The notes beneath the pieces are model-generated. The model ran no database searches, was not told the DNA's origin, and saw only the letters and a program-made list of their open reading frames with translations. Of a stretch of DNA of 64,000 bases, positions 1 to 64,000 are shown piece after piece. The stretch is from a virus: positions 17,343 through 81,342 of the IMG/VR virus record IMGVR_UViG_3300035698_012707; one strand, 5' to 3'. The position numbers and the translations under genes were made by a program. Each line of letters opens with the position of its first letter. Position 1 is the first letter of the stretch.

Positions 1-1
1 T

Positions 2-226
2 ATGTCGTCAAATGAGATAAGTATTATGGTACAAAGATTCTATAAAAATAATCCAGATAAAAGATATTTACCAATAGTAGATGTTGTTTTTGACGGATGT
101 AAATAGAACAATTTAGGTATAAGTTCTTTTATTTGCAAAATAATAGAAGATTATATGAAAAATGGTGTAGAAAGTAATCGAGAGCTGGTTCTTGATTACG
201 CAACATACACCTTGTTAACAAGGTAA
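2..226 (+). pseudogene. 3' end of an unknown gene, interrupted by an in-frame TAG
   Basis: The frame is open from the window edge, reads 34 codons to a TAG at 104-106, and then continues in the same frame for 39 more codons to a TAA at 224-226. Both halves look like ordinary protein (charged, helical), so this is either one gene broken by an amber codon, a readthrough gene, or a short gene followed by chance coding. Other genes in the window end in TAG, so general recoding of TAG is unlikely. It lies just upstream of the ubiquitin-like operon. I do not recognise the product. Confidence 0.35.
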
Positions 227-253
227 GACCCAAAAAACAAAAGGAGGTAGACA

Positions 254-667
254 ATGATTACAGTCAAAGTCGCTCGTTTGGGAAACACAGTGCAGGAAGT
301 TGCACTCAATGAAGGTTCATCCGTTCAGGATGCTCTAACAGCTGCTGATCTCGCAGTAGACGGTGAGGATATTCGTATCAACTCATCAAACTCTAACCTT
401 ACAGATGTAGTACGTAATGGAGACATTATTACTCTTGTACCAAAGGTAAAGGGTGGACAAAAGCTCGTTAAGGTCGCAAGACTAGGTTCAACAGTGGAAG
501 AAGTTGCTGTTCCTAACGACGCTACAATTGAGTATGCTCTTGAAGCAGCCGATGTTGTAGTAGACAACGAAGACATCCGTTTGGATGGCCGCTCTGCAAG
601 TTTATCAGATAGTATTGGCAACGCGTCAATGATCACTATCGTTCCAAAGGTAAAAGGTGGTAAGTAA
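254..667 (+). CDS. tandem ubiquitin-like (beta-grasp) protein with GG termini
   Basis: A 137-residue protein made of two copies of a ~68-residue beta-grasp-like unit. Both copies start with KVARLG-x-TV-x-EVA and end in VPKVKGG. The first copy ends GG at residues 67-68, followed by Q. The second ends GG at 135-136, followed by a single Lys. Terminal di-glycine is the hallmark of ubiquitin, ThiS and MoaD-like proteins that are adenylated or conjugated, and one extra residue would need trimming. A strong AGGAGG site precedes the ATG. The next two genes encode an E2-like protein and a JAMM protease, which supports a Ubl role. An alternative is a sulfur-carrier role. The fold is inferred from pattern, not from a search. 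Confidence 0.75.
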   Translation: MITVKVARLGNTVQEVALNEGSSVQDALTAADLAVDGEDIRINSSNSNLTDVVRNGDIITLVPKVKGGQKLVKVARLGSTVEEVAVPNDATIEYALEAADVVVDNEDIRLDGRSASLSDSIGNASMITIVPKVKGGK

Positions 668-690
668 TATCCCCCCACAGTAAAAAATCC

Positions 691-726
691 GAGGGCGGTA
701 TGTGCAATGCATATCGTCCTCATTTT
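691..726 (+). terminator. hairpin with short T-run between ubl and E2-like genes
   Basis: GAGGGCGGTATG can pair with CATATCGTCCTC across a short loop (with two G-T pairs), followed by ATTTT. It resembles a weak intrinsic terminator or attenuator. It could make the ubiquitin-like protein more abundant than the enzymes downstream. Confidence 0.45.
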
Positions 727-793
727 AAAGGAGTGTGATGCAAACAAAAATACATGTTGTATTAATGTTTTCAATATTTTAAAAGGAGGAGTA

Positions 794-1948
794 ATGAGCG
801 AAAAGAAAAAGTATCAAATAAAATACAGTGGAGATGGTACACCGTCAACAAAGGTGAAATCATCATATGATAAGTTGTTGCAAGAGCTTGCTAATGACTT
901 TGAAATAGACATAGAAGTTGTTACATGTCATGGAAAATATGACTATATACCCGCAGAATTAGACTTTGAAAAGTTCTACATATTTGCACAGTTAGTACCA
1001 GACGTTATAGCTTATAAGGGTAAAAAGTTGTCTAAACTTATGTTGGGCGATAAGGAAGTAACTGTAACTGGTGGTCAAACAGATAGCATGAAAATAGTCG
1101 GAGCTATGCCAAAAGATGCTACAGTTATAAATGATTCAAAAGGTGAAGCCTTAGCAATTGTATACGACGCATCCTTGTACATATTAAATGATTTTATTCA
1201 TTGTCATTCAAAGGATGAATTAGACAATAGTTTAGAAATATTTAAGTATATCGTTAACGAAGCAACTAAAACACCAGAACTATTGAAAGCACTTAAGTAT
1301 GGCACGGAAGAAAAAGGACGTAAGTCTTTAGAAATAGCGTTAAAGAAACAATACAAAGAAAGACTTAAGAAAGAAAAAGTATTACTTGATAGTTCAGAGA
1401 AACTTATAGATAATTATACTCAGGAACTTACAAAAGCAAGTAGAAAAATAATATCTACACAAAATATTATTAAAGCAATTCACAGCAATCTAGAAGATAT
1501 TCCAGAATCTCTTGAAAAGAAATGGAATTCTGCAAAAAAGCTAGAGAGTACACCAATATTTGAATCTGTTAGTTTCCAGAGAAATTCTGTAAAAGCTGTT
1601 ACGACTGAAATATTTGTAACAGAAAAGAAAGTAACATATCAAATGGGAAAATTTGAGATTGTCCTAGAATTCAATGGTAATATAAGAATAATGTCAATGT
1701 GGCCACAAAGAGGACCTTCGCAACAGCATCCTCACGTAAGTGCTGAAGGTCGTCCATGCTGGGGAAACCTCAGTGGAGAGTTACCAAAAAGGATAGCAGA
1801 AAGTGAATTTGACGTTGCATTTGTAGAGATACATACATTTCTATGTCATTATTCACAAGAAGGCGGTCCATATGCTAATATTAATCACTGGCCACAAGCA
1901 ACAGCAAAACAAATAGCTATGCTTAAAGCTGACAAAGTTAGAACGTAA
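794..1948 (+). CDS. prokaryotic E2-like (UBC-fold) conjugating protein
   Basis: 384 residues from the ATG with AAAGGAGGAG upstream; an in-frame ATG at 707 lies in a hairpin and lacks such a site. The C-terminal ~100 residues carry an E2-like core: H312-P-H-V, then G-R-P-C322-W-G-N-L, and a later N-H-W-P near 366. In E2 enzymes the HPN motif precedes the catalytic Cys by about 10 residues, so H312/H314 and C322 match that geometry with HPH in place of HPN. Residues ~170-250 are a lysine-rich coiled coil. The first ~150 residues are unassigned. It sits between the Ubl and JAMM genes. No E1-like gene is visible in the window, so the activating enzyme may be upstream or from the host. Confidence 0.72.
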   Translation: MSEKKKYQIKYSGDGTPSTKVKSSYDKLLQELANDFEIDIEVVTCHGKYDYIPAELDFEKFYIFAQLVPDVIAYKGKKLSKLMLGDKEVTVTGGQTDSMKIVGAMPKDATVINDSKGEALAIVYDASLYILNDFIHCHSKDELDNSLEIFKYIVNEATKTPELLKALKYGTEEKGRKSLEIALKKQYKERLKKEKVLLDSSEKLIDNYTQELTKASRKIISTQNIIKAIHSNLEDIPESLEKKWNSAKKLESTPIFESVSFQRNSVKAVTTEIFVTEKKVTYQMGKFEIVLEFNGNIRIMSMWPQRGPSQQHPHVSAEGRPCWGNLSGELPKRIAESEFDVAFVEIHTFLCHYSQEGGPYANINHWPQATAKQIAMLKADKVRT

Positions 1949-1958
1949 GGGGGAAGTA

Positions 1959-2939
1959 ATGGGAGAAATAACTACAAAAACAAAGTTCCAAGCTCTATAT
2001 ATTGACCCAGAATGTAAGAAAAAATTACAATACTGGGCAGATGCAGCCGTTGGAGAAGTTAGTGGTCTTGGTCTTGTAGACAATGAAGACGGAAGAATGG
2101 TGGTAAGAGAGGTCTACATCTTAGAACAGGAATGTTCAGGAGCAGACACAGAGCTTGATCCAGAGGCTATATCTAAGCTTATGATGGAAATTTTGCAAGC
2201 TGATAAAGATCCAGCCAAGTTAAAGTTCTGGTGGCATAGTCATGTTAATATGGGTTGTTTTTGGAGTGGAACTGATGATGAATGTGCTGAAACGTTAAGC
2301 AAAGAATTTGCATTCAGTACCGTAGTCAACAAGAAAGGCGAATCTAAAACAAGGCTTGATTTATATGAGCCGTTTAGAATAACTGTAGACAATATTCGTC
2401 TTATCGAGATAACTGCAGAAGATGAAAATCTTAAAAAACAATGCGAACAAGACGTAAAAGAAAAAGTAAAAACAAAATCATGGACAAGAAATTATAATCA
2501 ACATAATAATGGAAAAGGATACTATGATCAGAAAAAGTGGGATAACTTTGGAAGGTGTGGAAGCCCATATGAGGATCCATATGATTATGCTGAAACATCC
2601 AAAGTAAAGTTAAAAGACGACATAGTTGAAGACATTAAACTTCTTAGTGATCTTATATTTGATAACGGATTTTCAGCCATTGCGTTGAATAGCTTTATTT
2701 ATGATATAACAAATCAGGCCATAGAGAAGATATATGGTGATAAAGCAGAATGTAAGGATGGAATAGGAACATATTCCGAAAATGAAAAACTTTGTAAAAA
2801 ATGCAAGATATCAAAACAGTGTGAATTGTTGACAGATAAACTAAAGGAGCCATTGGATGAAAATGATACTTGTAGCGAACATAATAAGGAAGACATTTCC
2901 GAAGATAGTGTTGAAGTTATCGTCGATCCTGATAATTGA
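1959..2939 (+). CDS. JAMM/MPN (JAB) metalloprotease, deubiquitinase-like
   Basis: 326 residues. The JAMM zinc-protease signature is complete: E33 in GEVSGLGLV, then H93-S-H95-x7-S103-x2-D106. These are the zinc ligands and catalytic Glu of Rpn11/CSN5/RadC-like JAB proteases, which remove ubiquitin-like proteins or trim their C-termini. The N-terminal ~150 residues form the JAB domain. The C-terminal half is charged and has a Cys cluster (C-x2-C-x4-C near 277-284), possibly zinc binding. The gene starts 10 bp after the E2-like gene with a GGGGGAAG site. The single Lys after the Ubl GG and the internal GG-Q are obvious candidate cleavage sites. That link is inference. Confidence 0.85.
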   Translation: MGEITTKTKFQALYIDPECKKKLQYWADAAVGEVSGLGLVDNEDGRMVVREVYILEQECSGADTELDPEAISKLMMEILQADKDPAKLKFWWHSHVNMGCFWSGTDDECAETLSKEFAFSTVVNKKGESKTRLDLYEPFRITVDNIRLIEITAEDENLKKQCEQDVKEKVKTKSWTRNYNQHNNGKGYYDQKKWDNFGRCGSPYEDPYDYAETSKVKLKDDIVEDIKLLSDLIFDNGFSAIALNSFIYDITNQAIEKIYGDKAECKDGIGTYSENEKLCKKCKISKQCELLTDKLKEPLDENDTCSEHNKEDISEDSVEVIVDPDN

Positions 2940-2997
2940 GGGTCTTTTTTTAGCAATAGATAAATATTTATTTCAACGGTTACGTAAGGAGCCAGAA

Positions 2998-3279
2998 ATG
3001 ACAAAGAAAACAGAAAAAAATGAAAACGTATATTGTCAAATATGTTACTTGCAAAGTGACAATAGTCCAGATGTAAAGTTTCATTTATATGAAGAGGGTA
3101 CATTTTCATATCCAACCGAAATGCATATATGTCAAAAATGCTTAGACTGGGTAAATTTTATGAGAAAAATGGCATCTGAACAAGCAAAGTTTCCAGAAAA
3201 GGATTCATTTGAGAATTCTAATTGGTGGTGGCAACCTAAAAAAGAGGGTCATTCTGCAGCCGAAATGTGTGTAAAATAG
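2998..3279 (+). CDS. small zinc-binding protein of the Ubl operon
   Basis: 93 residues with two C-x2-C pairs (YCQIC and ICQKC) about 27 residues apart, a treble-clef or zinc-ribbon arrangement, and a tryptophan-rich stretch (NWWWQ) near the C-terminus. The start at 2998 has AAGGAG upstream; a longer frame starting at 2857 overlaps the JAMM gene and is unlikely. It is the last gene before a new promoter at 3281, so it probably belongs to the Ubl operon. An E3-like or adaptor role is only a guess. It has four Cys, fewer than a binuclear RING needs. Confidence 0.6.
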   Translation: MTKKTEKNENVYCQICYLQSDNSPDVKFHLYEEGTFSYPTEMHICQKCLDWVNFMRKMASEQAKFPEKDSFENSNWWWQPKKEGHSAAEMCVK

Positions 3280-3280
3280 G

Positions 3281-3309
3281 TTGAAAAAAAAATCCGTTTA
3301 TGGTATAAT
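3281..3309 (+). promoter_or_regulatory. sigma-70-type promoter
   Basis: TTGAAA (3281-3286), exactly 17 nt, then TATAAT (3304-3309). It starts directly after the stop of the preceding zinc protein and would drive the genes from 3336 onward. Confidence 0.8.
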
Positions 3310-3335
3310 ATTAATATAACCGGAGGAGGAATTTC

Positions 3336-3527
3336 ATGGTTAAAAGACCAAAAGAAAAGGTAGTTGGATGCGGAACATGTTTGTTTCGTGGAGGAGAACC
3401 TTATACAGATGAAACGTTAGATAAGGTTGAGAGAGTTTATTGCAAAGCTAGGAAGGTTGCAGTTGATGTCGAAATAATGAACAAGTTTTGCGACCACTTT
3501 CAGGTCAAACCGCAGGAGACGGAATGA
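3336..3527 (+). CDS. small Cys-rich protein
   Basis: 63 residues, ATG preceded by CGGAGGAGG. It has C-G-T-C, a further Cys and a final C-D-H, giving a possible zinc site. First gene after the promoter at 3281. Its stop overlaps the start of the endonuclease VII-like gene (ATGA). Function unknown. Confidence 0.65.
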   Translation: MVKRPKEKVVGCGTCLFRGGEPYTDETLDKVERVYCKARKVAVDVEIMNKFCDHFQVKPQETE

Positions 3528-4198
3528 TAAAAGAATGTAAAAAATGTGGAGAAAATAAATCTCTTGACAGTTTTTACGTAGATAATTCGAAAAAAAACAA
3601 TATTTCGTCTTATTGTAAACTATGTGTGTTAGAGAAGCAAAAAACATATTATCACTATAAAAAAGGTAATATTGTGTTAAAAGAAAAAAGATGTAGTACC
3701 TGTGGTATTACAAAAAATACAACAGAGTTTCCAAAGAAAGCTAACGGAAAGTATGGAGTAGCATCAATTTGTCTTGTATGTCAGAGAAACTGGATGTCAG
3801 AATATTACAAGACTCCGGGCGCTAAGATTAAACAAAGAACAAGAGATGCCAAGAAGTTCTTAAAAAACATAGAATCATTATCAGAAAAAGAAAAAAGACG
3901 TAGATATAATAAAAATTTAAGCCTTAAACATCTTTATGGAATAACTTTATCTGAGTATGAGGGTATGTTAATAGAACAAAAGTTTAAATGTGCTATTTGT
4001 GGCACCAAAGTATCAGAGATACCATATAATGATCACTCAACTAAGAGAAAAGACACCTTATACGTAGACCATAATCACAAAACTGGTGAAATACGAGGTC
4101 TATTATGTGGCTCATGTAACGGCGGAATTGGGCAGCTTGGAGATAGCATATCAATACTTAGAAAAGCTATAAAATATTTAAGGAGAAATACATGTTGA
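3524..4198 (+). CDS. recombination endonuclease VII-like nuclease
   Basis: 224 residues; the start at 3524 overlaps the previous stop as ATGA. The C-terminal half has the endonuclease VII (T4 gp49 family) signature: CAICG, then Y-V-D-H-N-H-K-T-G-E-I-R-G-L-L-C, then CNGGIGQ and a trailing helix. This family resolves Holliday junctions and branched DNA, or acts as a homing nuclease. The N-terminal half carries two copies of a C-x2-C-x3-K-x4-F ... C-x2-C zinc module (residues ~4-34 and ~57-90). A similar module occurs in the HNH protein at 57358-58017, suggesting mobile nucleases with interchangeable domains. Confidence 0.85.
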   Translation: MIKECKKCGENKSLDSFYVDNSKKNNISSYCKLCVLEKQKTYYHYKKGNIVLKEKRCSTCGITKNTTEFPKKANGKYGVASICLVCQRNWMSEYYKTPGAKIKQRTRDAKKFLKNIESLSEKEKRRRYNKNLSLKHLYGITLSEYEGMLIEQKFKCAICGTKVSEIPYNDHSTKRKDTLYVDHNHKTGEIRGLLCGSCNGGIGQLGDSISILRKAIKYLRRNTC

Positions 4199-4755
4199 AG
4201 GACACGAACACTGTAAATGTGTCAGGTAAGATATTCTGGTCAAAGCTAGACAAAAAAGAGAAGTTTTCTATGTTACGACTTGGAGTCGACATAGGGGAAG
4301 GACGCTATAATAGGGTTTTTGTTACTATTTCTAATCCACATGAAAAATCTTACAAATTTGTTAAGAATGATAACCAGGTTATTATCTTTGGCGGATGGTT
4401 AGATGTGTGGAAAAAGAATGATGGTGAGTTAGAGCTTCAATTGAAGGCTTATGATTCTAACGCTCAGTTTTATGTGCCGGAAAAGGTAATACCACACTTA
4501 AATGAGGTTACTATATACGGTAATGTCACTAATTTTAGCGATGGTGAAGCAATAATAGACTGTATAGGTGGTAAAAACCCAAAAACTGGTGAATATACAC
4601 ATAGAACAATACCCATTCAAGTCGGAGACGAACTAGGTGACATTAGTAATAAGAAAATTATGATTAGAGGAACTCTTGGAACAGAGGAAATCGACGAAAA
4701 GAAATCAAAACTAAAGGTTTTTGTTGATTACGATAGAATTAACATATTAGGATAA
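4192..4755 (+). CDS. unknown protein, possible tandem OB-fold
   Basis: 187 residues, overlapping the end of the previous gene by 7 bp. It opens with V-N-V-S-G-K-I-F and has a second similar strand pattern starting E-V-T-I-Y-G-N-V near residue 108, each followed by alternating strands, which suggests two beta-barrel (OB-like) units. A single-stranded DNA-binding role is conceivable but not shown. Confidence 0.6.
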   Translation: MLKDTNTVNVSGKIFWSKLDKKEKFSMLRLGVDIGEGRYNRVFVTISNPHEKSYKFVKNDNQVIIFGGWLDVWKKNDGELELQLKAYDSNAQFYVPEKVIPHLNEVTIYGNVTNFSDGEAIIDCIGGKNPKTGEYTHRTIPIQVGDELGDISNKKIMIRGTLGTEEIDEKKSKLKVFVDYDRINILG

Positions 4756-4757
4756 TT

Positions 4758-5162
4758 ATGAGACTTGAATCAAAAACAAAAATAGGCGATGGAACGGTAG
4801 ATAGAATAATCTATGATGATATTTATGGTGCTAGTGAATTTTTTGAGCCTAAGATATGGATAGACACTTGGTCTAAAGATAAATTTTGGCTAAAAACAGC
4901 AGCAGGAGAAAAAATATCAGTTTCTAAGTTAGAATTAAAGCAATTGAACTTTAAAATAATAACTAGAAACGTAGGAACGCGGTCTAATAGGCTCTACAAG
5001 CATTTTATGACAGTAAATAGTCCAAGAAAAGCTTCAGAGAGAATACCACTACTTAGTATCGCAAGAAAACTTAATAAAGTATGGAAAAGGAGTATTAATG
5101 TCGAAGAACAATACAGACGAAGGTATCAATATGGATTCAGATTCTGGAATCCCGAAAAGTGA
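4758..5162 (+). CDS. hypothetical protein
   Basis: 134 residues, basic C-terminal third, no recognised motif. It starts 2 bp after the previous stop without a strong ribosome site, suggesting coupled translation. Its 3' end overlaps the next gene by 65 bp. Confidence 0.55.
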   Translation: MRLESKTKIGDGTVDRIIYDDIYGASEFFEPKIWIDTWSKDKFWLKTAAGEKISVSKLELKQLNFKIITRNVGTRSNRLYKHFMTVNSPRKASERIPLLSIARKLNKVWKRSINVEEQYRRRYQYGFRFWNPEK

Positions 5163-5502
5163 GAACTTAACAACAGATCAAAAGTTAGAGAATTTAGCTA
5201 GGAATTTATTTATATTACTTAAGAAGCAAGATGATATTAGCTTGGCTTTAGACAATGTATATATACAAGTAGCAACTCTGATAGAAATTCTCGCAGAACA
5301 TGAAAACATACTTAACCCTGATTTATGGGAAAAGAAGTTAAAAGAAGTAACAAAAAATATAAAAGACACCATGGAGGCAATGGAGAATGAAGCAGCAAAT
5401 GCTGGACAAGATAATGTCACAAATCCCGACGGGGCAGATGCGTCACAGGGAAGTGGAAAAATTATTACTCAAGATCATACAATCATTATACCAGGTCAGT
5501 AA
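5098..5502 (+). CDS. acidic helical hypothetical protein
   Basis: 134 residues; AAAAGGAG precedes the ATG. Mostly helical and acidic with a Gly/Asn/Asp-rich tail. It overlaps both neighbours (65 and 116 bp), unusually long overlaps even here. No function recognised. Confidence 0.6.
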   Translation: MSKNNTDEGINMDSDSGIPKSENLTTDQKLENLARNLFILLKKQDDISLALDNVYIQVATLIEILAEHENILNPDLWEKKLKEVTKNIKDTMEAMENEAANAGQDNVTNPDGADASQGSGKIITQDHTIIIPGQ

Positions 5503-5677
5503 AGAAGAAGGATATGCTTGGAGTGGTAATTTAATTGATGTCGGAGGAAGAATTGGTCTTTTAACCGAAACAGGGGAAATTGTAGAACTTGACTCTGTAC
5601 TTCCAAAAGGAGAAACCGGAAGGTTTATGCTGATATGGACACAAGATGATAGTGAAAAACTTAAAAGAGAAGTATAA
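5387..5677 (+). CDS. hypothetical protein
   Basis: 96 residues. The ATG at 5387 has GGAGG 9 nt upstream but overlaps the preceding gene by 116 bp; an ATG at 5438 is an alternative start. The C-terminal part (YAWSGNLIDVGGRIG, then an acidic loop and RFMLIWTQ) looks like a small beta domain. No function recognised. Confidence 0.5.
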   Translation: MKQQMLDKIMSQIPTGQMRHREVEKLLLKIIQSLYQVSKEEGYAWSGNLIDVGGRIGLLTETGEIVELDSVLPKGETGRFMLIWTQDDSEKLKREV

Positions 5678-6248
5678 TACATGCAATACGTGTGATAAAT
5701 GTATAAATGATTGCAAAGTATTTGGTTATGGAAATACAAACGCAGATTTAATGATAATAGGAGAGAGCCCCGGAAAAGATGAAGCAGAAGCTGGTGTTCC
5801 ATTTATTGGTCAGGCAGGTCAGCTGCTTGATAAAATATTAGCAGCAATAAACATAAAACGTGAAGATGTTTATTTTTCGAATACCATTCTATGTAGAACA
5901 AACGAAAAGGATCGAACCCCATCTTGGGATGAGATACAAAATTGTGCTGAAAGGTTGGACGAGGAGATAAATATCGTAAAACCTAACGTTATACTAATGG
6001 TCGGCAGCCAAAGCTTAAAGCGCTTTTTTGGCAAAGATTCCAAGGTGACTGAATGTCATGGGCGATGGTTTCTTGACTTCAAGCCTCCTTACGCACGATA
6101 CTTTTCGATAATGCATCCTTCTTGGGCTCTCCATAGTTCTACCCCTGGAGAGTTAAAGGCAAAGAAAAGAACTCTATGGGAAGATATTAAGCGTTTTTCT
6201 AACGATTTAGAAGTAGTTAACTTTGAACTAAGGAGAGAAAATGTATAG
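5646..6248 (+). CDS. uracil-DNA glycosylase, family 4 (Fe-S)
   Basis: 200 residues. It removes uracil from DNA by cleaving the N-glycosidic bond. The family 4/5 motif GESPGKDEAEAG-x-PFIGQAGQ is clear, as is a C-terminal HPSWALH motif. Cys near residues 13 and 16, plus C83 and C100 (16 residues apart), match the 4Fe-4S cluster ligands of family 4 enzymes. It overlaps both neighbours. In a phage with its own ThyX and nucleotide enzymes it would keep uracil out of viral DNA. Confidence 0.9.
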   Translation: MIVKNLKEKYNTCNTCDKCINDCKVFGYGNTNADLMIIGESPGKDEAEAGVPFIGQAGQLLDKILAAINIKREDVYFSNTILCRTNEKDRTPSWDEIQNCAERLDEEINIVKPNVILMVGSQSLKRFFGKDSKVTECHGRWFLDFKPPYARYFSIMHPSWALHSSTPGELKAKKRTLWEDIKRFSNDLEVVNFELRRENV

Positions 6249-6696
6249 AGCAGGAGAGATAGTAACTTTAAATGTTGATAAGACAGAAGGAGCAGGAGAG
6301 AACTCTCTCAATGTGTCAGCAGGAATAACTGGAATGGTATTGAGCTATAGCAGAGCAAGCGGTTCATCAGATTATTCATATATAGTTGATTTTGGCCCGG
6401 AGGGTCAATGGAACTGTTATCATAATGAATTAGATGGATTAACACCTCATCAAGAATATGAAGAAGTATATGATGAAGACGAAGAAGAAGAAGAAGAAGA
6501 AGAAGACAACGAAGAAGTTGACATGCCTTCTCCGCGTGCAGAAGCTGCTGAAATTGACTGGGAAGCACCACCACCAGCGCCAGGATGGGACAATCCGCAA
6601 CCAAAAGCAAAAAAGAAAGTATCCTTTGAAGAGGATCTTAAAAGAATGATGAAAGATGCAGAGAAAAAGGAGAAAGCAAACAATGCCCCGTTTTAA
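6241..6696 (+). CDS. acidic-tract hypothetical protein
   Basis: 151 residues. The first ~75 look like a small beta-barrel (G-E-I-V-T-L opening), followed by a run of Glu/Asp around residues 78-92, a Pro-rich linker and a lysine-rich tail. The GAA/GAG repeat that encodes the acidic run creates long spurious frames on the other strand. Start overlaps the glycosylase gene by 8 bp with AAGGAGAG upstream. Confidence 0.65.
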   Translation: MYRAGEIVTLNVDKTEGAGENSLNVSAGITGMVLSYSRASGSSDYSYIVDFGPEGQWNCYHNELDGLTPHQEYEEVYDEDEEEEEEEEDNEEVDMPSPRAEAAEIDWEAPPPAPGWDNPQPKAKKKVSFEEDLKRMMKDAEKKEKANNAPF

Positions 6697-6898
6697 CAAA
6701 TCAAAAATGAAACACACAGTAAATGATCTAAAAACTGACGTAGAATCAGGAGAATTAACCTCTCCATCATGGTTATGGATATTAGCAGGAGGATGTTTAG
6801 GATTACTTGTATCTTGTATAGATTTTACAAAAAAGAACACAAAACCAATATTGGCTAAATTTAATAGGTCAAATAAACATGTGGGAGGAAATAAATGA
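6683..6898 (+). CDS. small single-pass membrane protein
   Basis: 71 residues, ATG at 6683 with AAGGAG upstream. One hydrophobic segment (WLWILAGGCLGLLVSCI) in the middle, with charged flanks. Overlaps the SSB gene start by ATGA. Function unknown. Confidence 0.6.
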   Translation: MPRFNKSKMKHTVNDLKTDVESGELTSPSWLWILAGGCLGLLVSCIDFTKKNTKPILAKFNRSNKHVGGNK

Positions 6899-7344
6899 GT
6901 ATAAGAATTACTGGCATTGGTACGCTTACTAGAGATGCTGAAATGAACAAAACTGCAAAAGGTGCATGGGTCAAGTTTGGCTTAGCAACAAAAAGAAAGA
7001 ATACACCAGAAGGAATGCAAGATGTTGATTTCTTTGAAGCAAACTATTTCTTGAAAAACCCAGAATCTACTTTAATGAACTATCTTAAAAAAGGTACTAG
7101 TATATACATAGATAATGGAGAAATGCGTGCAGACCAATACGAAAAAGATGGTCAAAAAAGAACTATGAATAAAGTAATGATATTCGCGTTTGACTTGCTA
7201 AGCACTAATGCAAGCAGAAAAGCAGATAGAGAAGCAAACAAAGAAGAAAAAGCTGCTCCACTAGGTGCTCCACAGAAAAAAGAGCCACCTTTAACAGTTC
7301 AAGAAGATGCAGATGAAAACTATCCAGATGAAGTACCATTCTAA
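6895..7344 (+). CDS. ssb: single-stranded DNA-binding protein (SSB)
   Basis: 149 residues, close to bacterial SSB length. N-terminal OB-fold pattern (ITGIGTLTRDAE, V-K-F-G-L-A-T), then a Pro/Ala/Glu linker and the diagnostic acidic tail ending DEVPF, the peptide by which SSB recruits partner enzymes. It coats single-stranded DNA in replication and recombination with the RecA-like protein and primase-helicase encoded elsewhere here. GGAGG precedes the ATG. Confidence 0.93.
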   Translation: MSIRITGIGTLTRDAEMNKTAKGAWVKFGLATKRKNTPEGMQDVDFFEANYFLKNPESTLMNYLKKGTSIYIDNGEMRADQYEKDGQKRTMNKVMIFAFDLLSTNASRKADREANKEEKAAPLGAPQKKEPPLTVQEDADENYPDEVPF

Positions 7345-7371
7345 CAGTATCACAGTGTGTAAGGAGATTAA

Positions 7372-7779
7372 ATGTTTCACGCATCAGAAGAAAACAGATT
7401 GTATAATTTTACAAAAGGAACTCAAACAGACATAGACTTAAAATCAGGGAAAGATGCTGTAGATTTAAACATATTCCTAGATGATGTTAGCGAATGGATG
7501 GAGAAACACAAAGATGTTATAGTTGATAAATATCTTCCATTCTCATGTCTGGCTGTTGGGTTAGTGCCCTCTTATGCAAGTGCCTTTGTTTATGGTTGTT
7601 TTGTCGGCCGAGCTATGGAAAAGAAAAACATAATTGTCGAAGCAAAAAATGGTCCAATAGACCAAAAAAACATGACTAAGCAAATAAAAAACGATATAGA
7701 AAATCAAATGGGATGGTTAGAGGACGTTCTTAAGCATATAGAGAAAAGAGAAAAAGAGGATGATGTAAAAGATGACTAG
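7372..7779 (+). CDS. hypothetical protein with hydrophobic core
   Basis: 135 residues; AAGGAG upstream. Central hydrophobic stretch (PFSCLAVGLVPSYASAFVYG) between charged helices. The next gene product has a similar layout (hydrophobic segment, then E-M or A-M-E), so the two may be diverged paralogs. No function recognised. Confidence 0.6.
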   Translation: MFHASEENRLYNFTKGTQTDIDLKSGKDAVDLNIFLDDVSEWMEKHKDVIVDKYLPFSCLAVGLVPSYASAFVYGCFVGRAMEKKNIIVEAKNGPIDQKNMTKQIKNDIENQMGWLEDVLKHIEKREKEDDVKDD

Positions 7780-8281
7780 ATTTAATAACACCGTAACGCA
7801 AAAAATAATACGAAAGATTCATGTTATGCTTGGTGATGTTAAGACTGGTGAAGAAATCATAGATCACTTAAGGTCAACCGAACCAATATTTATGGAAGAA
7901 GTCGGAAGATTTGTTACAATAGAGTTAGATAAACTTAAAGATGATTCAGATAACGATGAGGAATTTCTTATGTATATAGGTTCTATAATTGGAGCTGCAT
8001 ACATAATGGGATTTCTTATTGCAAAAGAAATGGACCATCAAGTATACGATGGTCTTATAGACTTTAAGAGTTTGTTTGATGAACCTTCGAAAGAACCAAA
8101 AAATATTGACAAAATAATTGACACAAATCTTTCAAAGGGTAAAAAGCATAAGGAAATAGGTAACTTGCTTAAGAAGTATATTTCTAAAGAAACAAGAAAA
8201 GAGAAAAAAGAAGCTAAAAAACCTAAGAAACATAAAAAAACCAAAAGAATAGATATAGACTTTAATGAAGGAGAGTTATAA
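7772..8281 (+). CDS. hypothetical protein, lysine-rich tail
   Basis: 169 residues. A hydrophobic segment (YIGSIIGAAYIMGFLIA) near residue 75, then a very lysine-rich region (~125-160). Overlaps the previous gene by 8 bp and ends exactly at the next ATG. Possible paralog of its upstream neighbour. Confidence 0.6.
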   Translation: MTRFNNTVTQKIIRKIHVMLGDVKTGEEIIDHLRSTEPIFMEEVGRFVTIELDKLKDDSDNDEEFLMYIGSIIGAAYIMGFLIAKEMDHQVYDGLIDFKSLFDEPSKEPKNIDKIIDTNLSKGKKHKEIGNLLKKYISKETRKEKKEAKKPKKHKKTKRIDIDFNEGEL

Positions 8282-8577
8282 TGGTTGAAAAAAGAGATAC
8301 AATTAGCGAAGAACAAGCGATTGCAAAAGCAAACACGTGGTTAGATCAAAAGAGATTTAATGAAGTTAAAGAAGAGGTTTACCAACGTGGTACGTTTACG
8401 GTTTATATAATTCATGCTGCTGCTGACGGTAAAGAATATGAAGGTGTTGGATTTTCTAAAGCACGTCCAGATATAACAATTGCGCAATATAAATCAGAGG
8501 TAGGCATAGATGTCGCCAAAGGAAGATCTATATATGATTTGTTTCAAGAATATCATAAAGAAAAAGGAGCAAAGTAA
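8281..8577 (+). CDS. hypothetical protein
   Basis: 98 residues, GAAGGAG upstream and TAATG junctions at both ends. Mixed helix and strand, no recognised motif. Confidence 0.6.
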   Translation: MVEKRDTISEEQAIAKANTWLDQKRFNEVKEEVYQRGTFTVYIIHAAADGKEYEGVGFSKARPDITIAQYKSEVGIDVAKGRSIYDLFQEYHKEKGAK

Positions 8578-8873
8578 TGGCAAGCTTTAAGAAAGGCGTA
8601 GAAGTTTATTTACGAGATCAATATAATTCTCCATTTATTCCTGTTAGAAGGAGAAGGTATAAAGTAAGATCGTGTGGTAAAAAACAAGCAGTAGTAGATT
8701 ATATACCAGAAGACGGTCATCCAGCATACGGACGAGGTCAAGCATACTTCATCACACCAGTAGAAGAAGCAAGATCTAGATATGGCGACAGTGTTCCTAG
8801 GTATATTAAAACAAATTGGAACGAACATTTTGTATTGGCTGGAATGGATGGCTGGGACGCAGAGGAAAACTAA
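8577..8873 (+). CDS. hypothetical protein with C-terminal WD-x3-N motif
   Basis: 98 residues, basic N-terminal half. It ends G-W-D-A-E-E-N, the short motif shared by many small proteins on this strand. The codons for the motif partly supply the ribosome site (GAGG) for the next gene, but motif copies elsewhere do not, so this does not explain it. Confidence 0.6.
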   Translation: MASFKKGVEVYLRDQYNSPFIPVRRRRYKVRSCGKKQAVVDYIPEDGHPAYGRGQAYFITPVEEARSRYGDSVPRYIKTNWNEHFVLAGMDGWDAEEN

Positions 8874-9073
8874 TGAATGAATTAATAAGTACATTTAATA
8901 TACACGATTACCATTTTATATGGTATATACTATGTTTTATTGTCTGTCCACGAGTAGCATTAGCAGTATTGCTTTCAATATACTGTCCAATAGCTTTATT
9001 GTGGAAAGTAATAGCCTGGACAATCGTAGTGCTATCAGGCGTTAAAATAAACATATTAAGAGACAAATCTTAA
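8873..9073 (+). CDS. small membrane protein
   Basis: 66 residues starting at a TAATG junction. Two hydrophobic segments (FIWYILCFIVCP and a longer VALAVLLSIYCPIALLW plus WTIVVLSG). Likely inner-membrane. Function unknown. Confidence 0.55.
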   Translation: MNELISTFNIHDYHFIWYILCFIVCPRVALAVLLSIYCPIALLWKVIAWTIVVLSGVKINILRDKS

Positions 9074-9082
9074 GGAGAAATA

Positions 9083-9409
9083 ATGGAAAATAGCATACTA
9101 GCAAATAATATATATGAAAGTGCAGTTATAGCATATGATGAAAACTCTGGTGGTTTTAATATAGACACTGGTAGCATGAATAGTTTGGGAGACACAAATA
9201 AATGGGACAATAATCCAATGACTATAGATAATTATTATCATAATTACTGGTATCCATATGTATACCCAACAGTTACGCTAATACCAGAAAAGAGTAAAAT
9301 AGAGGTAGCTTTTCAAATTCTTAATAAACTAATGAAAAAAGGAGTAGTCACAGTAAATAAAGTTAAAACTTTTGTTGACTTAGTTACTGAGATTGCAGAC
9401 TGTATATGA
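9083..9409 (+). CDS. hypothetical protein, Asn/Tyr-rich
   Basis: 108 residues with AAGGAG upstream. N-terminal half rich in Asn, Tyr, Asp (YYHNYWYPYVYP), C-terminal half helical and basic. Overlaps the next start by ATGA. Function unknown. Confidence 0.55.
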   Translation: MENSILANNIYESAVIAYDENSGGFNIDTGSMNSLGDTNKWDNNPMTIDNYYHNYWYPYVYPTVTLIPEKSKIEVAFQILNKLMKKGVVTVNKVKTFVDLVTEIADCI

Positions 9410-9933
9410 GTAAATATAATAGGTCCTATTATTGCAAAAAGCTTACCTGTGCTGTAAATCATTCTAACAAGGGCAAGAAAATGCATGGTAATGAAATTAA
9501 CTTTCATGACGACCTAGACTGGGAAGTTGTGAAAGATCAGGGGGTGTGGACGGATGTCTATTTCCAGTGCGGAGGTAGCTCCGTCTTCGCTTTTACTATT
9601 AATAGTTCATTTGCTGCCCGGGGATACATGACGGGATCTGTGCCGGAAGCCATAAGAAACAACGAGACAGGCTTATGGGACTTATATATTCACAAGAAAT
9701 ACATATCGCATGACGACGTTTGTAGAGCATGTAAAAAATGGATAGAATTACAGGCCCCTATTAAAGGTATAGTATGTGGCTGCAATGTTAATTTTAATGG
9801 TAAGAGATGTGGACATGTGTGGGCTCATGAACAGTATCCAAGAGAAGAGTATCTCTTTGATTTATATGATGATTATAAGGTGGCAGCCTTCTGTAATCCA
9901 GTTAAATTACATGAGGGAGGTATCTGCGGATGA
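9406..9933 (+). CDS. Cys-rich hypothetical protein
   Basis: 175 residues with about ten Cys, including C-R-A-C and C-G-C ... R-C-G-H, so probably zinc binding. Base composition is slightly richer in GC than its neighbours around 9500-9700. Overlaps the next gene by 4 bp. No function recognised. Confidence 0.55.
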   Translation: MSKYNRSYYCKKLTCAVNHSNKGKKMHGNEINFHDDLDWEVVKDQGVWTDVYFQCGGSSVFAFTINSSFAARGYMTGSVPEAIRNNETGLWDLYIHKKYISHDDVCRACKKWIELQAPIKGIVCGCNVNFNGKRCGHVWAHEQYPREEYLFDLYDDYKVAAFCNPVKLHEGGICG

Positions 9934-10115
9934 AGATTATGGTAGAGATAGATATTAAAGCTGGTGATAATAAAAGCATAGCATCTGCTATGATTAGTGA
10001 GATTATAGCGGAAGGGTTAGACCATTCTGAAATAGACCCACTTATTACTAGGAATATTTCATGGATTTTTCCACATCAACAGACACAAAAAGGGGACTGC
10101 GATGGCAATATATGA
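9930..10115 (+). CDS. hypothetical protein
   Basis: 61 residues, GGAGG upstream, overlaps neighbours at both ends. No recognised motif. Confidence 0.5.
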   Translation: MKIMVEIDIKAGDNKSIASAMISEIIAEGLDHSEIDPLITRNISWIFPHQQTQKGDCDGNI

Positions 10116-10302
10116 TTATGAATGCGAACGATGCGGCAAAGTATTTCAACAAAACAGACCTATGTCAGAATCAAGTTTTTCAAGTAAGTGCCCGGTATGT
10201 GAAGTAGAGTGTAAAAGGATATTCACAGCGGCACCAGGTTTTATATTAAAAGGGAAGGGTTGGCCCGGAAAAGCAATTAAGGAGAAGAATGGAAATAAGT
10301 AA
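10102..10302 (+). CDS. FmdB-type zinc-ribbon protein
   Basis: 66 residues. M-x-I-Y-D-Y-E-C-E-R-C-G-K-V-F opening, then K-C-P-V-C about 20 residues later, the layout of FmdB/CxxC zinc-ribbon regulators. These are small zinc proteins of poorly known role, often near stress and chaperone genes. Overlaps the GroES-like gene by 14 bp. Confidence 0.75.
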   Translation: MAIYDYECERCGKVFQQNRPMSESSFSSKCPVCEVECKRIFTAAPGFILKGKGWPGKAIKEKNGNK

Positions 10303-10597
10303 AGTTAAACCACTAAATGGTTACATTATTGTTAAGGATAACAAAAGAAAGGAACAAACTACTGGAGGTATTTATATCCCAAAAAAAGCCAAGGATGACC
10401 ACATTGTCCATGGTACCATAGTTGAGACTAGCTCTTGGCGACTCAAGGATGGTACAATAATGAAACAAGAAGACGTCGCACCAGACGATCAAGTACTTTA
10501 TACTTTCACTGCAGGTGCAGGAAACGCGTGGGATGAGGAAGGAATTACCTACAGAGTTATTAAAACTGTAGAAATTCTTGCAAAACTAGTTGAATAA
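10289..10597 (+). CDS. groS: GroES-like co-chaperonin
   Basis: 102 residues, the usual Cpn10 length. K-P-L-N-G-Y-I-I-V-K near the start and T-T-G-G-I-Y-I-P for the mobile loop region match GroES. The end VEILAKLVE fits the last beta strand. GroES caps the GroEL chamber; phage versions such as T4 gp31 redirect host GroEL to fold capsid protein. No GroEL is seen here, so host GroEL is the likely partner. Confidence 0.88.
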   Translation: MEISKVKPLNGYIIVKDNKRKEQTTGGIYIPKKAKDDHIVHGTIVETSSWRLKDGTIMKQEDVAPDDQVLYTFTAGAGNAWDEEGITYRVIKTVEILAKLVE

Positions 10598-10618
10598 ACA
10601 CGTTACACGTGTTATAAT
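10590..10618 (+). promoter_or_regulatory. sigma-70-type promoter with palindromic spacer
   Basis: TTGAAT (10590-10595), 17 nt, TATAAT (10613-10618). The spacer contains ACACGTGT (10606-10613), an 8-bp palindrome abutting the -10 box that could be an operator. It overlaps the stop of groS and precedes the gene at 10663. Confidence 0.75.
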
Positions 10619-10662
10619 GTAAGAGACTAGTAAAGAAAATACTTGTCATAGGGAGGCCACAT

Positions 10663-10941
10663 ATGACAAATGCAATAATCGCACTACTACGCAACAGGGT
10701 AGTGAGAACATTTATTACGGAGCTCTTCGTAGGGCTTGCCGTAGGCGTGGTCACTACACTTAAATGCAAGGATAAGAATGAAAAGCGCAAACGAGTTTTA
10801 CTACATATGCAAGAAGGGTCATCTGACAGTAGGTCAGACAGATCGGAAACAGAAATGCGAACACAAAATACAAGAAGTACGACTTGTGAAAAAAGGGAAA
10901 GCTGGAGTAGAGAAAGAAGTAACGAAAGAGACTACCTGTAG
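10663..10941 (+). CDS. small membrane-anchored protein
   Basis: 92 residues, GGGAGG upstream, first gene after the promoter at 10590. Hydrophobic helix (TFITELFVGLAVGVVTTL) followed by a Ser/Arg-rich tail. The last ~50 residues are out of frame with the next gene, which overlaps by 164 bp, so the tail may have little constraint. Confidence 0.5.
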   Translation: MTNAIIALLRNRVVRTFITELFVGLAVGVVTTLKCKDKNEKRKRVLLHMQEGSSDSRSDRSETEMRTQNTRSTTCEKRESWSRERSNERDYL

Positions 10942-11155
10942 TGAGGAGTTAATAGAATTCCACCCAATGCCAGAAGAACTAGATTATTTTAATATCTGGG
11001 AACCACAAGTAATTAAAGCATTTCTAACCGGGCAGGACCAGTACGCGCTAAGAGAAGGATTTCTTATCGATATGCAGCGGGTGTTTATCGCGCTAAGGAC
11101 TAAGATAGATGATCTTGAAAGACAGATCAAGGATGTTAAGGAGTTGAAGAAATGA
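10778..11155 (+). CDS. hypothetical protein with possible zinc site
   Basis: 125 residues; AAGGATAAG precedes the ATG. N-terminal C-x2-G-H ... K-C-x-H could bind zinc, and the C-terminus is a coiled coil. It overlaps the preceding membrane protein frame by 164 bp; composition suggests this is the better-constrained frame in the overlap. Confidence 0.6.
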   Translation: MKSANEFYYICKKGHLTVGQTDRKQKCEHKIQEVRLVKKGKAGVEKEVTKETTCSEELIEFHPMPEELDYFNIWEPQVIKAFLTGQDQYALREGFLIDMQRVFIALRTKIDDLERQIKDVKELKK

Positions 11156-11349
11156 ACGATGAAATGGTAGGAAAGATACAAGCATCGCAACACAGAAGAC
11201 AAGCAACATGGTCACTAAATGAGCATACGCTACTTATGGAAGATGCCAAGAAAAACGCATTATCTAGATTCTTTATAGTAATAAAGAAGTATGAAATGAC
11301 TGAAGACGATGTAGCTGAATTGATAGAGATATCTCAGTTCTTAATATAA
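11152..11349 (+). CDS. small helical protein
   Basis: 65 residues, ATGA overlap with the previous stop and AAGGAG upstream. All helical. Function unknown. Confidence 0.55.
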   Translation: MNDEMVGKIQASQHRRQATWSLNEHTLLMEDAKKNALSRFFIVIKKYEMTEDDVAELIEISQFLI

Positions 11350-11358
11350 AGGAGAGTT

Positions 11359-11919
11359 ATGCGTAAATCAAATATTGGTATAGACTTAGACGGCGTAATA
11401 TGTAATCTCTATAAAGAAGCAAGACCATTATTTAAAGAAATGTATGATATAGAAGTAACTGAAAGTTGCTTAGACGTAGAAAAAGAATATGGTCTAACTA
11501 AGAAACAAGTATCAGATCTATTCATTGAAGCAGGAAAAAGGGGTATGTACAGAAACTCTAGCGTATACGATAAGACGAGGAGTCATCTAGTAAACATATC
11601 TAGACAGTATAACATATTCTATGTTACAGTAAGAGATTTCTATCATCAAATAAAGAAGGACACTTTTTATTGGCTGGACAAGAACAAGCTGCCATACTTC
11701 AGAGTTGTTTTCTCTCGGTCGAAGCATAAGATTGCAGAACGAGAAGATTTTCAATTCTTTGTGGACGATGATCCTTTTATTTGCAATAGAGTAGCAAAGA
11801 CTAACACACCAACATATCTATTCAAACAACCATGGAACACTAAGGCACCATTAGATCCTTTGGTAAAAGTAATAGATAGCTGGCAGGAAATAGAAGATAT
11901 ATTAATAGTTGAAAAGTAA
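11359..11919 (+). CDS. 5'(3')-deoxyribonucleotidase-like HAD phosphatase
   Basis: 186 residues, AAGGAG upstream. HAD motif I is G-I-D-L-D-G-V-I (nucleophile Asp), motif II V-T-V-R near residue 94, a Lys in the SRSKHK segment, and motif IV F-V-D-D-D-P. This resembles the NT5C family that dephosphorylates deoxynucleoside monophosphates. It fits the phage nucleotide-pool genes (ThyX, MazG-like, NrdD/G). Exact substrate cannot be read. Confidence 0.75.
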   Translation: MRKSNIGIDLDGVICNLYKEARPLFKEMYDIEVTESCLDVEKEYGLTKKQVSDLFIEAGKRGMYRNSSVYDKTRSHLVNISRQYNIFYVTVRDFYHQIKKDTFYWLDKNKLPYFRVVFSRSKHKIAEREDFQFFVDDDPFICNRVAKTNTPTYLFKQPWNTKAPLDPLVKVIDSWQEIEDILIVEK

Positions 11920-11937
11920 AGAGATCTATGCTATAAT
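11909..11937 (+). promoter_or_regulatory. sigma-70-type promoter
   Basis: TTGAAA (11909-11914), 17 nt, TATAAT (11932-11937). Transcription would start near 11944, only about 6 nt before the ATG at 11950, so that frame would be nearly leaderless. Confidence 0.75.
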
Positions 11938-11949
11938 ATAAGTATAATA

Positions 11950-12123
11950 ATGATGACTAACATAATAAATTGTAATTGCGATATAGCTGAAAGATTAAAG
12001 ATCTTAGGGAATCAAATGCATTCCATAAGTTATCATATTGATGATATAATGGCTATATGCTATAAAAAGTATGACAACCCAAAAGAAAACCTTGAATGGG
12101 ATCCGAAGGAGAACATTAAATGA
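11950..12123 (+). CDS. small protein with C-terminal WD-x3-N motif
   Basis: 57 residues, too short for usual gene callers. It ends E-W-D-P-K-E-N-I-K, the recurring motif. The first ATG lacks a ribosome site; an in-frame ATG at 12016 has TTAGGGA upstream and would give 35 residues. Its stop overlaps the phosphoesterase start (ATGA), supporting translation. Confidence 0.6.
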   Translation: MMTNIINCNCDIAERLKILGNQMHSISYHIDDIMAICYKKYDNPKENLEWDPKENIK

Positions 12124-13229
12124 AATATCGGCAATGGACTGATGAAGATAGGGATGAATTGACGACTCTTCTTGACGAAGATTTAAATATTGATGAAATA
12201 GCAGAAAGATTAGACAGAACTTCTAGATCTGTAGAATATGAAATGGGAAGATCAAAGCTACAAGCAACCGTTCGAGCTAAGTCTATGTCAGCAAAAGCTG
12301 ATACTCCTACAAAGAAAACAAAAGAACGAAAAAATGCGATAACAGAAGCATCTGTTGAGTTTATTGATCAAAAATCATGTAAAAAGAATTATGACAATAT
12401 CTGGGATACTATAATTAAGTTTCAGACAGAATTACATTCGGTTGATATAGAACAAACAGATGCACATTTAGCTATAGATACACCTAAGTGGGTAGGTATT
12501 GCATTTCAAGGTGACCTTCATCTTGGTAACATAGCAACAGATTACATAACATTGTTACAACATAAAAAAATGATACTAGATACAAAAAACTTGTATTTAG
12601 TTATAAATGGAGATTATTGTGATAATTATATATCAGGGTCTCATGCTGGTGGATCATTTGAAGCATTATTTCCTCCTGCTACGCAGAAAACCCTTGCTAA
12701 GAACTACATTGAAGACCTTGAAGACAAGGTTCTCGCATTAGTAGCAGGATGTCATGATTTGTGGTCGTTAAAGATTGATGACTTTGATATTACTGAGTAT
12801 CTTGCTAAGCACGGTAACGCAGTTTATCTTGGTTCCGGCGGAAACTTATACTTAAAGGTAGGAAAAGTAACTTATAAAATAAGAATGCGTCATAAATATA
12901 GGTTTAACTCTCAAGACAATCCATGTCATACGGTTAAGAAGATGTTTGAGAAAGATGGCGGATTTGATGTTGGTGTGGTTAGCCATAATCATATCTCTGC
13001 AATGGAAGAAAGTCAAAAAACAGGCTTAGATGGTAACCTTAAGCGTATTTTCTTACGAGCAGGTTCTTACAAAGCTAAAGACAGATATTCCAAGCAATTA
13101 GGATTTTCAGATGGTGGATTAACTGTTCCTGTTGTGTTGTTTAATCCGGAAACAAGGGATATGAGAGGTTTTCAGGATTTAGGAGAAGGGATCGACTATC
13201 TGAATTTTCTCAATGGCGAAGTAGAATAA
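12120..13229 (+). CDS. calcineurin-like metallophosphoesterase with N-terminal HTH
   Basis: 369 residues. The first ~50 look like a Myb/SANT-type helix-turn-helix (W-T-D-E-D ... I-A-E-R-L-D-R-T-S-R-S-V). The rest has metallophosphoesterase motifs: G-D-L-H-L-G, N-G-D-Y-C-D, A-G-C-H-D and V-V-S-H-N-H. GCHD replaces the usual GNHD. The HTH suggests action on nucleic acid. It may be a nuclease or phosphatase. Confidence 0.75.
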   Translation: MKYRQWTDEDRDELTTLLDEDLNIDEIAERLDRTSRSVEYEMGRSKLQATVRAKSMSAKADTPTKKTKERKNAITEASVEFIDQKSCKKNYDNIWDTIIKFQTELHSVDIEQTDAHLAIDTPKWVGIAFQGDLHLGNIATDYITLLQHKKMILDTKNLYLVINGDYCDNYISGSHAGGSFEALFPPATQKTLAKNYIEDLEDKVLALVAGCHDLWSLKIDDFDITEYLAKHGNAVYLGSGGNLYLKVGKVTYKIRMRHKYRFNSQDNPCHTVKKMFEKDGGFDVGVVSHNHISAMEESQKTGLDGNLKRIFLRAGSYKAKDRYSKQLGFSDGGLTVPVVLFNPETRDMRGFQDLGEGIDYLNFLNGEVE

Positions 13230-13231
13230 TA

Positions 13232-13654
13232 ATGTCTTTAAGAAACCTATACTTTAATAAACGCATAAGTAAGAAGAAAAAAGACGTTTGGTATTATTTA
13301 GAGCTTCTTAATATAACAAAACAAAAAGTTTATATAGAGAAGATAAGATATAGGGATAAGAAGGAAAAAGTTACAACAGTACTAACTGAGAGAAATGTAA
13401 AGAAATCAATTAATAAAGCGATACTTGCTGATACTAGGAGTATATCTGATTTTATTGATCTTCTGCCTGCTGGAATGCCTGAAGGTGAGCTCATAAATAA
13501 GTATGTACATCAAACTTACGATGCTGATCTTAGAATTTCTTCAAGTATGGAAAGATCTGAAACAATAAGAATATTTAATAAATATAGAGTTTTAAATTCT
13601 GACAGAAAAAGATTAATAGCTTCTATACTTAACACTAGAATAGACCTAGGATAA
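13232..13654 (+). CDS. basic hypothetical protein
   Basis: 140 residues, lysine/arginine-rich, starting 2 bp after the phosphoesterase without a clear ribosome site. No recognised motif. Confidence 0.55.
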   Translation: MSLRNLYFNKRISKKKKDVWYYLELLNITKQKVYIEKIRYRDKKEKVTTVLTERNVKKSINKAILADTRSISDFIDLLPAGMPEGELINKYVHQTYDADLRISSSMERSETIRIFNKYRVLNSDRKRLIASILNTRIDLG

Positions 13655-13669
13655 ACGAAAGAGGTGGTT

Positions 13670-14011
13670 ATGAGCGATAAGTTTACTAAAGTTCCATACA
13701 ACAATCCATCTTTACTACCTTTAGGTAGTTATAATATAGATGTAAAAGAACCAATAGAGATAGAATTAAAGAACAATGGTTCCTACGGTAGCGAAGAAGA
13801 AGGTAAATGGTCTATTATTAATAGATTTGATCTGGCCGACGGCAAAGAGATCACAATAGTAGATCTAGTTACACTTAAGAAAGTTTTAGATAAAAAAGGA
13901 TTATACCCTGAATTGAAGGAAGACGAGACAGCTTCTTTATGTCAGTTATCATTGGTTGATAATGACCTTACAATAAAGGGTGACGTAGTCAAAGTTACAA
14001 AAAGTAAGTAG
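13670..14011 (+). CDS. hypothetical protein
   Basis: 113 residues from ATG 13670 with GAGGTGG upstream (a GTG at 13664 lies within that site). Acidic with alternating strands near the C-terminus. It ends an operon: a terminator-like hairpin follows at 14040. Confidence 0.6.
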   Translation: MSDKFTKVPYNNPSLLPLGSYNIDVKEPIEIELKNNGSYGSEEEGKWSIINRFDLADGKEITIVDLVTLKKVLDKKGLYPELKEDETASLCQLSLVDNDLTIKGDVVKVTKSK

Positions 14012-14039
14012 TTAACACGTTTGCTGCTCATTTACAAAT

Positions 14040-14092
14040 AAGGCTGTAATAAGTATTAGTCCATAATTGGCAATATTTCTTACGGCCTTTTT
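14040..14092 (+). terminator. terminator-like hairpin
   Basis: AGGCTGTAA (14041-14049) pairs with TTACGGCCT (14080-14088) apart from one mismatch, closing a ~30-nt loop, followed by TTTTTG. It would end the upstream operon. Confidence 0.5.
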
Positions 14093-14511
14093 GTGTCTTA
14101 AACCCAAGTAGGTAGGGGTTAGATGCCTCGCGGCGTTTAGCCCCGTCCGAAAATAAGCCAAAAGGGCGCGTCCATCAGCAAAGATGGACTTGAACGAGAA
14201 TTACTCCTAATTCGAGTTCAAAATGTCCCGCAGTGTAGAAATTTGTGTTATATTTACTTTTCGATATTTTTGAGATAGAGCGACTTCCCAAAAAAGTAGG
14301 TTGCGACGGGAGCTGGGTAACCCCGGTTCTCGTCCCTCCGAAAAGGTTAAGTGACAGTAGGTTAGTTAACCTAAATAACAAGTGAAGCGATCTAGATCCA
14401 GCAGTGTATCCTGCTATTAGCCTTAGAGCACAAAAAGTGCTCATGGGCTAATTTGCGCAACAAATAGATTACCGTTATTTTACCAAAAATTTCGCAGGCG
14501 ATTTCGAGAAA
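14093..14511 (+). ncRNA. large structured non-coding RNA candidate
   Basis: About 420 nt with no convincing gene on either strand and many stems. GGGGTTAGA/TTTAGCCCC (14117-14147 area) encloses GCC-TCGC-GGC. TCCATC pairs with GATGGA. GAAC-GAGAATTA pairs with TAATTC-GTTC. AGGTTA pairs with TAACCT. AGCAG pairs with CTGCT. The nested hairpin TTAGCC-GAGCAC/GTGCTC-GGCTAA lies near 14418-14452. Such density is typical of large phage RNAs (GOLLD and ROOL are known examples near phage tRNAs), but I cannot assign a family. It lies beside an HNH endonuclease gene, so an intron-like element is an alternative. Strand is inferred from surrounding genes. Confidence 0.5.
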
Positions 14512-14559
14512 ATGATATTTTCAAACATATTTTCGTTTTTTAAGTCGAAAAGGAGCACC

Positions 14560-14817
14560 ATGGACAAGAAAGAAAAAAATGGTTCGACAGGAAATAAAAA
14601 TATACTTACAAGAGAGTACCTTCATTCTATAAGCAGAATAGGAGATAGATTGAAAATGCTAAGGCGTGATATGAATAAACAAAAGAAAGAAATAGAGTAT
14701 ATGGAAGAAGATGTGCAACTTTTAGCTGATGCTTTTGATTCTCTTTTTCAAGATTTAGTACAAGAGCTCGAAAAAAGATTTAATAAAAACGATGACCATA
14801 AGGTGGAAAAAGTATGA
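14560..14817 (+). CDS. coiled-coil protein
   Basis: 85 residues from the ATG with AAAAGGAG upstream; a longer frame from 14512 overlaps the structured RNA and lacks a site. One long coiled coil (residues ~25-75). Overlaps the HNH gene start by ATGA. Function unknown. Confidence 0.6.
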   Translation: MDKKEKNGSTGNKNILTREYLHSISRIGDRLKMLRRDMNKQKKEIEYMEEDVQLLADAFDSLFQDLVQELEKRFNKNDDHKVEKV

Positions 14818-15545
14818 GTAAAAAGAAAACATGTGCCACATGTGGCAAAGAAATATCAATTAATGCAAAAAAATGTAAATCTTGCTCAAGAAAAGGTAAA
14901 TACAATCCAGCATATAAACATGGTTTAAAAATAAAAGACAAAAAAGAACGAAGATATAAATTTTGTGTTGATTGCGGAGAAAAAATAGACCATACAGCCA
15001 TTAGATGTATAAGGTGTAGTAATATTTACAGAAGCGAAGAACGAAGTGCAACATGGAAAGGTGGTGTTGATGCAGAGGGATATATAAGATCTAAGTTTAA
15101 TAATAAACTTAAAGAATATATTAGAAAAAGAGATGAAAATACTTGTCAAGAGTGCGGCAAAGTATATGTACATAAAGGAAAAGCTCTAGACGTTCATCAT
15201 ATAGATTATGATAAAATCAATAATATTCCAAGTAATCTTATTACGCTCTGCAATAAATGTCACACAAGAACAAGCATTAAGGATAGAGAATACTGGTATG
15301 TTCATTTTATGGATAAAGTAAACACAAGCGATAAATGGCTTAAAGTTACTTGGGAAGACGCTTGTACTTATGCTAGCGAAAGTATAGAAGATATGAGCGA
15401 AAAGAAACCAGAATTAGTAGATACTTTTGGTAAAATTGTAATATATAATAAAGAATATTGCTTAATAATAACACATGATAGTAGAGGAATATCTAATGAT
15501 TATTTAAGAATTCCAATTTCTTTAGTAAGGAAAATTGAAATATAA
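14814..15545 (+). CDS. HNH endonuclease (homing type)
   Basis: 243 residues. N-terminal zinc pairs (C-A-T-C-G-K, C-K-S-C, then C-V-D-C-G and C-I-R-C). Core HNH: T-C-Q-E-C-G-K, then L-D-V-H-H-I-D-Y-D, then N-L-I-T-L-C-N-K-C-H. Free-standing phage HNH proteins usually spread themselves or an adjacent element. It sits directly after the structured RNA. C-terminal ~80 residues unassigned. Confidence 0.85.
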   Translation: MSKKKTCATCGKEISINAKKCKSCSRKGKYNPAYKHGLKIKDKKERRYKFCVDCGEKIDHTAIRCIRCSNIYRSEERSATWKGGVDAEGYIRSKFNNKLKEYIRKRDENTCQECGKVYVHKGKALDVHHIDYDKINNIPSNLITLCNKCHTRTSIKDREYWYVHFMDKVNTSDKWLKVTWEDACTYASESIEDMSEKKPELVDTFGKIVIYNKEYCLIITHDSRGISNDYLRIPISLVRKIEI

Positions 15546-15561
15546 AAACTTAAAATAAAGC

Positions 15562-15590
15562 TTGACAAAATATTTTGAAAATGGTATAAT
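15562..15590 (+). promoter_or_regulatory. consensus sigma-70 promoter
   Basis: TTGACA (15562-15567), 17 nt, TATAAT (15585-15590): a perfect consensus pair. It drives the gene at 15613 and probably the tubulin-like operon. Confidence 0.85.
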
Positions 15591-15612
15591 AAGAAATACA
15601 AAGGAGATTTAA

Positions 15613-15918
15613 ATGTCTTATACAGTTAGTCGTAATGACGGGTACATAAGGATGGAAGGGGAACCTGACTTACCATACCCAGTAATAGACACAGAGAAAT
15701 TAGCAAAGGTCAGCATATCTCATGAACTATTACATCAACTTCTTGATCTACCTGATGATGTTAGAATCACTTCTATGCATACGTCACGAGGTGAACAATA
15801 CACTGGTATGTATATGATATGTGATAGGTTTGATAGAGTACCAGACGGAGCTGTAGCTCCTGAAATATCTATTGAAAATGTAAAGTCTGTTGGTTTGTGG
15901 GATTCAGAAGGAAACTAA
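15613..15918 (+). CDS. hypothetical protein with C-terminal WD-x3-N motif
   Basis: 101 residues, AAAGGAG upstream, first gene after the consensus promoter. Ends L-W-D-S-E-G-N. Otherwise no recognised domain. Junction with the next gene is TAATG. Confidence 0.6.
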   Translation: MSYTVSRNDGYIRMEGEPDLPYPVIDTEKLAKVSISHELLHQLLDLPDDVRITSMHTSRGEQYTGMYMICDRFDRVPDGAVAPEISIENVKSVGLWDSEGN

Positions 15919-16175
15919 TGGAATCAGAAATAGGAATTATATATTGTGATCATTGTAATTCTCCAGCACTAACATATGATCTTGATTTTATGAAAAACGC
16001 ACCAGCACAACAGCTAATAGAGGCTAAACATTTTCAATATATAGGAATGGATGGTCCATTTCCTTACGAAGAAGCGAGATGTCCAAGATGCGAAGAGAAT
16101 ATTATTGTATGCATAATGAAAGAGTGGGAAAAATTAAAAGAAACAAGGGAGTGGGACTTATCATACAATGAGTGA
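15918..16175 (+). CDS. zinc-binding protein with C-terminal WD-x3-N motif
   Basis: 85 residues. Two C-x2-C pairs (YCDHC and RCPRC) make a zinc ribbon. Ends E-W-D-L-S-Y-N-E, a motif variant. Overlaps the nuclease-like gene by 8 bp. Confidence 0.6.
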   Translation: MESEIGIIYCDHCNSPALTYDLDFMKNAPAQQLIEAKHFQYIGMDGPFPYEEARCPRCEENIIVCIMKEWEKLKETREWDLSYNE

Positions 16176-16521
16176 TTTTAAAAATAGTCTTGAACTATAT
16201 GTTGCAGACAAGATGACAGAAGTATATAAGTATTGCAGACCAACAATAGCGTCTGGTGCAACACCAGCAGAAAAGGGAGACATTAAAAATCCCTGGTTTA
16301 ATATAGAGTGCAAGCAAAAGCGCACAAGTAAAGCATTTACGATACCATATAAAGAATGGTATAAGAATTGCGGCGAGGCAGACTCACAGTACAAAGATCC
16401 GGTTTTTGTTGTTGAAAACGAACTGGGTGAGAAAATAGCTGCAATGAGATTGGATGAATGGTTCCAGTTAATTAACGAATTAATGGACCTTAGAAAAATA
16501 TTGGAGGAGAAAAATGACTGA
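16168..16521 (+). CDS. PD-(D/E)XK nuclease-like (Holliday junction resolvase type)
   Basis: 117 residues. The pattern S-G-A-T-P-A-E-K-G-D-I ... F-N-I-E-C-K-Q fits the PD-(D/E)XK core (Asp in GDI, then E-x-K). Small phage proteins with SGA...KGDI...ECK are annotated as resolvase-like nucleases. It overlaps the tubulin-like gene by 8 bp. Confident about the fold class, less about substrate. Confidence 0.65.
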   Translation: MSDFKNSLELYVADKMTEVYKYCRPTIASGATPAEKGDIKNPWFNIECKQKRTSKAFTIPYKEWYKNCGEADSQYKDPVFVVENELGEKIAAMRLDEWFQLINELMDLRKILEEKND

Positions 16522-17698
16522 AGAAAATAATTTACCAGAAATAGAAACTAGAGACGACATGGACCTAGAAGGAAAGCGCAAAGAGGTTGAAGATCTATTG
16601 CCAAAAGCTACGGGTGGAGTAGAAATACCGATGATACCACTAGAAGATTTTGAAATACCTGATTCAGAAATAAAGTCAGAGATTGGTGCAGTTAATTCAT
16701 ACGTAGGGTCAGTAGAGTATGGTGTTATTGGCTGTGGTCAAGCAGGTGGAAGAATAGCTAAGAGTTTCTTTGATCAAGGATATAAGAAATGTTTAGCTAT
16801 CAATACAGCTAAGGCTGACTTAAATCCATTAGACATACCTGAAGAACAGAAGCTTAAGATAGGTGACGCAGAAGGGTCCGGAAAAGATATGAATAAGGGA
16901 CACGAGGCTGCTAAAGATTCCTATCAAAGAATATTGGACAGAATTAAGAGTACCTTTGGTACTGTTGAAAAGATAGTAATAACTGTTGGTTTCGGCGGCG
17001 GCACAGGAGCGGGATCACTAAACGTATTAGTGAAGATAGCACAGAGCTATCTAGAGATGTTAGGAAACAAAAATTATCTTACCGATGTAATAGTTATAGC
17101 AGCACTTCCAACAAACGGTGAGAAAAAGAGTAAGACTATCTCTACGAATCTCCTCCTAGTTAAAGATCGTATAAAAGAGATGGTAGATCAAGGTCAAGTG
17201 GGTCCTCTATTTATAATTGACAACAGCAAGATAGAGACACTATACAGAGGAATTACGCCCGCTAAGTTCTGGAGTACAGTAAACGATACTATTACTGGAC
17301 TGTTCCAGACATATAATTACCTTTCTACTCAAGAAAGTAGTTATACATCATTCGATGCAGAAGACTATAAGACAGTACTTTCTGCTCCTGGTTACGCCGT
17401 GTTAGGTGTTACAAAGGTAGACACAAAAGGATCTGATATGAGCATAGCTCTTCAAGAGAACTTTAAGAAGACTATTCTTGCTGCGGGTCTAGACTTTAAG
17501 ACAGCGCGTCAAGCTGGTTGTATACTAGCTGTTAACAATGGTGATCTAGAGGTTATTACTATGGATGATCTTAGTTATGCTTTCGATGCGTTCAATACTC
17601 TAGTTGGCGGAGCAGATGTTCATCGCGGCCTGTACGGTACAGAAGCTGCTGGAACACGTGCATACACACTAGTAACAGGATTAAAATCAAATGGGTAG
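16514..17698 (+). CDS. tubulin/FtsZ-like GTPase
   Basis: 394 residues. G-C-G-Q-A-G-G-R near residue 75 and the signature G-F-G-G-G-T-G-A-G-S near residue 158 define the tubulin/FtsZ GTP-binding fold. A ~65-residue acidic extension precedes the GTPase domain. Phage relatives (PhuZ, TubZ) polymerise and position or segregate viral DNA. Filaments here are inferred from family only. AGGAG upstream; overlaps neighbours by 8 bp on both sides. Confidence 0.85.
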   Translation: MTEENNLPEIETRDDMDLEGKRKEVEDLLPKATGGVEIPMIPLEDFEIPDSEIKSEIGAVNSYVGSVEYGVIGCGQAGGRIAKSFFDQGYKKCLAINTAKADLNPLDIPEEQKLKIGDAEGSGKDMNKGHEAAKDSYQRILDRIKSTFGTVEKIVITVGFGGGTGAGSLNVLVKIAQSYLEMLGNKNYLTDVIVIAALPTNGEKKSKTISTNLLLVKDRIKEMVDQGQVGPLFIIDNSKIETLYRGITPAKFWSTVNDTITGLFQTYNYLSTQESSYTSFDAEDYKTVLSAPGYAVLGVTKVDTKGSDMSIALQENFKKTILAAGLDFKTARQAGCILAVNNGDLEVITMDDLSYAFDAFNTLVGGADVHRGLYGTEAAGTRAYTLVTGLKSNG

Positions 17699-18242
17699 AG
17701 GAATAATTGGTTTGCCAATAAATGAAACTACTACCAGTGTAATAATTGATTTAGAATATTGTGAAAACGTTACATTCAATGACTGTCAGCGCGAGATAAT
17801 AAGACTTATTGTTCAAGATTCAGATAAACATTCAATTATGGCTTGTCCAAGGAGGTCTGGTAAATCTTTTATAGTAAGAACTATAGTTGCAAGGTTTAGT
17901 AACGATGTTCATGTTGTTTTTCCAAGCAGAAATATAGCACGTTATTCTATTAACGATGGGCTATGTCCCGACAATGTACATTATATGGACAGTATTTATA
18001 CGTTGTCTCATGCTAGACCAGCACCAGAGATTATTATTTGTGAAGAATGTTCTGCAACTGATAATATTTTATCTATACCTGGTGTTCATAAGGTTTTATC
18101 TCTTTACACACCACCAGAGATGGCGATGAACGAATACGAAGAGAGTGGGGTTATAAGCGGACGTGTTACTGAGGATGACTTTTGGGATAATGTATATCCA
18201 TGTAATAAAAAAGAAAGGGAGTGGGATGACGAAACAAACTAA
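17691..18242 (+). CDS. P-loop ATPase-like protein with C-terminal WD-x3-N motif
   Basis: 183 residues. Walker A: C-P-R-R-S-G-K-S. Possible Walker B: E-I-I-I-C-E-E-C. Preceded by F-N-D-C-Q-R-E-I-I, a Q-motif-like lead resembling the ATPase half of large terminases and SF2 enzymes. Far too short for either complete enzyme, so it is a single-domain or truncated version. Ends E-W-D-D-E-T-N. Confidence 0.65.
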   Translation: MGRGIIGLPINETTTSVIIDLEYCENVTFNDCQREIIRLIVQDSDKHSIMACPRRSGKSFIVRTIVARFSNDVHVVFPSRNIARYSINDGLCPDNVHYMDSIYTLSHARPAPEIIICEECSATDNILSIPGVHKVLSLYTPPEMAMNEYEESGVISGRVTEDDFWDNVYPCNKKEREWDDETN

Positions 18243-18546
18243 AGAGATGCCTATAATTCCAATAGAAACTGGAGAGGTGTTCTTACAAGACAAAGTAATA
18301 GATGAGTCTCACTGTTACATATGTAAGAAAGAGTTTGATAAATTTACCGACAGAGATATGTTGTTGCTTAGAATTAAGCCACATGAGATGGGTTTTTGTT
18401 GCCCGAGTCATAGAGGAATAGTTGCTGAGTTTATGAAGCAGTATAGAATATTACCGGGAGGTTGGGAAGAGCATGTGGAAAAAGATGATAATGATTCTGT
18501 TGTTGATGACATTAATAGCAGCGCCAGCATCAGCTCAAAGCCGTAG
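18226..18546 (+). CDS. zinc-binding hypothetical protein
   Basis: 106 residues from ATG with AAAGGGAG upstream. C-Y-I-C and a later C-C-P-S-H could bind zinc. Ser/Asp-rich tail overlaps the next gene by 74 bp. Function unknown. Confidence 0.55.
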   Translation: MTKQTKEMPIIPIETGEVFLQDKVIDESHCYICKKEFDKFTDRDMLLLRIKPHEMGFCCPSHRGIVAEFMKQYRILPGGWEEHVEKDDNDSVVDDINSSASISSKP

Positions 18547-18913
18547 CAAAAAGCTAGCTAGAGGTACTGTAAATTTTCTAACTGGATGGGTAGAAATACC
18601 TAAGAATATATATGACAAAACAATAGAAGAAGATGCATTATCCGGACTAACCCTAGGGTTAAGCGGAGGAATAGGAATGTTTTTAATCAGAACAGGTACT
18701 GGATTATACGAAATTGTTACGTTCCCAATACCTGTCCCAGAGAACTACCAGGCTATACTAGAGCCTGAGTTTGTTTTCAACAACGAAGATAAACGTGTAA
18801 CAAGGAGGAGTAATGACGGTAAACGAAGCAATAAGCCTACAGAAAGCAGTACGAGGAAGAGTTCAAGAGTTGAAAGCTTTGAGGTCGGAGGTATCAGCGT
18901 CGAAGGAGACTAA
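18473..18913 (+). CDS. exported protein resembling exosortase-associated family TIGR04073
   Basis: 146 residues. Clear signal peptide (K-K-M-I-M-I-L-L-L-M-T-L-I-A-A-P-A-S-A-Q). Mature part has K-L-A-R-G-T-V-N-F-L-T-G-W-V-E-I-P-K, a Gly-rich hydrophobic middle and F-P-I-P-V-P-E-N-Y near the end of the conserved core, which I recognise as the TIGR04073 pattern found in bacteria with exosortase systems. The last ~40 residues overlap the next gene. Probably acquired from the host; it would act in the periplasm or outer envelope. Confidence 0.7.
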   Translation: MWKKMIMILLLMTLIAAPASAQSRSKKLARGTVNFLTGWVEIPKNIYDKTIEEDALSGLTLGLSGGIGMFLIRTGTGLYEIVTFPIPVPENYQAILEPEFVFNNEDKRVTRRSNDGKRSNKPTESSTRKSSRVESFEVGGISVEGD

Positions 18914-19100
18914 TTGGTATGGAGAGAGAGACAAGACCGAAAAGATTGAGCCTCAGTTCGATGTTAAGGTAGTAGATACCAAGATCGTAGAGATAGAACT
19001 GTTCCTGTATAAGATAGACGCTGCAATAAAGCAGTCTAACGCGGCAACAACGCTAGCTTTAGATGCAAATCTAGAGTCATTGTTAGCGCCACTGCAGTAA
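18813..19100 (+). CDS. helical hypothetical protein
   Basis: 95 residues, AAGGAGGAG upstream. Helical, with T-E-K-I-E-P-Q-F-D-V-K and a helix ending I-D-A-A-I-K-Q-S-N; vaguely like the DIP1984 family. It overlaps the exported protein's tail by 101 bp. Last gene before a structured gap. Confidence 0.55.
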   Translation: MTVNEAISLQKAVRGRVQELKALRSEVSASKETNWYGERDKTEKIEPQFDVKVVDTKIVEIELFLYKIDAAIKQSNAATTLALDANLESLLAPLQ

Positions 19101-19377
19101 CATAGAATTGTAGATGTAGGTCTATTTATTCTGTACAACGGAGTGAATAGTTTAAGAGAATAACTTGTAGCTTACAGTGGGCTTAGGTCCGTTGATTCGC
19201 TCCTAACATGGCTGAATTTAAACCTTGTTGATACGACAAAAATAAATAACTTATTTAATTAAGTGTTGTTGATTGTTGGTCGTGTCCGGGGCTTTGAGTT
19301 GTTGTTAATTGTAGTTAATTATTGTCAACTAGCAATTTATTTCCTACTACATCTGCACAATACATAACGGAGGTATA
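19101..19377 (+). other. intergenic gap with conserved-looking stems
   Basis: 277 nt without a gene. GGAGTGAAT (19140-19148) pairs perfectly (one G-T) with ATTCGCTCC (19195-19203), enclosing a GGCTTAGGTCC hairpin. Further 3' is a TG/TTAATT-rich stretch. It may be a leader or small RNA for the membrane gene at 19378; family unknown. Confidence 0.35.
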
Positions 19378-19926
19378 ATGATAATACTATTAAGTATCTT
19401 GATAGTAATAGGTACGCTTGTTCTCAGTGGTAAGCTATGGAGAATGGGTGGAGATGGACAGGGTTGGGCTAGAGCCTTCGCCTTTCCTTCTCTTTGTGCG
19501 CTTGCAAAACTAGCGTTACTTGCACTAAACCTACCATGGTCATGGTGGTTTTTACTAACCTTTTTATATATACCCGCACTGTGGGGTCTTATGTCATTAA
19601 TTAGCTACGGAGTAACAGCACCACCACATAAATTTTGGATGTGGGTGGTAGGCCATTGGACTGGTAATTATAGTGATCCTGTTTGGCGTGCGCTTGCTAA
19701 CGACGGAAAGATAGCAGCAATAGAAATAGCAACACGCTGTACGTGTGGATTCTTTTGGTCACTAGCCGCAGCAATCTTTGCATACTTAACAGGTGCATGG
19801 ATATTGTTTGGAGTGTATGTACTATTTCTTACAATAGCTAACGGTTTGATCTGGAAATATATAAAAGACGTAGAAAAAAACGAGAGGTTGGTTGGAGCAT
19901 GTGTAGCTACAAGCACAATGATTTAG
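19378..19926 (+). CDS. multi-pass membrane protein
   Basis: 182 residues, CGGAGG upstream. About five hydrophobic segments (start, ~45-60, ~65-80, ~120-140, ~142-160), Trp-rich. No recognised family; a channel or holin-like role is possible but unsupported. Confidence 0.6.
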   Translation: MIILLSILIVIGTLVLSGKLWRMGGDGQGWARAFAFPSLCALAKLALLALNLPWSWWFLLTFLYIPALWGLMSLISYGVTAPPHKFWMWVVGHWTGNYSDPVWRALANDGKIAAIEIATRCTCGFFWSLAAAIFAYLTGAWILFGVYVLFLTIANGLIWKYIKDVEKNERLVGACVATSTMI

Positions 19927-20057
19927 AACAGCAAGCAAAATACATAAGAAAACTTAGCAAGAAACTTGTTAAGCAAGGGCCTGAAGCTTGTAGAAAATTT
20001 TTAATATCAACAGGTGCTTACAATGAAGATGGAACCCTAAAGGATACATACAAATGA
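19899..20057 (+). CDS. small basic protein
   Basis: 52 residues, ATG inside the end of the membrane gene with GAGAGG upstream, ending in an ATGA overlap with the next short gene. Helical, Lys-rich. The tight overlaps are the main evidence. Confidence 0.5.
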   Translation: MCSYKHNDLEQQAKYIRKLSKKLVKQGPEACRKFLISTGAYNEDGTLKDTYK

Positions 20058-20224
20058 GTATAAATATAATAAAAGCATTAGAAAGAGCTGGATTTAAATC
20101 TGAATGTCATGAGATAATCCTGACTAAAGAGATGAGAAAAATGTCCAAAGATGTTCACAACTTTCTTAAAGAAAAGAGAAAACTAGAAATAAAATCAAGA
20201 GATATAAATATGATGTTTGATTAA
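20054..20224 (+). CDS. small helical protein
   Basis: 56 residues starting in an ATGA overlap; ends 4 bp before the first tRNA. Helical, Lys/Glu-rich. Function unknown. Confidence 0.5.
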   Translation: MSINIIKALERAGFKSECHEIILTKEMRKMSKDVHNFLKEKRKLEIKSRDINMMFD

Positions 20225-20228
20225 TTAT

Positions 20229-20304
20229 TGCGGGATGGAGCAGTGGTCAGCTCGAGTGTCTCATAAGCACTAGGTCGTGGATTCGAATTCCGCTCCCGCA
20301 ACCA
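20229..20304 (+). tRNA. tRNA with CAT anticodon (Met, or Ile after C34 modification)
   Basis: 76 nt, acceptor TGCGGGA/TCCCGCA, D stem GAGC/GCTC, anticodon loop CTCATAA, CCA encoded. T1-A72 pairs, so it is not an initiator. Confidence 0.9.
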
Positions 20305-20374
20305 TATAATAATAACTATTTATACTCTTAACCTAGTGACTATTTGAAAGTAAAAATTTCGCAGAGAGTTATTA

Positions 20375-20461
20375 GCGGGTGTGGTGAAATTGGCAAACAC
20401 GCTAGATTTAGAATCTAGTGTCAGAGATGACATGGGAGTTCAAGTCTCTCCACCCGCACCA
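20375..20461 (+). tRNA. tRNA-Leu (TAG)
   Basis: 87 nt with a long variable arm, acceptor GCGGGTG/CACCCGC, anticodon stem CTAGA/TCTAG around loop TTTAGAA, CCA encoded. Confidence 0.93.
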
Positions 20462-20475
20462 AGTTTAAATTATAT

Positions 20476-20553
20476 GGTGGTTGTAGCTTAATTAGATAAA
20501 GCACTTGACTGTGAATCAGGAAGATGGCAGTGCAACTCTGCTCGATCACCCCA
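20476..20553 (+). tRNA. tRNA-His (GTG)
   Basis: Anticodon loop CTGTGAA; the extra 5' G pairs with C73, the histidine identity feature; CCA encoded. Confidence 0.92.
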
Positions 20554-20590
20554 AAAATTATAAGTAAGAAGAATTAAACGGAGGAATAAG

Positions 20591-20755
20591 ATGAAATATG
20601 TTTATCTTGTAGAACTTGAAAAAGAAGACGAAGAAAGATTTAAAAAACTTATTCAAAAAGATTTTAAAAATTCTATAGTAAAATTAAAAAGCTTTGGAGA
20701 TATTGAATCAGTGGAAAACCAAGAAGAATATGACGCTTGGATGGCAGCTGGATAA
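20591..20755 (+). CDS. small acidic protein
   Basis: 54 residues, GGAGGAATAAG upstream, located within the tRNA array. Starts M-K-Y-V-Y-L-V-E-L-E-K-E-D and ends Y-D-A-W-M-A-A-G. A ferredoxin-like or KTSC-like small fold is possible. Function unknown. Confidence 0.55.
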   Translation: MKYVYLVELEKEDEERFKKLIQKDFKNSIVKLKSFGDIESVENQEEYDAWMAAG

Positions 20756-20771
20756 CAAAAGGAGGAATACA

Positions 20772-20876
20772 ATGGGATTAATAGTATTAGCAGCTAATTT
20801 CTGGTATTTGTATGGTGTTGCTTGCGGCCAGGTAGTAGGCGCAGCAGCCATTCAAAAAATGATCTTAGGTGCATAG
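20772..20876 (+). CDS. very small hydrophobic protein
   Basis: 34 residues, AGGAGG upstream. One hydrophobic helix with Gly and Ala. The ribosome site is the main support. Confidence 0.45.
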   Translation: MGLIVLAANFWYLYGVACGQVVGAAAIQKMILGA

Positions 20877-20884
20877 AGTGTGAT

Positions 20885-20976
20885 GGGGTGCGGCATGCTA
20901 ACATGTCCATGATACAGCGGGTGTGATAACATACCCGTGCTGTAGCAGGTGTAGGAATTAACCTACCGCCCCTCCA
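20885..20976 (+). ncRNA. tRNA-like structured element 1
   Basis: Closed by GGGGTG/CGCCCC and ending TCCA like a tRNA. GTAGG/CCTAC sits where a T arm would be (loop AATTAA, not TTCGA). A long central hairpin is formed by TACAGC/GCTGTA and GGGT/ACCC. No normal D arm or anticodon arm. It is either a degenerate tRNA or a tRNA-mimicking RNA. Confidence 0.4.
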
Positions 20977-20985
20977 ATTTTTTAT

Positions 20986-21022
20986 GGAGACGTGGTGTAA
21001 TTGGTAACACAGCATATTTTAG
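20986..21022 (+). pseudogene. truncated tRNA (5' half)
   Basis: Acceptor 5' strand and D arm (GTGTAATTGGTAACAC) are intact, but the sequence runs straight into the start of tRNA-Gln with no 3' half. It looks like the remnant of a tRNA replaced by recombination. Confidence 0.6.
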
Positions 21023-21099
21023 AGAGGAGTAGTTCAGTTGGTCAGAACATCAGGTTTTGATCCTGTCGGTCGCTGGTTCGAATCCGGCCTCCTCTTCCA
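21023..21099 (+). tRNA. tRNA-Gln (TTG)
   Basis: Acceptor AGAGGAG/CTCCTCT, anticodon loop TTTTGAT, T loop TTCGAAT, CCA encoded. Confidence 0.92.
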
Positions 21100-21100
21100 T

Positions 21101-21175
21101 CAGGGAGTAACTCAGTCTGGTCAGAGTCCTCGCTTTGGAAGCGAGTTGTCAGAAGTTCAAATCTTCTCTTCCTGA
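21101..21175 (+). tRNA. tRNA-Pro (TGG)
   Basis: Acceptor CAGGGAG/CTTCCTG, anticodon stem CTCGC/GCGAG around loop TTTGGAA, T loop TTCAAAT. CCA is not encoded (CTC follows). Confidence 0.85.
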
Positions 21176-21189
21176 CTCTTTTAAATTAT

Positions 21190-21375
21190 AACGAGTGGCG
21201 AAAAGAGACGCATGTCAAGCATGAGACTGTGGTTAGCAAATGCAATCAACTTAAGATGATTACCGCTCCACATATGTAGGGTGACTATACGAGTAGAATC
21301 AACCATTTCAACGGTCTACGAAACTGTTGTAAAATTGTTGGCTAACAACCAATGTCTCGTCAAAGCCTACCTCGT
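21190..21375 (+). ncRNA. two tRNA-sized structured elements
   Basis: First element: GAGTGG pairs with CCGCTC across ~80 nt, with AATCA/TGATT near its 3' end like a T arm. Second element: GTAGG pairs with CCTAC and ACGAG with CTCGT across ~95 nt, with inner hairpin GTTG/CAAC. Neither has a canonical T loop or a readable anticodon arm. They lie between tRNA-Pro and tRNA-Ile. Confidence 0.35.
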
Positions 21376-21385
21376 TACATAATAT

Positions 21386-21461
21386 TGCCTTGTAGCTCAG
21401 TTGGCAGAGCAGTGGCTCGATAAGCCATTGGTCAATGGTTCGAACCCATTCGAGGCAACCA
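21386..21461 (+). tRNA. tRNA-Ile (GAT), unusual C33
   Basis: Acceptor TGCCTTG/CGAGGCA, anticodon stem GTGGC/GCCAT, loop TCGATAA. Position 33 is C instead of the near-universal U; positions 32-33 read TC where CT is normal. CCA encoded. Confidence 0.82.
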
Positions 21462-21535
21462 GTCCAAGTAACCGAATGGCTAGGTAGTGGATTGCAAACC
21501 CATTTATGCTGGTTCGAATCCAGTCTTGGACTCCA
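21462..21535 (+). tRNA. tRNA-Cys (GCA)
   Basis: Acceptor GTCCAAG/CTTGGAC with U73 (a Cys identity base), anticodon loop TTGCAAA, T loop TTCGAAT, CCA encoded. Starts immediately after tRNA-Ile. Confidence 0.92.
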
Positions 21536-21537
21536 GT

Positions 21538-21611
21538 GGGGGTATGGTGTAGTGGTAACATGAGTGGCTCCAGACCACTTGACATGGGTCCGATTCCTAT
21601 TGCCCCTGCCA
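21538..21611 (+). tRNA. tRNA-Trp (CCA)
   Basis: Acceptor GGGGGTA/TGCCCCT (first pair G-T), anticodon stem AGTGG/CCACT around CTCCAGA, T loop TCCGATT (slightly unusual), CCA encoded. Confidence 0.88.
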
Positions 21612-21631
21612 AAAAATCTGACAACAATTTA

Positions 21632-21718
21632 AGGGCTTGGAACATGAAGGTCTATAGACTGTACCGGATCGTTGAGAAACGTAAAGAGACTCGTTAAAAC
21701 CGCGAGCGGTCAAGCCCT
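21632..21718 (+). ncRNA. tRNA-like structured element 4
   Basis: 87 nt closed by the 7-bp pair AGGGCTT/AAGCCCT like an acceptor stem, with ACCGC/GCGGT at its 3' side and no CCA (ACTA follows). The interior does not fold as a tRNA. Directly follows tRNA-Trp. Confidence 0.4.
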
Positions 21719-21735
21719 AACTAAAAAGGATTAAT

Positions 21736-21831
21736 ATGGTTTATTTTAAAATCATAACTATGCTATTCATAATACTTTATGCGTTGATGAATAGTGGTTG
21801 TATGATTACTTTATACACACAAAAATTCTAG
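21736..21831 (+). CDS. very small membrane or lipoprotein-like peptide
   Basis: 31 residues, AAAAAGGA upstream. Hydrophobic N-terminus followed by M-N-S-G-C, weakly lipobox-like. Ends just before the phosphatase ribosome site. Confidence 0.45.
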   Translation: MVYFKIITMLFIILYALMNSGCMITLYTQKF

Positions 21832-21839
21832 GAGAGAAC

Positions 21840-22616
21840 GTGAAGACTTACGTAATGAGTGACATACATGGTGGATACAAAGCAATGATACAGTGCTGGG
21901 AGAGGGCTAACTTTAACCCAGAAGAAGACGAACTCATTGTTCTTGGTGATACCTGTGATGGTTGGCCGGAGACAAAGGAATGCGTAGAAGCATTGATGAA
22001 GGTTAAGAACTTAGTATACATACTAGGCAACCATGACCTATGGGCCCTTGATTGGGCTAAGGATGACGAGAGGAACGAGATGTGGGTAACGCAGGGTGGT
22101 TGGAACACCTTGTTATCATATGACTTTAAAATGCCAAAGAAACACATTAAATTCTTCGAAGATGCTCACCTATGGATGGAAGATGAAGATAAAGGAATTC
22201 TCTTTGTTCACGGTGGTATTAATCCTTCCATGTCGGTAGAGGCACACAAGATACATACATTGTTGTGGGACAGAGATCTATTACAATACGTCAGGAAGAT
22301 ACACACAAGAGAAGAACTTAGAGCTAAGGATACTGGTAAAGAGTTTATTAGACCAAAGATAAGTCAATACAACGAGATATTTATAGGACACACTTCATCT
22401 TCGTTCTATGGTAAGTCTGAACCACTACACTATTGTAATGTGTGGCTTCTTGATACCGGCGGTGGATGGGAAGGCAAGCTAACCATAATGGACTTAGAGA
22501 CAAGAGAATATTGGCAGTCAGACTATGTAGATGATTTATATAAGGACAACAAAGGAAGACGAGAAGTAAGCAAAAACAACGAGGAAGTACATAGGTGGTT
22601 AGAAAATGAGGATTAG
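21840..22616 (+). CDS. PPP-family metallophosphatase
   Basis: 258 residues from a GTG with GGAGAG upstream; an upstream ATG frame lacks a site. Motifs M-S-D-I-H-G-G, L-G-D-T-C-D-G, L-G-N-H-D and F-V-H-G-G-I match the PPP phosphatases (lambda phosphatase, ApaH, PrpE). It would remove phosphate from phosphoproteins or dinucleoside polyphosphates. Confidence 0.88.
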   Translation: MKTYVMSDIHGGYKAMIQCWERANFNPEEDELIVLGDTCDGWPETKECVEALMKVKNLVYILGNHDLWALDWAKDDERNEMWVTQGGWNTLLSYDFKMPKKHIKFFEDAHLWMEDEDKGILFVHGGINPSMSVEAHKIHTLLWDRDLLQYVRKIHTREELRAKDTGKEFIRPKISQYNEIFIGHTSSSFYGKSEPLHYCNVWLLDTGGGWEGKLTIMDLETREYWQSDYVDDLYKDNKGRREVSKNNEEVHRWLENED

Positions 22617-22818
22617 AAATATAATAGCATATAAGATATGGCAAATTCGTCAAGAGATTGGGACAGCCGGAAGTAACACTCATGACTGGTATCTTGCGGA
22701 ACAATTTTTGCAAACAAATCCAGACCGATATGATGACGATGATATATACGTTTGGTTTGTGCAGCTAGAAGAAAATATGATTTCAGAAAAAAGACTTGAC
22801 AACTATCCGGAGATATGA
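22606..22818 (+). CDS. hypothetical protein
   Basis: 70 residues, overlapping the phosphatase end. Acidic patch DRYDDDDIY. Its 3' end contains the promoter at 22796. Confidence 0.5.
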   Translation: MRIRNIIAYKIWQIRQEIGTAGSNTHDWYLAEQFLQTNPDRYDDDDIYVWFVQLEENMISEKRLDNYPEI

Positions 22819-22824
22819 TATAAT
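22796..22824 (+). promoter_or_regulatory. consensus sigma-70 promoter
   Basis: TTGACA (22796-22801), 17 nt, TATAAT (22819-22824). The ATG at 22823 overlaps the -10 box, so this promoter more likely serves recA and later genes. Confidence 0.8.
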
Positions 22825-23167
22825 GGAAAGTAGTTACAAGAGTTTTATTGAAGTAGAAAAGATGCTCAATAATATAAGAAACACAGAAGCCTGGATAGGT
22901 GACTGCTGTGTTGATTTTCTAGTTAACCTAGAAGGTGGTACAGAATTTTACGAACACGTGAAGTGTGGTATATGTGGTAGAGAACTATACTTTGCAGACA
23001 GGAGGAAGAATGGTAAAGAAGACAGTCGAAGACAAACCCTTGACTCCCGAAGAGAAGAGGAAACGTCTGAAGCAAAAGATAACCATGATAAACAAAAAAG
23101 CAGGAAAAACAGTAATACAGATGGCTACGGAGAGTTCGCCCCGGGAGAGGGTCCCGTTTTCGTCTGA
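22823..23167 (+). CDS. zinc-pair hypothetical protein overlapping recA
   Basis: Up to 114 residues; in-frame ATG 22862 is an alternative start given the promoter position. C-G-I-C-G-R-E-L gives one zinc pair. The last ~50 residues overlap recA out of frame and are low complexity. Real at its 5' part, uncertain at its 3' end. Confidence 0.45.
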   Translation: MESSYKSFIEVEKMLNNIRNTEAWIGDCCVDFLVNLEGGTEFYEHVKCGICGRELYFADRRKNGKEDSRRQTLDSRREEETSEAKDNHDKQKSRKNSNTDGYGEFAPGEGPVFV

Positions 23168-23936
23168 TGAACTAAATGAAATTAGCGGAGGAGGTCCTCC
23201 AAGAGGAGCTTTTTCTGTTATGTGGGGTGGTAAGGCTGCAGGTAAAACATCTTCATGTTATAGCCTTATAGCTAACGCACAAAAAGAAGGTATACTATGT
23301 ATGCTCTATGATTTTGAGCGATCTTTTGACCCTGTATGGGCTAAGACGTTTGGAGTAGATCCAGAGTTATTGTTAATTGCTAAGTTCAAAGATGCTGAAG
23401 CAGGCCTAGATAATATAATAGATATATGTAAAGAAGATCTAGTAGGCCTCATAGTCGTAGACTCTATTCAGGGCTTGTGTCCACGCGGGGAATACGAAAC
23501 AAAGAAAGGTAAAGAAAAATCAATAGCTGATGATACCATGGCATTGATACCAAGAAAGCTTAGTAAATTCTTTCCTAAAGCTGCACCTTTTGTTGACGAT
23601 TCAAACTGTGCTGTTGTTCTAATAGGACAGACTCGTAAGGGTCTTGGTAGTTTTATTGTACTTGATGAGTTGACTGGCGGTAATGCTCTGCTACATTGGA
23701 GTGCTTTAACAATGCATTGTAGACGCGGCAAGAAAGACAACGCACCATCTATCAAGGTAGACAACGGTAAGAAGGATAAGAGTGGTAAAACAAAACTAGA
23801 CACAGTACTCATAGGATATGAGATGGTTGTTAAGGTAAACAAGTCTAAAGTTGGCCCTGATGAGGGTAAAGAGGCTCGTTTGCCTTTTTATTTCGGCAGT
23901 GGCTTTTTAAAACTGGAGGAAGAGAAAGATGATTAA
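23010..23936 (+). CDS. RecA-like recombinase (UvsX type)
   Basis: 308 residues, AGGAGGAAG upstream. Walker A region G-G-K-A-A-G-K-T-S, Walker B L-I-V-V-D-S-I, and the G-Q-T-R segment fit RecA/RadA/UvsX. Shorter than bacterial RecA (~350) and missing most of its C-terminal domain, as in phage versions. It forms filaments on single-stranded DNA for strand exchange, working with SSB, RusA and endonuclease VII from this window. Confidence 0.85.
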   Translation: MVKKTVEDKPLTPEEKRKRLKQKITMINKKAGKTVIQMATESSPRERVPFSSDELNEISGGGPPRGAFSVMWGGKAAGKTSSCYSLIANAQKEGILCMLYDFERSFDPVWAKTFGVDPELLLIAKFKDAEAGLDNIIDICKEDLVGLIVVDSIQGLCPRGEYETKKGKEKSIADDTMALIPRKLSKFFPKAAPFVDDSNCAVVLIGQTRKGLGSFIVLDELTGGNALLHWSALTMHCRRGKKDNAPSIKVDNGKKDKSGKTKLDTVLIGYEMVVKVNKSKVGPDEGKEARLPFYFGSGFLKLEEEKDD

Positions 23937-24129
23937 AGATAATATACTATATGAATTCTGTAAGGATCATTACTATTGTGATCCAAAAGGCAATGGAAGA
24001 GAGCCATGGGAACCATTTGAGAACTATGAAACAGATCACATAGAAAGTATGATACAAAACGATGTGATTGCTTTAAAGGAGTTTTTAAAACATAACCTAA
24101 ATAAGGGGTGGGACGATGAAAGCAATTAA
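23929..24129 (+). CDS. small protein with C-terminal WD-x3-N motif
   Basis: 66 residues, GGAGGAAG upstream, overlaps recA by 8 bp. Ends G-W-D-D-E-S-N. No other recognised motif. Confidence 0.6.
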   Translation: MIKDNILYEFCKDHYYCDPKGNGREPWEPFENYETDHIESMIQNDVIALKEFLKHNLNKGWDDESN

Positions 24130-24319
24130 GATTACGGTAGAATATGAAGATGGATCAAAGCACATAATAGGAGGAAAAGCAGCAGCGCTTATGCAGGGTA
24201 GAATTAATTCAGCAGGCATCATGGCTGGAATAGAAGTAAAAGAAGAAGAACCAATAGATCAACCACCAGATATCAAGGGTGAAATAAAAATAATAAAATC
24301 ATCACCAGAAAAGGAATAA
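24116..24319 (+). CDS. small hypothetical protein
   Basis: 67 residues, overlapping the previous gene by 14 bp, with GGGTGGG as ribosome site. Starts with two strands (K-I-T-V-E-Y-E-D-G-S) and ends in a Pro/Glu linker. Confidence 0.55.
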   Translation: MKAIKITVEYEDGSKHIIGGKAAALMQGRINSAGIMAGIEVKEEEPIDQPPDIKGEIKIIKSSPEKE

Positions 24320-24321
24320 AA

Positions 24322-24654
24322 ATGTCAGAAGAATTTATAAAACTAGATGGCAGAGATGGTGAAGATCCTAAGTTAATGTACGATCTTGTAGATGTATTTG
24401 CTTTGGAAGACTTAGTTAAAGTACTTACAATGGGAGCAAAAAAATACAGTCCCAACAATTGGCATAAATGTAAAGGTAGATTGAGGTACTATGCTGCTGC
24501 AATGAGACACATGGAAGCCTGGAGAAAAGGAGAAGATCTAGATCCAGAATCTGGTCTTCCTCATATTAGTCATGCAATGTGTTGTCTAAAGTTTATTCAT
24601 GGTATATCAAGGCTCCATCCAATGCACGACGATAGGAGTGTTAAGGATGAATAG
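24322..24654 (+). CDS. dATP/dGTP diphosphohydrolase N-terminal-like (DUF5664/MazG-like)
   Basis: 110 residues. G-A-K-K-Y ... N-W ... Y-Y-A-A-A-M-R-H-M-E-A-W, then G-E-D-L-D-P-E-S-G-L-P-H-I-S-H-A matches the all-alpha NTP pyrophosphohydrolase-like family DUF5664. It likely trims dNTP pools. Located two genes upstream of thyX. Confidence 0.8.
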   Translation: MSEEFIKLDGRDGEDPKLMYDLVDVFALEDLVKVLTMGAKKYSPNNWHKCKGRLRYYAAAMRHMEAWRKGEDLDPESGLPHISHAMCCLKFIHGISRLHPMHDDRSVKDE

Positions 24655-25258
24655 ATTTATGTCATCAGTAACTAACTTTTTAGAAAGGCATGGAGTAATA
24701 GAAACGCAACGTCCATTCTACACGTCAGTAGTTAATACACCACCTATTGCAGAAGAATGGGATTCTGTAAGCAATGAAGAACGTCAAGAACATACACTAT
24801 ATAGTCTTGAAAACGGTACGACTATAAGAATGGCAGAAAGCGTGAACAATGCAGTCGCTGGTAGCTCCATAGGTGCTAGTCCTATGAGCTGGGCTGTAGA
24901 TGCTACTACTTTTCAAGGATTAACTTCTAGCATAGAGGCTGTCCCCATGAACACACACCCAACGATAAGTCTTTCTTCTGCGCATTCTGATTACACTAAT
25001 GTTTGGTTTGAATTGGGAAACAATCATACTGCAGAAATTAAAATTCTAGATAACAACGAAGGACTAGAGATAGCAATAGATACAAATATATTTGAACCAA
25101 TTATTGAAGACGGAAAGATTAGGTTTATAAGAATGTATGACGAGGAGAATAATGCAAGTCAAGATACTAGAACACACGAAACATCCATTGAAAACAGTGT
25201 ACACGGCAGCCCGAACATGTTACTCGGCAGACACACCGTCATCAATACACAGACGTAG
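24647..25258 (+). CDS. hypothetical protein with internal WD-x3-N motif
   Basis: 203 residues; start in an ATGA overlap. E-E-W-D-S-V-S-N-E-E occurs near residue 38, the shared motif in a non-terminal place. The last ~35 residues overlap thyX out of frame. Ser/Asn/Thr-rich, no recognised domain. Confidence 0.55.
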   Translation: MNRFMSSVTNFLERHGVIETQRPFYTSVVNTPPIAEEWDSVSNEERQEHTLYSLENGTTIRMAESVNNAVAGSSIGASPMSWAVDATTFQGLTSSIEAVPMNTHPTISLSSAHSDYTNVWFELGNNHTAEIKILDNNEGLEIAIDTNIFEPIIEDGKIRFIRMYDEENNASQDTRTHETSIENSVHGSPNMLLGRHTVINTQT

Positions 25259-25838
25259 AGAAGTAAATGACAAGCTTGTTAAATCTGTAATAAAGATGGG
25301 CCATCACTCAGTACTAGAACATATAAATATAACGTTTGCTATAGATAATATTTCTAGGGCCTGCTCACATCAATTAGTTAGGCATAGAATAGCTAGTTAT
25401 TCACAACAATCTCAAAGGTATGTTAATTTTAAGAAGGGATTTGGCTATGTTATCCCGCCGACAATAGGAGTCAACAAAGAACTAGAACAAGAGTACATAG
25501 ACATGATGGATAATTTATCTGGTTTCTATAAATATATGGTTGATGTGTATGATATGCCAGCAGAAGATGCAAGATATCTTATTCCTAATGCATGCTGTAC
25601 TAACATAACGATGACAGTTAACGCTAGAGAGCTTATAGAAATGTGTAAGCTTAGGCTATGCGATACAGCACAGTGGGAGATAAGAACGATGTTTGAATCA
25701 ATAAAAGCATGTGTTTCCAGTAACAGGCATCTAAGGTTCCTTTCTGAATATTTGTCTCCAAAGTGTGAATGGATTAAGTATTGTCCAGAAGGAAAAAAAT
25801 CATGCGGCAAAATTGCAACATTAAAAGATGGAGAATAG
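25152..25838 (+). CDS. thyX: flavin-dependent thymidylate synthase
   Basis: 228 residues, GAGGAG upstream. The ThyX signature R-H-R-I-A-S-Y-S-Q-Q-S-Q-R-Y is intact. It methylates dUMP to dTMP using FAD and folate. Works with the uracil glycosylase and nucleotide hydrolases to keep viral DNA thymine-rich. Confidence 0.95.
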   Translation: MQVKILEHTKHPLKTVYTAARTCYSADTPSSIHRRREVNDKLVKSVIKMGHHSVLEHINITFAIDNISRACSHQLVRHRIASYSQQSQRYVNFKKGFGYVIPPTIGVNKELEQEYIDMMDNLSGFYKYMVDVYDMPAEDARYLIPNACCTNITMTVNARELIEMCKLRLCDTAQWEIRTMFESIKACVSSNRHLRFLSEYLSPKCEWIKYCPEGKKSCGKIATLKDGE

Positions 25839-25846
25839 CATATAAT

Positions 25847-26149
25847 ATGGATGACATAGCAACGTATAAACAAGACAACGTAAACATGGTGTCAACTGAA
25901 TCTACTAGATCTGGGTGGGGATTTTTCTCAGAAGAAATTAGTTGGTTCTTGTGTGATTTTTTTACAAAAAGACTTAACTATGAATTAAAGCTTATATTTT
26001 ATAGCTATTATGTAACAGGTATGTCGTTAAAAGACATAGGGGAAAGGTTTGATTGCAGCCATCAAGCAATACACAAAAAACTGTTGAGTATAAACAAAAT
26101 GCTTAGCCACGCTTGGCAATACTCTGATAGGTGGAGGGAAGAAGAATGA
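25847..26149 (+). CDS. HTH DNA-binding protein (sigma region 4-like)
   Basis: 100 residues. C-terminal helix-turn-helix (M-S-L-K-D-I-G-E-R-F-D-C-S-H-Q-A-I) like sigma-70 region 4 or small phage regulators. The start is chosen as the first ATG after thyX, with GGAG some 14 nt upstream. Confidence 0.65.
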   Translation: MDDIATYKQDNVNMVSTESTRSGWGFFSEEISWFLCDFFTKRLNYELKLIFYSYYVTGMSLKDIGERFDCSHQAIHKKLLSINKMLSHAWQYSDRWREEE

Positions 26150-26688
26150 CAGCACTAGAAAGAGAACTAGAAGTTATCACGAATGAAATAGCTGTAGAGA
26201 TGTTGGTTGAACCAGAGAGTTTAGCTATGGGGTCTCACGATACAGCATCACAAGCTGTTCCTGTTCTTATGGAGAGAATGGATAAGGTTTGTGGGCTTAT
26301 GGATTGGCAGGCAACATTAATAGAGAAAGCAAAAGTAGAACTAGAAGAGAAAAAATACATTCATAAGAAAGCAGAGAAAGACTACAAGCACGAACACAAC
26401 AAAGCCTATCTTGGATACAAGCAAGCAGACAGAGAGAAATACGGAGCAGACTTCAAGAAGAACGCGAGGACTGACCCGGAGTATAAAGCTATGTCTGACA
26501 TGGAGGTAGATGAAGATCTTAACTTTGCTCTACAGAAGGAACGAGATTATTTGGCCGCGCAGCATGCTCTTGAAGACGCCAAACATAAATATGAAACATT
26601 AAACAATCACTTTCTAAGTTATAGAAAGAGCTGTGATCTACTTAAGATAGAATTTGAGAAGCTAGGGAAGTATGGGAGCGGTGTATAA
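26146..26688 (+). CDS. coiled-coil protein
   Basis: 180 residues, ATGA overlap and GGAGGGAAG upstream. Almost entirely helical with long coiled coil (residues ~65-165). Function unknown. Confidence 0.65.
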   Translation: MTALERELEVITNEIAVEMLVEPESLAMGSHDTASQAVPVLMERMDKVCGLMDWQATLIEKAKVELEEKKYIHKKAEKDYKHEHNKAYLGYKQADREKYGADFKKNARTDPEYKAMSDMEVDEDLNFALQKERDYLAAQHALEDAKHKYETLNNHFLSYRKSCDLLKIEFEKLGKYGSGV

Positions 26689-26855
26689 TGGCTAACAATA
26701 ATGGTTATGAACGTTACACTACTACAGCTACAGATTCAACTTGGATGCCAGGAACTACTGGAACTGGATACTATACTTCTGAATGGATTACTACTTCTTT
26801 CGAAGTAAAAGAAGCTTACGATGGATGGGATTCACCAGACAATGAGGGGCAATAA
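26688..26855 (+). CDS. small protein with C-terminal WD-x3-N motif
   Basis: 55 residues, TAATG junctions at both ends. Ser/Thr/Tyr/Gly-rich and probably disordered. Ends G-W-D-S-P-D-N-E-G-Q. The motif is the only feature. Confidence 0.6.
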   Translation: MANNNGYERYTTTATDSTWMPGTTGTGYYTSEWITTSFEVKEAYDGWDSPDNEGQ

Positions 26856-27169
26856 TGATTTCTTTTCATGGAGACAGAAGTTATAAATGTAAGGTATGTG
26901 GAAAAATAGAAGAAGATTCTTTTGTTGATGGCGTATGTTCTGCCTGTCTATACAAAGAGAAAGTTAGTAAAACAAACAGCCTGTGTGAAGAGTGTAAAAA
27001 GAAATGTAAGCAGAGTTCCTTAGTATCAATACAATACTGTCCAGAATATGTATACAGTAGGCCTAAAATCACACAGAAACAAGGCATAGCGACACGATCT
27101 CGTGACTTAGGTGAAAAGACCAGCAAGAAGCCTAAAGAGGCTTTAAAACGCAAGAAAAGGAAGAAATAA
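26855..27169 (+). CDS. zinc-binding protein with basic tail
   Basis: 104 residues. C-K-V-C-G, C-S-A-C, C-E-E-C and another C-K give two possible zinc sites; the last 25 residues are Lys/Arg-rich. May bind nucleic acid. Confidence 0.6.
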   Translation: MISFHGDRSYKCKVCGKIEEDSFVDGVCSACLYKEKVSKTNSLCEECKKKCKQSSLVSIQYCPEYVYSRPKITQKQGIATRSRDLGEKTSKKPKEALKRKKRKK

Positions 27170-27405
27170 TGGAGTGGAAAGAAGATAAGATAAAACATAT
27201 GATAATATCTTTATTGCTTGTAGTTATCTCGTGGTTATTTACTCAGAATATACTATATGCAATGATTATATCGTTATCTATTGGTATTTTAAAAGAAGTA
27301 TATGATGAGTTCTTTTCTGGTCCGAAAAGTCATTGGGATCCAGAAGATATCTTTGCAGATCTAGTTGGTATATTAATAGGTGCTGGAATATGCAATTTAA
27401 TCTAG
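27169..27405 (+). CDS. two-helix membrane protein (YfiM/DUF2279-like)
   Basis: 78 residues. D-K-I-K-H-M start, two or three hydrophobic helices, and G-I-L-K-E-V-Y-D-E ... D-I-F-A-D-L-V-G in between, a pattern of small YfiM-like phage and bacterial membrane proteins. Confidence 0.65.
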   Translation: MEWKEDKIKHMIISLLLVVISWLFTQNILYAMIISLSIGILKEVYDEFFSGPKSHWDPEDIFADLVGILIGAGICNLI

Positions 27406-27917
27406 CTAATAGTTCTCTTAACCATATACCAGGTATCTTTAGAAAAATCCACTGGGAGACCGGGCAGCTAAACTTTGATGTAGGTGGAGGACGTTTCGAT
27501 AAGGCAACAGAATTTTTATTCGACAAAGGTATAATGAATGTTATCTTTGATCAATACGCTAGGACTGCTGAACATAACTTTAGATCCATAGAATATATGG
27601 AAGAACATGAAGCTGATACTGTTACGTTATCTAATGTACTCTGCGTGATAAGAGAAAAGAGCGAGAGATTAAACTTACTATCACTTGCTAAAGATTATCT
27701 TAAGCTAGGAGGTAATGTATATATTAGTATCTATGCTGGAGATGGAACAAGACGAGGTAGATCAACAAAGAGTAAGACATGGCAAAACAACAGACCACTC
27801 AAGACATACTTAAGGGAGATACAATCTATTTTCCCCGGCGCACATCTTGAGAAAGGATATATTGCTGCAACGAAGGGAGAAAAAGATGAAAAAAGAACTG
27901 GAAAAGAAACTCTTTGA
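27390..27917 (+). CDS. class I methyltransferase-like protein
   Basis: 175 residues, overlapping the membrane gene. F-D-V-G-G-G-R-F-D-K resembles the SAM-binding loop, followed by a D at strand 2 (V-I-F-D-Q-Y-A) and a later G-G-N-V-Y-I-S. Rossmann-like methyltransferase, substrate unknown. Confidence 0.65.
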   Translation: MQFNLANSSLNHIPGIFRKIHWETGQLNFDVGGGRFDKATEFLFDKGIMNVIFDQYARTAEHNFRSIEYMEEHEADTVTLSNVLCVIREKSERLNLLSLAKDYLKLGGNVYISIYAGDGTRRGRSTKSKTWQNNRPLKTYLREIQSIFPGAHLEKGYIAATKGEKDEKRTGKETL

Positions 27918-28281
27918 AGCATACCCTAAGATTTTCGCACAAAAAGATATGAGACCACAAGAAACATGTCTTTGTTGGGGCATATCTACGGGAAATGGAT
28001 GGTATAAAATAATAGATAAACTGTGTAGTAAGATACAAAAATACGTAGACAGCAACGAAGTAAAACAAGTACAAACAGTACAAGTTAAAGAGAAATTTGG
28101 TGGGCTTAGGTTCTATGTTGACGGAGCACCAGAGGAAGTATATAAATATATATATGAAGCAGAAGGAGAGAGCCTAGTTACTTGTGAGGAATGTGGATCT
28201 AAGGATAGAGTAAAACAAAGTGTAGCTGGATGGACATCAACTCTTTGTCATAAGTGTATGGAGGGAAGAAATGCGAAGTAA
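27886..28281 (+). CDS. zinc-ribbon hypothetical phage protein
   Basis: 131 residues. V-K-E-K-F-G-G-L-R-F-Y central motif and C-E-E-C ... C-H-K-C zinc ribbon at the end, a combination I have seen in unassigned phage proteins. GGGAG upstream. Confidence 0.6.
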   Translation: MKKELEKKLFEAYPKIFAQKDMRPQETCLCWGISTGNGWYKIIDKLCSKIQKYVDSNEVKQVQTVQVKEKFGGLRFYVDGAPEEVYKYIYEAEGESLVTCEECGSKDRVKQSVAGWTSTLCHKCMEGRNAK

Positions 28282-28567
28282 TGAATATTTGTGGGACAAA
28301 GTTGTAATGGATATGTATAGAGAAATGTATACTAAGTCAGATCCGTCTGCAGACATAGATAGATTGGTTGAAAATGGAACTACAAAAAAACCTAATTGGT
28401 TTAGTGATTATTATCTTCCAAAGGAAGAGTTCGTAAAAATATTTAATAAAGTATCCAAAAAACATAGACTAACAAGAAAAGAAAAAGAAAAAGTTTCTTT
28501 CGAAGTTTATCTTGGAGCTGGACCAACAAGCGTTAGACCACCCGACTGGGACAAAGAGGAGAACTAA
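28271..28567 (+). CDS. small protein with C-terminal WD-x3-N motif
   Basis: 98 residues, GGAGGG upstream. Helical, basic; ends D-W-D-K-E-E-N. Junction with the next gene is TAATG. Confidence 0.6.
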   Translation: MRSNEYLWDKVVMDMYREMYTKSDPSADIDRLVENGTTKKPNWFSDYYLPKEEFVKIFNKVSKKHRLTRKEKEKVSFEVYLGAGPTSVRPPDWDKEEN

Positions 28568-28755
28568 TGGATATAGCTATACAAATTGATGGCAGCAACT
28601 TAAAGACCGTTAAGGTCGACGAAAATATAAAGGATCAAAAATTATGGTTGTTCACTATACTTTACACGGATGTGGATGTGATGGCAAGAGTGGGAAAGAA
28701 GCTGAAGGAAGTAATACATGTGCCGAACAAGCTTGTGAACCTAGTAACGAAATAG
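28567..28755 (+). CDS. small hypothetical protein
   Basis: 62 residues with AGAGGAG upstream. The last half overlaps the NusG-like gene by 112 bp. Beta strands at the start. Function unknown. Confidence 0.5.
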   Translation: MDIAIQIDGSNLKTVKVDENIKDQKLWLFTILYTDVDVMARVGKKLKEVIHVPNKLVNLVTK

Positions 28756-29231
28756 ATAACAACTGGTGGGCAGCTCAAGTAGCAAGCAACAAAGAATATG
28801 ACACCAAGAGAGAGATAGTAAACATGTGTTCTCTTAAGGAAGATGATGTTCTTATCCCGCGGCGAATGGTTTATGATGTGAAGGACGATAAGGTAGACAA
28901 GAAGACAGAGGTAGTATTGCCTGGATATATATTATTACGATTAGGTAATCAAAAGATGCTGCGCGGTCTTGAGTCGATGATAAACTATATAAATATACTA
29001 GGAAAAATAAGCATGGAAGAAATGGAAATAGTAAAAGAGTTTGAGAACATACCAAAAGAAACTAACGCCAATGAAGGCGACAAAGTTATAATAACTAAGG
29101 GTCCATTTGCAGGAGTCAAAGGAGTCATCGTTGAAAAACTTGATAATACTTACTGTAAGTGTAGGTTACTTTTTCAAGGCAATGAGATAGTAACATCCAT
29201 GGACCCAAGAATTGTAGAGAGGATAACATGA
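28644..29231 (+). CDS. NusG-like transcription antitermination factor
   Basis: 195 residues. A Cys-rich leader (~40 residues) is followed by the NGN domain (N-W-W-A-A-Q-V opening, L-P-G-Y-I-L-L-R-L strand) and a KOW domain (G-D-K-V-I-I-T-K-G-P-F-A-G-V-K-G). NusG binds RNA polymerase and suppresses pausing or termination; a phage copy could favour long viral operons. The N-terminal start is uncertain because it overlaps the previous gene. Confidence 0.85.
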   Translation: MVVHYTLHGCGCDGKSGKEAEGSNTCAEQACEPSNEIDNNWWAAQVASNKEYDTKREIVNMCSLKEDDVLIPRRMVYDVKDDKVDKKTEVVLPGYILLRLGNQKMLRGLESMINYINILGKISMEEMEIVKEFENIPKETNANEGDKVIITKGPFAGVKGVIVEKLDNTYCKCRLLFQGNEIVTSMDPRIVERIT

Positions 29232-29479
29232 GCAATGGATGGGATAGAGAAGATAATGAACTGATTGTTGCAGAAAGAAACAACAATCCAGCAGGCGAAA
29301 TACAATCAAGACCCGACATTTTAATACCAGGTGCTTTCTATAGTTGTCCTACACACGGAGAAATACGAGAAGTTATTGTATTCTCACTCGATGGAACATC
29401 ATACTCATATTGTACTAGATGTTTACATGAACTACTAGGCCAACACTTTACGCCACTGGAGATGGTTACTAATGCATGA
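29228..29479 (+). CDS. zinc-pair protein with N-terminal WD-x3-N motif
   Basis: 83 residues starting M-S-N-G-W-D-R-E-D-N, so the shared motif is at the N-terminus. C-P-T-H and C-T-R-C suggest a zinc site. Similar in layout to the next gene, so likely a paralog. Confidence 0.6.
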   Translation: MSNGWDREDNELIVAERNNNPAGEIQSRPDILIPGAFYSCPTHGEIREVIVFSLDGTSYSYCTRCLHELLGQHFTPLEMVTNA

Positions 29480-29849
29480 ATGGGATAGCATAGACAACGA
29501 ACAAGAAGCAGTAGAGTATGGAGTAAGTCCTGCGTTTGAATTTATGAATGCTAGCCTTAATTACCATGTTGATACATCGTTTAATGCGGGCGGCTTGTCT
29601 TTAGCGATGAATAATGATGTCAGTCATGGCTGCGACAGACATGGACCAGTTAATAGCATAACAATAAAAACAGACGTAGAACAAGACGCACATCCAAGAG
29701 AGGTAACGGTATGTACTCATTGCCTTATGGACATGCTTGTACGCGAGTGTGGTGCTCATGACTCAGATACGCAAAGAAGAATAAATACAGAAAGACAACA
29801 GTTACGATACTACGAAGGTGCAGTTATGGCACGGGAGGAACGAATATGA
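29472..29849 (+). CDS. zinc-pair protein with N-terminal WD-x3-N motif, paralog of neighbour
   Basis: 125 residues starting M-H-E-W-D-S-I-D-N-E. Contains C-D-R-H-G-P and C-T-H-C-L, parallel to C-P-T-H-G-E and C-T-R-C-L in the previous protein; both end in a helix. Tandem duplication is likely. Confidence 0.6.
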   Translation: MHEWDSIDNEQEAVEYGVSPAFEFMNASLNYHVDTSFNAGGLSLAMNNDVSHGCDRHGPVNSITIKTDVEQDAHPREVTVCTHCLMDMLVRECGAHDSDTQRRINTERQQLRYYEGAVMAREERI

Positions 29850-30076
29850 TAATAACTAAGATGTGTTATGATTGTGAAGACAGCTTTGATATGCCAGAGT
29901 CAGAATTATACGATGGGCTAGTTGCTAGACCTATAGACGGAAACAAAAAGAAGTGTGTAAAGATATGGTTATGCGAAGAGTGCAGACAAGACGCTGAAGA
30001 TGGTGGAGAAGTAGACGAAGAAGATGTCGACATAGTAGAAGACTTTGATGATAATTCTACGGAGATAGATCCGTGA
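29846..30076 (+). CDS. acidic zinc-binding protein
   Basis: 76 residues, GGAGG upstream. C-Y-D-C and C-E-E-C pairs, then an Asp/Glu-rich tail. Overlaps both neighbours by 4 bp. Confidence 0.6.
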   Translation: MIITKMCYDCEDSFDMPESELYDGLVARPIDGNKKKCVKIWLCEECRQDAEDGGEVDEEDVDIVEDFDDNSTEIDP

Positions 30077-30261
30077 TCAATATGTCTTTAGAATATAAAA
30101 AAAAATGTCTTTGGCACTTGGAAGGTTTCTGTTGTAAGTATGCACCAGATATAAAAGCAGCGCATAAGATATGGCAATGCTTTGAAGTCGATGATTATTG
30201 CAAAGAATATGAGGAGAGACGTCTTGGAGTATTCAAAAAAGAAAGCAAAGAGAAGACATAA
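30073..30261 (+). CDS. small Cys-containing protein
   Basis: 62 residues. GTG at 30073 has GGAG 8 nt upstream and overlaps the previous stop (GTGA); ATG 30082 is the alternative. Four to five Cys. Function unknown. Confidence 0.5.
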   Translation: MINMSLEYKKKCLWHLEGFCCKYAPDIKAAHKIWQCFEVDDYCKEYEERRLGVFKKESKEKT

Positions 30262-30484
30262 AACTATAACAATAATGAAGAAGAGGTTGAATGATGTTAA
30301 AAAAATTGATAAAGGGTATTACGAAGATATTATCAAACGCCAACGTAAGGGCCATTTTCGCAAGTCTAGCAGTTTTGATTGTGGAAATCCTAGTTGTTGG
30401 ATGTGTCACTTTGATAAGCTAATAGGTAAAAGACCAATTAAAGAACAACCACACGAAGAAGAGGTAGAATATGAACAGAGCTGA
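30224..30484 (+). CDS. basic zinc-type protein
   Basis: 86 residues from a TTG with AGGAG upstream; ATG 30275 is an alternative. Lys/Arg-rich start, then C-G-N-P-S-C-W-M-C-H (zinc site). Likely nucleic-acid or ribosome binding; the same C-x4-C-x2-C-H core appears in unassigned bacterial and phage proteins. Confidence 0.5.
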   Translation: MEYSKKKAKRRHKTITIMKKRLNDVKKIDKGYYEDIIKRQRKGHFRKSSSFDCGNPSCWMCHFDKLIGKRPIKEQPHEEEVEYEQS

Positions 30485-30740
30485 AGAAATGGAACAGGTA
30501 TGCTTAGACGTACTAAGTAAGAACGGAGTAAACGAAGACGATAGAGTAACGTGTTCAGAAAACATAACCACAGAACTATTAAAGAAGGGTTACGTTAGGT
30601 ATGATAGCATAGGATTAGACCCACAGAAATGTGTACAACTACTTGCTACTATCCTCAATGGTTTTAAGGCCGAGCACCCGTTTGTTGTAATAGAAACAAG
30701 CGAAGAAGAAAAAGAAGAGGTCGTTGATGAAGACAAGTAA
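30471..30740 (+). CDS. hypothetical protein
   Basis: 89 residues, overlapping both neighbours. Helical with an acidic C-terminus. No recognised motif. Confidence 0.55.
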   Translation: MNRAEEMEQVCLDVLSKNGVNEDDRVTCSENITTELLKKGYVRYDSIGLDPQKCVQLLATILNGFKAEHPFVVIETSEEEKEEVVDEDK

Positions 30741-30915
30741 GTCTGTTATAAGAAGGAAGTCTATACAAATGGAACTAACTGACGTACAGAAAGAACTGTC
30801 TATGTTCTTCAATGAATGCTTCTTAAAAAGTAATAGCAACCCTATTACAATGGCTAAACAATTGACTAAAAAATTTGACGTTGCATTAAAAGCAAAGAAA
30901 AGGAGTAAAAGTTGA
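30727..30915 (+). CDS. small helical protein
   Basis: 62 residues from the ATG inside the previous gene's end; Lys-rich C-terminus whose codons form the AAAGGAG site of the next gene. Function unknown. Confidence 0.5.
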   Translation: MKTSKSVIRRKSIQMELTDVQKELSMFFNECFLKSNSNPITMAKQLTKKFDVALKAKKRSKS

Positions 30916-31376
30916 AAGAAATAACAGACAATGAAACAAGAAAGCACATATTAAAAGTAAACGCATTAATAAGTCTTATGATATGTAGCCTAATAGAACG
31001 TAGCCTAAAACATGACAGCAGTAAATTGGGAGATGTAGAGGGACCTATCTTTGATGAGTTTACTCCTAAGCTATCTGGTTCTACTTATGGTTCGGATGAG
31101 TACAAGAGCTTTCTAAAAGAAATGAGCGTAGCATTAGACCATCACTATAAGGAAAACAGACATCATCCAGAGCATTTCGATAACGGAATAAAGGGTATGT
31201 CTTTAATCGACTTAGTGGAAATGCTATGTGATTGGAAAGCCGCAACCCTAAGACATGATAATGGTGACATAATCAAGAGCATCAATGTGAATCAGGAAAG
31301 ATTTGGATACTCAGACGAACTAAAGGGAATACTTTTAAACACAATAAAAGATTTAGGATGGGAAGAAAGAGAATGA
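30912..31376 (+). CDS. HD-like helical protein (DUF5662-like)
   Basis: 154 residues from a TTG with AAAGGAG upstream. His/Asp pairs (K-H-D-S-S-K, D-H-H-Y-K-E-N-R-H-H-P-E-H, then L-C-D-W-K-A-A) recall DUF5662, an HD-fold relative. A hydrolase role is plausible. Confidence 0.65.
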   Translation: MKEITDNETRKHILKVNALISLMICSLIERSLKHDSSKLGDVEGPIFDEFTPKLSGSTYGSDEYKSFLKEMSVALDHHYKENRHHPEHFDNGIKGMSLIDLVEMLCDWKAATLRHDNGDIIKSINVNQERFGYSDELKGILLNTIKDLGWEERE

Positions 31377-31600
31377 ACAACAAACTATATGTAGATGGTA
31401 AATTAAATCCAGAGTTTGATGTACCTATTATTTATTGGTGTCAATGTGAAACAAGAGACAAAGGATACACTGCTGGAACATTGGTTTCTAGAGATGAATC
31501 CATGAAATCAGACGTTGTTGTATGTAATATATGCAAAGGCCTGGTAAGCCAGGAGCCGTGGATTGACCAACCTAAAGAGTGGGACGACGAGGAGAATTAG
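31373..31600 (+). CDS. small zinc-type protein with C-terminal WD-x3-N motif
   Basis: 75 residues, ATGA overlap with the previous gene. C-Q-C and C-N-I-C-K could bind zinc. Ends E-W-D-D-E-E-N. Followed by a short gap containing TATAAT (31612-31617) without a matching -35. Confidence 0.6.
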   Translation: MNNKLYVDGKLNPEFDVPIIYWCQCETRDKGYTAGTLVSRDESMKSDVVVCNICKGLVSQEPWIDQPKEWDDEEN

Positions 31601-31633
31601 TTAACACAACTTATAATATAACATAGGAGGAAA

Positions 31634-31906
31634 ATGACTAAAGAATCTACGCATCTTAGAGCTCTCGAAGTGAATAAGATAATTGATATATTACGCAAGG
31701 TAGATAAGTCTTATGCTTTTTTTTATGTTAGACCATACATACTGGCTGAACTTCTAGTAGACGGGGGAGTTAGAACGTCTAAAGGTTTTACTATGGACGC
31801 CAGCAGTGAGTATGGAGATAGCTTTATGCATCCAGATATAGTTAACCCTACGGTACTATCTATATCACCAACAAATTACGGGAGTAATGATGACTACGAA
31901 AGATAG
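31634..31906 (+). CDS. hypothetical protein
   Basis: 90 residues with a strong AGGAGG site. No recognised motif. Overlaps the methyltransferase gene by 20 bp. Confidence 0.6.
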   Translation: MTKESTHLRALEVNKIIDILRKVDKSYAFFYVRPYILAELLVDGGVRTSKGFTMDASSEYGDSFMHPDIVNPTVLSISPTNYGSNDDYER

Positions 31907-32456
31907 AGTACAAGAAGCATTAAAAATATCAAAAGAAGAACCAAACTATCCAGACAGAAGTAAGATGATATCTACTGGACAGAGCTTTACTGCATTCTTA
32001 TACAACTTAACTAAGTTAATGAAGCCTCAGACTATATTTGAGTGGGGTCCAGGACAATCTACTCATGCTTTTCTTCTCGGCGACAAAGATGCATGCGTAG
32101 TATCTTATGAACATGATAGTAAGTGGGCTGTGAAGTATGAGAAAGACTTGCTGCAGTATAAAGAACTTAGATCTAACGTACGTCTTGTGTCAAACACTTT
32201 TCCAGGGTCTACCTTAGACTACCTCAACGTACAGAAATATCCGAATGAATCTATGAACATTGTACTAGTTGACGGAGATAAGAGAAGGCTATGCTTTACT
32301 ACAGCAGAGAGACTAGTCAAAAATGGTGGAGTTGTTCTTGTACATGACTCTAATTCCTCTGTGCTTTGGAGCAAGCCAGAAACTAACCTTACCTACATAG
32401 GAGAGCACGAAGATCCTATCCAAGGTGAAACAACATCAATATACATTAAGGAATAG
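31887..32456 (+). CDS. class I methyltransferase, copy A
   Basis: 189 residues. F-E-W-G-P-G-Q-S-T is the SAM-binding loop; V-D-G-D-K-R-R and G-G-V-V-L-V-H-D follow as in the Methyltransf_24 group. The same S-F-T-x-F ... M-K-P ... F-E-W-G-x-G-Q-S-T arrangement is in the minus-strand protein at 37275, so the two are paralogs far apart on opposite strands. Confidence 0.8.
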   Translation: MMTTKDRVQEALKISKEEPNYPDRSKMISTGQSFTAFLYNLTKLMKPQTIFEWGPGQSTHAFLLGDKDACVVSYEHDSKWAVKYEKDLLQYKELRSNVRLVSNTFPGSTLDYLNVQKYPNESMNIVLVDGDKRRLCFTTAERLVKNGGVVLVHDSNSSVLWSKPETNLTYIGEHEDPIQGETTSIYIKE

Positions 32457-32457
32457 A

Positions 32458-32868
32458 ATGAAAGATACAATGTGGTTTGAGTTTGTGGCGCCGCTTAAGG
32501 TGACAAAGACAAAGACTAAAGACTTTATATTAAACCTAAACAACTACAGGAACGCTCACTATCAGGTGTTAAATAAAACCAAGGTAGAGTTCTGTAAGGT
32601 TATGGATGAGAGATACCCTGAAGAGTTTGAACCAGCCCCAGGTGAGGTAATGACAACCTATACAGTATACAGTGGTTCTAAGAGAAAGTTTGACCTACCT
32701 AATGTGTGCTCTATAGTACAGAAGTATTTCGAAGACTGGATGACACACAAGGGTATCATACCTACAGATGACATCACTGTAATAACAGAGTGTGAGTACA
32801 AGTACGGCGGAATAGATAAAGATAATCCAAGAGTAGAAATAACAATAGCATGGGAGGATAACAAGTGA
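32458..32868 (+). CDS. RusA-type Holliday junction resolvase
   Basis: 136 residues. N-terminal N-N-Y-R-N-A-H-Y and the RusA core K-F-D-L-P-N ... K-Y-F-E-D-W-M ... G-I-I-P-T-D-D carry the conserved Asp residues that bind metal. Cuts four-way junctions during recombination or before packaging. Confidence 0.85.
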   Translation: MKDTMWFEFVAPLKVTKTKTKDFILNLNNYRNAHYQVLNKTKVEFCKVMDERYPEEFEPAPGEVMTTYTVYSGSKRKFDLPNVCSIVQKYFEDWMTHKGIIPTDDITVITECEYKYGGIDKDNPRVEITIAWEDNK

Positions 32869-33212
32869 AGAGAAAAATAAAAGATTTTGTTCTTGTAGCT
32901 GACGCATTTGGACCATTACCAATGTGGTCTTTGCAACATCCGACAAAAGAAATTAAAGATTGCTTTATGATATATCAGGTATTAGACACGCCAAAGAAAA
33001 AGTGGCCTAAGTGGATGAAAAAACTAGCAGAAATAGAAAAGTATTGCAATAAGTTGACTAAAGATTTGATGGACGTAGAAGCATATGTTTCTGGGGAAGT
33101 TGTGTACAGCAACAAATACGACGGAAAAAAGAGTAGACACATACTAGATCTAAAAATAGGTTTTGTAGACATAAGAGGATGGTATCCTACGGGGGGCGAT
33201 AGCAGTGAATGA
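32865..33212 (+). CDS. hypothetical protein
   Basis: 115 residues from a GTG with GGGAGG upstream, overlapping RusA by 4 bp. Lys/Trp-rich middle. Function unknown. Confidence 0.6.
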   Translation: MKRKIKDFVLVADAFGPLPMWSLQHPTKEIKDCFMIYQVLDTPKKKWPKWMKKLAEIEKYCNKLTKDLMDVEAYVSGEVVYSNKYDGKKSRHILDLKIGFVDIRGWYPTGGDSSE

Positions 33213-33732
33213 TATAATGGTAGACATAGAAACGCTTGGGACAAAAGTTGACTCAGTTATAACACAGATAGGTGCATGTTATTTCGATAGATACTCAGGT
33301 AAGATAGGTAAAAGGTTTTTAGCTAACGTGGAGATAAATAGTTGTTTAGAGAGAGGGTTCTCTGTTACTGGTGGATCAATTAAGTTTTGGCTCGAGCGAA
33401 AAGAAAACGCTACGTTCCTTAAGAAGCCCATACCTATATCAAAAGCTTTAGCAGAGTTTGGTAACTTCATAAATAAGAAGGCTATGCTATGGTCTCACGT
33501 TACCTTTGATATGGTCTTGTTGAAATCAGCATACCAACTAGTAGGACAAGGCGCACCCTTCTCTTATAGGAACACCTTAGACATAAGAACACTAGTCAAT
33601 ATCTCAGGGGTAAAGCCGGAGAAAAAAGAAGGCGAGGATCCTAAGAGTCATGATGCCCTAGAGGATTGTTTATATCAAGTAGAGTATTGTACTAAGTGCT
33701 TTAATGCACTCAAGGAGAATGATGGCAAGTAA
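33205..33732 (+). CDS. DnaQ-like 3'-5' exonuclease
   Basis: 175 residues from a GTG. M-V-D-I-E-T-L-G motif I (DEDD family), N-K-K-A-M-L-W-S-H-V-T-F-D motif II, and S-H-D-A-L-E-D-C motif III. Resembles T4 DexA and Rv2179c-type exonucleases. Degrades single-stranded DNA or RNA ends. Confidence 0.85.
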   Translation: MNDIMVDIETLGTKVDSVITQIGACYFDRYSGKIGKRFLANVEINSCLERGFSVTGGSIKFWLERKENATFLKKPIPISKALAEFGNFINKKAMLWSHVTFDMVLLKSAYQLVGQGAPFSYRNTLDIRTLVNISGVKPEKKEGEDPKSHDALEDCLYQVEYCTKCFNALKENDGK

Positions 33733-33940
33733 ATGGTGGTATATAAAACAATGGTGGAAAGAAGATATGTTGTTATGCAGTATTTGGGAATGGATTAAAG
33801 ACACGTTTGCTTTCCTATTATGGTTAATTTTATTCTTCCCAACTAAATTATTAATTTATATTTTAAATTGGTGTAACGAGACTCTATCAGGACAATCAGT
33901 AGAACTTAAATATTACTGGAAACACGGAGGGAAACGATGA
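33722..33940 (+). CDS. small membrane protein
   Basis: 72 residues, AAGGAG just upstream (two ATGs in tandem). Trp-rich start and a long hydrophobic helix (FAFLLWLILFFPTKLLIYIL). Function unknown. Confidence 0.55.
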   Translation: MASKWWYIKQWWKEDMLLCSIWEWIKDTFAFLLWLILFFPTKLLIYILNWCNETLSGQSVELKYYWKHGGKR

Positions 33941-34062
33941 AACTTATATTAATAACTTTAGCAAGCTATCTATTCTGTGACGACCCAACACCTAACCCAG
34001 AGTTTGATAACCTCACCTTCATAGGTAGGTTTAATTACTTTAAAAATCAACTAGATGAGTAG
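33937..34062 (+). CDS. small exported or lipoprotein-like peptide
   Basis: 41 residues, GGAGGG upstream. Hydrophobic start (LILITLASYLF) ending in Cys, then Asp/Pro-rich. Too short for the usual gene cutoff. Confidence 0.5.
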   Translation: MKLILITLASYLFCDDPTPNPEFDNLTFIGRFNYFKNQLDE

Positions 34063-34072
34063 GAGAAAACCA

Positions 34073-34243
34073 ATGAACAAAGAAAGAATATACAGTATAG
34101 GTGAAGGCGTAGTAGGTTGGATAGATAGACCTCATGTGGATATATCCTATGAACCTGCTTTAGTGACGCCAGAATACAAGAACTATATAGACACAGAAAA
34201 TTTCACATGTTCAGACGGATGGGATCCGGCAAAGAATAAATAA
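34073..34243 (+). CDS. small protein with C-terminal WD-x3-N motif
   Basis: 56 residues, AGGAG upstream. Ends D-G-W-D-P-A-K-N-K, the last example of the shared motif. It is the last plus-strand gene before the strand switch. Confidence 0.6.
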   Translation: MNKERIYSIGEGVVGWIDRPHVDISYEPALVTPEYKNYIDTENFTCSDGWDPAKNK

Positions 34244-34249
34244 TAAATT

Positions 34250-34471
34250 TGTACAACATATCAGTTAAGCCTCTGATTACGCGCAACACGCCTCTCTTTA
34301 GAAGCGCTTCTCGCCTATGTTCATGCTAAAACGAACTGTTCTATGTTGGTACAGTTACAGGTCTTGGAAGATGAGCAGTATGCAACGCGGAGTATACTAC
34401 GATCACCCTTTAAATCCTGTGACACAACCCCGGAAAGATGTATTCGCGAAAGCATCTTAGGGGCAAAAAAG
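34250..34471 (+). ncRNA. structured RNA candidate at the strand switch
   Basis: No gene fits. TGTAC-AACATA pairs with TATGTT-GTACA, CAGTT with AACTG inside it, AGAAGC with GCTTCT, ACAGG with CCTGT, and CCCC-AAGATG with CATCTT-GGGG. It runs into the terminator, so it may be a stable 3' RNA of the plus-strand operon. Shares GGCGTTTAG-Y-CCCCG (one base different) with the RNA at 14.1 kb. Confidence 0.4.
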
Positions 34472-34521
34472 TAGGGTAGTTTATCGGAGGCGTTTAGTCC
34501 CCGACGAGCTACCCTATTTTT
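34472..34521 (+). terminator. strong terminator
   Basis: TAGGGTAG (34472-34479) pairs with CTACCCTA (34509-34516), inner TCGG/CCGA, followed by TTTTT. Sits between convergent genes. Confidence 0.75.
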
Positions 34522-34540
34522 ATTAGACTTTACAATCTAC

Positions 34541-34744
34541 TTACAGTTTAACTACATTCTGTGCTTGTGGACCCTTTTCGCCTTCCTCTATATCGAATGT
34601 CACTTCTTGGCCTTCGTCTAGTGTCTTGTATCCCTCGTCCTGTATCGCTGAGAAGTGTACAAATACATCTGTTTCGCCGTCTTCTGGGGTAATAAATCCA
34701 AACGCTTTCTGATTGCTAAACCATTTTACTTTTCCTTTTGCCAT
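34541..34744 (-). CDS. cold-shock protein
   Basis: 67 residues, standard CspA length. G-K-V-K-W-F, K-A-F-G-F-I (RNP1-like) and D-V-F-V-H-F (RNP2) are intact. A nucleic-acid chaperone that melts RNA structure. First gene met by minus-strand transcription before the terminator. Confidence 0.95.
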
Positions 34745-34774
34745 GTTTCTACGTTCTCCTTTTGTTAAGCTATG

Positions 34775-35377
34775 TTATATATTAAGCACTAGCTCGTTGT
34801 TGTTGTGTATAAGTTTGTATCTCTTTGACGCGCAGAAAAGCTCGTCTCCAACATAAAACCTACACCTATGAGTCGGTTCTCCCGACCATGCTTCTTCGTA
34901 AGGTACAACTGCATAAATAGATTTGAATGCAGCGTCCTTCATTCTAGGTATTACTTTTCCTAGTAGTTCTTCTCTAGTGAAATGCTCTAGCATATGAGAC
35001 GAGAATACATATTCATACTCTCTTGGTAGAGAATTTACTAGTATATCTAACTTATAGAAGTCTATATCATAATCTTTAAGTCCTATAGATGCTTCTTCTA
35101 TCCTGTCTACACAACCAATTCTTCCGAGGTTCTTACACTTCTCTCTTATCATCTTAGCTAGATCAGGGTGTCCACTACCTATTATAAGCAATGAAGAACC
35201 CTTTCTAAGACCATTAAATATTTCATCAGCGTATCTCTGGATCTTTAGGTCATCTATTTCTGGCAAAGGATTAGAGTATCTATCTATATAAATCTTATCC
35301 AGTGTGCTCTCACTCTTTGAGTCAGGCACTTCATATGTCTTTCTCTGTGTTATGTTTGGGGTCTTTATCCAGTCCAT
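34775..35377 (-). CDS. class I methyltransferase-like protein
   Basis: 200 residues, AGGAG upstream. L-L-I-I-G-S-G-H-P is the SAM loop, then D-R at strand 2 and S-S-H-M-L-E-H-F at motif IV, as in Methyltransf_11/23. Substrate unknown; part of the methyl/glycosyl island. Confidence 0.75.
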   Translation of the reverse strand: MDWIKTPNITQRKTYEVPDSKSESTLDKIYIDRYSNPLPEIDDLKIQRYADEIFNGLRKGSSLLIIGSGHPDLAKMIREKCKNLGRIGCVDRIEEASIGLKDYDIDFYKLDILVNSLPREYEYVFSSHMLEHFTREELLGKVIPRMKDAAFKSIYAVVPYEEAWSGEPTHRCRFYVGDELFCASKRYKLIHNNNELVLNI

Positions 35378-35389
35378 TACTCTCCTAAA

Positions 35390-35497
35390 TTAAACATTTG
35401 CAAACTCCTCACCACAAGTCTGACACTTCCATATCTCAGTTGAATCTTTAACCTTAAAGTAAACTATATCTCCGCTACCGCATTCAGGACAAATCAT
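35390..35497 (-). CDS. mini zinc-ribbon protein
   Basis: 35 residues: M-I-C-P-E-C-G-S, then W-K-C-Q-T-C-G-E-E-F, a complete zinc ribbon. GGGAGG upstream. Below usual length cutoffs. Overlaps the 3' end of the sigma-like gene by 14 bp. Confidence 0.7.
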   Translation of the reverse strand: MICPECGSGDIVYFKVKDSTEIWKCQTCGEEFANV

Positions 35498-36308
35498 GTG
35501 ACCTCCCAAGCTTTGCTTTAATCTTCTTTAGTTTGTATATTATACTTCTCTCATGATACCCTGTAGTTAAGGCCATCTCTCTGGTAGATATCTTCTTACC
35601 ATTAGGATCACACTCGTACCGTAACCACAATAGATATCTCTCCATCTCTGATAGTTCTGAGAAGGGAGCAGTTGCTGTGTCTCCCCACACCCAGTCCTTT
35701 AAGTCAATCCCTATTCCCACACCTAGTGGATCGTTGTCATAATTAGGTTCATCCGCACAAATCTCGTCCTTGAACTCGAGGCAAACCTGTCCAGTAACAA
35801 CGTCTTGGCTCTTCTTAATCACCCACTTACATAGCTTATACCTGATGTTAACCTGAACATAATGAGCGAATGAGATTCTATGGTTTTCTTCATTCCTATT
35901 GTATGTTACTGTCTCATACTTCTCTAGTAGCTCAAGAAAAGATACTATGAGATCATGATGTATGTCCTCTGGTTCAAATCTAAGGAGAGCTCTTCTTATC
36001 ATGTGTATATATGATCCAACCTTACCTAAATAGACCTTGTTGTTCATGCGGTCTTCTTTCTTCATGAAGAGCCTGAGGAAACTTTTAGTGTCGCTGTTAT
36101 TCACATCAACACCGTTCCCTCGACCCGTCATGATTGAAACATACTTTCTAAAGTAAGCATGAAATGAATCAAGAAGCGCATCTCTATACACTATGTCCCC
36201 GGTCTGTTTGAAAGCATCCACTAAATAGTTTATATATTCAACAGAAGCATTAAGACCTGGATCATCCTTTCTTATGTATTTCTCCACTGTTATCTCTTTC
36301 TCTTGCAT
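35484..36308 (-). CDS. sigma-70-like factor
   Basis: 274 residues from an ATG with GAGGA upstream. A middle region (D-I-H-H-D-L-I-V-S-F-L-E-L-L-E-K-Y) resembles sigma region 2 and the C-terminal helix-turn-helix (I-S-T-R-E-M-A-L-T-T-G-Y-H-E-R-S-I) resembles region 4, preceded by L-S-E-M-E-R-Y-L-L. It may direct host RNA polymerase to late viral promoters. Call rests on layout, so moderate. Confidence 0.6.
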   Translation of the reverse strand: MQEKEITVEKYIRKDDPGLNASVEYINYLVDAFKQTGDIVYRDALLDSFHAYFRKYVSIMTGRGNGVDVNNSDTKSFLRLFMKKEDRMNNKVYLGKVGSYIHMIRRALLRFEPEDIHHDLIVSFLELLEKYETVTYNRNEENHRISFAHYVQVNIRYKLCKWVIKKSQDVVTGQVCLEFKDEICADEPNYDNDPLGVGIGIDLKDWVWGDTATAPFSELSEMERYLLWLRYECDPNGKKISTREMALTTGYHERSIIYKLKKIKAKLGRSHDLS

Positions 36309-36462
36309 AGCATTCCTCACATATACATCTTGAAGAAACCTGGGAATCAGTATCCTTTATGAGAGAGGCGCATCGCTTCCCACACTCAGGACATTGAAAT
36401 TGATCAGGCTTATTTTTTTCCACTGGTTCTCCGTGTTTTTCGAGTTGGTCGTTTAACTCCAC
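36262..36462 (-). CDS. zinc-ribbon protein
   Basis: 66 residues from a GTG with GGAGGAAAC upstream. C-P-E-C-G-K-R-C and C-I-C-E-E-C. Its end overlaps the sigma-like gene. Confidence 0.6.
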   Translation of the reverse strand: MELNDQLEKHGEPVEKNKPDQFQCPECGKRCASLIKDTDSQVSSRCICEECYARERDNSGEIHKKG

Positions 36463-36754
36463 GTTTCCTCCGAGTTGGTTTTTTGGTAGCTTTCTTCTTG
36501 CTTGCTACCTTTTTCTTTGGCTTCTTCAATGGGAAAGCTAGATGTTTATAGTCTTTAACAAACTGTTGTAAAGCTACTATCAAACCTTTACTTATGTATC
36601 TTCTCCACTGAAGTTGCGTTAGGATATAGTGCTCACTTTTATAGACAAGCACAGTCCTCTCAGGAGCATACGTTATGTGATGTTCCTGGATAACAGGTTT
36701 TAAAGGCGTACCCTTTACCTTATTAGTTACTATCTTTGGTTTCTTTTTAGGCAT
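36410..36754 (-). CDS. basic protein with histone-like tail
   Basis: 114 residues. C-terminal ~45 residues are Lys/Arg/Thr/Pro repeats (P-T-R-R-K-R-G-V-K-R-P-T) like histone H1 or Hc1 tails; probably binds DNA. The middle has a hydrophobic/aromatic helix. Start chosen at M-P-K-K-K with GAGGA upstream. Confidence 0.6.
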   Translation of the reverse strand: MPKKKPKIVTNKVKGTPLKPVIQEHHITYAPERTVLVYKSEHYILTQLQWRRYISKGLIVALQQFVKDYKHLAFPLKKPKKKVASKKKATKKPTRRKRGVKRPTRKTRRTSGKK

Positions 36755-36863
36755 TTCCTCTTCCTTTTCCGCGACCTTTTCCTTTGCCTTTTCCTGGTTT
36801 TGCATCGCCCTTCTTGCCTACTCGTGGTGTTCCACCACAAGAACCTTTTTTAGCTGTAGCCAT
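36747..36863 (-). CDS. tiny Gly/Lys-rich protein
   Basis: 38 residues, GGAGG upstream: M-A-T-A-K-K-G-S-C-G-G, ending in G-K-G-K-G-K-G-R-G repeats. Overlaps the next gene by 8 bp. DNA or RNA binding is likely from charge alone. Confidence 0.5.
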   Translation of the reverse strand: MATAKKGSCGGTPRVGKKGDAKPGKGKGKGRGKGRGNA

Positions 36864-36872
36864 GTGTCCTCC

Positions 36873-37250
36873 TTAAACTAGTGTGTTTACGTTTTCTCCA
36901 GCCTTATCGTCCGTAGGTGCTTCAGGCTGAGTTGGAATAGCATCTAAATCTACTGGAACTTTTACTTTTGGTGCTGCAGGGGCTGCGGGTTGTCCTGGTT
37001 GCTGAGGTCTGTCAACCTGGTTGATTGCTCCATCCTTATCCACATAGTAGTCTTTCCCGCCGTCAAGTTTATATTCTGCAGCAATTCCATTCCACCATGT
37101 CTTAAGATTAACGTCTATCTCTTCTCTCTGTTTCTTTAGTTTGTATACCCTGTAGTCAGAAGATCCTATAGATTGTTCTATCTGCTGCGCTGTTAATACA
37201 AGATCAGTGTACAATTTCTTTTGTTCGTCTTTGATTTGAATCTGTTCCAT
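36873..37250 (-). CDS. coiled-coil protein with Pro/Ala tail
   Basis: 125 residues, AAGGAG upstream. Helical first 60 residues, then Q-P-G-Q-P-A-A-P-A-A-P linker and a tail ending E-N-V-N-T-L-V. Function unknown. Confidence 0.6.
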   Translation of the reverse strand: MEQIQIKDEQKKLYTDLVLTAQQIEQSIGSSDYRVYKLKKQREEIDVNLKTWWNGIAAEYKLDGGKDYYVDKDGAINQVDRPQQPGQPAAPAAPKVKVPVDLDAIPTQPEAPTDDKAGENVNTLV

Positions 37251-37274
37251 TTTTCTTATTACTCCTTTGTTAAA

Positions 37275-37856
37275 TTAATTATCTTTCCTTACCCAGATTG
37301 ACGTATCACATCTGTTTCTCGTATGTGTTCCAACGAAATCTACGATGTCTGGGTTCAATGCTCCGTTTAAACTGTCAAAATAATTGGGGTACTGCGTATC
37401 GTGCGCAAATATAACCCCTCCTTTCTTGACTATTCTTTCTGCCTGGGGCATACAGTTTGCCCTTCCGCCTCCGTCTACTAAAACTATATCATATGTTTCA
37501 TCAGGATCAGTAGGATTCATATACTCTTTTGCTAGTGCTGGGTTATGAGGCCACACGCGAGCGTCTAGTCTGTTCAACCACTGTGGATCCTTTTCTTTTA
37601 TTAATTTTAAGAATTTGTCAGCCCACATCTGATGTTCCTCGTGCACTGTTACTAGTACATTTGGGTCAGAGAAGAGCCACACCGAAGTTGACTGTCCCAT
37701 ACCCCACTCAAATACTTTCTCAGGTTTCATCATCTGGACTATAGTATAAAAGAATGGAGTAAAACTCTGCTCTGAAGATATCAGTTTTTCATAGCTTGGT
37801 ATGCTATTATTTTCTAGAGCTTTGCTTATCATGTTTTTTGTGTCAGTATATTTCAT
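37275..37856 (-). CDS. class I methyltransferase, copy B
   Basis: 193 residues. F-E-W-G-M-G-Q-S-T SAM loop, V-D-G-G-G-R and G-G-V-I-F-A-H-D. Paralog of the plus-strand protein at 31887. AAGGAG upstream. Confidence 0.8.
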   Translation of the reverse strand: MKYTDTKNMISKALENNSIPSYEKLISSEQSFTPFFYTIVQMMKPEKVFEWGMGQSTSVWLFSDPNVLVTVHEEHQMWADKFLKLIKEKDPQWLNRLDARVWPHNPALAKEYMNPTDPDETYDIVLVDGGGRANCMPQAERIVKKGGVIFAHDTQYPNYFDSLNGALNPDIVDFVGTHTRNRCDTSIWVRKDN

Positions 37857-37864
37857 TCTTCTCC

Positions 37865-38560
37865 TTAATTTAAAAACTTACCCTCTACTATATCATTGAA
37901 GTGATTATTGTGATCACCAGCTCCTACCTTTTCTCCATATATAACCATCATATCATCTCTCTTGACGGTTGTTATGTTTTCAAATCCACTCATAGCTAAC
38001 TGAGCTTTTGCTTGCCAGTCCTCAATTACGTTCACGTGGTGGGGACTTGACTGCACTGGCATATGTTTCTCTCCTATAGGAACCTCTAGCAGTATTTTAC
38101 CGCCGTTCTTAAGCACTCTATTCATCTCTAGACCTAATAGTATCGGTGCCGGAGAGTGTTCATAGGTTTGGAACCCTATGACTGCATCAAAAGTACGTGT
38201 TGGAAAATCCATAAAGTGCATGTCCATATAATATAAGTCTACCTTATGCAATTCTTTGCCTCTGCTTAGATTCATCTGTCCAACAGTAACGCCAGTCACA
38301 TCTTTCCATCCAGCATCCATAAGTAGCCTCGTCTCTGATCCATCCCCTGCCCCAAGCTCTAAGATCCTTATGTTCTTGTCTGGCAAGTATGTTTCTAGAT
38401 GTTCTACGTATTTATGCTTATGCTGTGGTTGTACCGGACTTAATTCATCCCAGTTGTCTCCGTCTTGACTTCGCATATAAGAAGCCCATGTGTTTCCTAT
38501 TCTCTTCCGGAGTGCGTCCGTGTAGTACCTATTCATATTCCCATGACCGCTTTCACTCAT
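37865..38560 (-). CDS. class I methyltransferase (Methyltransf_11-like)
   Basis: 231 residues. I-L-E-L-G-A-G-D-G-S-E-T is the SAM loop; F-D-A-V-I-G-F-Q-T-Y-E-H-S and L-K-N-G-G-K-I-L-L-E follow. Small-molecule or glycan methylation is likely from neighbours. Confidence 0.85.
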   Translation of the reverse strand: MSESGHGNMNRYYTDALRKRIGNTWASYMRSQDGDNWDELSPVQPQHKHKYVEHLETYLPDKNIRILELGAGDGSETRLLMDAGWKDVTGVTVGQMNLSRGKELHKVDLYYMDMHFMDFPTRTFDAVIGFQTYEHSPAPILLGLEMNRVLKNGGKILLEVPIGEKHMPVQSSPHHVNVIEDWQAKAQLAMSGFENITTVKRDDMMVIYGEKVGAGDHNNHFNDIVEGKFLN

Positions 38561-39159
38561 TACTTCTCCTTTGCGAATAGGTAGTGGTCTTCAAGTCCTA
38601 TGCTATTCTTGTGCCAAAACTTAATAAGTTTAAATCCATGTCTTTGACATAGGTCTACCCATCCCTGCTGTGTTCTACCAGTAGCAACATTCTCTTTATT
38701 AGTGCTCTCAGTTATGAACATTACTCCGCCTGGCTTTAATGCATCGTACATCTTAGGCATTATCTTTTCCTGCTCGGCATGAAGGTTATGTTGCAACACA
38801 GCTACAGTAAATACCATGTCGTATTCTTCTTTGTAATCCATATCCCAAAGAGCAGAATGAACCCACTCGTTGTCTGGTTTATTTTTTCTACACTGCACCA
38901 AAGCTTTCTCGCATTGGTCTACTCCGGTATACTTAAACCCATAATTTTTTAATACATCTGCCCATCTACCTACGTGGCATCCACAGTCAAGTGCTTTCCA
39001 TTTTGAAGGTTCTGTATCTGTTTTAATAGATTCCTTAGAATCTTCAAACATAGAGCTGCCATCGCTTCCATAGTAAATCTCATGATCACCCTCCATTACC
39101 TGGTCAACATGTACTCCCCAACTTATATTGTCTCCAAACATTCCATCAATATCACTCAT
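38560..39159 (-). CDS. class I methyltransferase
   Basis: 199 residues from ATG with GGAGGAAG upstream. A-L-D-C-G-C-H-V-G-R SAM loop (C-G-C-H variant), Y-D-M-V-F-T-V-A-V-L-Q-H, L-K-P-G-G-V-M-F-I. Overlaps both neighbours. Confidence 0.8.
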   Translation of the reverse strand: MSDIDGMFGDNISWGVHVDQVMEGDHEIYYGSDGSSMFEDSKESIKTDTEPSKWKALDCGCHVGRWADVLKNYGFKYTGVDQCEKALVQCRKNKPDNEWVHSALWDMDYKEEYDMVFTVAVLQHNLHAEQEKIMPKMYDALKPGGVMFITESTNKENVATGRTQQGWVDLCQRHGFKLIKFWHKNSIGLEDHYLFAKEK

Positions 39160-39674
39160 TTCTTCCTCCACCCTTGTAAGTTTGTTTTCTTTTCGTCGCA
39201 CAGCTCTTTCTCTACAGACTCAAATTCATCTGTTCCAACTGCTTCTTTAATATCGTCCCATCCAAATTGGTCATTCCAATCATGACAGAATACATAATCT
39301 CCTGACTTTAAGTGAGGTGCATATAACTTAACCTCTTCAGCCTTTGACTCACCGTCGCACATAAGAAAAACTTTTCCTGAGTGCTCTATTAAGTACATTA
39401 TTTCATTAACAGTTGATGGATCAAAACAATCTTTAAGCCTAAGGTCTATGTTTGGCATACCCATAAGCTTTCTAGAAGTCCTATCTAATATGTCGTATGT
39501 AATAATGGGGGCAAACTCTGAAAAGAATACAGTGCACCCACCCATACCGGTACCTATCTCAATTATCTTGTCTGGCTTATGATCTTTTAGTATCTTGTCC
39601 AGCACAGCAAATGCTGGTTCAGTCTGTTGATGCTCAACTTCTTTATAAAAATGTGACCCTTCTCTGTATAGCAT
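39156..39674 (-). CDS. class I methyltransferase (CmcI-like)
   Basis: 172 residues. I-I-E-I-G-T-G-M-G-G SAM loop, V-F-L-M-C-D-G-E-S-K and Y-V-F-C-H-D-W-N-D resemble cephalosporin hydroxylase/rhamnosyl O-methyltransferase-like proteins. Confidence 0.75.
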   Translation of the reverse strand: MLYREGSHFYKEVEHQQTEPAFAVLDKILKDHKPDKIIEIGTGMGGCTVFFSEFAPIITYDILDRTSRKLMGMPNIDLRLKDCFDPSTVNEIMYLIEHSGKVFLMCDGESKAEEVKLYAPHLKSGDYVFCHDWNDQFGWDDIKEAVGTDEFESVEKELCDEKKTNLQGWRKK

Positions 39675-39686
39675 TAATCTCCTCCC

Positions 39687-39933
39687 TTAAACCAAAACAT
39701 TTACGTCGCCAGAAGAAAGATCATCTTCTAATAGACTATTTGTAATTTTACCCTCTGGGTTTCCCTCACCAGTCTTATAATATATTGTGGAGGGAAAAGA
39801 AGTATTCCTCTCCTCCTACAGCCTTTATCTCAACATATCTGTCTTTTACGGACACTTGGTCTTTGTTTTTTATACCTATGTTAACAACGTCTCCATCGCC
39901 CCTAGACTCTTTTAGTACTATTCTTATATACAT
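39687..39933 (-). CDS. small protein in two overlapping frames, apparent +1 frameshift
   Basis: Frame A starts at 39933 (ATGTATATAAGAATAG...) and stops at 39775 after 52 residues. A +1 frame continues smoothly (...Y-Y-K-T-G-E-G-N-P-E-G-K-I) to a stop at 39687 and has no start codon of its own. Joined, they make ~82 residues. The shift would lie in the run TTCTTTTCCCTCC. Programmed frameshift, mutation or sequencing error cannot be told apart. The joined end (S-G-D-V-N-V-L-V) resembles the end of the 36873 protein. Confidence 0.45.
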
Positions 39934-40730
39934 TATACATCCCACTCCTCGTCTGATATTTCTGTTACTCTATTGTCTTGATAGTGAACTACTACGGTAT
40001 CATCTGATAACTTTTTATCGTGCAGTGTATAGAAGTAATGGTACTTCTCAGGGATAAGATCGTAGCTCAAATTGCCAGCATGAACTGCCATGCCAAGGCC
40101 TGTCTGTGTAAAGTTCTCTTTAAAAGGGCCACCCAAACCAATAATAGCAGAAGCACACCCCTGGTACAGCTGAGGGAAGCCAATCCCTGTCTTGAACATA
40201 AATATTCCAGAACAAAAGTAAAAGTTTCCTAGCCCACCATCTATGTGACATGGTATTTTAATCTCGGGCTTAACGAGATGCAAGGTTTCGTATATCTGTT
40301 CCCAAAGTGCATCTTCATCTGGTCTTGACCACTTGTGTATTGCTTTCTGGTCGGGGGAAACAACTACGTCCTTATTAGTCTCAAGTATCTCACTCAAGTC
40401 ACCCCTTACGTATAGATCTGAGTCCATCCACATAGCATACTCGGTATCAAACTGCATTCCACATGCTGTTACTTTATTATATACTGGGTGTTGGGTGAAT
40501 AGGCAATGGCCTGCCTGTAGATCACACCCCATGTCAGTAAGTCTTAACATTGACTCTTTGCTAGGAGGCGCATCTTCTCCATACCACATCTTTATCTTGA
40601 CATCTTTATATTTCCCACCGTTTTTTCTTATGGATCTAGCAAGTCTAATCGCATATGATTCATAGTTCTTCGGATGAGGATAAACATTTCTTTCTGATTC
40701 GCATATTGAAAATATTGTATATTTATTCAT
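39933..40730 (-). CDS. glycosyltransferase (GT-A fold, GT8/nucleotide-sugar type)
   Basis: 265 residues. M-W-M-D-S-D-L-Y is the D-x-D metal motif; later V-V-H-Y-Q-D and a G-N-F-Y-F-C-S-G-I-F acceptor region. Transfers sugars, probably to virion glycan or cell envelope. Confidence 0.75.
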   Translation of the reverse strand: MNKYTIFSICESERNVYPHPKNYESYAIRLARSIRKNGGKYKDVKIKMWYGEDAPPSKESMLRLTDMGCDLQAGHCLFTQHPVYNKVTACGMQFDTEYAMWMDSDLYVRGDLSEILETNKDVVVSPDQKAIHKWSRPDEDALWEQIYETLHLVKPEIKIPCHIDGGLGNFYFCSGIFMFKTGIGFPQLYQGCASAIIGLGGPFKENFTQTGLGMAVHAGNLSYDLIPEKYHYFYTLHDKKLSDDTVVVHYQDNRVTEISDEEWDV

Positions 40731-40739
40731 TTGTCTCCA

Positions 40740-41393
40740 TTAGTAATCTAGATACGAGGTCTTATATCCTAGTCTTTGTTTCCAAAATTCAGTACAAGCA
40801 TCATTATTTTTGTTTATTTCGTACCTTTCTATTGTTCTTTTGCTAGCACCCATCTGATAGTTGTGATAGTCTATGCCTTCCATGGGTACCTTCCAATCCT
40901 CTTTCCCATAGTACATTTCTAGATATCTTTCTGTCTGAGCCGGAGCAAAGAATTTTCTATCAGATAGCTTCTCTAATTTTATTTCTACAAACTCGTCAAG
41001 CATGCCAGAAGGCACACAAAATGGTAATCTTACTCCCCAACAAGTCCTAATGCCTCCGCTAGGAGCTGGAGCACTATGCCATTGTATAACGTCACAATGT
41101 AATTTTGATCCCGGAAGATCATCAATGCTAATGGTGTGGTATAATTTGGTATGACTAATTCTCCATTGAATCCCATGTCTTAGTTCCTCAGATAGCGACA
41201 CTATCTTGTCATAGTCCTCGCCGTATACGCCTATATCTATGTCGTGTTCATTCGAAAGATCCCCGTCCCTATAGGCACATAAAAGAGTTCCAGCGTCTAA
41301 CCAGTACTGTACGTTATGTTTTCTAAACACTTCGTCTATTCTTTCTAGAGCTCTTATATAGTGTTCTTGTTCTTTTTGAATCATGGGAGACAT
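40740..41393 (-). CDS. LicD-like nucleotidyl/phosphotransferase
   Basis: 217 residues, AGGAGG upstream. Y-W-L-D-A-G-T-L-L-C-A-Y-R-D-G ... H-D-I-D-I-G is the LicD/fukutin motif. LicD transfers phosphocholine or sugar-phosphate onto glycans. Confidence 0.85.
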   Translation of the reverse strand: MSPMIQKEQEHYIRALERIDEVFRKHNVQYWLDAGTLLCAYRDGDLSNEHDIDIGVYGEDYDKIVSLSEELRHGIQWRISHTKLYHTISIDDLPGSKLHCDVIQWHSAPAPSGGIRTCWGVRLPFCVPSGMLDEFVEIKLEKLSDRKFFAPAQTERYLEMYYGKEDWKVPMEGIDYHNYQMGASKRTIERYEINKNNDACTEFWKQRLGYKTSYLDY

Positions 41394-42410
41394 TTATTTT
41401 TTCCTCCTAGCTGTAAAGCTATAATTAGAGTTCTTAGTTAAAAATATATCATTGTCATAGCATTCAAAGCCAAAGTCTTCAAAGAATTTTCTACTAAAAT
41501 ATATATGTTCAGGGAAAGGATTCATACCCAGCTTTCTTCGGTTGGCTTCGCGCTCTTGCTTCTTGCTCAGGTCTGGTATTTCCATTATTAATATGTTGTC
41601 AGACAGCTTAAGCATGTCTTCCACAACCACCCTGGCATGATCTATGCTCGGGAGGTAATGAAGAACGCCCCAGCATATTGCTATATCAATGTTGCTGCAC
41701 CTTATGTTTGGTCTATTGCTTACAAAGAATGTATGGTTAGGATTGTTTTTATAGGCTCTGTCTATCATCTCTCTGGAGACATCTATGCCTATCGATCCAT
41801 CTTTAACATTAAGATTTTTTAGTATAACACCACTGCCGCATCCATAGTCAAGCACCTTGGAACTATGACATAGCCCAATCTGCCTGGCCATGTAGTCCGC
41901 CATAAGTTTAACGTCGTCCATGCTAGAGTAACCACAGATTTCATAGTCATTCTTTTCACTATTACCAGCCACCCCATCCCAGATATTGTCCCATGATGCG
42001 TTCTTTATTGTGTCTTTTATGCTAGTAGATGACACCTCTTTGTCGTAGGGCACAAAGCGTATTGCAGCGTCCCCATAAGTATGTCTAACATAGTCATAGA
42101 GTTCTTTGAATCTTTCCCCATTCCTATGGTCCTCACACATAGCCAGAATACTAGCACCCGAACTTTTAAACTTCTCTAGATAATTAAACTGGTATAGTTC
42201 TGCTCTATCTACACACTTGAGGCTGGCAACTACATCTCTTCTTTGTTCCCCGCCTACAGAAGCTCCTATGTCTTTGCATTTTAATATAGACTCATCATCT
42301 TGCACTCCCACTACAAGAAGATCTCCAAAAGATCTGGCTTTCTCTAGGTAGTTTATGTGGCCCATATGTAATATATCCCAAGCTCCAAATGTATAAACTG
42401 TTTTAACCAT
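41394..42410 (-). CDS. cytidylyltransferase-methyltransferase fusion
   Basis: 338 residues. N-terminal F-G-A-W-D-I-L-H-M-G-H-I-N-Y-L is the G-x-F-D-x-x-H-x-G-H cytidylyltransferase motif (GCT/RfaE type), with S-S-T-S-I-K-D near residue 135. C-terminal half has V-L-D-Y-G-C-G-S-G-V and I-C-W-G-V-L-H-Y of a class I methyltransferase. It may activate an alcohol phosphate as CDP and methylate the product. The start is the second M of M-W-G-I-M. Confidence 0.82.
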   Translation of the reverse strand: MVKTVYTFGAWDILHMGHINYLEKARSFGDLLVVGVQDDESILKCKDIGASVGGEQRRDVVASLKCVDRAELYQFNYLEKFKSSGASILAMCEDHRNGERFKELYDYVRHTYGDAAIRFVPYDKEVSSTSIKDTIKNASWDNIWDGVAGNSEKNDYEICGYSSMDDVKLMADYMARQIGLCHSSKVLDYGCGSGVILKNLNVKDGSIGIDVSREMIDRAYKNNPNHTFFVSNRPNIRCSNIDIAICWGVLHYLPSIDHARVVVEDMLKLSDNILIMEIPDLSKKQEREANRRKLGMNPFPEHIYFSRKFFEDFGFECYDNDIFLTKNSNYSFTARRKK

Positions 42411-42951
42411 TATACCCCACAATCAGTCCAGTAGGAGTTTTATACGTTTTGTACTCCTTGAACGTGTCTTTTATTATTTGACTTATGCCCTGCCACTTGA
42501 CGCTGTTAGGGCAGTCGTAGTCGTCTACGCATATGACATGCTTATCGCTCAGCATCGGTTTGATTGCTTCGTACTCAGCCATAGCATGATCTGCATCTTC
42601 AGAGCTATCTAACCACACGAAATTAACTTTAACCTTGTTAAGGATATATTTTTTGTGTGCACTAGCTAGCTTTTTTATGCTCTCTACACTGTCTCCCTCC
42701 ATGCCAGTAAAGCGCCTGTCTAGGTCTCTTTCGTGCAGCTCTTCGAAGCACACTGTTAGATTGTCTCCATCGTTATCTAAACTATAGAGCTCCCCATCAG
42801 TAGGTTGCACAAGATGTTTCATAATGTTGAGGCTTGATATGTAAGGATCAAAACCTTCACCCCACATAAACGAACACCCGGTTTCAATGGCTACAATAGG
42901 GTGATCTATCCTATCTTTCCACTCTGCAAATACTTCTTTAAGTTCTATCAT
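42403..42951 (-). CDS. methyltransferase-like protein
   Basis: 182 residues. V-A-I-E-T-G-C-S-F-M, Y-S-L-D-N-D and F-V-W-L-D-S-S-E-D follow a Methyltransf_24-like layout. Function uncertain. Confidence 0.65.
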   Translation of the reverse strand: MIELKEVFAEWKDRIDHPIVAIETGCSFMWGEGFDPYISSLNIMKHLVQPTDGELYSLDNDGDNLTVCFEELHERDLDRRFTGMEGDSVESIKKLASAHKKYILNKVKVNFVWLDSSEDADHAMAEYEAIKPMLSDKHVICVDDYDCPNSVKWQGISQIIKDTFKEYKTYKTPTGLIVGYNG

Positions 42952-43799
42952 TCTATGTGTGTTCCTTTGAATTCTTCTGGTTCTTCTTCCGGATGGAAGA
43001 TTCTAAAGTAAGTTTTGTATGCTTCCCTTACTTCGCTAGCGCCATCAAATCCTGTTATATCTTTAGCTTTATACATCCAATTCTTTATCTGTTGGCCTAT
43101 CTCTCCGTCAAGTAGGATAGGTTCAAACTTGTGCCATGAAGGAAACTCTCCATATATGCCTGTAAGTATTGCCTTGTACTCGTTCCAATGTTCGTTCTTG
43201 TCTGCAAGATTTGGACCACCACCACCTATGTGAAAGTTTCTATAACCTCTATGCCAGCACATGTTGTCTTGTTTTATATGATAGTAACGATAAGGGAGAT
43301 TCTTGACTCTGTTCCCGCCATCTATTACAAGTGTCTCATGAGGGTTGCCAATGTAGTGTATGCCTTCGTTCCATTTGAAAAGAAGAGGCTTCCAGTATTT
43401 ATCGTGAGCATGGTTAACGATCTTTTCTCCGCGCATGCTAATACTATTAGACTCAAAGGCCAACATGTTATAGGGTCCTGCATTATCTACTTCCTCTCTA
43501 ATGTGTTCCAATGCTTCAGTAGAGAAGAGTTCGTCCGGATCTGACACAAGAACCCAATCTGTACCCCCGTTATCTTCTCCAGCATGCTTAAGATAGTTGG
43601 TTCTTTGTGCTGAGAAATTATCTTTCCAAGGGTGTAGGTATAGCTCCACTCCTTCGTAATTTCTTAATGTAAGAACAGTGTCATCTGTACTACCACCGTC
43701 TACCACGACAACCCTATCAACATAGGGCTTAACTCTTTCTATGGCCCTCATAGTATCGTATAGCCTATTCCACGTCATCATACAGTACGTTATTTTCAT
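42948..43799 (-). CDS. glycosyltransferase family 2
   Basis: 283 residues. V-V-V-V-D-G-G-S-T-D-D-T is the GT2 nucleotide-sugar motif, and L-V-S-D-P-D-E-L-F the metal D-x-D region. One of three GT2 proteins on this strand. Confidence 0.88.
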   Translation of the reverse strand: MKITYCMMTWNRLYDTMRAIERVKPYVDRVVVVDGGSTDDTVLTLRNYEGVELYLHPWKDNFSAQRTNYLKHAGEDNGGTDWVLVSDPDELFSTEALEHIREEVDNAGPYNMLAFESNSISMRGEKIVNHAHDKYWKPLLFKWNEGIHYIGNPHETLVIDGGNRVKNLPYRYYHIKQDNMCWHRGYRNFHIGGGGPNLADKNEHWNEYKAILTGIYGEFPSWHKFEPILLDGEIGQQIKNWMYKAKDITGFDGASEVREAYKTYFRIFHPEEEPEEFKGTHIE

Positions 43800-43978
43800 A
43801 TCAAACTTTCCTTCTTAGTTATTGAATCAATAAATTTCTGAAAACGTATTGGATGTTCAGCGTTTTCAATGTCAGCATAATCCATAGTGAGATATCCACA
43901 CCCTTTCCATACGCACTGATAGAATCCACTGCATGCGTACTCTATCCCAAACCTGTGACACTTAGGGCATCTATCCAT
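43796..43978 (-). CDS. small zinc protein
   Basis: 60 residues. M-D-R-C-P-K-C-H and Y-Q-C-V-W-K-G-C. Overlaps neighbours by 4 and 8 bp. Confidence 0.6.
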   Translation of the reverse strand: MDRCPKCHRFGIEYACSGFYQCVWKGCGYLTMDYADIENAEHPIRFQKFIDSITKKESLI

Positions 43979-44171
43979 CGCTGGCTTCCTGTTTCTCTTC
44001 TAATTTACCTATGGCTTTTATTATTTCTTTACGATCATTAGCTTTTGTAGCTCTTGCATTCTCCATTTCTTCAACGTGTTTTTTATAAGTAACTATTTGG
44101 GTATCATAGTATTTTATATTTTCGTCAATATTCACTATCATTTCATCTAAATAATTAGTTGCAATACTCAT
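43971..44171 (-). CDS. small coiled-coil protein
   Basis: 66 residues, GAGGAG upstream, entirely helical heptad-like. Function unknown. Confidence 0.55.
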   Translation of the reverse strand: MSIATNYLDEMIVNIDENIKYYDTQIVTYKKHVEEMENARATKANDRKEIIKAIGKLEEKQEASDG

Positions 44172-45154
44172 TTCTTCTCCTCAAGGCTCTTAAAAAAATC
44201 AACATACCAATCAACAGTCTTCTTAAGTCCAGAAGATAGGTCATATTTTGGCTCCCACCCTGTGCTCTCTTTCATGAGGGTGCTGTCTAGATACTGCTCT
44301 GGTATTTCTTTAAACGTAGATTCTCTTTCGTTTATTTCTATGTCGGGCTCCTTGCCCATGCAAGCAAAAATGTTCTTAACAAAATCCTCAACACTTATAT
44401 GCTCACGAGTTCCAACATTGTAGGCTCTTCCTTTTGTTATATCTATGTTCTCTGCAAGTTTTATATAGGCGTCTACAACATCATCTATATATATAAATTC
44501 TCTTACCATAGCTGCACTGTCATCCCATAACATAGCAGGCTTCCCATCTACTACTCTCCGTATAGTATTTGGTATAATTCTGCTGAGGTTAAGGTCTCCT
44601 GGTCCATATATATTACAACACCGAGTGACAGTAACAGGCATATCGTAGTTATAAGCAAAAGACCTAGCAACAATGTCTGCGCACGCTTTTGTAGCGTCAT
44701 ATGTTGCCAATCCATTTAATCTATCTCCTTCTTTATAGGGGAGCTTCTCTGGCACCCCATAACATTTATCTGTACTAGCTACTACTACCGCTTTGACCGT
44801 CTTAGCATTTCTACAAGCCTCAAGTACATTCCACGTACCTTCGACGTTAGTTCGAAATGCGACGATAGGATCGCGGCTACATATCCTAACTGTAGACATA
44901 GCAGCCAGATGAAAGCAAACATCCACTTCATATTTATTTACCGTCCTTCTTACGGCATGGGCATCAGTTATATCTCCAAAGGTAACAGTCACCTTGTCTT
45001 CTATCGCCAGCTCTTTGATAGCATTAAAGGTACTTATATCCTTAAGCATTCCTATAACATTTGCTCCCATGCTCACTAGTTGTTTTGCTATATTGGAAGC
45101 TACAAATCCATTTATTCCTGTTATCAATACATTCTTGTCTTTCCAAAAACTCAT
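44168..45154 (-). CDS. NAD-dependent sugar-nucleotide dehydratase/epimerase
   Basis: 328 residues. T-G-I-N-G-F-V-A-S is the Rossmann glycine motif; active site S-T-D-K and Y-D-A-T-K; A-S-T-D-K-C-Y-G ... Y-K-E-G-D-R-L-N-G resembles CDP-glucose 4,6-dehydratase (RfbG). It would make a deoxy sugar for the glycosyltransferases around it. Confidence 0.85.
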   Translation of the reverse strand: MSFWKDKNVLITGINGFVASNIAKQLVSMGANVIGMLKDISTFNAIKELAIEDKVTVTFGDITDAHAVRRTVNKYEVDVCFHLAAMSTVRICSRDPIVAFRTNVEGTWNVLEACRNAKTVKAVVVASTDKCYGVPEKLPYKEGDRLNGLATYDATKACADIVARSFAYNYDMPVTVTRCCNIYGPGDLNLSRIIPNTIRRVVDGKPAMLWDDSAAMVREFIYIDDVVDAYIKLAENIDITKGRAYNVGTREHISVEDFVKNIFACMGKEPDIEINERESTFKEIPEQYLDSTLMKESTGWEPKYDLSSGLKKTVDWYVDFFKSLEEKK

Positions 45155-45741
45155 ATCTTCTCCCTTATTTCGTGTCGGCTAGAACCAACCCATTTTAATA
45201 TGTACTTTGTGTCTTTCTCTGTCAGTAAATCCTTGTCCCACACAGTTGTAAAAATATGATCTACATCTGAAGATTTTAAGTACTCAACACTCTTCTTAAC
45301 GCTATCCAAGTCTATATCGTCACCCGCTATTTTCTTATATTTATTAGGGGGTGCCTTAACGTCCATGTCAACATAGTCGACTAGATTATTATCTATAAGA
45401 TACTTTAGCCTGTAGAAGTAGCTTCCATTAGTGTTCAGCTTTACAAGAAGCCCCCTGTTCTTTATCTTTTTCATAAATACAGCGAGGTCATTCCATGTTA
45501 GCGGTTCCCCTCCTGAAATAGTTACGCCAGTAATTTTATCCTTTAGCTTTGAAATCTTATCCAACACATCCTCTTCTTGCAGTAGCTCTCTGTATTCTTT
45601 GTCTGTGTTCGTGAGGAATTTTTGTAGCTCTGGATTGTGACAATATGGACACCTAAAGTTACATCCCTGCGTAAAAACAATAGCTGATATCTGTCCAGGG
45701 TATTCATTTAATGAAATAGATTGGAAGCCAGCTATATGCAT
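45151..45741 (-). CDS. nrdG: anaerobic ribonucleotide reductase activating protein (radical SAM)
   Basis: 196 residues. Q-G-C-N-F-R-C-P-Y-C-H-N is the C-x3-C-x2-C radical-SAM cluster; later S-G-G-E-P. It generates the glycyl radical on NrdD with SAM. Start at M-H-I-A-G-F. It directly follows the separated glycyl-radical peptide (stop and start 2 nt apart). Confidence 0.93.
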   Translation of the reverse strand: MHIAGFQSISLNEYPGQISAIVFTQGCNFRCPYCHNPELQKFLTNTDKEYRELLQEEDVLDKISKLKDKITGVTISGGEPLTWNDLAVFMKKIKNRGLLVKLNTNGSYFYRLKYLIDNNLVDYVDMDVKAPPNKYKKIAGDDIDLDSVKKSVEYLKSSDVDHIFTTVWDKDLLTEKDTKYILKWVGSSRHEIREKI

Positions 45742-45742
45742 A

Positions 45743-45913
45743 TTACTTTTCCTTTTCTGAGTTAAATTTAAACGTTTTTCTGTTGTTAAACTCTTCAGTC
45801 TTGCCTTTGTTCCAGCTCTTAACAGCCCTGAGGTATCCACATACTCTTGAAAATACTTCACAGCTTTGTCTCTTTATACCGCCCCATGTTTCTGCGTTTT
45901 GATCTCTTGTCAT
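45743..45913 (-). CDS. separate glycyl-radical domain of NrdD
   Basis: 56 residues with C-E-V-F-S-R-V-C-G-Y-L-R-A-V and K-G-K-T-E-E-F, matching the glycyl-radical segment that normally ends NrdD (S-R-V-x-G-Y). The upstream nrdD frame stops at TGA 45910-45912 and this frame starts at ATG 45911-45913 in ATGA overlap, with its own AAGGAGG. Normal NrdD carries this segment in one chain, so either two chains assemble (like the GrcA/YfiD repair subunit) or a -1 frameshift at GCA-AAA-TGA fuses them. The Gly is the radical site. Confidence 0.82.
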   Translation of the reverse strand: MTRDQNAETWGGIKRQSCEVFSRVCGYLRAVKSWNKGKTEEFNNRKTFKFNSEKEK

Positions 45914-48900
45914 TTTGCCTCCTTAGTTGTCTCCAGTTCTTTGATTATTCCTTCATCACACTTAGGACAAAACTTATGTTCACCAAACAAGTATCCATGC
46001 TTAGGACATATGCTAAACGTTGGAGTTATTGTAAAGTACGGCAAGTGATATTTTTCACATATGAGTCTTACAAGTTTCTTAAGTGCCGTAGTATCCTCTA
46101 TCTTTTCACCTATAAATAGATGTATTACCGTACCACCTGTGTATTTAACCTGCAAACTATCCTGTGAGTCCAGCACTTCGAATAGATCATCCGTGTGCCC
46201 CACTGGGAGCTGCGTAGAGTTAGTATAGAAGGGTTCTGCACCCTCCTTGTAAGCCTCTTCGTTCGCACAGATTATACTTTTGTCTGTCTTCTTATCTTTA
46301 ATTGCTAATCTATATGCAGTTCCTTCTGCAGGAGTAGCTTCAAGATTATAGTTATTACCTGTTTCTTTCTGGTATTTTACAAGCCTATCTCTCATATAGT
46401 CTAGTACCTTTGATGCAAACTTGTGTCCCCTCTTTGTAGAGATATCTTCTCCTAAGAGATTAATACAAGCCTCATTCATACCTACGAGACCTATGGTTGA
46501 GAAGTGGTTAAACCAATATTTATGAAATCTTTTCTTTACGCTCCTTAGATAGAACTTAGCGTACGGATATAGGTCATTGTCAGCAAACTCTTCTAGCACT
46601 TTTCTTTTTATCTCCAGGCTTTCTTTTGCCTGGTCCATGAGCTTACCAAGGTTCTTCATAAAATCAACGCCTGTCTCTGACGTATGGGCTAGCCTTGGCA
46701 TGTTAATAGTTACTACTCCTATGCTGCCTGTCAGAGGGTTGGCACCGAAGAGCCCTCCACCTCTTAAGGCTAGTTCCTTAGTGTTAAGCCTAAGCCTGCA
46801 ACACATAGAACGAGCATCTTCTGGATTCATGTCCGAGTTAATAAAATTCGAAAAGTATGGGATACCGTACCTAGCAGTAATATGCCAGAGAAGATCAAGA
46901 TTAGGATTATCCCAATCAAAATCGCTGGTAATATTATAAGTAGGAATAGGAAAAGTAAACACGCGACCTTTAGCATCTCCCTCCAACATGACTTCAAAAA
47001 ATGCTTTATTGAACCAGTCCATCTCTTTCTGAAAGTCTCCATACTTCTCCTTCTGTGGCTTACCACCAATGATTACATTTTGATCCTTAAAGTTTGGTGA
47101 TGGGGTAAGGTCAAGCGTTACGTTAGTAAAAGGAGTGTTACCAGTGATGAATACCTTGCCATTTCTCCTAGCCACAACGGTTTCATTGTCAGTATTTGGG
47201 CACCAAATTATGCCATCATAGTTTACTTCATTAACACAATTTATATACGTATCTCGATGTCTTATTATTCTAATTATATATCTATCTTTTTTAGATATTC
47301 CATCAGGCTTTCTAACGCTCACAGTAGAACCATATCCTGCTATAACTGCAACTTCCTGCAAGCCATCAAGTATCTCCTTGGACGTTGTTGTTATCTTACT
47401 TCCTTCATGCCCGTCTCCTTTGATGTAAGTTTCAAGGAATACCCTAGCACCCTCTGTGTCTAAGTGATGCTTAATACACTCAGGTATAGATTTTATGTTT
47501 CCATTACCAAAATATCTTAAAATTTCACGAGTAGATTCTGCATCAAATCTTAAAACATTGCAAGGTCTTCCAAACCCTCGTTGAGTTCTTTCTGTGTATT
47601 TAAGCCCGAGGTTACTACATATACTTTTTATTTCGCTATAATTTTCAGGATTAGCTATTTTTGATTGATATATAGATATCCTTCCAGCACCTCTTAAACC
47701 TTTGTCGTACGTTCCTTCAGACACTACCCAAGCAAGAAGCCTAATTGAATCATCTGACTGTTCTGTGGTTTCACCCGCACTCGAAAGTGTGCCTCTACTA
47801 CCTATGGGTACAATGAACGGTGATTTGAGCTCCATTACAGATTCAACCTCTTCCATAACATACCCTGATCCATTGAACTTCTTTCTGACTACTCTATGCT
47901 TCGGAGAAAGAAGCTGATCTGAAATCCTATTTTTAAGATTATACATCTTCCCTTTGTATTCTCTTGAAAACATCTTTTTTACTGGTAAATATTCTATAGC
48001 TTCCTTGTCTAAATTAAATGTTGCTATAGTGTCTCCAGCATTAACTCCATCATGATACTTCCATCCGTCTGCAGTCAATATCTCAGTGTCCTCTGACATA
48101 CATTGAAACCCTACTCTGGTTGGCACGTTTACGTTGAAGATAAACTCCTGCATTGTTTGCTTTACTTCTTTGTAGGTGAGCTTATCTACTCTTATAAAGG
48201 GTGCTAGTAGGGTATCAAGGTTAGAGAACGCTTGTGCACCAGCTGCTTCTCCCTGCAACGTGTAGAAGAAGTTTACTACCTGGCCTAGCGCTGTCCTGAG
48301 GTGTTTGGCTGGTTTACTCTCTGTCTTTTCCGGAACACCGGTGAATCCTTCTACCAAGAGATCCCACAGATCCCATCCCACACAGTAAACTGATAGGGCT
48401 GATAGATCGTGTATATGGAAGTCTCCTTTAATGTGTGCGTCTCCTATTTCTTTAGGATATATTTCATTTAACCAATATACTTTACTTAGCTCTGAAGACA
48501 TGTAATTGTTTAGTCCTTGTAAAGAAAATCCCATGTTACTATTTTCGTTTACTTGCCAATCAGATTTCTTAAGGTATTGATTGATTAGATCTCTGTTAAA
48601 ACTAGCTGATATTTCCTTTACTCTGTCTTTCTTCTCTCTGAATATAATATATTCTTTTGCAGTCTTATTATAAGGAGAGCCTAATAATATTTCCTCTACT
48701 ATATCCTGCATCTCTTCAACCGTAGGTATGACCCGCTCTTCCTCGTCGCTAGAGAGTTGATGTGCTAACCTAAGAACTTTTACAGTAAGCTTCTTAGCTA
48801 TCTTGTCATCAAATTCCCCCGTTACTTGTCCAGCAGATCTTATTGCTCTTTCAATTTTAGCAGGGTTGAATTTATGAAGTCTTCCGCTTCTCTTTTTTAT

Positions 48901-48924
48901 TTTTTTAAATACCTGCTCTGGCAT
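45910..48924 (-). CDS. nrdD: anaerobic ribonucleoside-triphosphate reductase, intein-containing, glycyl domain split off
   Basis: 1004 residues from ATG with AAGGAG upstream (an ATG 18 bp earlier lies inside that site). An ATP-cone occupies residues ~10-105. The reductase core is split by an intein between R-V-G-F-Q and T-P-F-T-N. It ends after the zinc segment C-P-K-H-G ... C-P-K-C without the glycyl-radical loop, which is in the next frame. Reduces NTPs to dNTPs without oxygen, formate-linked in this class. Once spliced the main chain is ~680 residues. Confidence 0.93.
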   Translation of the reverse strand: MPEQVFKKIKKRSGRLHKFNPAKIERAIRSAGQVTGEFDDKIAKKLTVKVLRLAHQLSSDEEERVIPTVEEMQDIVEEILLGSPYNKTAKEYIIFREKKDRVKEISASFNRDLINQYLKKSDWQVNENSNMGFSLQGLNNYMSSELSKVYWLNEIYPKEIGDAHIKGDFHIHDLSALSVYCVGWDLWDLLVEGFTGVPEKTESKPAKHLRTALGQVVNFFYTLQGEAAGAQAFSNLDTLLAPFIRVDKLTYKEVKQTMQEFIFNVNVPTRVGFQCMSEDTEILTADGWKYHDGVNAGDTIATFNLDKEAIEYLPVKKMFSREYKGKMYNLKNRISDQLLSPKHRVVRKKFNGSGYVMEEVESVMELKSPFIVPIGSRGTLSSAGETTEQSDDSIRLLAWVVSEGTYDKGLRGAGRISIYQSKIANPENYSEIKSICSNLGLKYTERTQRGFGRPCNVLRFDAESTREILRYFGNGNIKSIPECIKHHLDTEGARVFLETYIKGDGHEGSKITTTSKEILDGLQEVAVIAGYGSTVSVRKPDGISKKDRYIIRIIRHRDTYINCVNEVNYDGIIWCPNTDNETVVARRNGKVFITGNTPFTNVTLDLTPSPNFKDQNVIIGGKPQKEKYGDFQKEMDWFNKAFFEVMLEGDAKGRVFTFPIPTYNITSDFDWDNPNLDLLWHITARYGIPYFSNFINSDMNPEDARSMCCRLRLNTKELALRGGGLFGANPLTGSIGVVTINMPRLAHTSETGVDFMKNLGKLMDQAKESLEIKRKVLEEFADNDLYPYAKFYLRSVKKRFHKYWFNHFSTIGLVGMNEACINLLGEDISTKRGHKFASKVLDYMRDRLVKYQKETGNNYNLEATPAEGTAYRLAIKDKKTDKSIICANEEAYKEGAEPFYTNSTQLPVGHTDDLFEVLDSQDSLQVKYTGGTVIHLFIGEKIEDTTALKKLVRLICEKYHLPYFTITPTFSICPKHGYLFGEHKFCPKCDEGIIKELETTKEAK
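47137..48102 (-). mobile_element. intein with LAGLIDADG-type homing endonuclease
   Basis: 322 residues inside NrdD, starting C-M-S-E-D-T-E-I-L and ending V-F-I-T-G-N before Thr, the standard Cys...Asn/Thr splice junctions. Residues ~400-412 (L-L-A-W-V-V-S-E-G) and ~502-512 (F-L-E-T-Y-I-K-G-D-G) of the reading frame are the two endonuclease motifs. The penultimate residue is Gly, not the usual His. The extein junction (GFQ/TPF) is a conserved active-region site. Confidence 0.88.
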
Positions 48925-49732
48925 CGATATCTCCTTCATCATAATCGTACAGTTTCATTATTCTTTCATGATCTAATCCAGTAGCGATTCTATCGTCCAT
49001 AACTTTAGGATGCGTACCTTTATATTTTGTAAGCTTTTGCTCCTCAAGCATTTCAAGTTCTTGAGGTCCTATATCTTTATATTCTTTTCCGTGAAACGCT
49101 CTTTCTATTCTATTATACTTATCTACATAGACTTCTTTTGTTCTTACGTGTCCGTAGTGAAACACCTTAACATTGACAAATACAGTGTCCTCTTCTGGGA
49201 TAGGTTGTCCATGATTGTCTACGTGCATATCTGGATCGTATCCGACTGCACCATGATGTATTCCCCAATCATTTTTTACCATATATATCTTCTCAGTGTA
49301 TAGATCTTTCCAGTCTGGACACCCATTTAAAATGTGGTCGAAGTCCTTGTAGAAATGAAGAGTATTAAACTTAATAGCAACAACGTTGCTAGCAACCACA
49401 TCGGGCAGTCGTCTAATAGCTTCAGCATCTTTTTCATGATACACCTCGTCGGCATCCATCAGAACGCACCAGTCCCCCGTACAATAGCCAAGCGCTAATG
49501 ATTTTTGAATAGCATACATAGCTTTGCCTAGTGAGTGGAGCCATTTGTTTTGATAGATCTTTATTCTTGTATCCCCGATCTCTCTTACCTTATCTAATGT
49601 GTTATCAGAACTTCCTCCATCTAGCACTACAACTTCGTCAGCAAACAATAGAGCTGATTTGATTCCTTCTATAGTAGTAAACTCATTAGATATTGAATTT
49701 GTAGTCATAGTATATACAGATATTTTTGCCAT
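48905..49732 (-). CDS. glycosyltransferase family 2
   Basis: 275 residues. V-V-V-L-D-G-G-S-S-D-N-T and L-M-D-A-D-E-V-Y are the GT2 motifs. Overlaps nrdD start by 20 bp. Confidence 0.88.
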   Translation of the reverse strand: MAKISVYTMTTNSISNEFTTIEGIKSALLFADEVVVLDGGSSDNTLDKVREIGDTRIKIYQNKWLHSLGKAMYAIQKSLALGYCTGDWCVLMDADEVYHEKDAEAIRRLPDVVASNVVAIKFNTLHFYKDFDHILNGCPDWKDLYTEKIYMVKNDWGIHHGAVGYDPDMHVDNHGQPIPEEDTVFVNVKVFHYGHVRTKEVYVDKYNRIERAFHGKEYKDIGPQELEMLEEQKLTKYKGTHPKVMDDRIATGLDHERIMKLYDYDEGDIDARAGI

Positions 49733-50439
49733 TATTTTTTACGCTCCTCTGCAAGATCAAGAGGTCTTTTTACTGTATCTTTCGTTTGTTCTCCTGGCTT
49801 ACCCATCTCATGTATATAATGCATACCAAAGACTGGATAGATACTGTTCCTTAACTTATGTCTATCCCTTTTCTTGTTGTGTAAAATATCAAAGGCAGAA
49901 TCTACATCTAACTCCTTGCACTCATGGTAACCAACTACTTCCTCATGTATAGGTCTTATAAATCTACAGTAAGACCTGAACAACCTTGATTGGTAGTCTG
50001 GGTATGTTTCTCCGTCTTCTTCCCCGTCTATAATCTCTCTTCGTGGAAACTTGTAACAGTCTATTTCATTTTGTTCTATCATATCAGGAATCTTCTTAAA
50101 AGCATCCTTAGAAAATCTTTCATCCGGATCTGGAAAAAGAGTCCAATCTGTATAGACATATTTCATAGCAATATTTTTTTGTTCTGCAAAATGCCCCTGG
50201 AATGACGATATTTTAAGAGTATCCACGTATGGCTCAGCAAGCGCTACTGTGTTATCAGTACTGCCACCGTCTATCATCACTATTCTTGTTACAAGAGGTC
50301 TAATGTGTTCTAAGAACTCTACTATATTGTCTTCTTCGTTAAGGGTTATAAACGCTGCAGTTATACCATGATACTCTTCCCAGTCTCTATCCACAAGAGT
50401 AAAATCTATATTATCTGAACTAACTTTTATCTTTTTCAA
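49732..50439 (-). CDS. glycosyltransferase family 2
   Basis: About 235 residues. I-V-M-I-D-G-G-S-T-D-N-T and L-F-P-D-P-D-E-R motifs. A TTG at 50439 has GGAGG 7 nt upstream; an ATG at 50466 lacks a site. Overlaps the GT4 gene end. Confidence 0.85.
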   Translation of the reverse strand: MKKIKVSSDNIDFTLVDRDWEEYHGITAAFITLNEEDNIVEFLEHIRPLVTRIVMIDGGSTDNTVALAEPYVDTLKISSFQGHFAEQKNIAMKYVYTDWTLFPDPDERFSKDAFKKIPDMIEQNEIDCYKFPRREIIDGEEDGETYPDYQSRLFRSYCRFIRPIHEEVVGYHECKELDVDSAFDILHNKKRDRHKLRNSIYPVFGMHYIHEMGKPGEQTKDTVKRPLDLAEERKK

Positions 50440-51631
50440 TGTTAGCCTCCATAAATCCCATGTCATTTTTAATGGTTTTTTCTTTGTTTACTTTGTCGTG
50501 AGCAGCTTGGATAGCTTTATGAAGCTTCTCTGAAGTATGATCCCATGTCCATGATTCAGATATATCTTTAGCAGCCTTGTCTCCAATCTTCTTGGCCTCA
50601 TCTTGATGATCGTATATCCATCTCATAGTATCACTTAGCTTGGCCTCGTCCATATCAAACCAATTCTGTCCACCATATTGAGGTTGTACTCTAAGAAATT
50701 CAGCGTTGTTAATGGGGACAAGACGCCCTTCTATCAAAAAACTATTATCTTTATTCATAAAATCTGTGTTGCCTCCCCATGATGGTCCTACGGAGGGAAC
50801 GCCACAAGCCATAGCTTCAACGAAAGGAAGACCAAAACCCTCCCCTCTAGACGGAAGAACAAAGCAATCAAATGATTTATAGAGATTTGGTAGAGCATCG
50901 TCTGGTAAAATCTCTGTCCATAATACTATTTTAGGAAAATCTTTTCTACCGTTTTCTTTCTCAAACTCTTGTTTTATCAGACGTATCTCATTTCTTACGT
51001 GGTTTAAGGTATCCTCTACAGGGAACTTCCAGAAAACCCTAAGAGTAAGGCTAACGTCTTCGTCTCCCTTGAAAGCGTTATAGTAAGCTCTTACTAAAGC
51101 TTTTGGATTCTTTCTTTCCGTCCAGTCAAATACTGATCCAAAGTTAAATTTTCCGTGGTCATAAGTAAGGGGCTTAACACTTGGGTTATATTTACTTGTG
51201 TCTGCTCCGTGAGGTATAACCTTTATCTTTTTGCCGTCCAACCCCATCTTTATGTAAGATTTTTTATTTTCTTTAGAAGGAACCCATATTTCGTCCATAG
51301 CCTTGAGACCTAGCAACCAGGTTATTGGTGCCCCATCTGTCTCAAAGGGTGTATAGCATACATGGTAGGATGCTCTGGGATCTATAAAAAAGTTCTCAGG
51401 AGTAAGATGTTGTATAAACAAAAAATCCTTATTGCTTATTGGGTTTGTTTCTAACGCCTTAAGCTTCTCGCTTACTTCCCCTAAATTTGGTGAAGGTCCT
51501 CTCCAAAATCTACGAGGCCTAAGCCTCATCTTCATATCAGTATACTTCATTAGTCCCATAAGATGGTTTCTTGATACAGCTCCGTAACCAGAAAGATCAT
51601 ATGGGCAACTATAATACAGTACATCCATCAT
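50420..51631 (-). CDS. glycosyltransferase family 4
   Basis: ~404 residues from the ATG after CCGGAGG; the longer frame from 51724 is overlap. R-G-E-G-F-G-L-P-F-V-E-A-M-A-C-G is the GT4 donor-binding motif. Confidence 0.88.
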   Translation of the reverse strand: MMDVLYYSCPYDLSGYGAVSRNHLMGLMKYTDMKMRLRPRRFWRGPSPNLGEVSEKLKALETNPISNKDFLFIQHLTPENFFIDPRASYHVCYTPFETDGAPITWLLGLKAMDEIWVPSKENKKSYIKMGLDGKKIKVIPHGADTSKYNPSVKPLTYDHGKFNFGSVFDWTERKNPKALVRAYYNAFKGDEDVSLTLRVFWKFPVEDTLNHVRNEIRLIKQEFEKENGRKDFPKIVLWTEILPDDALPNLYKSFDCFVLPSRGEGFGLPFVEAMACGVPSVGPSWGGNTDFMNKDNSFLIEGRLVPINNAEFLRVQPQYGGQNWFDMDEAKLSDTMRWIYDHQDEAKKIGDKAAKDISESWTWDHTSEKLHKAIQAAHDKVNKEKTIKNDMGFMEANIEKDKS

Positions 51632-52992
51632 TATATTGCCTCCGGTGTAAATTTCATGTCGGTTATTTTTACATCTTTTGGAGCTCCCTCTGGAAACAAT
51701 GCAGAATCGATTATCTTTTCCCATTCTTTACAGATAATACTCCAATCCATCTTTAGGGCTTGCTCTCTACCCTTTTTTCCATACTCCTCACAAAGTTTCT
51801 CATCGTCTAGGAGAGTAACAATACTTTCGACATATTCATCCATGTCTATTATAGCTCTTCTTATGTTCGTGAGTGGCTCTGCCTCTAACACTTTAGGCGG
51901 TATTAGAAAACCACAACCTCTAGCCCATTCTGGATGAGCGCTATAATCAGTGGCAACAATAGGTCTTCCACTCGACATAGCTTCCAAAATTGGCAATCCA
52001 AATCCCTCACCCCTTGTTGGCAATGTAAATATATCTATAGCATTATATAGAGCAGCCAGAGTTGATTCTTCCACCCCTCGTCCTATTTGTAGGTCAGGAT
52101 TAAATATAATTTTGCCCTTAAGACAAAAGTCCTCTTGAAGGTCTATCAAATCCCATCCACAATCTTTAGGTGCAGCATGGAGATACAATATGACATCATC
52201 TCTTGGGTTTCCTTTCTTTATGTCTCTAGAAAGACACTTCCTGCACTTGTCTGGCTTAGATGACTCTCTCTTAACATTGTCAAATATGGATGTTGTTATG
52301 CTCTTGCACTCTTCACACCTATACCATTCTCCGTTTACAACATGATAGAACATTTTAAATAAACTATCAAATGCTTTTCTTGGCTGATTTCTGGCTACTA
52401 TACCTATTACTTTCTTCCCATCAACACCTAGCATTCTTTTCTTAAAATCTTCTCTTTTTTCTTTTGACACTGGCCTAAACAATTTAGTGTTAACGCCATG
52501 ATATATGTAACTTAAGTTTGCATTTGGAGCTCTCTGCTTTATTACTTCCATACCATACTTACCGTAAGCCACAGCAAAATCCATACTATCTACAATAGGC
52601 CCCCATTTTGACGGCACTGGCTGACCATCTATCGGGAAATAACCCACCCACTTGAAGTCACCGCTATCCTTTGAATCTTTAGTATGTTCTGTCATCCACA
52701 TATCCCCTAAGGTCCAGACTAGGTCTGGCTTAATCTTCTCTATATACTCGGGAAGAGATTGTATAGCATACTTATCTTCCTGCGTTATCATACCCTTAGG
52801 GCTTTTCTTAGTAGTAAATACGGGGTAAGGTACTTCTCGGTTGTTCTCTTTATGAAACCATCCTATAGCACTTACTTCATATTTACCAGTAGAACTTAAA
52901 TAAGACCATACTTCCCTCCCTACCCTACCGAAACCAGTATCTATCTTTGGAGAGTCAGTCATAACTAGTATTTTCTTTCTTTGAAAAGACAT
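51631..52992 (-). CDS. glycosyltransferase family 4 with inserted zinc ribbon
   Basis: 453 residues. G-F-G-R-V-G near the start and R-G-E-G-F-G-L-P-I-L-E-A-M-S-S-G define GT4. Between the two Rossmann domains, residues ~228-262 hold C-E-E-C-K-S ... C-R-K-C-L-S, a zinc ribbon not found in typical GT4 enzymes. The stop overlaps the previous gene start. GGAAGAAG upstream. Confidence 0.88.
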   Translation of the reverse strand: MSFQRKKILVMTDSPKIDTGFGRVGREVWSYLSSTGKYEVSAIGWFHKENNREVPYPVFTTKKSPKGMITQEDKYAIQSLPEYIEKIKPDLVWTLGDMWMTEHTKDSKDSGDFKWVGYFPIDGQPVPSKWGPIVDSMDFAVAYGKYGMEVIKQRAPNANLSYIYHGVNTKLFRPVSKEKREDFKKRMLGVDGKKVIGIVARNQPRKAFDSLFKMFYHVVNGEWYRCEECKSITTSIFDNVKRESSKPDKCRKCLSRDIKKGNPRDDVILYLHAAPKDCGWDLIDLQEDFCLKGKIIFNPDLQIGRGVEESTLAALYNAIDIFTLPTRGEGFGLPILEAMSSGRPIVATDYSAHPEWARGCGFLIPPKVLEAEPLTNIRRAIIDMDEYVESIVTLLDDEKLCEEYGKKGREQALKMDWSIICKEWEKIIDSALFPEGAPKDVKITDMKFTPEAI

Positions 52993-53011
52993 ATTGCTTC
53001 TTCCTTTTGTT

Positions 53012-53137
53012 CTATTTTTCCATTTGTGCTCTTATTAGAGCATCTATATTATCCTCGGTCGCGCTTCTTTTTATAACGGTTCCATCATCCATTATAACGG
53101 CAACAACGTCGCCATTTTTATCAACTATATCTAACAT
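53012..53137 (-). CDS. tiny acidic protein
   Basis: 41 residues with AAGGAGG upstream. Alternating strands (V-V-A-V-I-M-D-D-G-T-V-I-K-R) and a helix. Function unknown. Confidence 0.55.
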   Translation of the reverse strand: MLDIVDKNGDVVAVIMDDGTVIKRSATEDNIDALIRAQMEK

Positions 53138-53173
53138 TTGGCCTCCTTGTTTTGTAGGAGACAGCATTAAAGT

Positions 53174-53629
53174 TTATCCTATTTCAATTCTTTTGATATT
53201 CTCATTATGTGCAGTCTCCTTGTAGGGGATCCTAACCTTCAGCATCCCATCGTTAAGATTAGCAGTAATCTTATCTTCTTCTAAGTTTTCGGGAAGCCTA
53301 AGGCTTCTGCTAAAAGATCTTTTGGAAACTTCCCTACAATAGTATTTGTCACTACTTATTTCCTTATCCTGATTTGAGTCACCCTTTATAGTTAGGATGT
53401 TGTCCTTTACTTCCAGGTTAACTTTTTCCTTTGGAAGCTCAGGCACGTAAGCATCTACACATAAGCAACCATCTTCATCATAAACATTCATCTTAGGATA
53501 GGTTCCTTTGGCTAGCGCCCCAGGAAAAAAATCTTTTGAAAACATTTCGTTTAACAACCTGTCCATCTGGTCTCCCAGTGAACGTGTTAACGCAGATCTG
53601 TCATTGAAAAATGGAATCATCTCTCTCAT
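53174..53629 (-). CDS. Hsp20/alpha-crystallin small heat-shock protein
   Basis: 151 residues. P-K-M-N-V-Y-D-E-D start of the crystallin domain, V-N-L-E-V-K-D-N-I-L-T-I-K-G-D, F-S-R-S-L-R-L-P and L-N-D-G-M-L-K-V are all present. Holds unfolding proteins. AAGGAGG upstream. Confidence 0.93.
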   Translation of the reverse strand: MREMIPFFNDRSALTRSLGDQMDRLLNEMFSKDFFPGALAKGTYPKMNVYDEDGCLCVDAYVPELPKEKVNLEVKDNILTIKGDSNQDKEISSDKYYCREVSKRSFSRSLRLPENLEEDKITANLNDGMLKVRIPYKETAHNENIKRIEIG

Positions 53630-53790
53630 TTTTCCTCCTTTACATGCTTCTTGGCGCTGTCTCCCAGCCTTATCTTATTAGGGTCTATCTTTACTTTTAT
53701 GCCGTTCTTTAAAACAAAAACCACATGTTTACCCTCATTCTTAGTCTCTAGAACATTATGTTCTGTTATTAAATCCTTTGCTGACAACAT
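53626..53790 (-). CDS. small basic protein
   Basis: 54 residues in ATGA overlap with the Hsp20 start. K-H-V-V-F-V-L-K-N-G-I-K-V strands. Its 5' end overlaps the 3' end of the following Cas4-like gene. Confidence 0.5.
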   Translation of the reverse strand: MLSAKDLITEHNVLETKNEGKHVVFVLKNGIKVKIDPNKIRLGDSAKKHVKEEK

Positions 53791-54553
53791 CTCTATCCTC
53801 CATTGCTTTTTCGTTCATACAAAATATCTTGAACCGGCATCTTCCACAGCTCAACCTGTTATCTGATGGATAGAAAATTCTATTCTCTATTCCATTAGCT
53901 ATGTTATACAATATCTTCCTTGCTCTCACAAAGTCGCTTCCGCTTCTCTGGACCACAACCTCTTGCTTCTTTCCTATGTTACATATTATAATATTAGACT
54001 CTTTAGTTTCAAAGCTCTTCCTAAAAGCATACGATGCAACTGTTTTGCTTAAGTCTATCTTGCTTACAAAATCATCTGGCATCTGTGGAGAGTATGAAAA
54101 GAATACAAGGTCTGTTTCTCTTTTTCGTGTACGATCATTTAATAACTTTATTAGAGGTATAGTTCCTCTAACGTGAATATTAGTCTCTCCTTCGAAAACT
54201 GCCTCGTACCTAAAATCAACAGCTATAGGAGTAACCTTATCGTTGCTAGCGTATCTATAGAAATTCTTTAGGAGATTTATGGCCATGTTAGACCTCTCCC
54301 TAATGTCCTCTTCCTTGAAATTGCTTTCTATTTCACTAGTAAACCACAGCTGTTCCCACTTAGTGAATAGATTATTTAATGATTTTTCATTCTTATCTAT
54401 CATGCAAAAGTAATAGTACGATATCGTTTGCCTAAGTGTGTCTTTAAAAAAATCCTTAATACTCTTTTTTTCTGGGACAAAGTCTACGTGTTTAAACTTA
54501 TATTTTTGAGGACAATCTTTATAGTCCAATATTTCTTGCATACTAAGACGCAC
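53756..54553 (-). CDS. Cas4/AddB-like PD-(D/E)XK protein, active site possibly lost
   Basis: 265 residues from a GTG with GGGGGAAAGA upstream. D-Y-K-D-C-P-Q-K-Y-K-F at the start and C-G-R-C-R-F-K-I-F-C at the end supply the four Cys of a 4Fe-4S Cas4/AddB nuclease. The expected D and E-x-K residues in the middle are not clear (H-V-R-G-T-I-P-L), so it may be inactive. Confidence 0.7.
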   Translation of the reverse strand: MRLSMQEILDYKDCPQKYKFKHVDFVPEKKSIKDFFKDTLRQTISYYYFCMIDKNEKSLNNLFTKWEQLWFTSEIESNFKEEDIRERSNMAINLLKNFYRYASNDKVTPIAVDFRYEAVFEGETNIHVRGTIPLIKLLNDRTRKRETDLVFFSYSPQMPDDFVSKIDLSKTVASYAFRKSFETKESNIIICNIGKKQEVVVQRSGSDFVRARKILYNIANGIENRIFYPSDNRLSCGRCRFKIFCMNEKAMEDRDVVSKGFNNRT

Positions 54554-54701
54554 TCTTTCCCCCTCCCGCTGCTTTGCTTAATGCAGTAACAGGACAATCA
54601 CATTTCTTCTTGGCTGGATATCCTGTCCAACTTTCTGGTGGAGTTATATTAGTCTTATTAGCCTTAGGTCTTGGGGATGCTTTCTTTGATTTTTTTACCA
54701 T
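54543..54701 (-). CDS. small basic Pro-rich protein
   Basis: 52 residues, Lys-rich start, C-D-C and a Gly-rich end. Overlaps both neighbours, start inside the primase-helicase end. GGTAGACCC lies upstream, a poor site. Confidence 0.45.
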   Translation of the reverse strand: MVKKSKKASPRPKANKTNITPPESWTGYPAKKKCDCPVTALSKAAGGGKSAS

Positions 54702-57154
54702 GGGTCTACCTCCGATGAAGACATAAATCCAGTCTTAGGGTTAGAAGGGTTTCTCTTGTCAGACATGCTTTTTAGAGCAGCCTTATATGTAGCCTTTAGT
54801 TCTCCAGCCTCCGAAGAGTTGCACTCATAAAAGAGTGAATGTTCTGGAGAAAACTTATAATAAAGAGTACCCTTAAAGTCAGTTATCTTGTTCTTTTGTA
54901 TGTCTATCTCTACTATTGGTTTTTTAACTACTACTCCGTTCTTTTCTTCTATCCACAGAGCCTCTGCTGAGTCTCTTCTGGCATGTATATCGTTGTAAAG
55001 CATGCCTATCATATTATTGTCGTACTCCATCTGCTTAGACTCTGCTATGTCGCTCAGTGCCGGCCTTTTGGATCCATTTACTCCAAGAAACTTTCTCAGC
55101 TCCATTGTGCAGATGGCTGTTATGTGAAGTCTATTTTTCATAGCATGTATTCTTCCACTAGCATGCTTGAATCTTATTCTCTCGTCCTTTGCGGACTCAT
55201 CAGATAGCTTATGGAAGTTATCTAAAAAGAATATTACCTGCTTCTCTGGGTATTTGTCTTGCATGTATCTAATCCAGTTCTCAGCAAAATTAAGATCAAC
55301 TCCATGACTAACATCTTTGATTGCAAATCGTCCCTCAGCCATCATCGACGTCATGTCTCTCCACCCATCGTCCAGCTTCTTCTTATCTTCATCACTGTGG
55401 ACATGTTCTGTGGGGTGAGTAACCTGTCTTATCTCTAGCCCAGATGAAATAGATACTAGCCTTGGTATTGCCTGCTGTCTAGAGTCATCAATGGACATGA
55501 ATAAAACACAAGCATCGTCATTGTATTTTGCTATCCTATACGCTAGATTAAACATAAATCCAGTCTTTCCTAGATTACTGTCTCCAGCGAAGGTTATCAT
55601 ATTGTCTTCTCTTGGTATTCCAGAAAAAGCGTCATCAAATATATCCCAGCCTGTCTTGAAACCAAGCAGTCCAGCCTGTCTGTCTTCAAATTTCTCTCTG
55701 ACATCAGTCATATAGGTCATAAGTTCATCACTAGAGTGCACCTCGTCGCTGTTTGTGCTTCTTAGCTTTCTTATGTCTTCTAGTGCTTCTTCAAATATTG
55801 CTACTGGGTCGCCTTCTCTCTCGTTGATCTCACTCATAACCTGGCGCACCTTGGCGTTCTCTTTCTCTTTAATGCGCGCTTCTTCGTAGTTTAGAATGGA
55901 ATCAAGTTGCCGTTGAATGGCCTTGAGTCTTACTCCAGCGAACTCAGAGAGATGTTTGCACATACCCTCTCGCCTGATGTTGTTAGGCTCGTTAACTATC
56001 AACGGTATCATGCGATCACAGACATCTTCTTTATCAAAATCGTAAGGGAACCTGCTTAGTCTCCACTCAAAAGCATCCATGAGAGGTAGTTTTCTAAATG
56101 CATCTAGGCCATGCTTATCCAGATAATCATCCGGATCACATTCCTCTGTCTCTGATGGCATCTTTACTATCTTTATCCTAAGAGCCTCTTCCCCGCTAAA
56201 GTGTTCATCTAATAGCTTTTCTGTCTTATCTTGGCCGGAATTGTCTCCATCCAGACATAAAATTATATCCCTTATGTTGAGTGCTTTGATTAAATTTATG
56301 TGTTCATACGTAAGGGCAGTACCTCCGATAGCACAGCTATTTAGAAGACCATGCTTCTGAGCTGTAATCCAATCCGGATAGCCTTCAAATATATATAACG
56401 GTGGTACGCTCTTCTTCGCAGCGTATAACCCATACAGTATACTACTCTTGTGATATATAGGACACTTACTGCTCGTGTTTCTGAACTTGAAAGACTTAGA
56501 GCCCTTCTTGAATGTCATGTCCCTGCCAGCAAACCCTACTATTTTACCCTTCTCATTTCTAATTTCAAAGAGTAACATGTTTGGTGTGTATAACTGGCTA
56601 TTAAAATCTATGTCCCTTAGAAAATCTTTAGTAAAGCCACGGTTAGATAGTCTCGTCATGAAGTCTTCGTAACTCTTCACTGTACCAACTCCATACTCTC
56701 TACACAGCGATACAGGCCACTTTCTCTTCTTAAGGTACTCTATTGGTTGGTTCTCACTTATTATATCAGAGGCTTCAGCGTAAGCCTTGTATACTTCTGA
56801 CCTATATATCTCTTCCTCTGTGACCTCAAACTTATCGTTGTACGGGATGTTATACTTGTCAGCTAGATAGAACAAGTTCTCGTATATAAATTCTCTTCCT
56901 GTTGTAGGTTTGTCTTCTAAGAAATGAGCTGCATCTACTATAGTCCCCTTAGCGCCACAGGAAAAGCAATTAAATACCTGATTCTTAGACTCTGGGTGGA
57001 AACTAGCTGATGGATTGTCATCCTTATGCTCTGGGTTTATGCATCTAAACTTACCCTGAGCTGTTACTTTTATGTTATGTTCCTCAAGATAGTCTTTGAG
57101 ATATGGCATTAACTTTTGCTTTAGGCCGTCCAAATAGGTATTACTCGTCTCCAT
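54695..57154 (-). CDS. bifunctional primase-helicase
   Basis: 819 residues. CHC2-type zinc finger (C-I-N-P-E-H ... C-F-S-C-G-A-K-G) near 38-65, TOPRIM (L-Y-I-F-E-G-Y-P-D-W and L-C-L-D-G-D-N-S-G-Q-D), then a DnaB-type helicase with Walker A A-G-D-S-N-L-G-K-T-G and Walker B I-F-F-L-D-N. Layout as in T7 gp4 and phage primase-helicases. Core replication enzyme. Confidence 0.93.
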   Translation of the reverse strand: METSNTYLDGLKQKLMPYLKDYLEEHNIKVTAQGKFRCINPEHKDDNPSASFHPESKNQVFNCFSCGAKGTIVDAAHFLEDKPTTGREFIYENLFYLADKYNIPYNDKFEVTEEEIYRSEVYKAYAEASDIISENQPIEYLKKRKWPVSLCREYGVGTVKSYEDFMTRLSNRGFTKDFLRDIDFNSQLYTPNMLLFEIRNEKGKIVGFAGRDMTFKKGSKSFKFRNTSSKCPIYHKSSILYGLYAAKKSVPPLYIFEGYPDWITAQKHGLLNSCAIGGTALTYEHINLIKALNIRDIILCLDGDNSGQDKTEKLLDEHFSGEEALRIKIVKMPSETEECDPDDYLDKHGLDAFRKLPLMDAFEWRLSRFPYDFDKEDVCDRMIPLIVNEPNNIRREGMCKHLSEFAGVRLKAIQRQLDSILNYEEARIKEKENAKVRQVMSEINEREGDPVAIFEEALEDIRKLRSTNSDEVHSSDELMTYMTDVREKFEDRQAGLLGFKTGWDIFDDAFSGIPREDNMITFAGDSNLGKTGFMFNLAYRIAKYNDDACVLFMSIDDSRQQAIPRLVSISSGLEIRQVTHPTEHVHSDEDKKKLDDGWRDMTSMMAEGRFAIKDVSHGVDLNFAENWIRYMQDKYPEKQVIFFLDNFHKLSDESAKDERIRFKHASGRIHAMKNRLHITAICTMELRKFLGVNGSKRPALSDIAESKQMEYDNNMIGMLYNDIHARRDSAEALWIEEKNGVVVKKPIVEIDIQKNKITDFKGTLYYKFSPEHSLFYECNSSEAGELKATYKAALKSMSDKRNPSNPKTGFMSSSEVDPW

Positions 57155-57347
57155 CAGGCTCTGCCTCCTGTGATTTGATTATAGATTCTTTTAAATTCTT
57201 TCCTACGTATACGCTTTCTCCGAATAGAGCCTTTACCATATGTCCGTTATACTTTTCAAGTAATAACTTAGCAAACTTACGCATATTGTCTGTCATGGGT
57301 GGCTTTGAAATATAGTTCGCAAGGAACATTTCCCTCTCGCACTTCAT
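57141..57347 (-). CDS. small hypothetical protein
   Basis: 68 residues (or 62 from the M at 57329). K-A-L-F-G-E-S-V-Y-V-G-K-N-L-K-E. Overlaps the primase-helicase start by 14 bp. Its leader was probably separated by the HNH gene upstream. Confidence 0.55.
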   Translation of the reverse strand: MKCEREMFLANYISKPPMTDNMRKFAKLLLEKYNGHMVKALFGESVYVGKNLKESIIKSQEAEPDGDE

Positions 57348-57357
57348 CCAGGTGTCT

Positions 57358-58017
57358 TCAGCGATAGTGTCCTCCTTTTTTAAGGTTTTCTGACTGCCAT
57401 AAGGGCTGCAAATTCGTATAATGACAAGCTTCCAATAATTGTTTTCTATCGGTTAAATCGAAGCTACATAAAGGCTTAATATGGTCTATGTGCCACTTAT
57501 CATTTCCTAAGCCATGATTGTTCCAAGACATTTCTGGATAAAACATGTTTTCAAGATGTACTTTAAATTCTTCTATAGAGCACCCGAGATCCCTCACTGC
57601 TGATCCAGACTTTGAATTATTTTTTATTGCTTTTGCAATCCTGTCTCTCAAAAGTGCTTTTAGTCTAAATTGCAAGTCAGTCTTCTTTTTTAGACTGCTA
57701 TATTTTACATTTCTAGATACAACGCATTCCTTACACTCACTCGCAATACCTATACGCCTATCTTTTCTTTTGTGAAATTCATCTGTAGATTTTATCTCGG
57801 AACACGCTGTGCACTGTTTAACATTGCCCTCTAATATTTTTGATGGAACAGGATGCGGTTTGTAGCTTAATCTATCATGTTTGCTTTTGCATTCTTTGCA
57901 TGAAGATGTATATCCGCTCTTTCTATTGTTCCTTACATAAAACTCTGTAAGATTTTTTTCTTTCTTACATTTAGAGCATACTTTTTTATCTATCAATGCG
58001 CAACTATCCTCTGCCAT
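57358..58017 (-). CDS. HNH endonuclease with tandem zinc module
   Basis: 219 residues, GGAGGTGAAGG upstream. Two N-terminal copies of C-x2-C-x3-K-x4-F ... C-x2-C (K-V-C-S-K-C-K-K-E-K and Q-C-T-A-C-S-E-I-K), then H-I-D-H-I-K-P-L and N-L-Q-P-L-W as HNH core. The same zinc module heads the endonuclease VII-like protein at 3524. Probably a homing nuclease inserted between two small genes. Confidence 0.85.
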   Translation of the reverse strand: MAEDSCALIDKKVCSKCKKEKNLTEFYVRNNRKSGYTSSCKECKSKHDRLSYKPHPVPSKILEGNVKQCTACSEIKSTDEFHKRKDRRIGIASECKECVVSRNVKYSSLKKKTDLQFRLKALLRDRIAKAIKNNSKSGSAVRDLGCSIEEFKVHLENMFYPEMSWNNHGLGNDKWHIDHIKPLCSFDLTDRKQLLEACHYTNLQPLWQSENLKKGGHYR

Positions 58018-58246
58018 CCTTCACCTCCAAATTCCATTCTTCGGTTTCCATTACTAAACCACAGTTTTTGCAAGTCTTTACACTCGGTCCATAGTGCCCT
58101 GTGGCCCACATAGACTTTGTCCAATCAGATACTTTCTTGTGTTTACAGTTTATTCGTAGCTCATCTATCTCGTGTTCGTGACGTGCTGTCATTTCTTCTA
58201 TTTCTGACGCGTGTCTCTTCATTGCTTTTTCAGTTGTCTCTTTCAT
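58004..58246 (-). CDS. small coiled-coil zinc protein
   Basis: 80 residues from the second ATG, which has GGAGGA upstream; the first ATG at 58258 would be leaderless. Helix, then C-K-H-K ... C-K-N-C-G. Confidence 0.6.
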   Translation of the reverse strand: MKETTEKAMKRHASEIEEMTARHEHEIDELRINCKHKKVSDWTKSMWATGHYGPSVKTCKNCGLVMETEEWNLEVKDGRG

Positions 58247-58265
58247 TGCTTCCTCCATTGTCTAC

Positions 58266-58294
58266 ATTATAACACAATATTTTCGACATTTCAA
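58266..58294 (-). promoter_or_regulatory. sigma-70-type promoter
   Basis: On the minus strand: TTGAAA (58294-58289), 17 nt, TATAAT (58271-58266). Drives the minus-strand operon beginning at 58246, including HNH and primase-helicase. Confidence 0.8.
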
Positions 58295-58303
58295 CTAAAA
58301 ATT

Positions 58304-58657
58304 TGGTGGACCTGCCGGTAATCGAAACCGGGTCCTATATGTCCTTCAGCTAGATCGATGTACAGTCATTCTTACTTGGGGGTGACCACCAGTTACTTTT
58401 ATCTTATATTACGAGCAAGTAACGAGCTCTCTACCAACGTGAGAATATTCTGTTGCAACGTTATCCTCAGACGCCCGGTCCCTAGAGACCAAAATAGGTT
58501 CAACAACTTTGTCATCCAGCATATCGGACACCATGTTGAGAACCCGCTTAAACGGTTTAGGTTTAGCATTTATTTTTTGTGCATCTTTTTAACGAGGCCA
58601 GATGCTCCTCGGACTGCGCTCTAGAATTCAAACGAATAGTCGAATCCTTTCAGGCCC
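58304..58657 (-). ncRNA. ssrA: tmRNA (ssrA)
   Basis: 354 nt. 5' GGGCCTG pairs with 3' CAGGTCC, then A and CCA. The third pair is G-U, the alanine identity pair. T arm CCGGT-TTCGATT-ACCGG is standard and the D-like GGATTCGAC is typical. Pseudoknot 1 fits: CGAGG/CCTCG plus GCATCT/AGATGC. The resume codon is probably GCT at 58567. That frame stays open 52 codons to a TAA at 58409 and does not end in the usual Ala-Ala, which is abnormal. Its promoter lies at 58680-58708. Confidence 0.88.
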
Positions 58658-58679
58658 ATTTATCTTCTTCTACTCTCTT

Positions 58680-58708
58680 ATTATATCACATTTATATGTC
58701 CTTTTCAA
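58680..58708 (-). promoter_or_regulatory. tmRNA promoter
   Basis: On the minus strand: TTGAAA (58708-58703), 17 nt, TATAAT (58685-58680), placing the start about 20-25 nt before the mature tmRNA 5' end. Confidence 0.8.
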
Positions 58709-58720
58709 CCTATTTTTTAG

Positions 58721-58749
58721 TTGAAATACAACTATATTTATGCTATAAT
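58721..58749 (+). promoter_or_regulatory. sigma-70-type promoter, divergent to tmRNA promoter
   Basis: TTGAAA (58721-58726), 17 nt, TATAAT (58744-58749). Drives the Cas4-like nuclease gene at 58796. The -35 boxes of the two divergent promoters are only 12 nt apart. Confidence 0.8.
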
Positions 58750-58795
58750 AGGGGTATAAGATAGAAAAAATTCTATTAAACAAAAGGAGAATTAT

Positions 58796-59656
58796 ATGGA
58801 ACTTATTAAGAATGTGGACTCGTACCTTGAGACACCCAAACCGGTGAACCCACCCAGATACCACAGGGGATATCACCCATCGGCTGCTTCATGTGTAATC
58901 AAGAACGAGTACGATGAAGATGAGGTAGTTGGAAAGTGTATGAGAGATAGCTACTGGTCACACAAGTCTGTAGACAAATCAAACCCCATGAACTCCAGAG
59001 GTGTACGGATATGCTCTGTTGGATCCATGGTTGAGCGTTGGGAGACAGACAAGTACAAAGAAATGGGCATATGGAGAGGCAACAACGTCAAGTTCTTTGA
59101 TACTGATAACCATATTTCAGGTGAAGTCGATGCTTTTGTGGAAGATTTACAGACAAAGCAGATAGTAGGTGTTGAGATTAAGACTGGGTATGGATATATG
59201 TTCCAGTCAAAGGTTATAGGTAGACCAGATCGTAAAGGAACCCCTAAGTTAGATCACTTAATGCAGGTTATGTTATACATGAATTACTTTAAAGAAATTC
59301 CATTGTTTAAAATGGTATACATTGACAGAGGAAACGCTGCTAGAGCAGAGTTTAATATAACTATAGACAAGAATAGTGGCGGAGTAAAGGTAGATGGTAA
59401 GAGACACTGTGAGAGGCTTACTATACCCTCTATACTCCATAGGTATAAAGAGCTTGGAAAATGTCTGGAGGATGGTGTTTTGCCCGAGAGAGATTACCAA
59501 CTACAGTACTCTAAGGAGTATCTTCAGTTTTTACATGACTCTAATCGCATGACAAAGACAGATACTAAGGTATTTGAAAAAACTGGAAACGTTGAAAGAG
59601 GAGATTGGAGATGTAGTTACTGTGATTACAAAGATTATTGCTGGAAGGAGGCTTAA
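58796..59656 (+). CDS. Cas4/RecB-like PD-(D/E)XK exonuclease with Fe-S Cys
   Basis: 286 residues, AAAGGAG upstream. S-G-E-V-D-A-F ... G-V-E-I-K-T-G supplies the D and E-x-K metal site. Cys near residue 33/48 and C-S-Y-C-D-Y-K-D-Y-C at the end match the 4Fe-4S cluster of Cas4/AddB nucleases. Resects DNA ends. Unlike the paralog-like protein at 53756, its active site looks intact. Confidence 0.85.
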   Translation: MELIKNVDSYLETPKPVNPPRYHRGYHPSAASCVIKNEYDEDEVVGKCMRDSYWSHKSVDKSNPMNSRGVRICSVGSMVERWETDKYKEMGIWRGNNVKFFDTDNHISGEVDAFVEDLQTKQIVGVEIKTGYGYMFQSKVIGRPDRKGTPKLDHLMQVMLYMNYFKEIPLFKMVYIDRGNAARAEFNITIDKNSGGVKVDGKRHCERLTIPSILHRYKELGKCLEDGVLPERDYQLQYSKEYLQFLHDSNRMTKTDTKVFEKTGNVERGDWRCSYCDYKDYCWKEA

Positions 59657-59657
59657 T

Positions 59658-59837
59658 ATGGTAGATACTATATTGGAATTTGTTAGAACCTTTCTAGAGT
59701 TCTGTGTGTATGTTGTTAAATTTGCCATTCTATTAGGTATTTGCTGGGGCATCTCTGTTTTAACGCCCCTAACATGCTTTGAGGTTTCAGCGCTCATGAT
59801 GGTGTTCTGGTTTTTAAATCTGTACCACGTTAAATAA
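59658..59837 (+). CDS. small membrane protein
   Basis: 59 residues, AAGGAGG upstream. Two hydrophobic helices (F-A-I-L-L-G-I-C-W-G-I-S and A-L-M-M-V-F-W-F-L). Followed by a terminator. Confidence 0.6.
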   Translation: MVDTILEFVRTFLEFCVYVVKFAILLGICWGISVLTPLTCFEVSALMMVFWFLNLYHVK

Positions 59838-59851
59838 TATATACATAAAAA

Positions 59852-59897
59852 AGGGGCTAAGATCTGGTTGAATTCCAGGTCCTAGCCCTATTTTTTT
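59852..59897. terminator. bidirectional terminator
   Basis: GGGCTA (59854-59859) and CTGG pair with CCAG and TAGCCC (59883-59888), followed by seven T. A-run precedes it, so it can also stop minus-strand transcription. Lies between converging genes. Confidence 0.85.
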
Positions 59898-59910
59898 GTC
59901 TATATGTTAC

Positions 59911-60249
59911 TTATTCTCCTACATTCTCTCCAATATCGCCCGTGTTCTTAAGAGCATTGAGTATCATTTCTATAGCCATATATATAACACTTTCTTTAAC
60001 TGTCTCAAGCCCTGCTGCCTTAGCAGCTTCTAAGATCCTATCAAAAGCAGCTTTTCTTCTATCACCATCTACTACAATAGAAGGGTCGTCCTGTACTTCT
60101 TTAAGGATTATCTCTATCGTTGGACCCATCTTATTCATAAAATCTTTAACAGCGTCTGTCATTATATCAAGAACTATTTTCTTAATATATTTTCCAAGGC
60201 CATAGAGCCAATCTGCAGCTCTCTGGAACCAGCTTTTTCTCACACTCAT
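59911..60249 (-). CDS. hypothetical phage protein (holin-cassette-like)
   Basis: 112 residues, GGAGGAAA upstream. Amphipathic helical, with A-A-F-D-R-I-L-E-A-A-K-A-A-G and a C-terminal helix, reminiscent of LLH-type holin neighbours. Function unproven. Confidence 0.5.
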   Translation of the reverse strand: MSVRKSWFQRAADWLYGLGKYIKKIVLDIMTDAVKDFMNKMGPTIEIILKEVQDDPSIVVDGDRRKAAFDRILEAAKAAGLETVKESVIYMAIEMILNALKNTGDIGENVGE

Positions 60250-60263
60250 AATTTCCTCCTACG

Positions 60264-60434
60264 TTACCAATCTATTTTGAATTTTAATCCAAAGTAAAAA
60301 TCTTTAGTAGGCTTCCTATTTATCGTGTCCCAATAGTTCCCCATCTCAAAAGACCAGTACTTTCCCAGCTTTATATCCGGCGCCTTAACTACTGACTTTC
60401 CTTTTCTTCTTTTTAACAAGTTTTTTAGGTCCAT
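60264..60434 (-). CDS. small basic protein
   Basis: 56 residues from ATG with GGAGGCG upstream. Overlaps the holin-like gene by 50 bp. Ends in beta strands (F-Y-F-G-L-K-F-K-I). Could be the end of an outer-membrane-like protein; function unknown. Confidence 0.5.
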   Translation of the reverse strand: MDLKNLLKRRKGKSVVKAPDIKLGKYWSFEMGNYWDTINRKPTKDFYFGLKFKIDW

Positions 60435-60828
60435 TTGCGCCTCCAACTATTCTTTCTACCTCTTTCATTTCACCTATCTCAGCTTCAACAGCAAGTGTAA
60501 TGTCTTCTTTAGACACCTTCACTCCCAACTCTCCCAATATTATTTTTCCACTTTCTTCAATAGCTTTGCCAAGAGCTTCTTGTTTAGCCTCGTCATTGAA
60601 CTCTCCGCTCTTTTTGAGACCCTTAACATATGTTTGAGTTATGGCCATTACAACCTTCCTGATGATAAGCTGAATTCTTACTTCCATTTTATCGTCTATA
60701 TCAATGTTAAGCTTAGCTTCTATAGCATCCATTATTACTCCTGATTTCTTGGCAAGAAAAGTTGCTATGAAACCACCTAGAACAGATAGAGCGACAGATA
60801 TTGCATGTTCAGCAAACCAAGTACCCAT
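60385..60828 (-). CDS. LLH-family-like holin
   Basis: 147 residues, AGGAGG upstream. One N-terminal membrane helix (I-S-V-A-L-S-V-L-G-G-F-I-A-T-F-L-A), then a charged helical domain with A-I-T-Q-T-Y-V-K-G-L-K and E-A-L-G-K-A-I-E, and a basic tail: the layout of LLH-type phage holins. It would open the inner membrane for lysis. No endolysin is seen nearby. Confidence 0.6.
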   Translation of the reverse strand: MGTWFAEHAISVALSVLGGFIATFLAKKSGVIMDAIEAKLNIDIDDKMEVRIQLIIRKVVMAITQTYVKGLKKSGEFNDEAKQEALGKAIEESGKIILGELGVKVSKEDITLAVEAEIGEMKEVERIVGGANGPKKLVKKKKRKVSS

Positions 60829-60843
60829 AAATTACCTCCTGTA

Positions 60844-61095
60844 TTAGTGTCTGTGAAATAACAGACCATTATTTATTATTCTTAATTGTCCACTTGCTTC
60901 AACTATTCCTTCGTCAAGATCAGTTATGCGATCATCAAAATCCCTCATAGTTACAGCCCACACTTCTTCATAGTCTACCATGGTCTGAGATCCAGTATAA
61001 GCTAAAATTCCTGAGGCAGAATACTGCAAATCATACACGCCTGACGCTATGCAAGCCATTTGTTCCTGTATTGTTCCTGATGGGCATGGACTCAT
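60844..61095 (-). CDS. hypothetical virion-region protein
   Basis: 83 residues, AAGGAG upstream. Contains D-F-D-D-R-I-T-D-L-D-E-G-I. Ends R-H. Function unknown. Confidence 0.55.
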   Translation of the reverse strand: MSPCPSGTIQEQMACIASGVYDLQYSASGILAYTGSQTMVDYEEVWAVTMRDFDDRITDLDEGIVEASGQLRIINNGLLFHRH

Positions 61096-61104
61096 GTCTT
61101 CTCC

Positions 61105-61332
61105 TTAATGTGTGTGTGTTCTTAATTCTTCTCTCGCGCTAACAAGATCGCTTAAAAGTTCTCTTAAACAACCTTCTAGAGCATCTAACTTAGTCTCAAG
61201 CGCTACCTGGTCTGCAGATACATCTACATTCACAGAGTTAACGTCCGTTCTTTTTGCTCTACTGGATATGTCATCTTGAACATTTGCAAGCTGTTGCCTA
61301 AGAACATCTATTTGCTCTTGAAGTGTTGCCAT
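61105..61332 (-). CDS. small coiled-coil virion-region protein
   Basis: 75 residues, AAGGAG upstream, two coiled-coil stretches. Ends T-H-T-H. Likely a fibre or tail accessory from context. Confidence 0.55.
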   Translation of the reverse strand: MATLQEQIDVLRQQLANVQDDISSRAKRTDVNSVNVDVSADQVALETKLDALEGCLRELLSDLVSAREELRTHTH

Positions 61333-61343
61333 ATCAAACTCCT

Positions 61344-62552
61344 TTATACTGTTGTGTATGTAAGCGTAACTGAATCTAGCACCGGTGTTGTCGAAGAATT
61401 AGTTCCCTGAATAAGCTCTACCAGTAAATACATGGTCTCAGTAGCATATGCAGATACATCTAAAGTACTGCTAGGTATTATTGGATTAGATGTGCTAGAC
61501 CACAACGGAACTCCTGCGTCAAAATCTCCTTCAGTTGGATACAAAGACACCTTACATTGTATATTATCATACATTGGATAAGTAGTCAAAGAAGTAATCC
61601 TATTGAATACACCTGTATCCCAATCTGGAAGAGATACCTTCACTCCTACTTTACCGTTTGTCTTGTATTCTACTTTTTCTATTCCTATTTCCTGAGCTCC
61701 ATACACAAAGGTTTTATAATCATCTTCTATTGCATGATTGTCTTGTTTAAACTTAAAAGTAAACCCTACAGGTTGTATGTCGTTAAACAAATACTTCTTC
61801 CTTGTTGCATTGTCTTCTCCCGCTGTTGGAAACGTTGGGAGAACTAAGTCTTGTGCTGTAAGAGTGTTATATGTTACCGAAGTTATGTCAGACGTCCCTT
61901 CTGGGTAAGGGAATATGTATATAGAATTTACATTAGGATTGCTCATCGACGGCAAAAGAATATCCATCTTACATGTTACTTCTCCCTTTGCGTAGTCCCT
62001 GCTAAATCTAGTTTTTCTTTCCCAGAATGACTGATTGTTTCCGTTAAAAGCTCTAAGGGGGCTTGTCTCCTCTACCTTAAGGCTACCTCCCTCATCCAAA
62101 GGAGTAACAGAAACTGATAAATTTGGTGATTGATATATTTCACCAGTATTTATGTTTACTGTATATACTTTTGAAAAACTATTACTTACAGGGAGAGTAG
62201 CTATACCAAAGTCAGTATCAACATAGCACCTGTCTGATGGCGACAGACTATCTGGAAATAATACATTCTTAGTTCTATAAAATTCTTCATGAAACATTTT
62301 ATACCCTGAAGCGCTCTGCTGGTAAGCATGCATTACCCCACTTACGGCATAGAGTCTCTCATTAAGAGCGTCTGTCTCATGCTTTAAAGTAGACTTAAGC
62401 TCATCTAAATCAATAGCCTGTGAAGAAGCCTCCTCAAATATGGTATTAAGGTCGTATAGTATCTCCTCAAAATTGCTGTTCATGTCAGCCGAAGAACTAT
62501 TCCCTCGCCATGTGGGTTCTATCGGTGAAAAAGTTGGTATTAAAGCACACAT
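61344..62552 (-). CDS. probable tail or fibre structural protein
   Basis: 402 residues, AAGGAGG upstream. N-terminal helical region (to ~75), then beta-rich, Ser/Thr/Asn-rich sequence with two jelly-roll-like halves and an end L-D-S-V-T-L-T-Y-T. Fits a baseplate or fibre-attachment protein; family not recognised. Confidence 0.65.
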   Translation of the reverse strand: MCALIPTFSPIEPTWRGNSSSADMNSNFEEILYDLNTIFEEASSQAIDLDELKSTLKHETDALNERLYAVSGVMHAYQQSASGYKMFHEEFYRTKNVLFPDSLSPSDRCYVDTDFGIATLPVSNSFSKVYTVNINTGEIYQSPNLSVSVTPLDEGGSLKVEETSPLRAFNGNNQSFWERKTRFSRDYAKGEVTCKMDILLPSMSNPNVNSIYIFPYPEGTSDITSVTYNTLTAQDLVLPTFPTAGEDNATRKKYLFNDIQPVGFTFKFKQDNHAIEDDYKTFVYGAQEIGIEKVEYKTNGKVGVKVSLPDWDTGVFNRITSLTTYPMYDNIQCKVSLYPTEGDFDAGVPLWSSTSNPIIPSSTLDVSAYATETMYLLVELIQGTNSSTTPVLDSVTLTYTTV

Positions 62553-62563
62553 ATCTATCCTCC

Positions 62564-62842
62564 TTAAAATATTGGATCTTGTGTAGCGTGTATATATGTC
62601 ATCATGTTAAATTCATCTTCTAGCTCTGAAATTTCTGAACTCAAGTCCTTAAGTCTTCCGCTGGGGTCAAGGTATCCGGATGCCAGGGCATCAAAGTCTC
62701 CTTGGTGCATATTAAATTGATCATATATATTAAAGATGTCAACATAAGCTTCTTCTAGGGTTACCGCTATCTTGTTAGATTCAGTAGCCCCAAAGTATAT
62801 GTGATTTCTCTTGGTCATTGATACTCTTTTATCGAATGTCAT
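62564..62842 (-). CDS. hypothetical virion-region protein
   Basis: 92 residues, GGAAGGG upstream. Helical, acidic. An in-frame M at residue 9 is an alternative start. Overlaps the next gene by 14 bp. Confidence 0.55.
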   Translation of the reverse strand: MTFDKRVSMTKRNHIYFGATESNKIAVTLEEAYVDIFNIYDQFNMHQGDFDALASGYLDPSGRLKDLSSEISELEDEFNMMTYIHATQDPIF

Positions 62843-63068
62843 TTTTACCCTTCCTTAGCGTCCAAGCTTCTTTAAATTTGTCTAATGCCTCATCCCCTAT
62901 GTACCAATCTTCGCCCCATTTTATGGCTGGCTTAGCCAACTTAACTACCACATCTTTTTTAAATTTATATGGCACCTTGTTCTGTACGCAGAATATAAAA
63001 AAATCTTTAAACATGTCTGCACATATTGGGCATCCACCTATTGGATAGTAGTAAACTTTATCTCCCAT
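62829..63068 (-). CDS. possible glutaredoxin-like protein
   Basis: 79 residues, AAAGGGG upstream. G-G-C-P-I-C-A-D-M-F near the start (C-x2-C), then strands and A-I-K-W-G-E-D-W-Y-I-G. Short for a full redoxin; a structural zinc role is equally possible. Confidence 0.5.
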   Translation of the reverse strand: MGDKVYYYPIGGCPICADMFKDFFIFCVQNKVPYKFKKDVVVKLAKPAIKWGEDWYIGDEALDKFKEAWTLRKGKNDIR

Positions 63069-63079
63069 ATTGTCCCCTT

Positions 63080-64000
63080 TTATACTGCTATTTCAGTTAT
63101 TGTTATACCAGAAGCCATTGTTCCACCCATTTTTCTTGCAGAGCCCGATCCATTGAATGTAAAGGTTCCAGAAGTACCTCCTACTCTTACCCTGAATGTA
63201 GTAGAACTTGTTGTACCGGCCGACATGTAGTGTGTGAAATTATATATACCCCCTCTACCATTTACTTCATAATCAGAAATACAAGCCAAAGCATTAAGTG
63301 TAGCATCTTGGAACAAAGCTACAGTGTTGAATACTGCGCCACCATTATCACCCTGAACAGTTACATCTATTTTTAGCTTGTTAGTAGCGCTAGTCGGGGT
63401 AATAGCAAGTGTCATATATTCGTCCCCCTCAGTACTCTGCGGAACGGTATCGTCAAAAGGCATAATTGTAGCACCCGTATTTACCTCACCATCCTGCACA
63501 TTAACTACCTGGACTGTCTGCCCTGATCTCATAGAACCTACGCCAGACCCAAGTTCAGTTATAACTATACTGGAAGCCAAGGTTCCACCCCAATTTCTAA
63601 CTCCAACTTCTCCGTTAAAAGTTATTGTTCCTGCAGTAGCAGAGCCCGCTCTAACTCTAAAGGTAATAGGAGAAGTAGATCCTGCAGTCATTATATATGA
63701 AAAACTTAACGCTTGGATAGCTTCTGTTTGATTGTCAAAAGTAGAAGCAGTTGCTAAAGCATCTACATCCGAATCTTTAAATAAACAACCTATAATTTTA
63801 GACTGTGTGCTCATAGAACACATAAGATCCACATCTATCTTTAAGATGCTGTTAGAGCTTGTTGGTGTTATAGCAAGAGTCATAAACTCGTTACCTTCTG
63901 TAATTTGAGGAATAGTATCATCATCAGGTATTGTAGTTGAGCCAGTCAACATTTCACCGTCTTGTGTTTGTACTTGTTGAATGGTTATTCCGCCCCCACC
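63080..64000 (-). CDS. tail fibre/receptor-binding repeat protein, partial
   Basis: At least 307 residues; the frame is still open at the window end (its 5' part is outside). Two repeats of ~145 residues share Q-D-G-E-x-x-T-G, D-D-T-x-P-Q-x-T-E-G-x-E-x-M-T-L-A-I-T-P-T-S, F-R-V-R and G-G-T-x-A-S-x-I-x-I-T-E. Beta-rich, Gly/Thr/Ser-rich, as in phage fibre repeats. Confidence 0.8.
   Translation of the reverse strand, partial: GGGGITIQQVQTQDGEMLTGSTTIPDDDTIPQITEGNEFMTLAITPTSSNSILKIDVDLMCSMSTQSKIIGCLFKDSDVDALATASTFDNQTEAIQALSFSYIMTAGSTSPITFRVRAGSATAGTITFNGEVGVRNWGGTLASSIVITELGSGVGSMRSGQTVQVVNVQDGEVNTGATIMPFDDTVPQSTEGDEYMTLAITPTSATNKLKIDVTVQGDNGGAVFNTVALFQDATLNALACISDYEVNGRGGIYNFTHYMSAGTTSSTTFRVRVGGTSGTFTFNGSGSARKMGGTMASGITITEIAV

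Follow-up and report, generated by a model that had tools for sequence, protein, structure and literature searches.

Can a phage tmRNA free stalled ribosomes and add a long extension without a degradation signal to the rescued protein? The question is raised by a locus in the window analysed here, a stretch of 64,000 nucleotides (positions 17343-81342 of a virus record 81,342 bases long). The covariance model of the one-piece bacterial tmRNA (RF00023) spans exactly 58657-58304 of this window on the minus strand, at full length and with 105.3 bits (E 4e-40; curated cut-off, 47 bits). A search with this model had been proposed in the first-pass annotation, and its outcome agrees with the identity given there. 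At default settings ARAGORN called no tmRNA here and so missed the gene. The gene and its flanking elements are as follows.

58304-58657, minus strand: one-piece tmRNA gene, 354 nt (model positions 1-374).
58638-58657, minus strand: 5' part of the tRNA-like domain, with acceptor strand GGGCCUG and GGAUUCGAC.
58304-58331, minus strand: 3' part of the tRNA-like domain, with T arm, acceptor strand CAGGUCC and ACCA.
58581-58610, minus strand: pseudoknot 1, complete, with GAGG/CCUC and GCAUC/GAUGC (from sequence and model alignment).
58680-58708, minus strand: promoter-like site TTGAAA-N17-TATAAT, with TG preceding the -10 box (11 of 12 consensus matches).

All tmRNA hallmarks listed in the first-pass annotation (G3-U70, T loop, pseudoknot 1) are present. 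The acceptor stem is paired at seven of seven positions, with G-U as its third pair (G3-U70); the T arm is paired at five of five, with loop UUCGAUU; CCA is encoded in the gene. Judged from these features, the tRNA-like domain should be chargeable with alanine. Pseudoknot 1 is followed by the conserved U-A element ahead of a GCN resume codon. The promoter-like site, from which the gene may be transcribed, ends 22 nt upstream of the tmRNA 5' end. Six TTGAAA-N16-18-TATAAT sites are found in the window against 0.12 expected (3281-3309, 11909-11937, 53985-54012, 58266-58294, 58680-58708, and 58721-58749), and they probably represent one promoter class of the phage; three of them fall in a 500-nt stretch that includes the tmRNA, with TTTTTAGTTGAAA or a similar sequence in common. 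No SmpB gene was found in the 81-kb record, so the phage tmRNA would rely on host SmpB.

The reading frame that this RNA offers to a ribosome depends on where translation resumes, and two further elements are needed here.

58568-58572, minus strand: frame-setting element UAAAU ahead of the resume codon (recognised from control tmRNAs).
58409-58567, minus strand: tag reading frame, 52 codons and UAA, starting at GCU 58567-58565.

The GCU follows directly after UAAAU, which is in its canonical place; in E. coli, U85 and A86 lie five and four bases ahead of the resume codon and help frame setting, A86 most of all (PMC2481249). Cellular controls were obtained by a genome scan for the same pseudoknot 1 and UAAAUGC, which yielded 33 tmRNAs from Verrucomicrobiota (including Kiritimatiellae), Clostridia, and a few others. 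The GCN frame after UAAAUGC gives a tag ending in Ala-Ala in 33 of 33, and complete tags are likewise obtained from 11 one-piece tmRNAs of phages that share the element; throughout this set sharing UAAAU and GC, tags have 8-35 residues. Five phage controls without UAAAUGC (L331, L332, L334, L336, and L339) had their frames picked by context and tag ending, and therefore give no independent test of the rule. As the GCN rule is correct in the 33 cellular and 11 phage tmRNAs, the resume frame at GCU is well supported, and a different resume codon, one of the ways out considered earlier, is disfavoured.

From GCU 58567 the frame translates as AKPKPFKRVLNMVSDMLDDKVVEPILVSRDRASEDNVATEYSHVGRELVTCS and stops at UAA 58411-58409; the earlier reading, open for 52 codons to TAA at 58409 and without Ala-Ala, is thus confirmed by translation. 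Length controls were 45 tmRNAs (33 cellular, 12 phage), whose tags run from 8 to 35 codons with none above 35; the last residue is Ala or Val in each of the 12 phage tags. The published range is also 8-35 residues (PMC8012679, PMC3968760). With 52 residues and the polar C-terminus ELVTCS, the present tag is outside both this control sample and the published range, and it exceeds the length of a standard proteolysis tag. C-terminal LAA of the standard tag is the ClpX binding point (PMC3968760); the present tag has VTCS in place of such a protease-recognised hydrophobic end, so degradation via ClpX would not be expected. A long or non-degradable tag had been among the suggestions made from the first reading: the length stands as sequenced, non-degradability is probable, and a tag of this kind in use is a possible reading. 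AlphaFold modelling of the tag alone was uninformative (helix 5-20, mean pLDDT 71, pTM 0.24). An open run of this length is unusual, yet within reach of accident: 5% of shuffles of the region keep the tag frame open, and two of the 90 wrong frames of the 45 control tmRNAs are open for at least 52 codons.

A peptide without a protease signal would also fit an RNA whose GCU frame goes unused, either because resumption occurs in another frame or because the RNA serves as a decoy, tying up SmpB or stalled ribosomes and adding no normal tag. There is precedent in phage DS6A, whose RNA, the tRNA-like part only, inhibits tmRNA (PMC4131195, PMC11915505). The two RNAs are alike in being phage-borne and unable to add a normal protease tag; that of DS6A has no ring or frame, and the present one has both. 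Against an unused frame stand the presence of every part needed for charging and resuming, the validity of the resume rule across controls, and the frame of the hairpin stop described below, which runs into UAA at offsets 2 and 8 and so yields no better tag. We consider this explanation improbable, and the decoy put forward in the first-pass annotation is unsupported, given a tRNA-like part, pseudoknot 1, and a full-length ring.

The same annotation had pointed to a TAA in another frame, in the hairpin loop where the stop is normally found, and this is present.

58541-58557, minus strand: helix-5-like hairpin whose loop contains a UAA (58550-58548) out of the tag frame (from sequence).

The hairpin reads AACCG-UUUAAG-CGGGUU, with the UAA 17 nt into the tag frame, and its position is that of the stop-bearing helix 5 of other tmRNAs; a hairpin of this kind arises in 10% of shuffles. 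Ring length points to a hairpin stop that has fallen out of frame: the resume-to-P2 distance is 203 nt, against 197-225 nt in cellular tmRNAs with tags of 9-18 residues, and the in-frame stop has only 44 nt of ring behind it, where phage controls have 122-221 nt. Among the controls, L331 has a frame other than the chosen one open for about 47 codons. With a net shift of one base, the hairpin UAA would be in frame after about six codons, still without Ala-Ala and below every control tag, so that a one-base slip alone restores no normal tag. That the helix-5 stop was shifted out of frame by a small indel in the phage itself is a tentative proposal.

Were the indel instead an assembly or sequencing error, the true tag would be short and would stop in the helix-5 hairpin; what reads as 52 codons would be the pseudoknot ring in a wrong frame. 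The cellular-like resume-to-P2 distance, the UAA in the loop, and the two wrong control frames open for at least 52 codons are all consistent with such an error. Against it, neighbouring long genes of 1010 and 819 codons show no interruption, which argues that such errors are not frequent in the contig, and the hairpin stop leaves the same six or so codons without Ala-Ala. This explanation we hold to be rather unlikely, and somewhat less so than an unused frame.

Codon usage and folding of the region bear on both kinds of slip and on a further origin, that of a tag frame evolved within the ring. Two pseudoknot candidates are found there.

58435-58469, minus strand: pseudoknot candidate UGAGGAUA/UAUUCUCA with loop pairing, within the reading frame (from sequence).
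58392-58429, minus strand: pseudoknot candidate GAGC/GCUC and GUUACUU/AAGUAAC, whose loop holds the in-frame stop.

Of the six frames, the tag frame scores as the most coding-like on the phage's own codon usage. A common test puts its z at 1.65 (real phage tags, 0.8 to 3.5, mean 1.9; 60 non-coding frames, 0.0 ± 1.0). The signal is present in both halves of the frame, and its score is below that of the phage's own genes. Resemblance to real tags in this respect points to an evolved long tag and counts against an assembly error. The one-sided phase of stops (none in frame +1, nine in frame +2) was rejected as a sign of coding, being rare in the phage's own genes as well. Nested-fold z-scores did not separate ring from tag. 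A pseudoknot-plus-hairpin score did: its z is -3.2 ± 1.4 for real phage rings, -3.5 ± 1.7 for cellular ones, and 0.1 ± 1.2 for tag reading frames, and the present region falls between rings and frames, at -1.3 to -1.8. Taken together, these tests pull in both directions, none of them decisively. This intermediate score would suit an assembly error. It is also a weaker pseudoknot signal than that of most controls and, with the odd tag frame, could mark a degenerate tmRNA copy without function now; a perfect acceptor stem, T arm, pseudoknot 1, resume element, and promoter-like site would be unexpected in decay, and we regard degeneration as very improbable. The E. coli tmRNA tolerates replacement or interchange of pseudoknots 2-4 with no serious loss (PMC3968760), so an RNA with a tag in their place could work. 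Evolution of the 52-residue frame in place of pseudoknots 2-4 is put forward with reserve, as is the narrower form in which the phage has made the mRNA part of its tmRNA into a 52-residue frame replacing pseudoknots 2 and 3, whose product would spare rescued proteins tag-directed proteolysis or give them another fate.

The explanation that we favour, and hold to be somewhat probable, is that of a real phage tmRNA which frees ribosomes and adds an extension of 52 residues that carries no degradation signal. It joins two origins, the indel in the phage and the evolved tag, which receive about equal weight; the weights given to all readings are a matter of judgement, not computation. The RNA would be charged with alanine by host alanyl-tRNA synthetase through G3-U70 and, with host SmpB, would enter stalled ribosomes. 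These would switch to GCU 58567, read 52 codons to UAA 58411, and be released; the rescued protein would bear a 52-residue extension ending in VTCS and lacking the hydrophobic or Ala-Ala terminus recognised by ClpXP.

Relatives were sought at several levels. No DNA similarity was found in 50,697 phage records, a collection that may leave out those closest to the window's own; the RNA had no match, nor had the tag peptide among viral contigs, phages, Pfam, PHROGs, or its own genome; and neither tag nor ring showed significant similarity to control tmRNAs. Searches of IMG/VR with primase-helicase, UvsX, and two other proteins returned only one, distant, phage relative (L075/L290; primase-helicase identity 27%), a 65.8-kb record without tmRNA, and a primase search through 742 genomes, from two clades sharing this type of pseudoknot 1, gave no close phage relative. 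Elsewhere in the window are a cluster of eight tRNA genes (20229-21611, plus strand; Met, Leu, His, Gln, Pro, Ile, Cys, and Trp), a 394-residue protein weakly matching the PhuZ family of phage tubulins (16514-17698, plus strand; E 2e-4), and a 290-residue protein matching the C-terminal domain of Chlamydia plasmid Pgp3 (63080-63952, minus strand; PF05475, E 2.8e-7).

The phage RNA resembles the one-piece bacterial tmRNA (ssrA, RF00023) in its tRNA-like domain, G3-U70, P2, pseudoknot 1, resume element, ring length, and encoded CCA; it differs in its 52-codon tag, the lack of a hydrophobic end and of an in-frame helix-5 stop, and its uncertain pseudoknots 2-4. With the long-tag phage tmRNAs (L227, L246, L249, L332, and others) it shares a phage location, the same type of pseudoknot 1 and resume element, and a tag longer than cellular ones. 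Tags of those RNAs have 23-35 residues with Ala or Val ends and 122-221 nt of ring downstream, and neither tag nor ring is similar to the present one. Tag lengths are 33 residues in L242, L246, and L252; 32 in L248 and L257; 35 in L249; 28 in L227; 30-31 in L245, L334, L336, and L339; 29 in L332; 23 in L331. Some lack Ala-Ala, with ends VVMA, AALV, and LSRV. The present tag either stands at the extreme of this long-tag trend or arose by accident in such a setting.

Other phage tmRNAs were noted in passing. The tag AAPMRMAA follows a pseudoknot 1-like element in ten viral contigs (L235, L237, L238, L240, L241, L243, L244, L253, L254, and L255), in most of which GAATCGAC replaces TTCGAC; L333 and L340 carry permuted tmRNAs (RF04321), and all of these are probably two-piece phage tmRNAs. 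A GOLLD RNA (RF02032, 153.6 bits; L249, 5849-6251, minus strand) lies about 0.8 kb from the tmRNA with the 35-residue tag. Group I intron matches (RF00028; L334, 677-886; L341, 4644-4853), apparently within a tRNA gene, start 17 nt behind a phage tmRNA.

In one survey, tmRNA was present in 402 of 18,146 phage genomes (PMC9004378). Environmental phage tmRNAs repeatedly carry tags of 23-35 residues, some of them ending unusually; the commonest cellular tag has 10. If the favoured explanation is true, ribosome recycling would be separated from protein destruction, the two roles of trans-translation, which suggests that this phage may need only the recycling of ribosomes.
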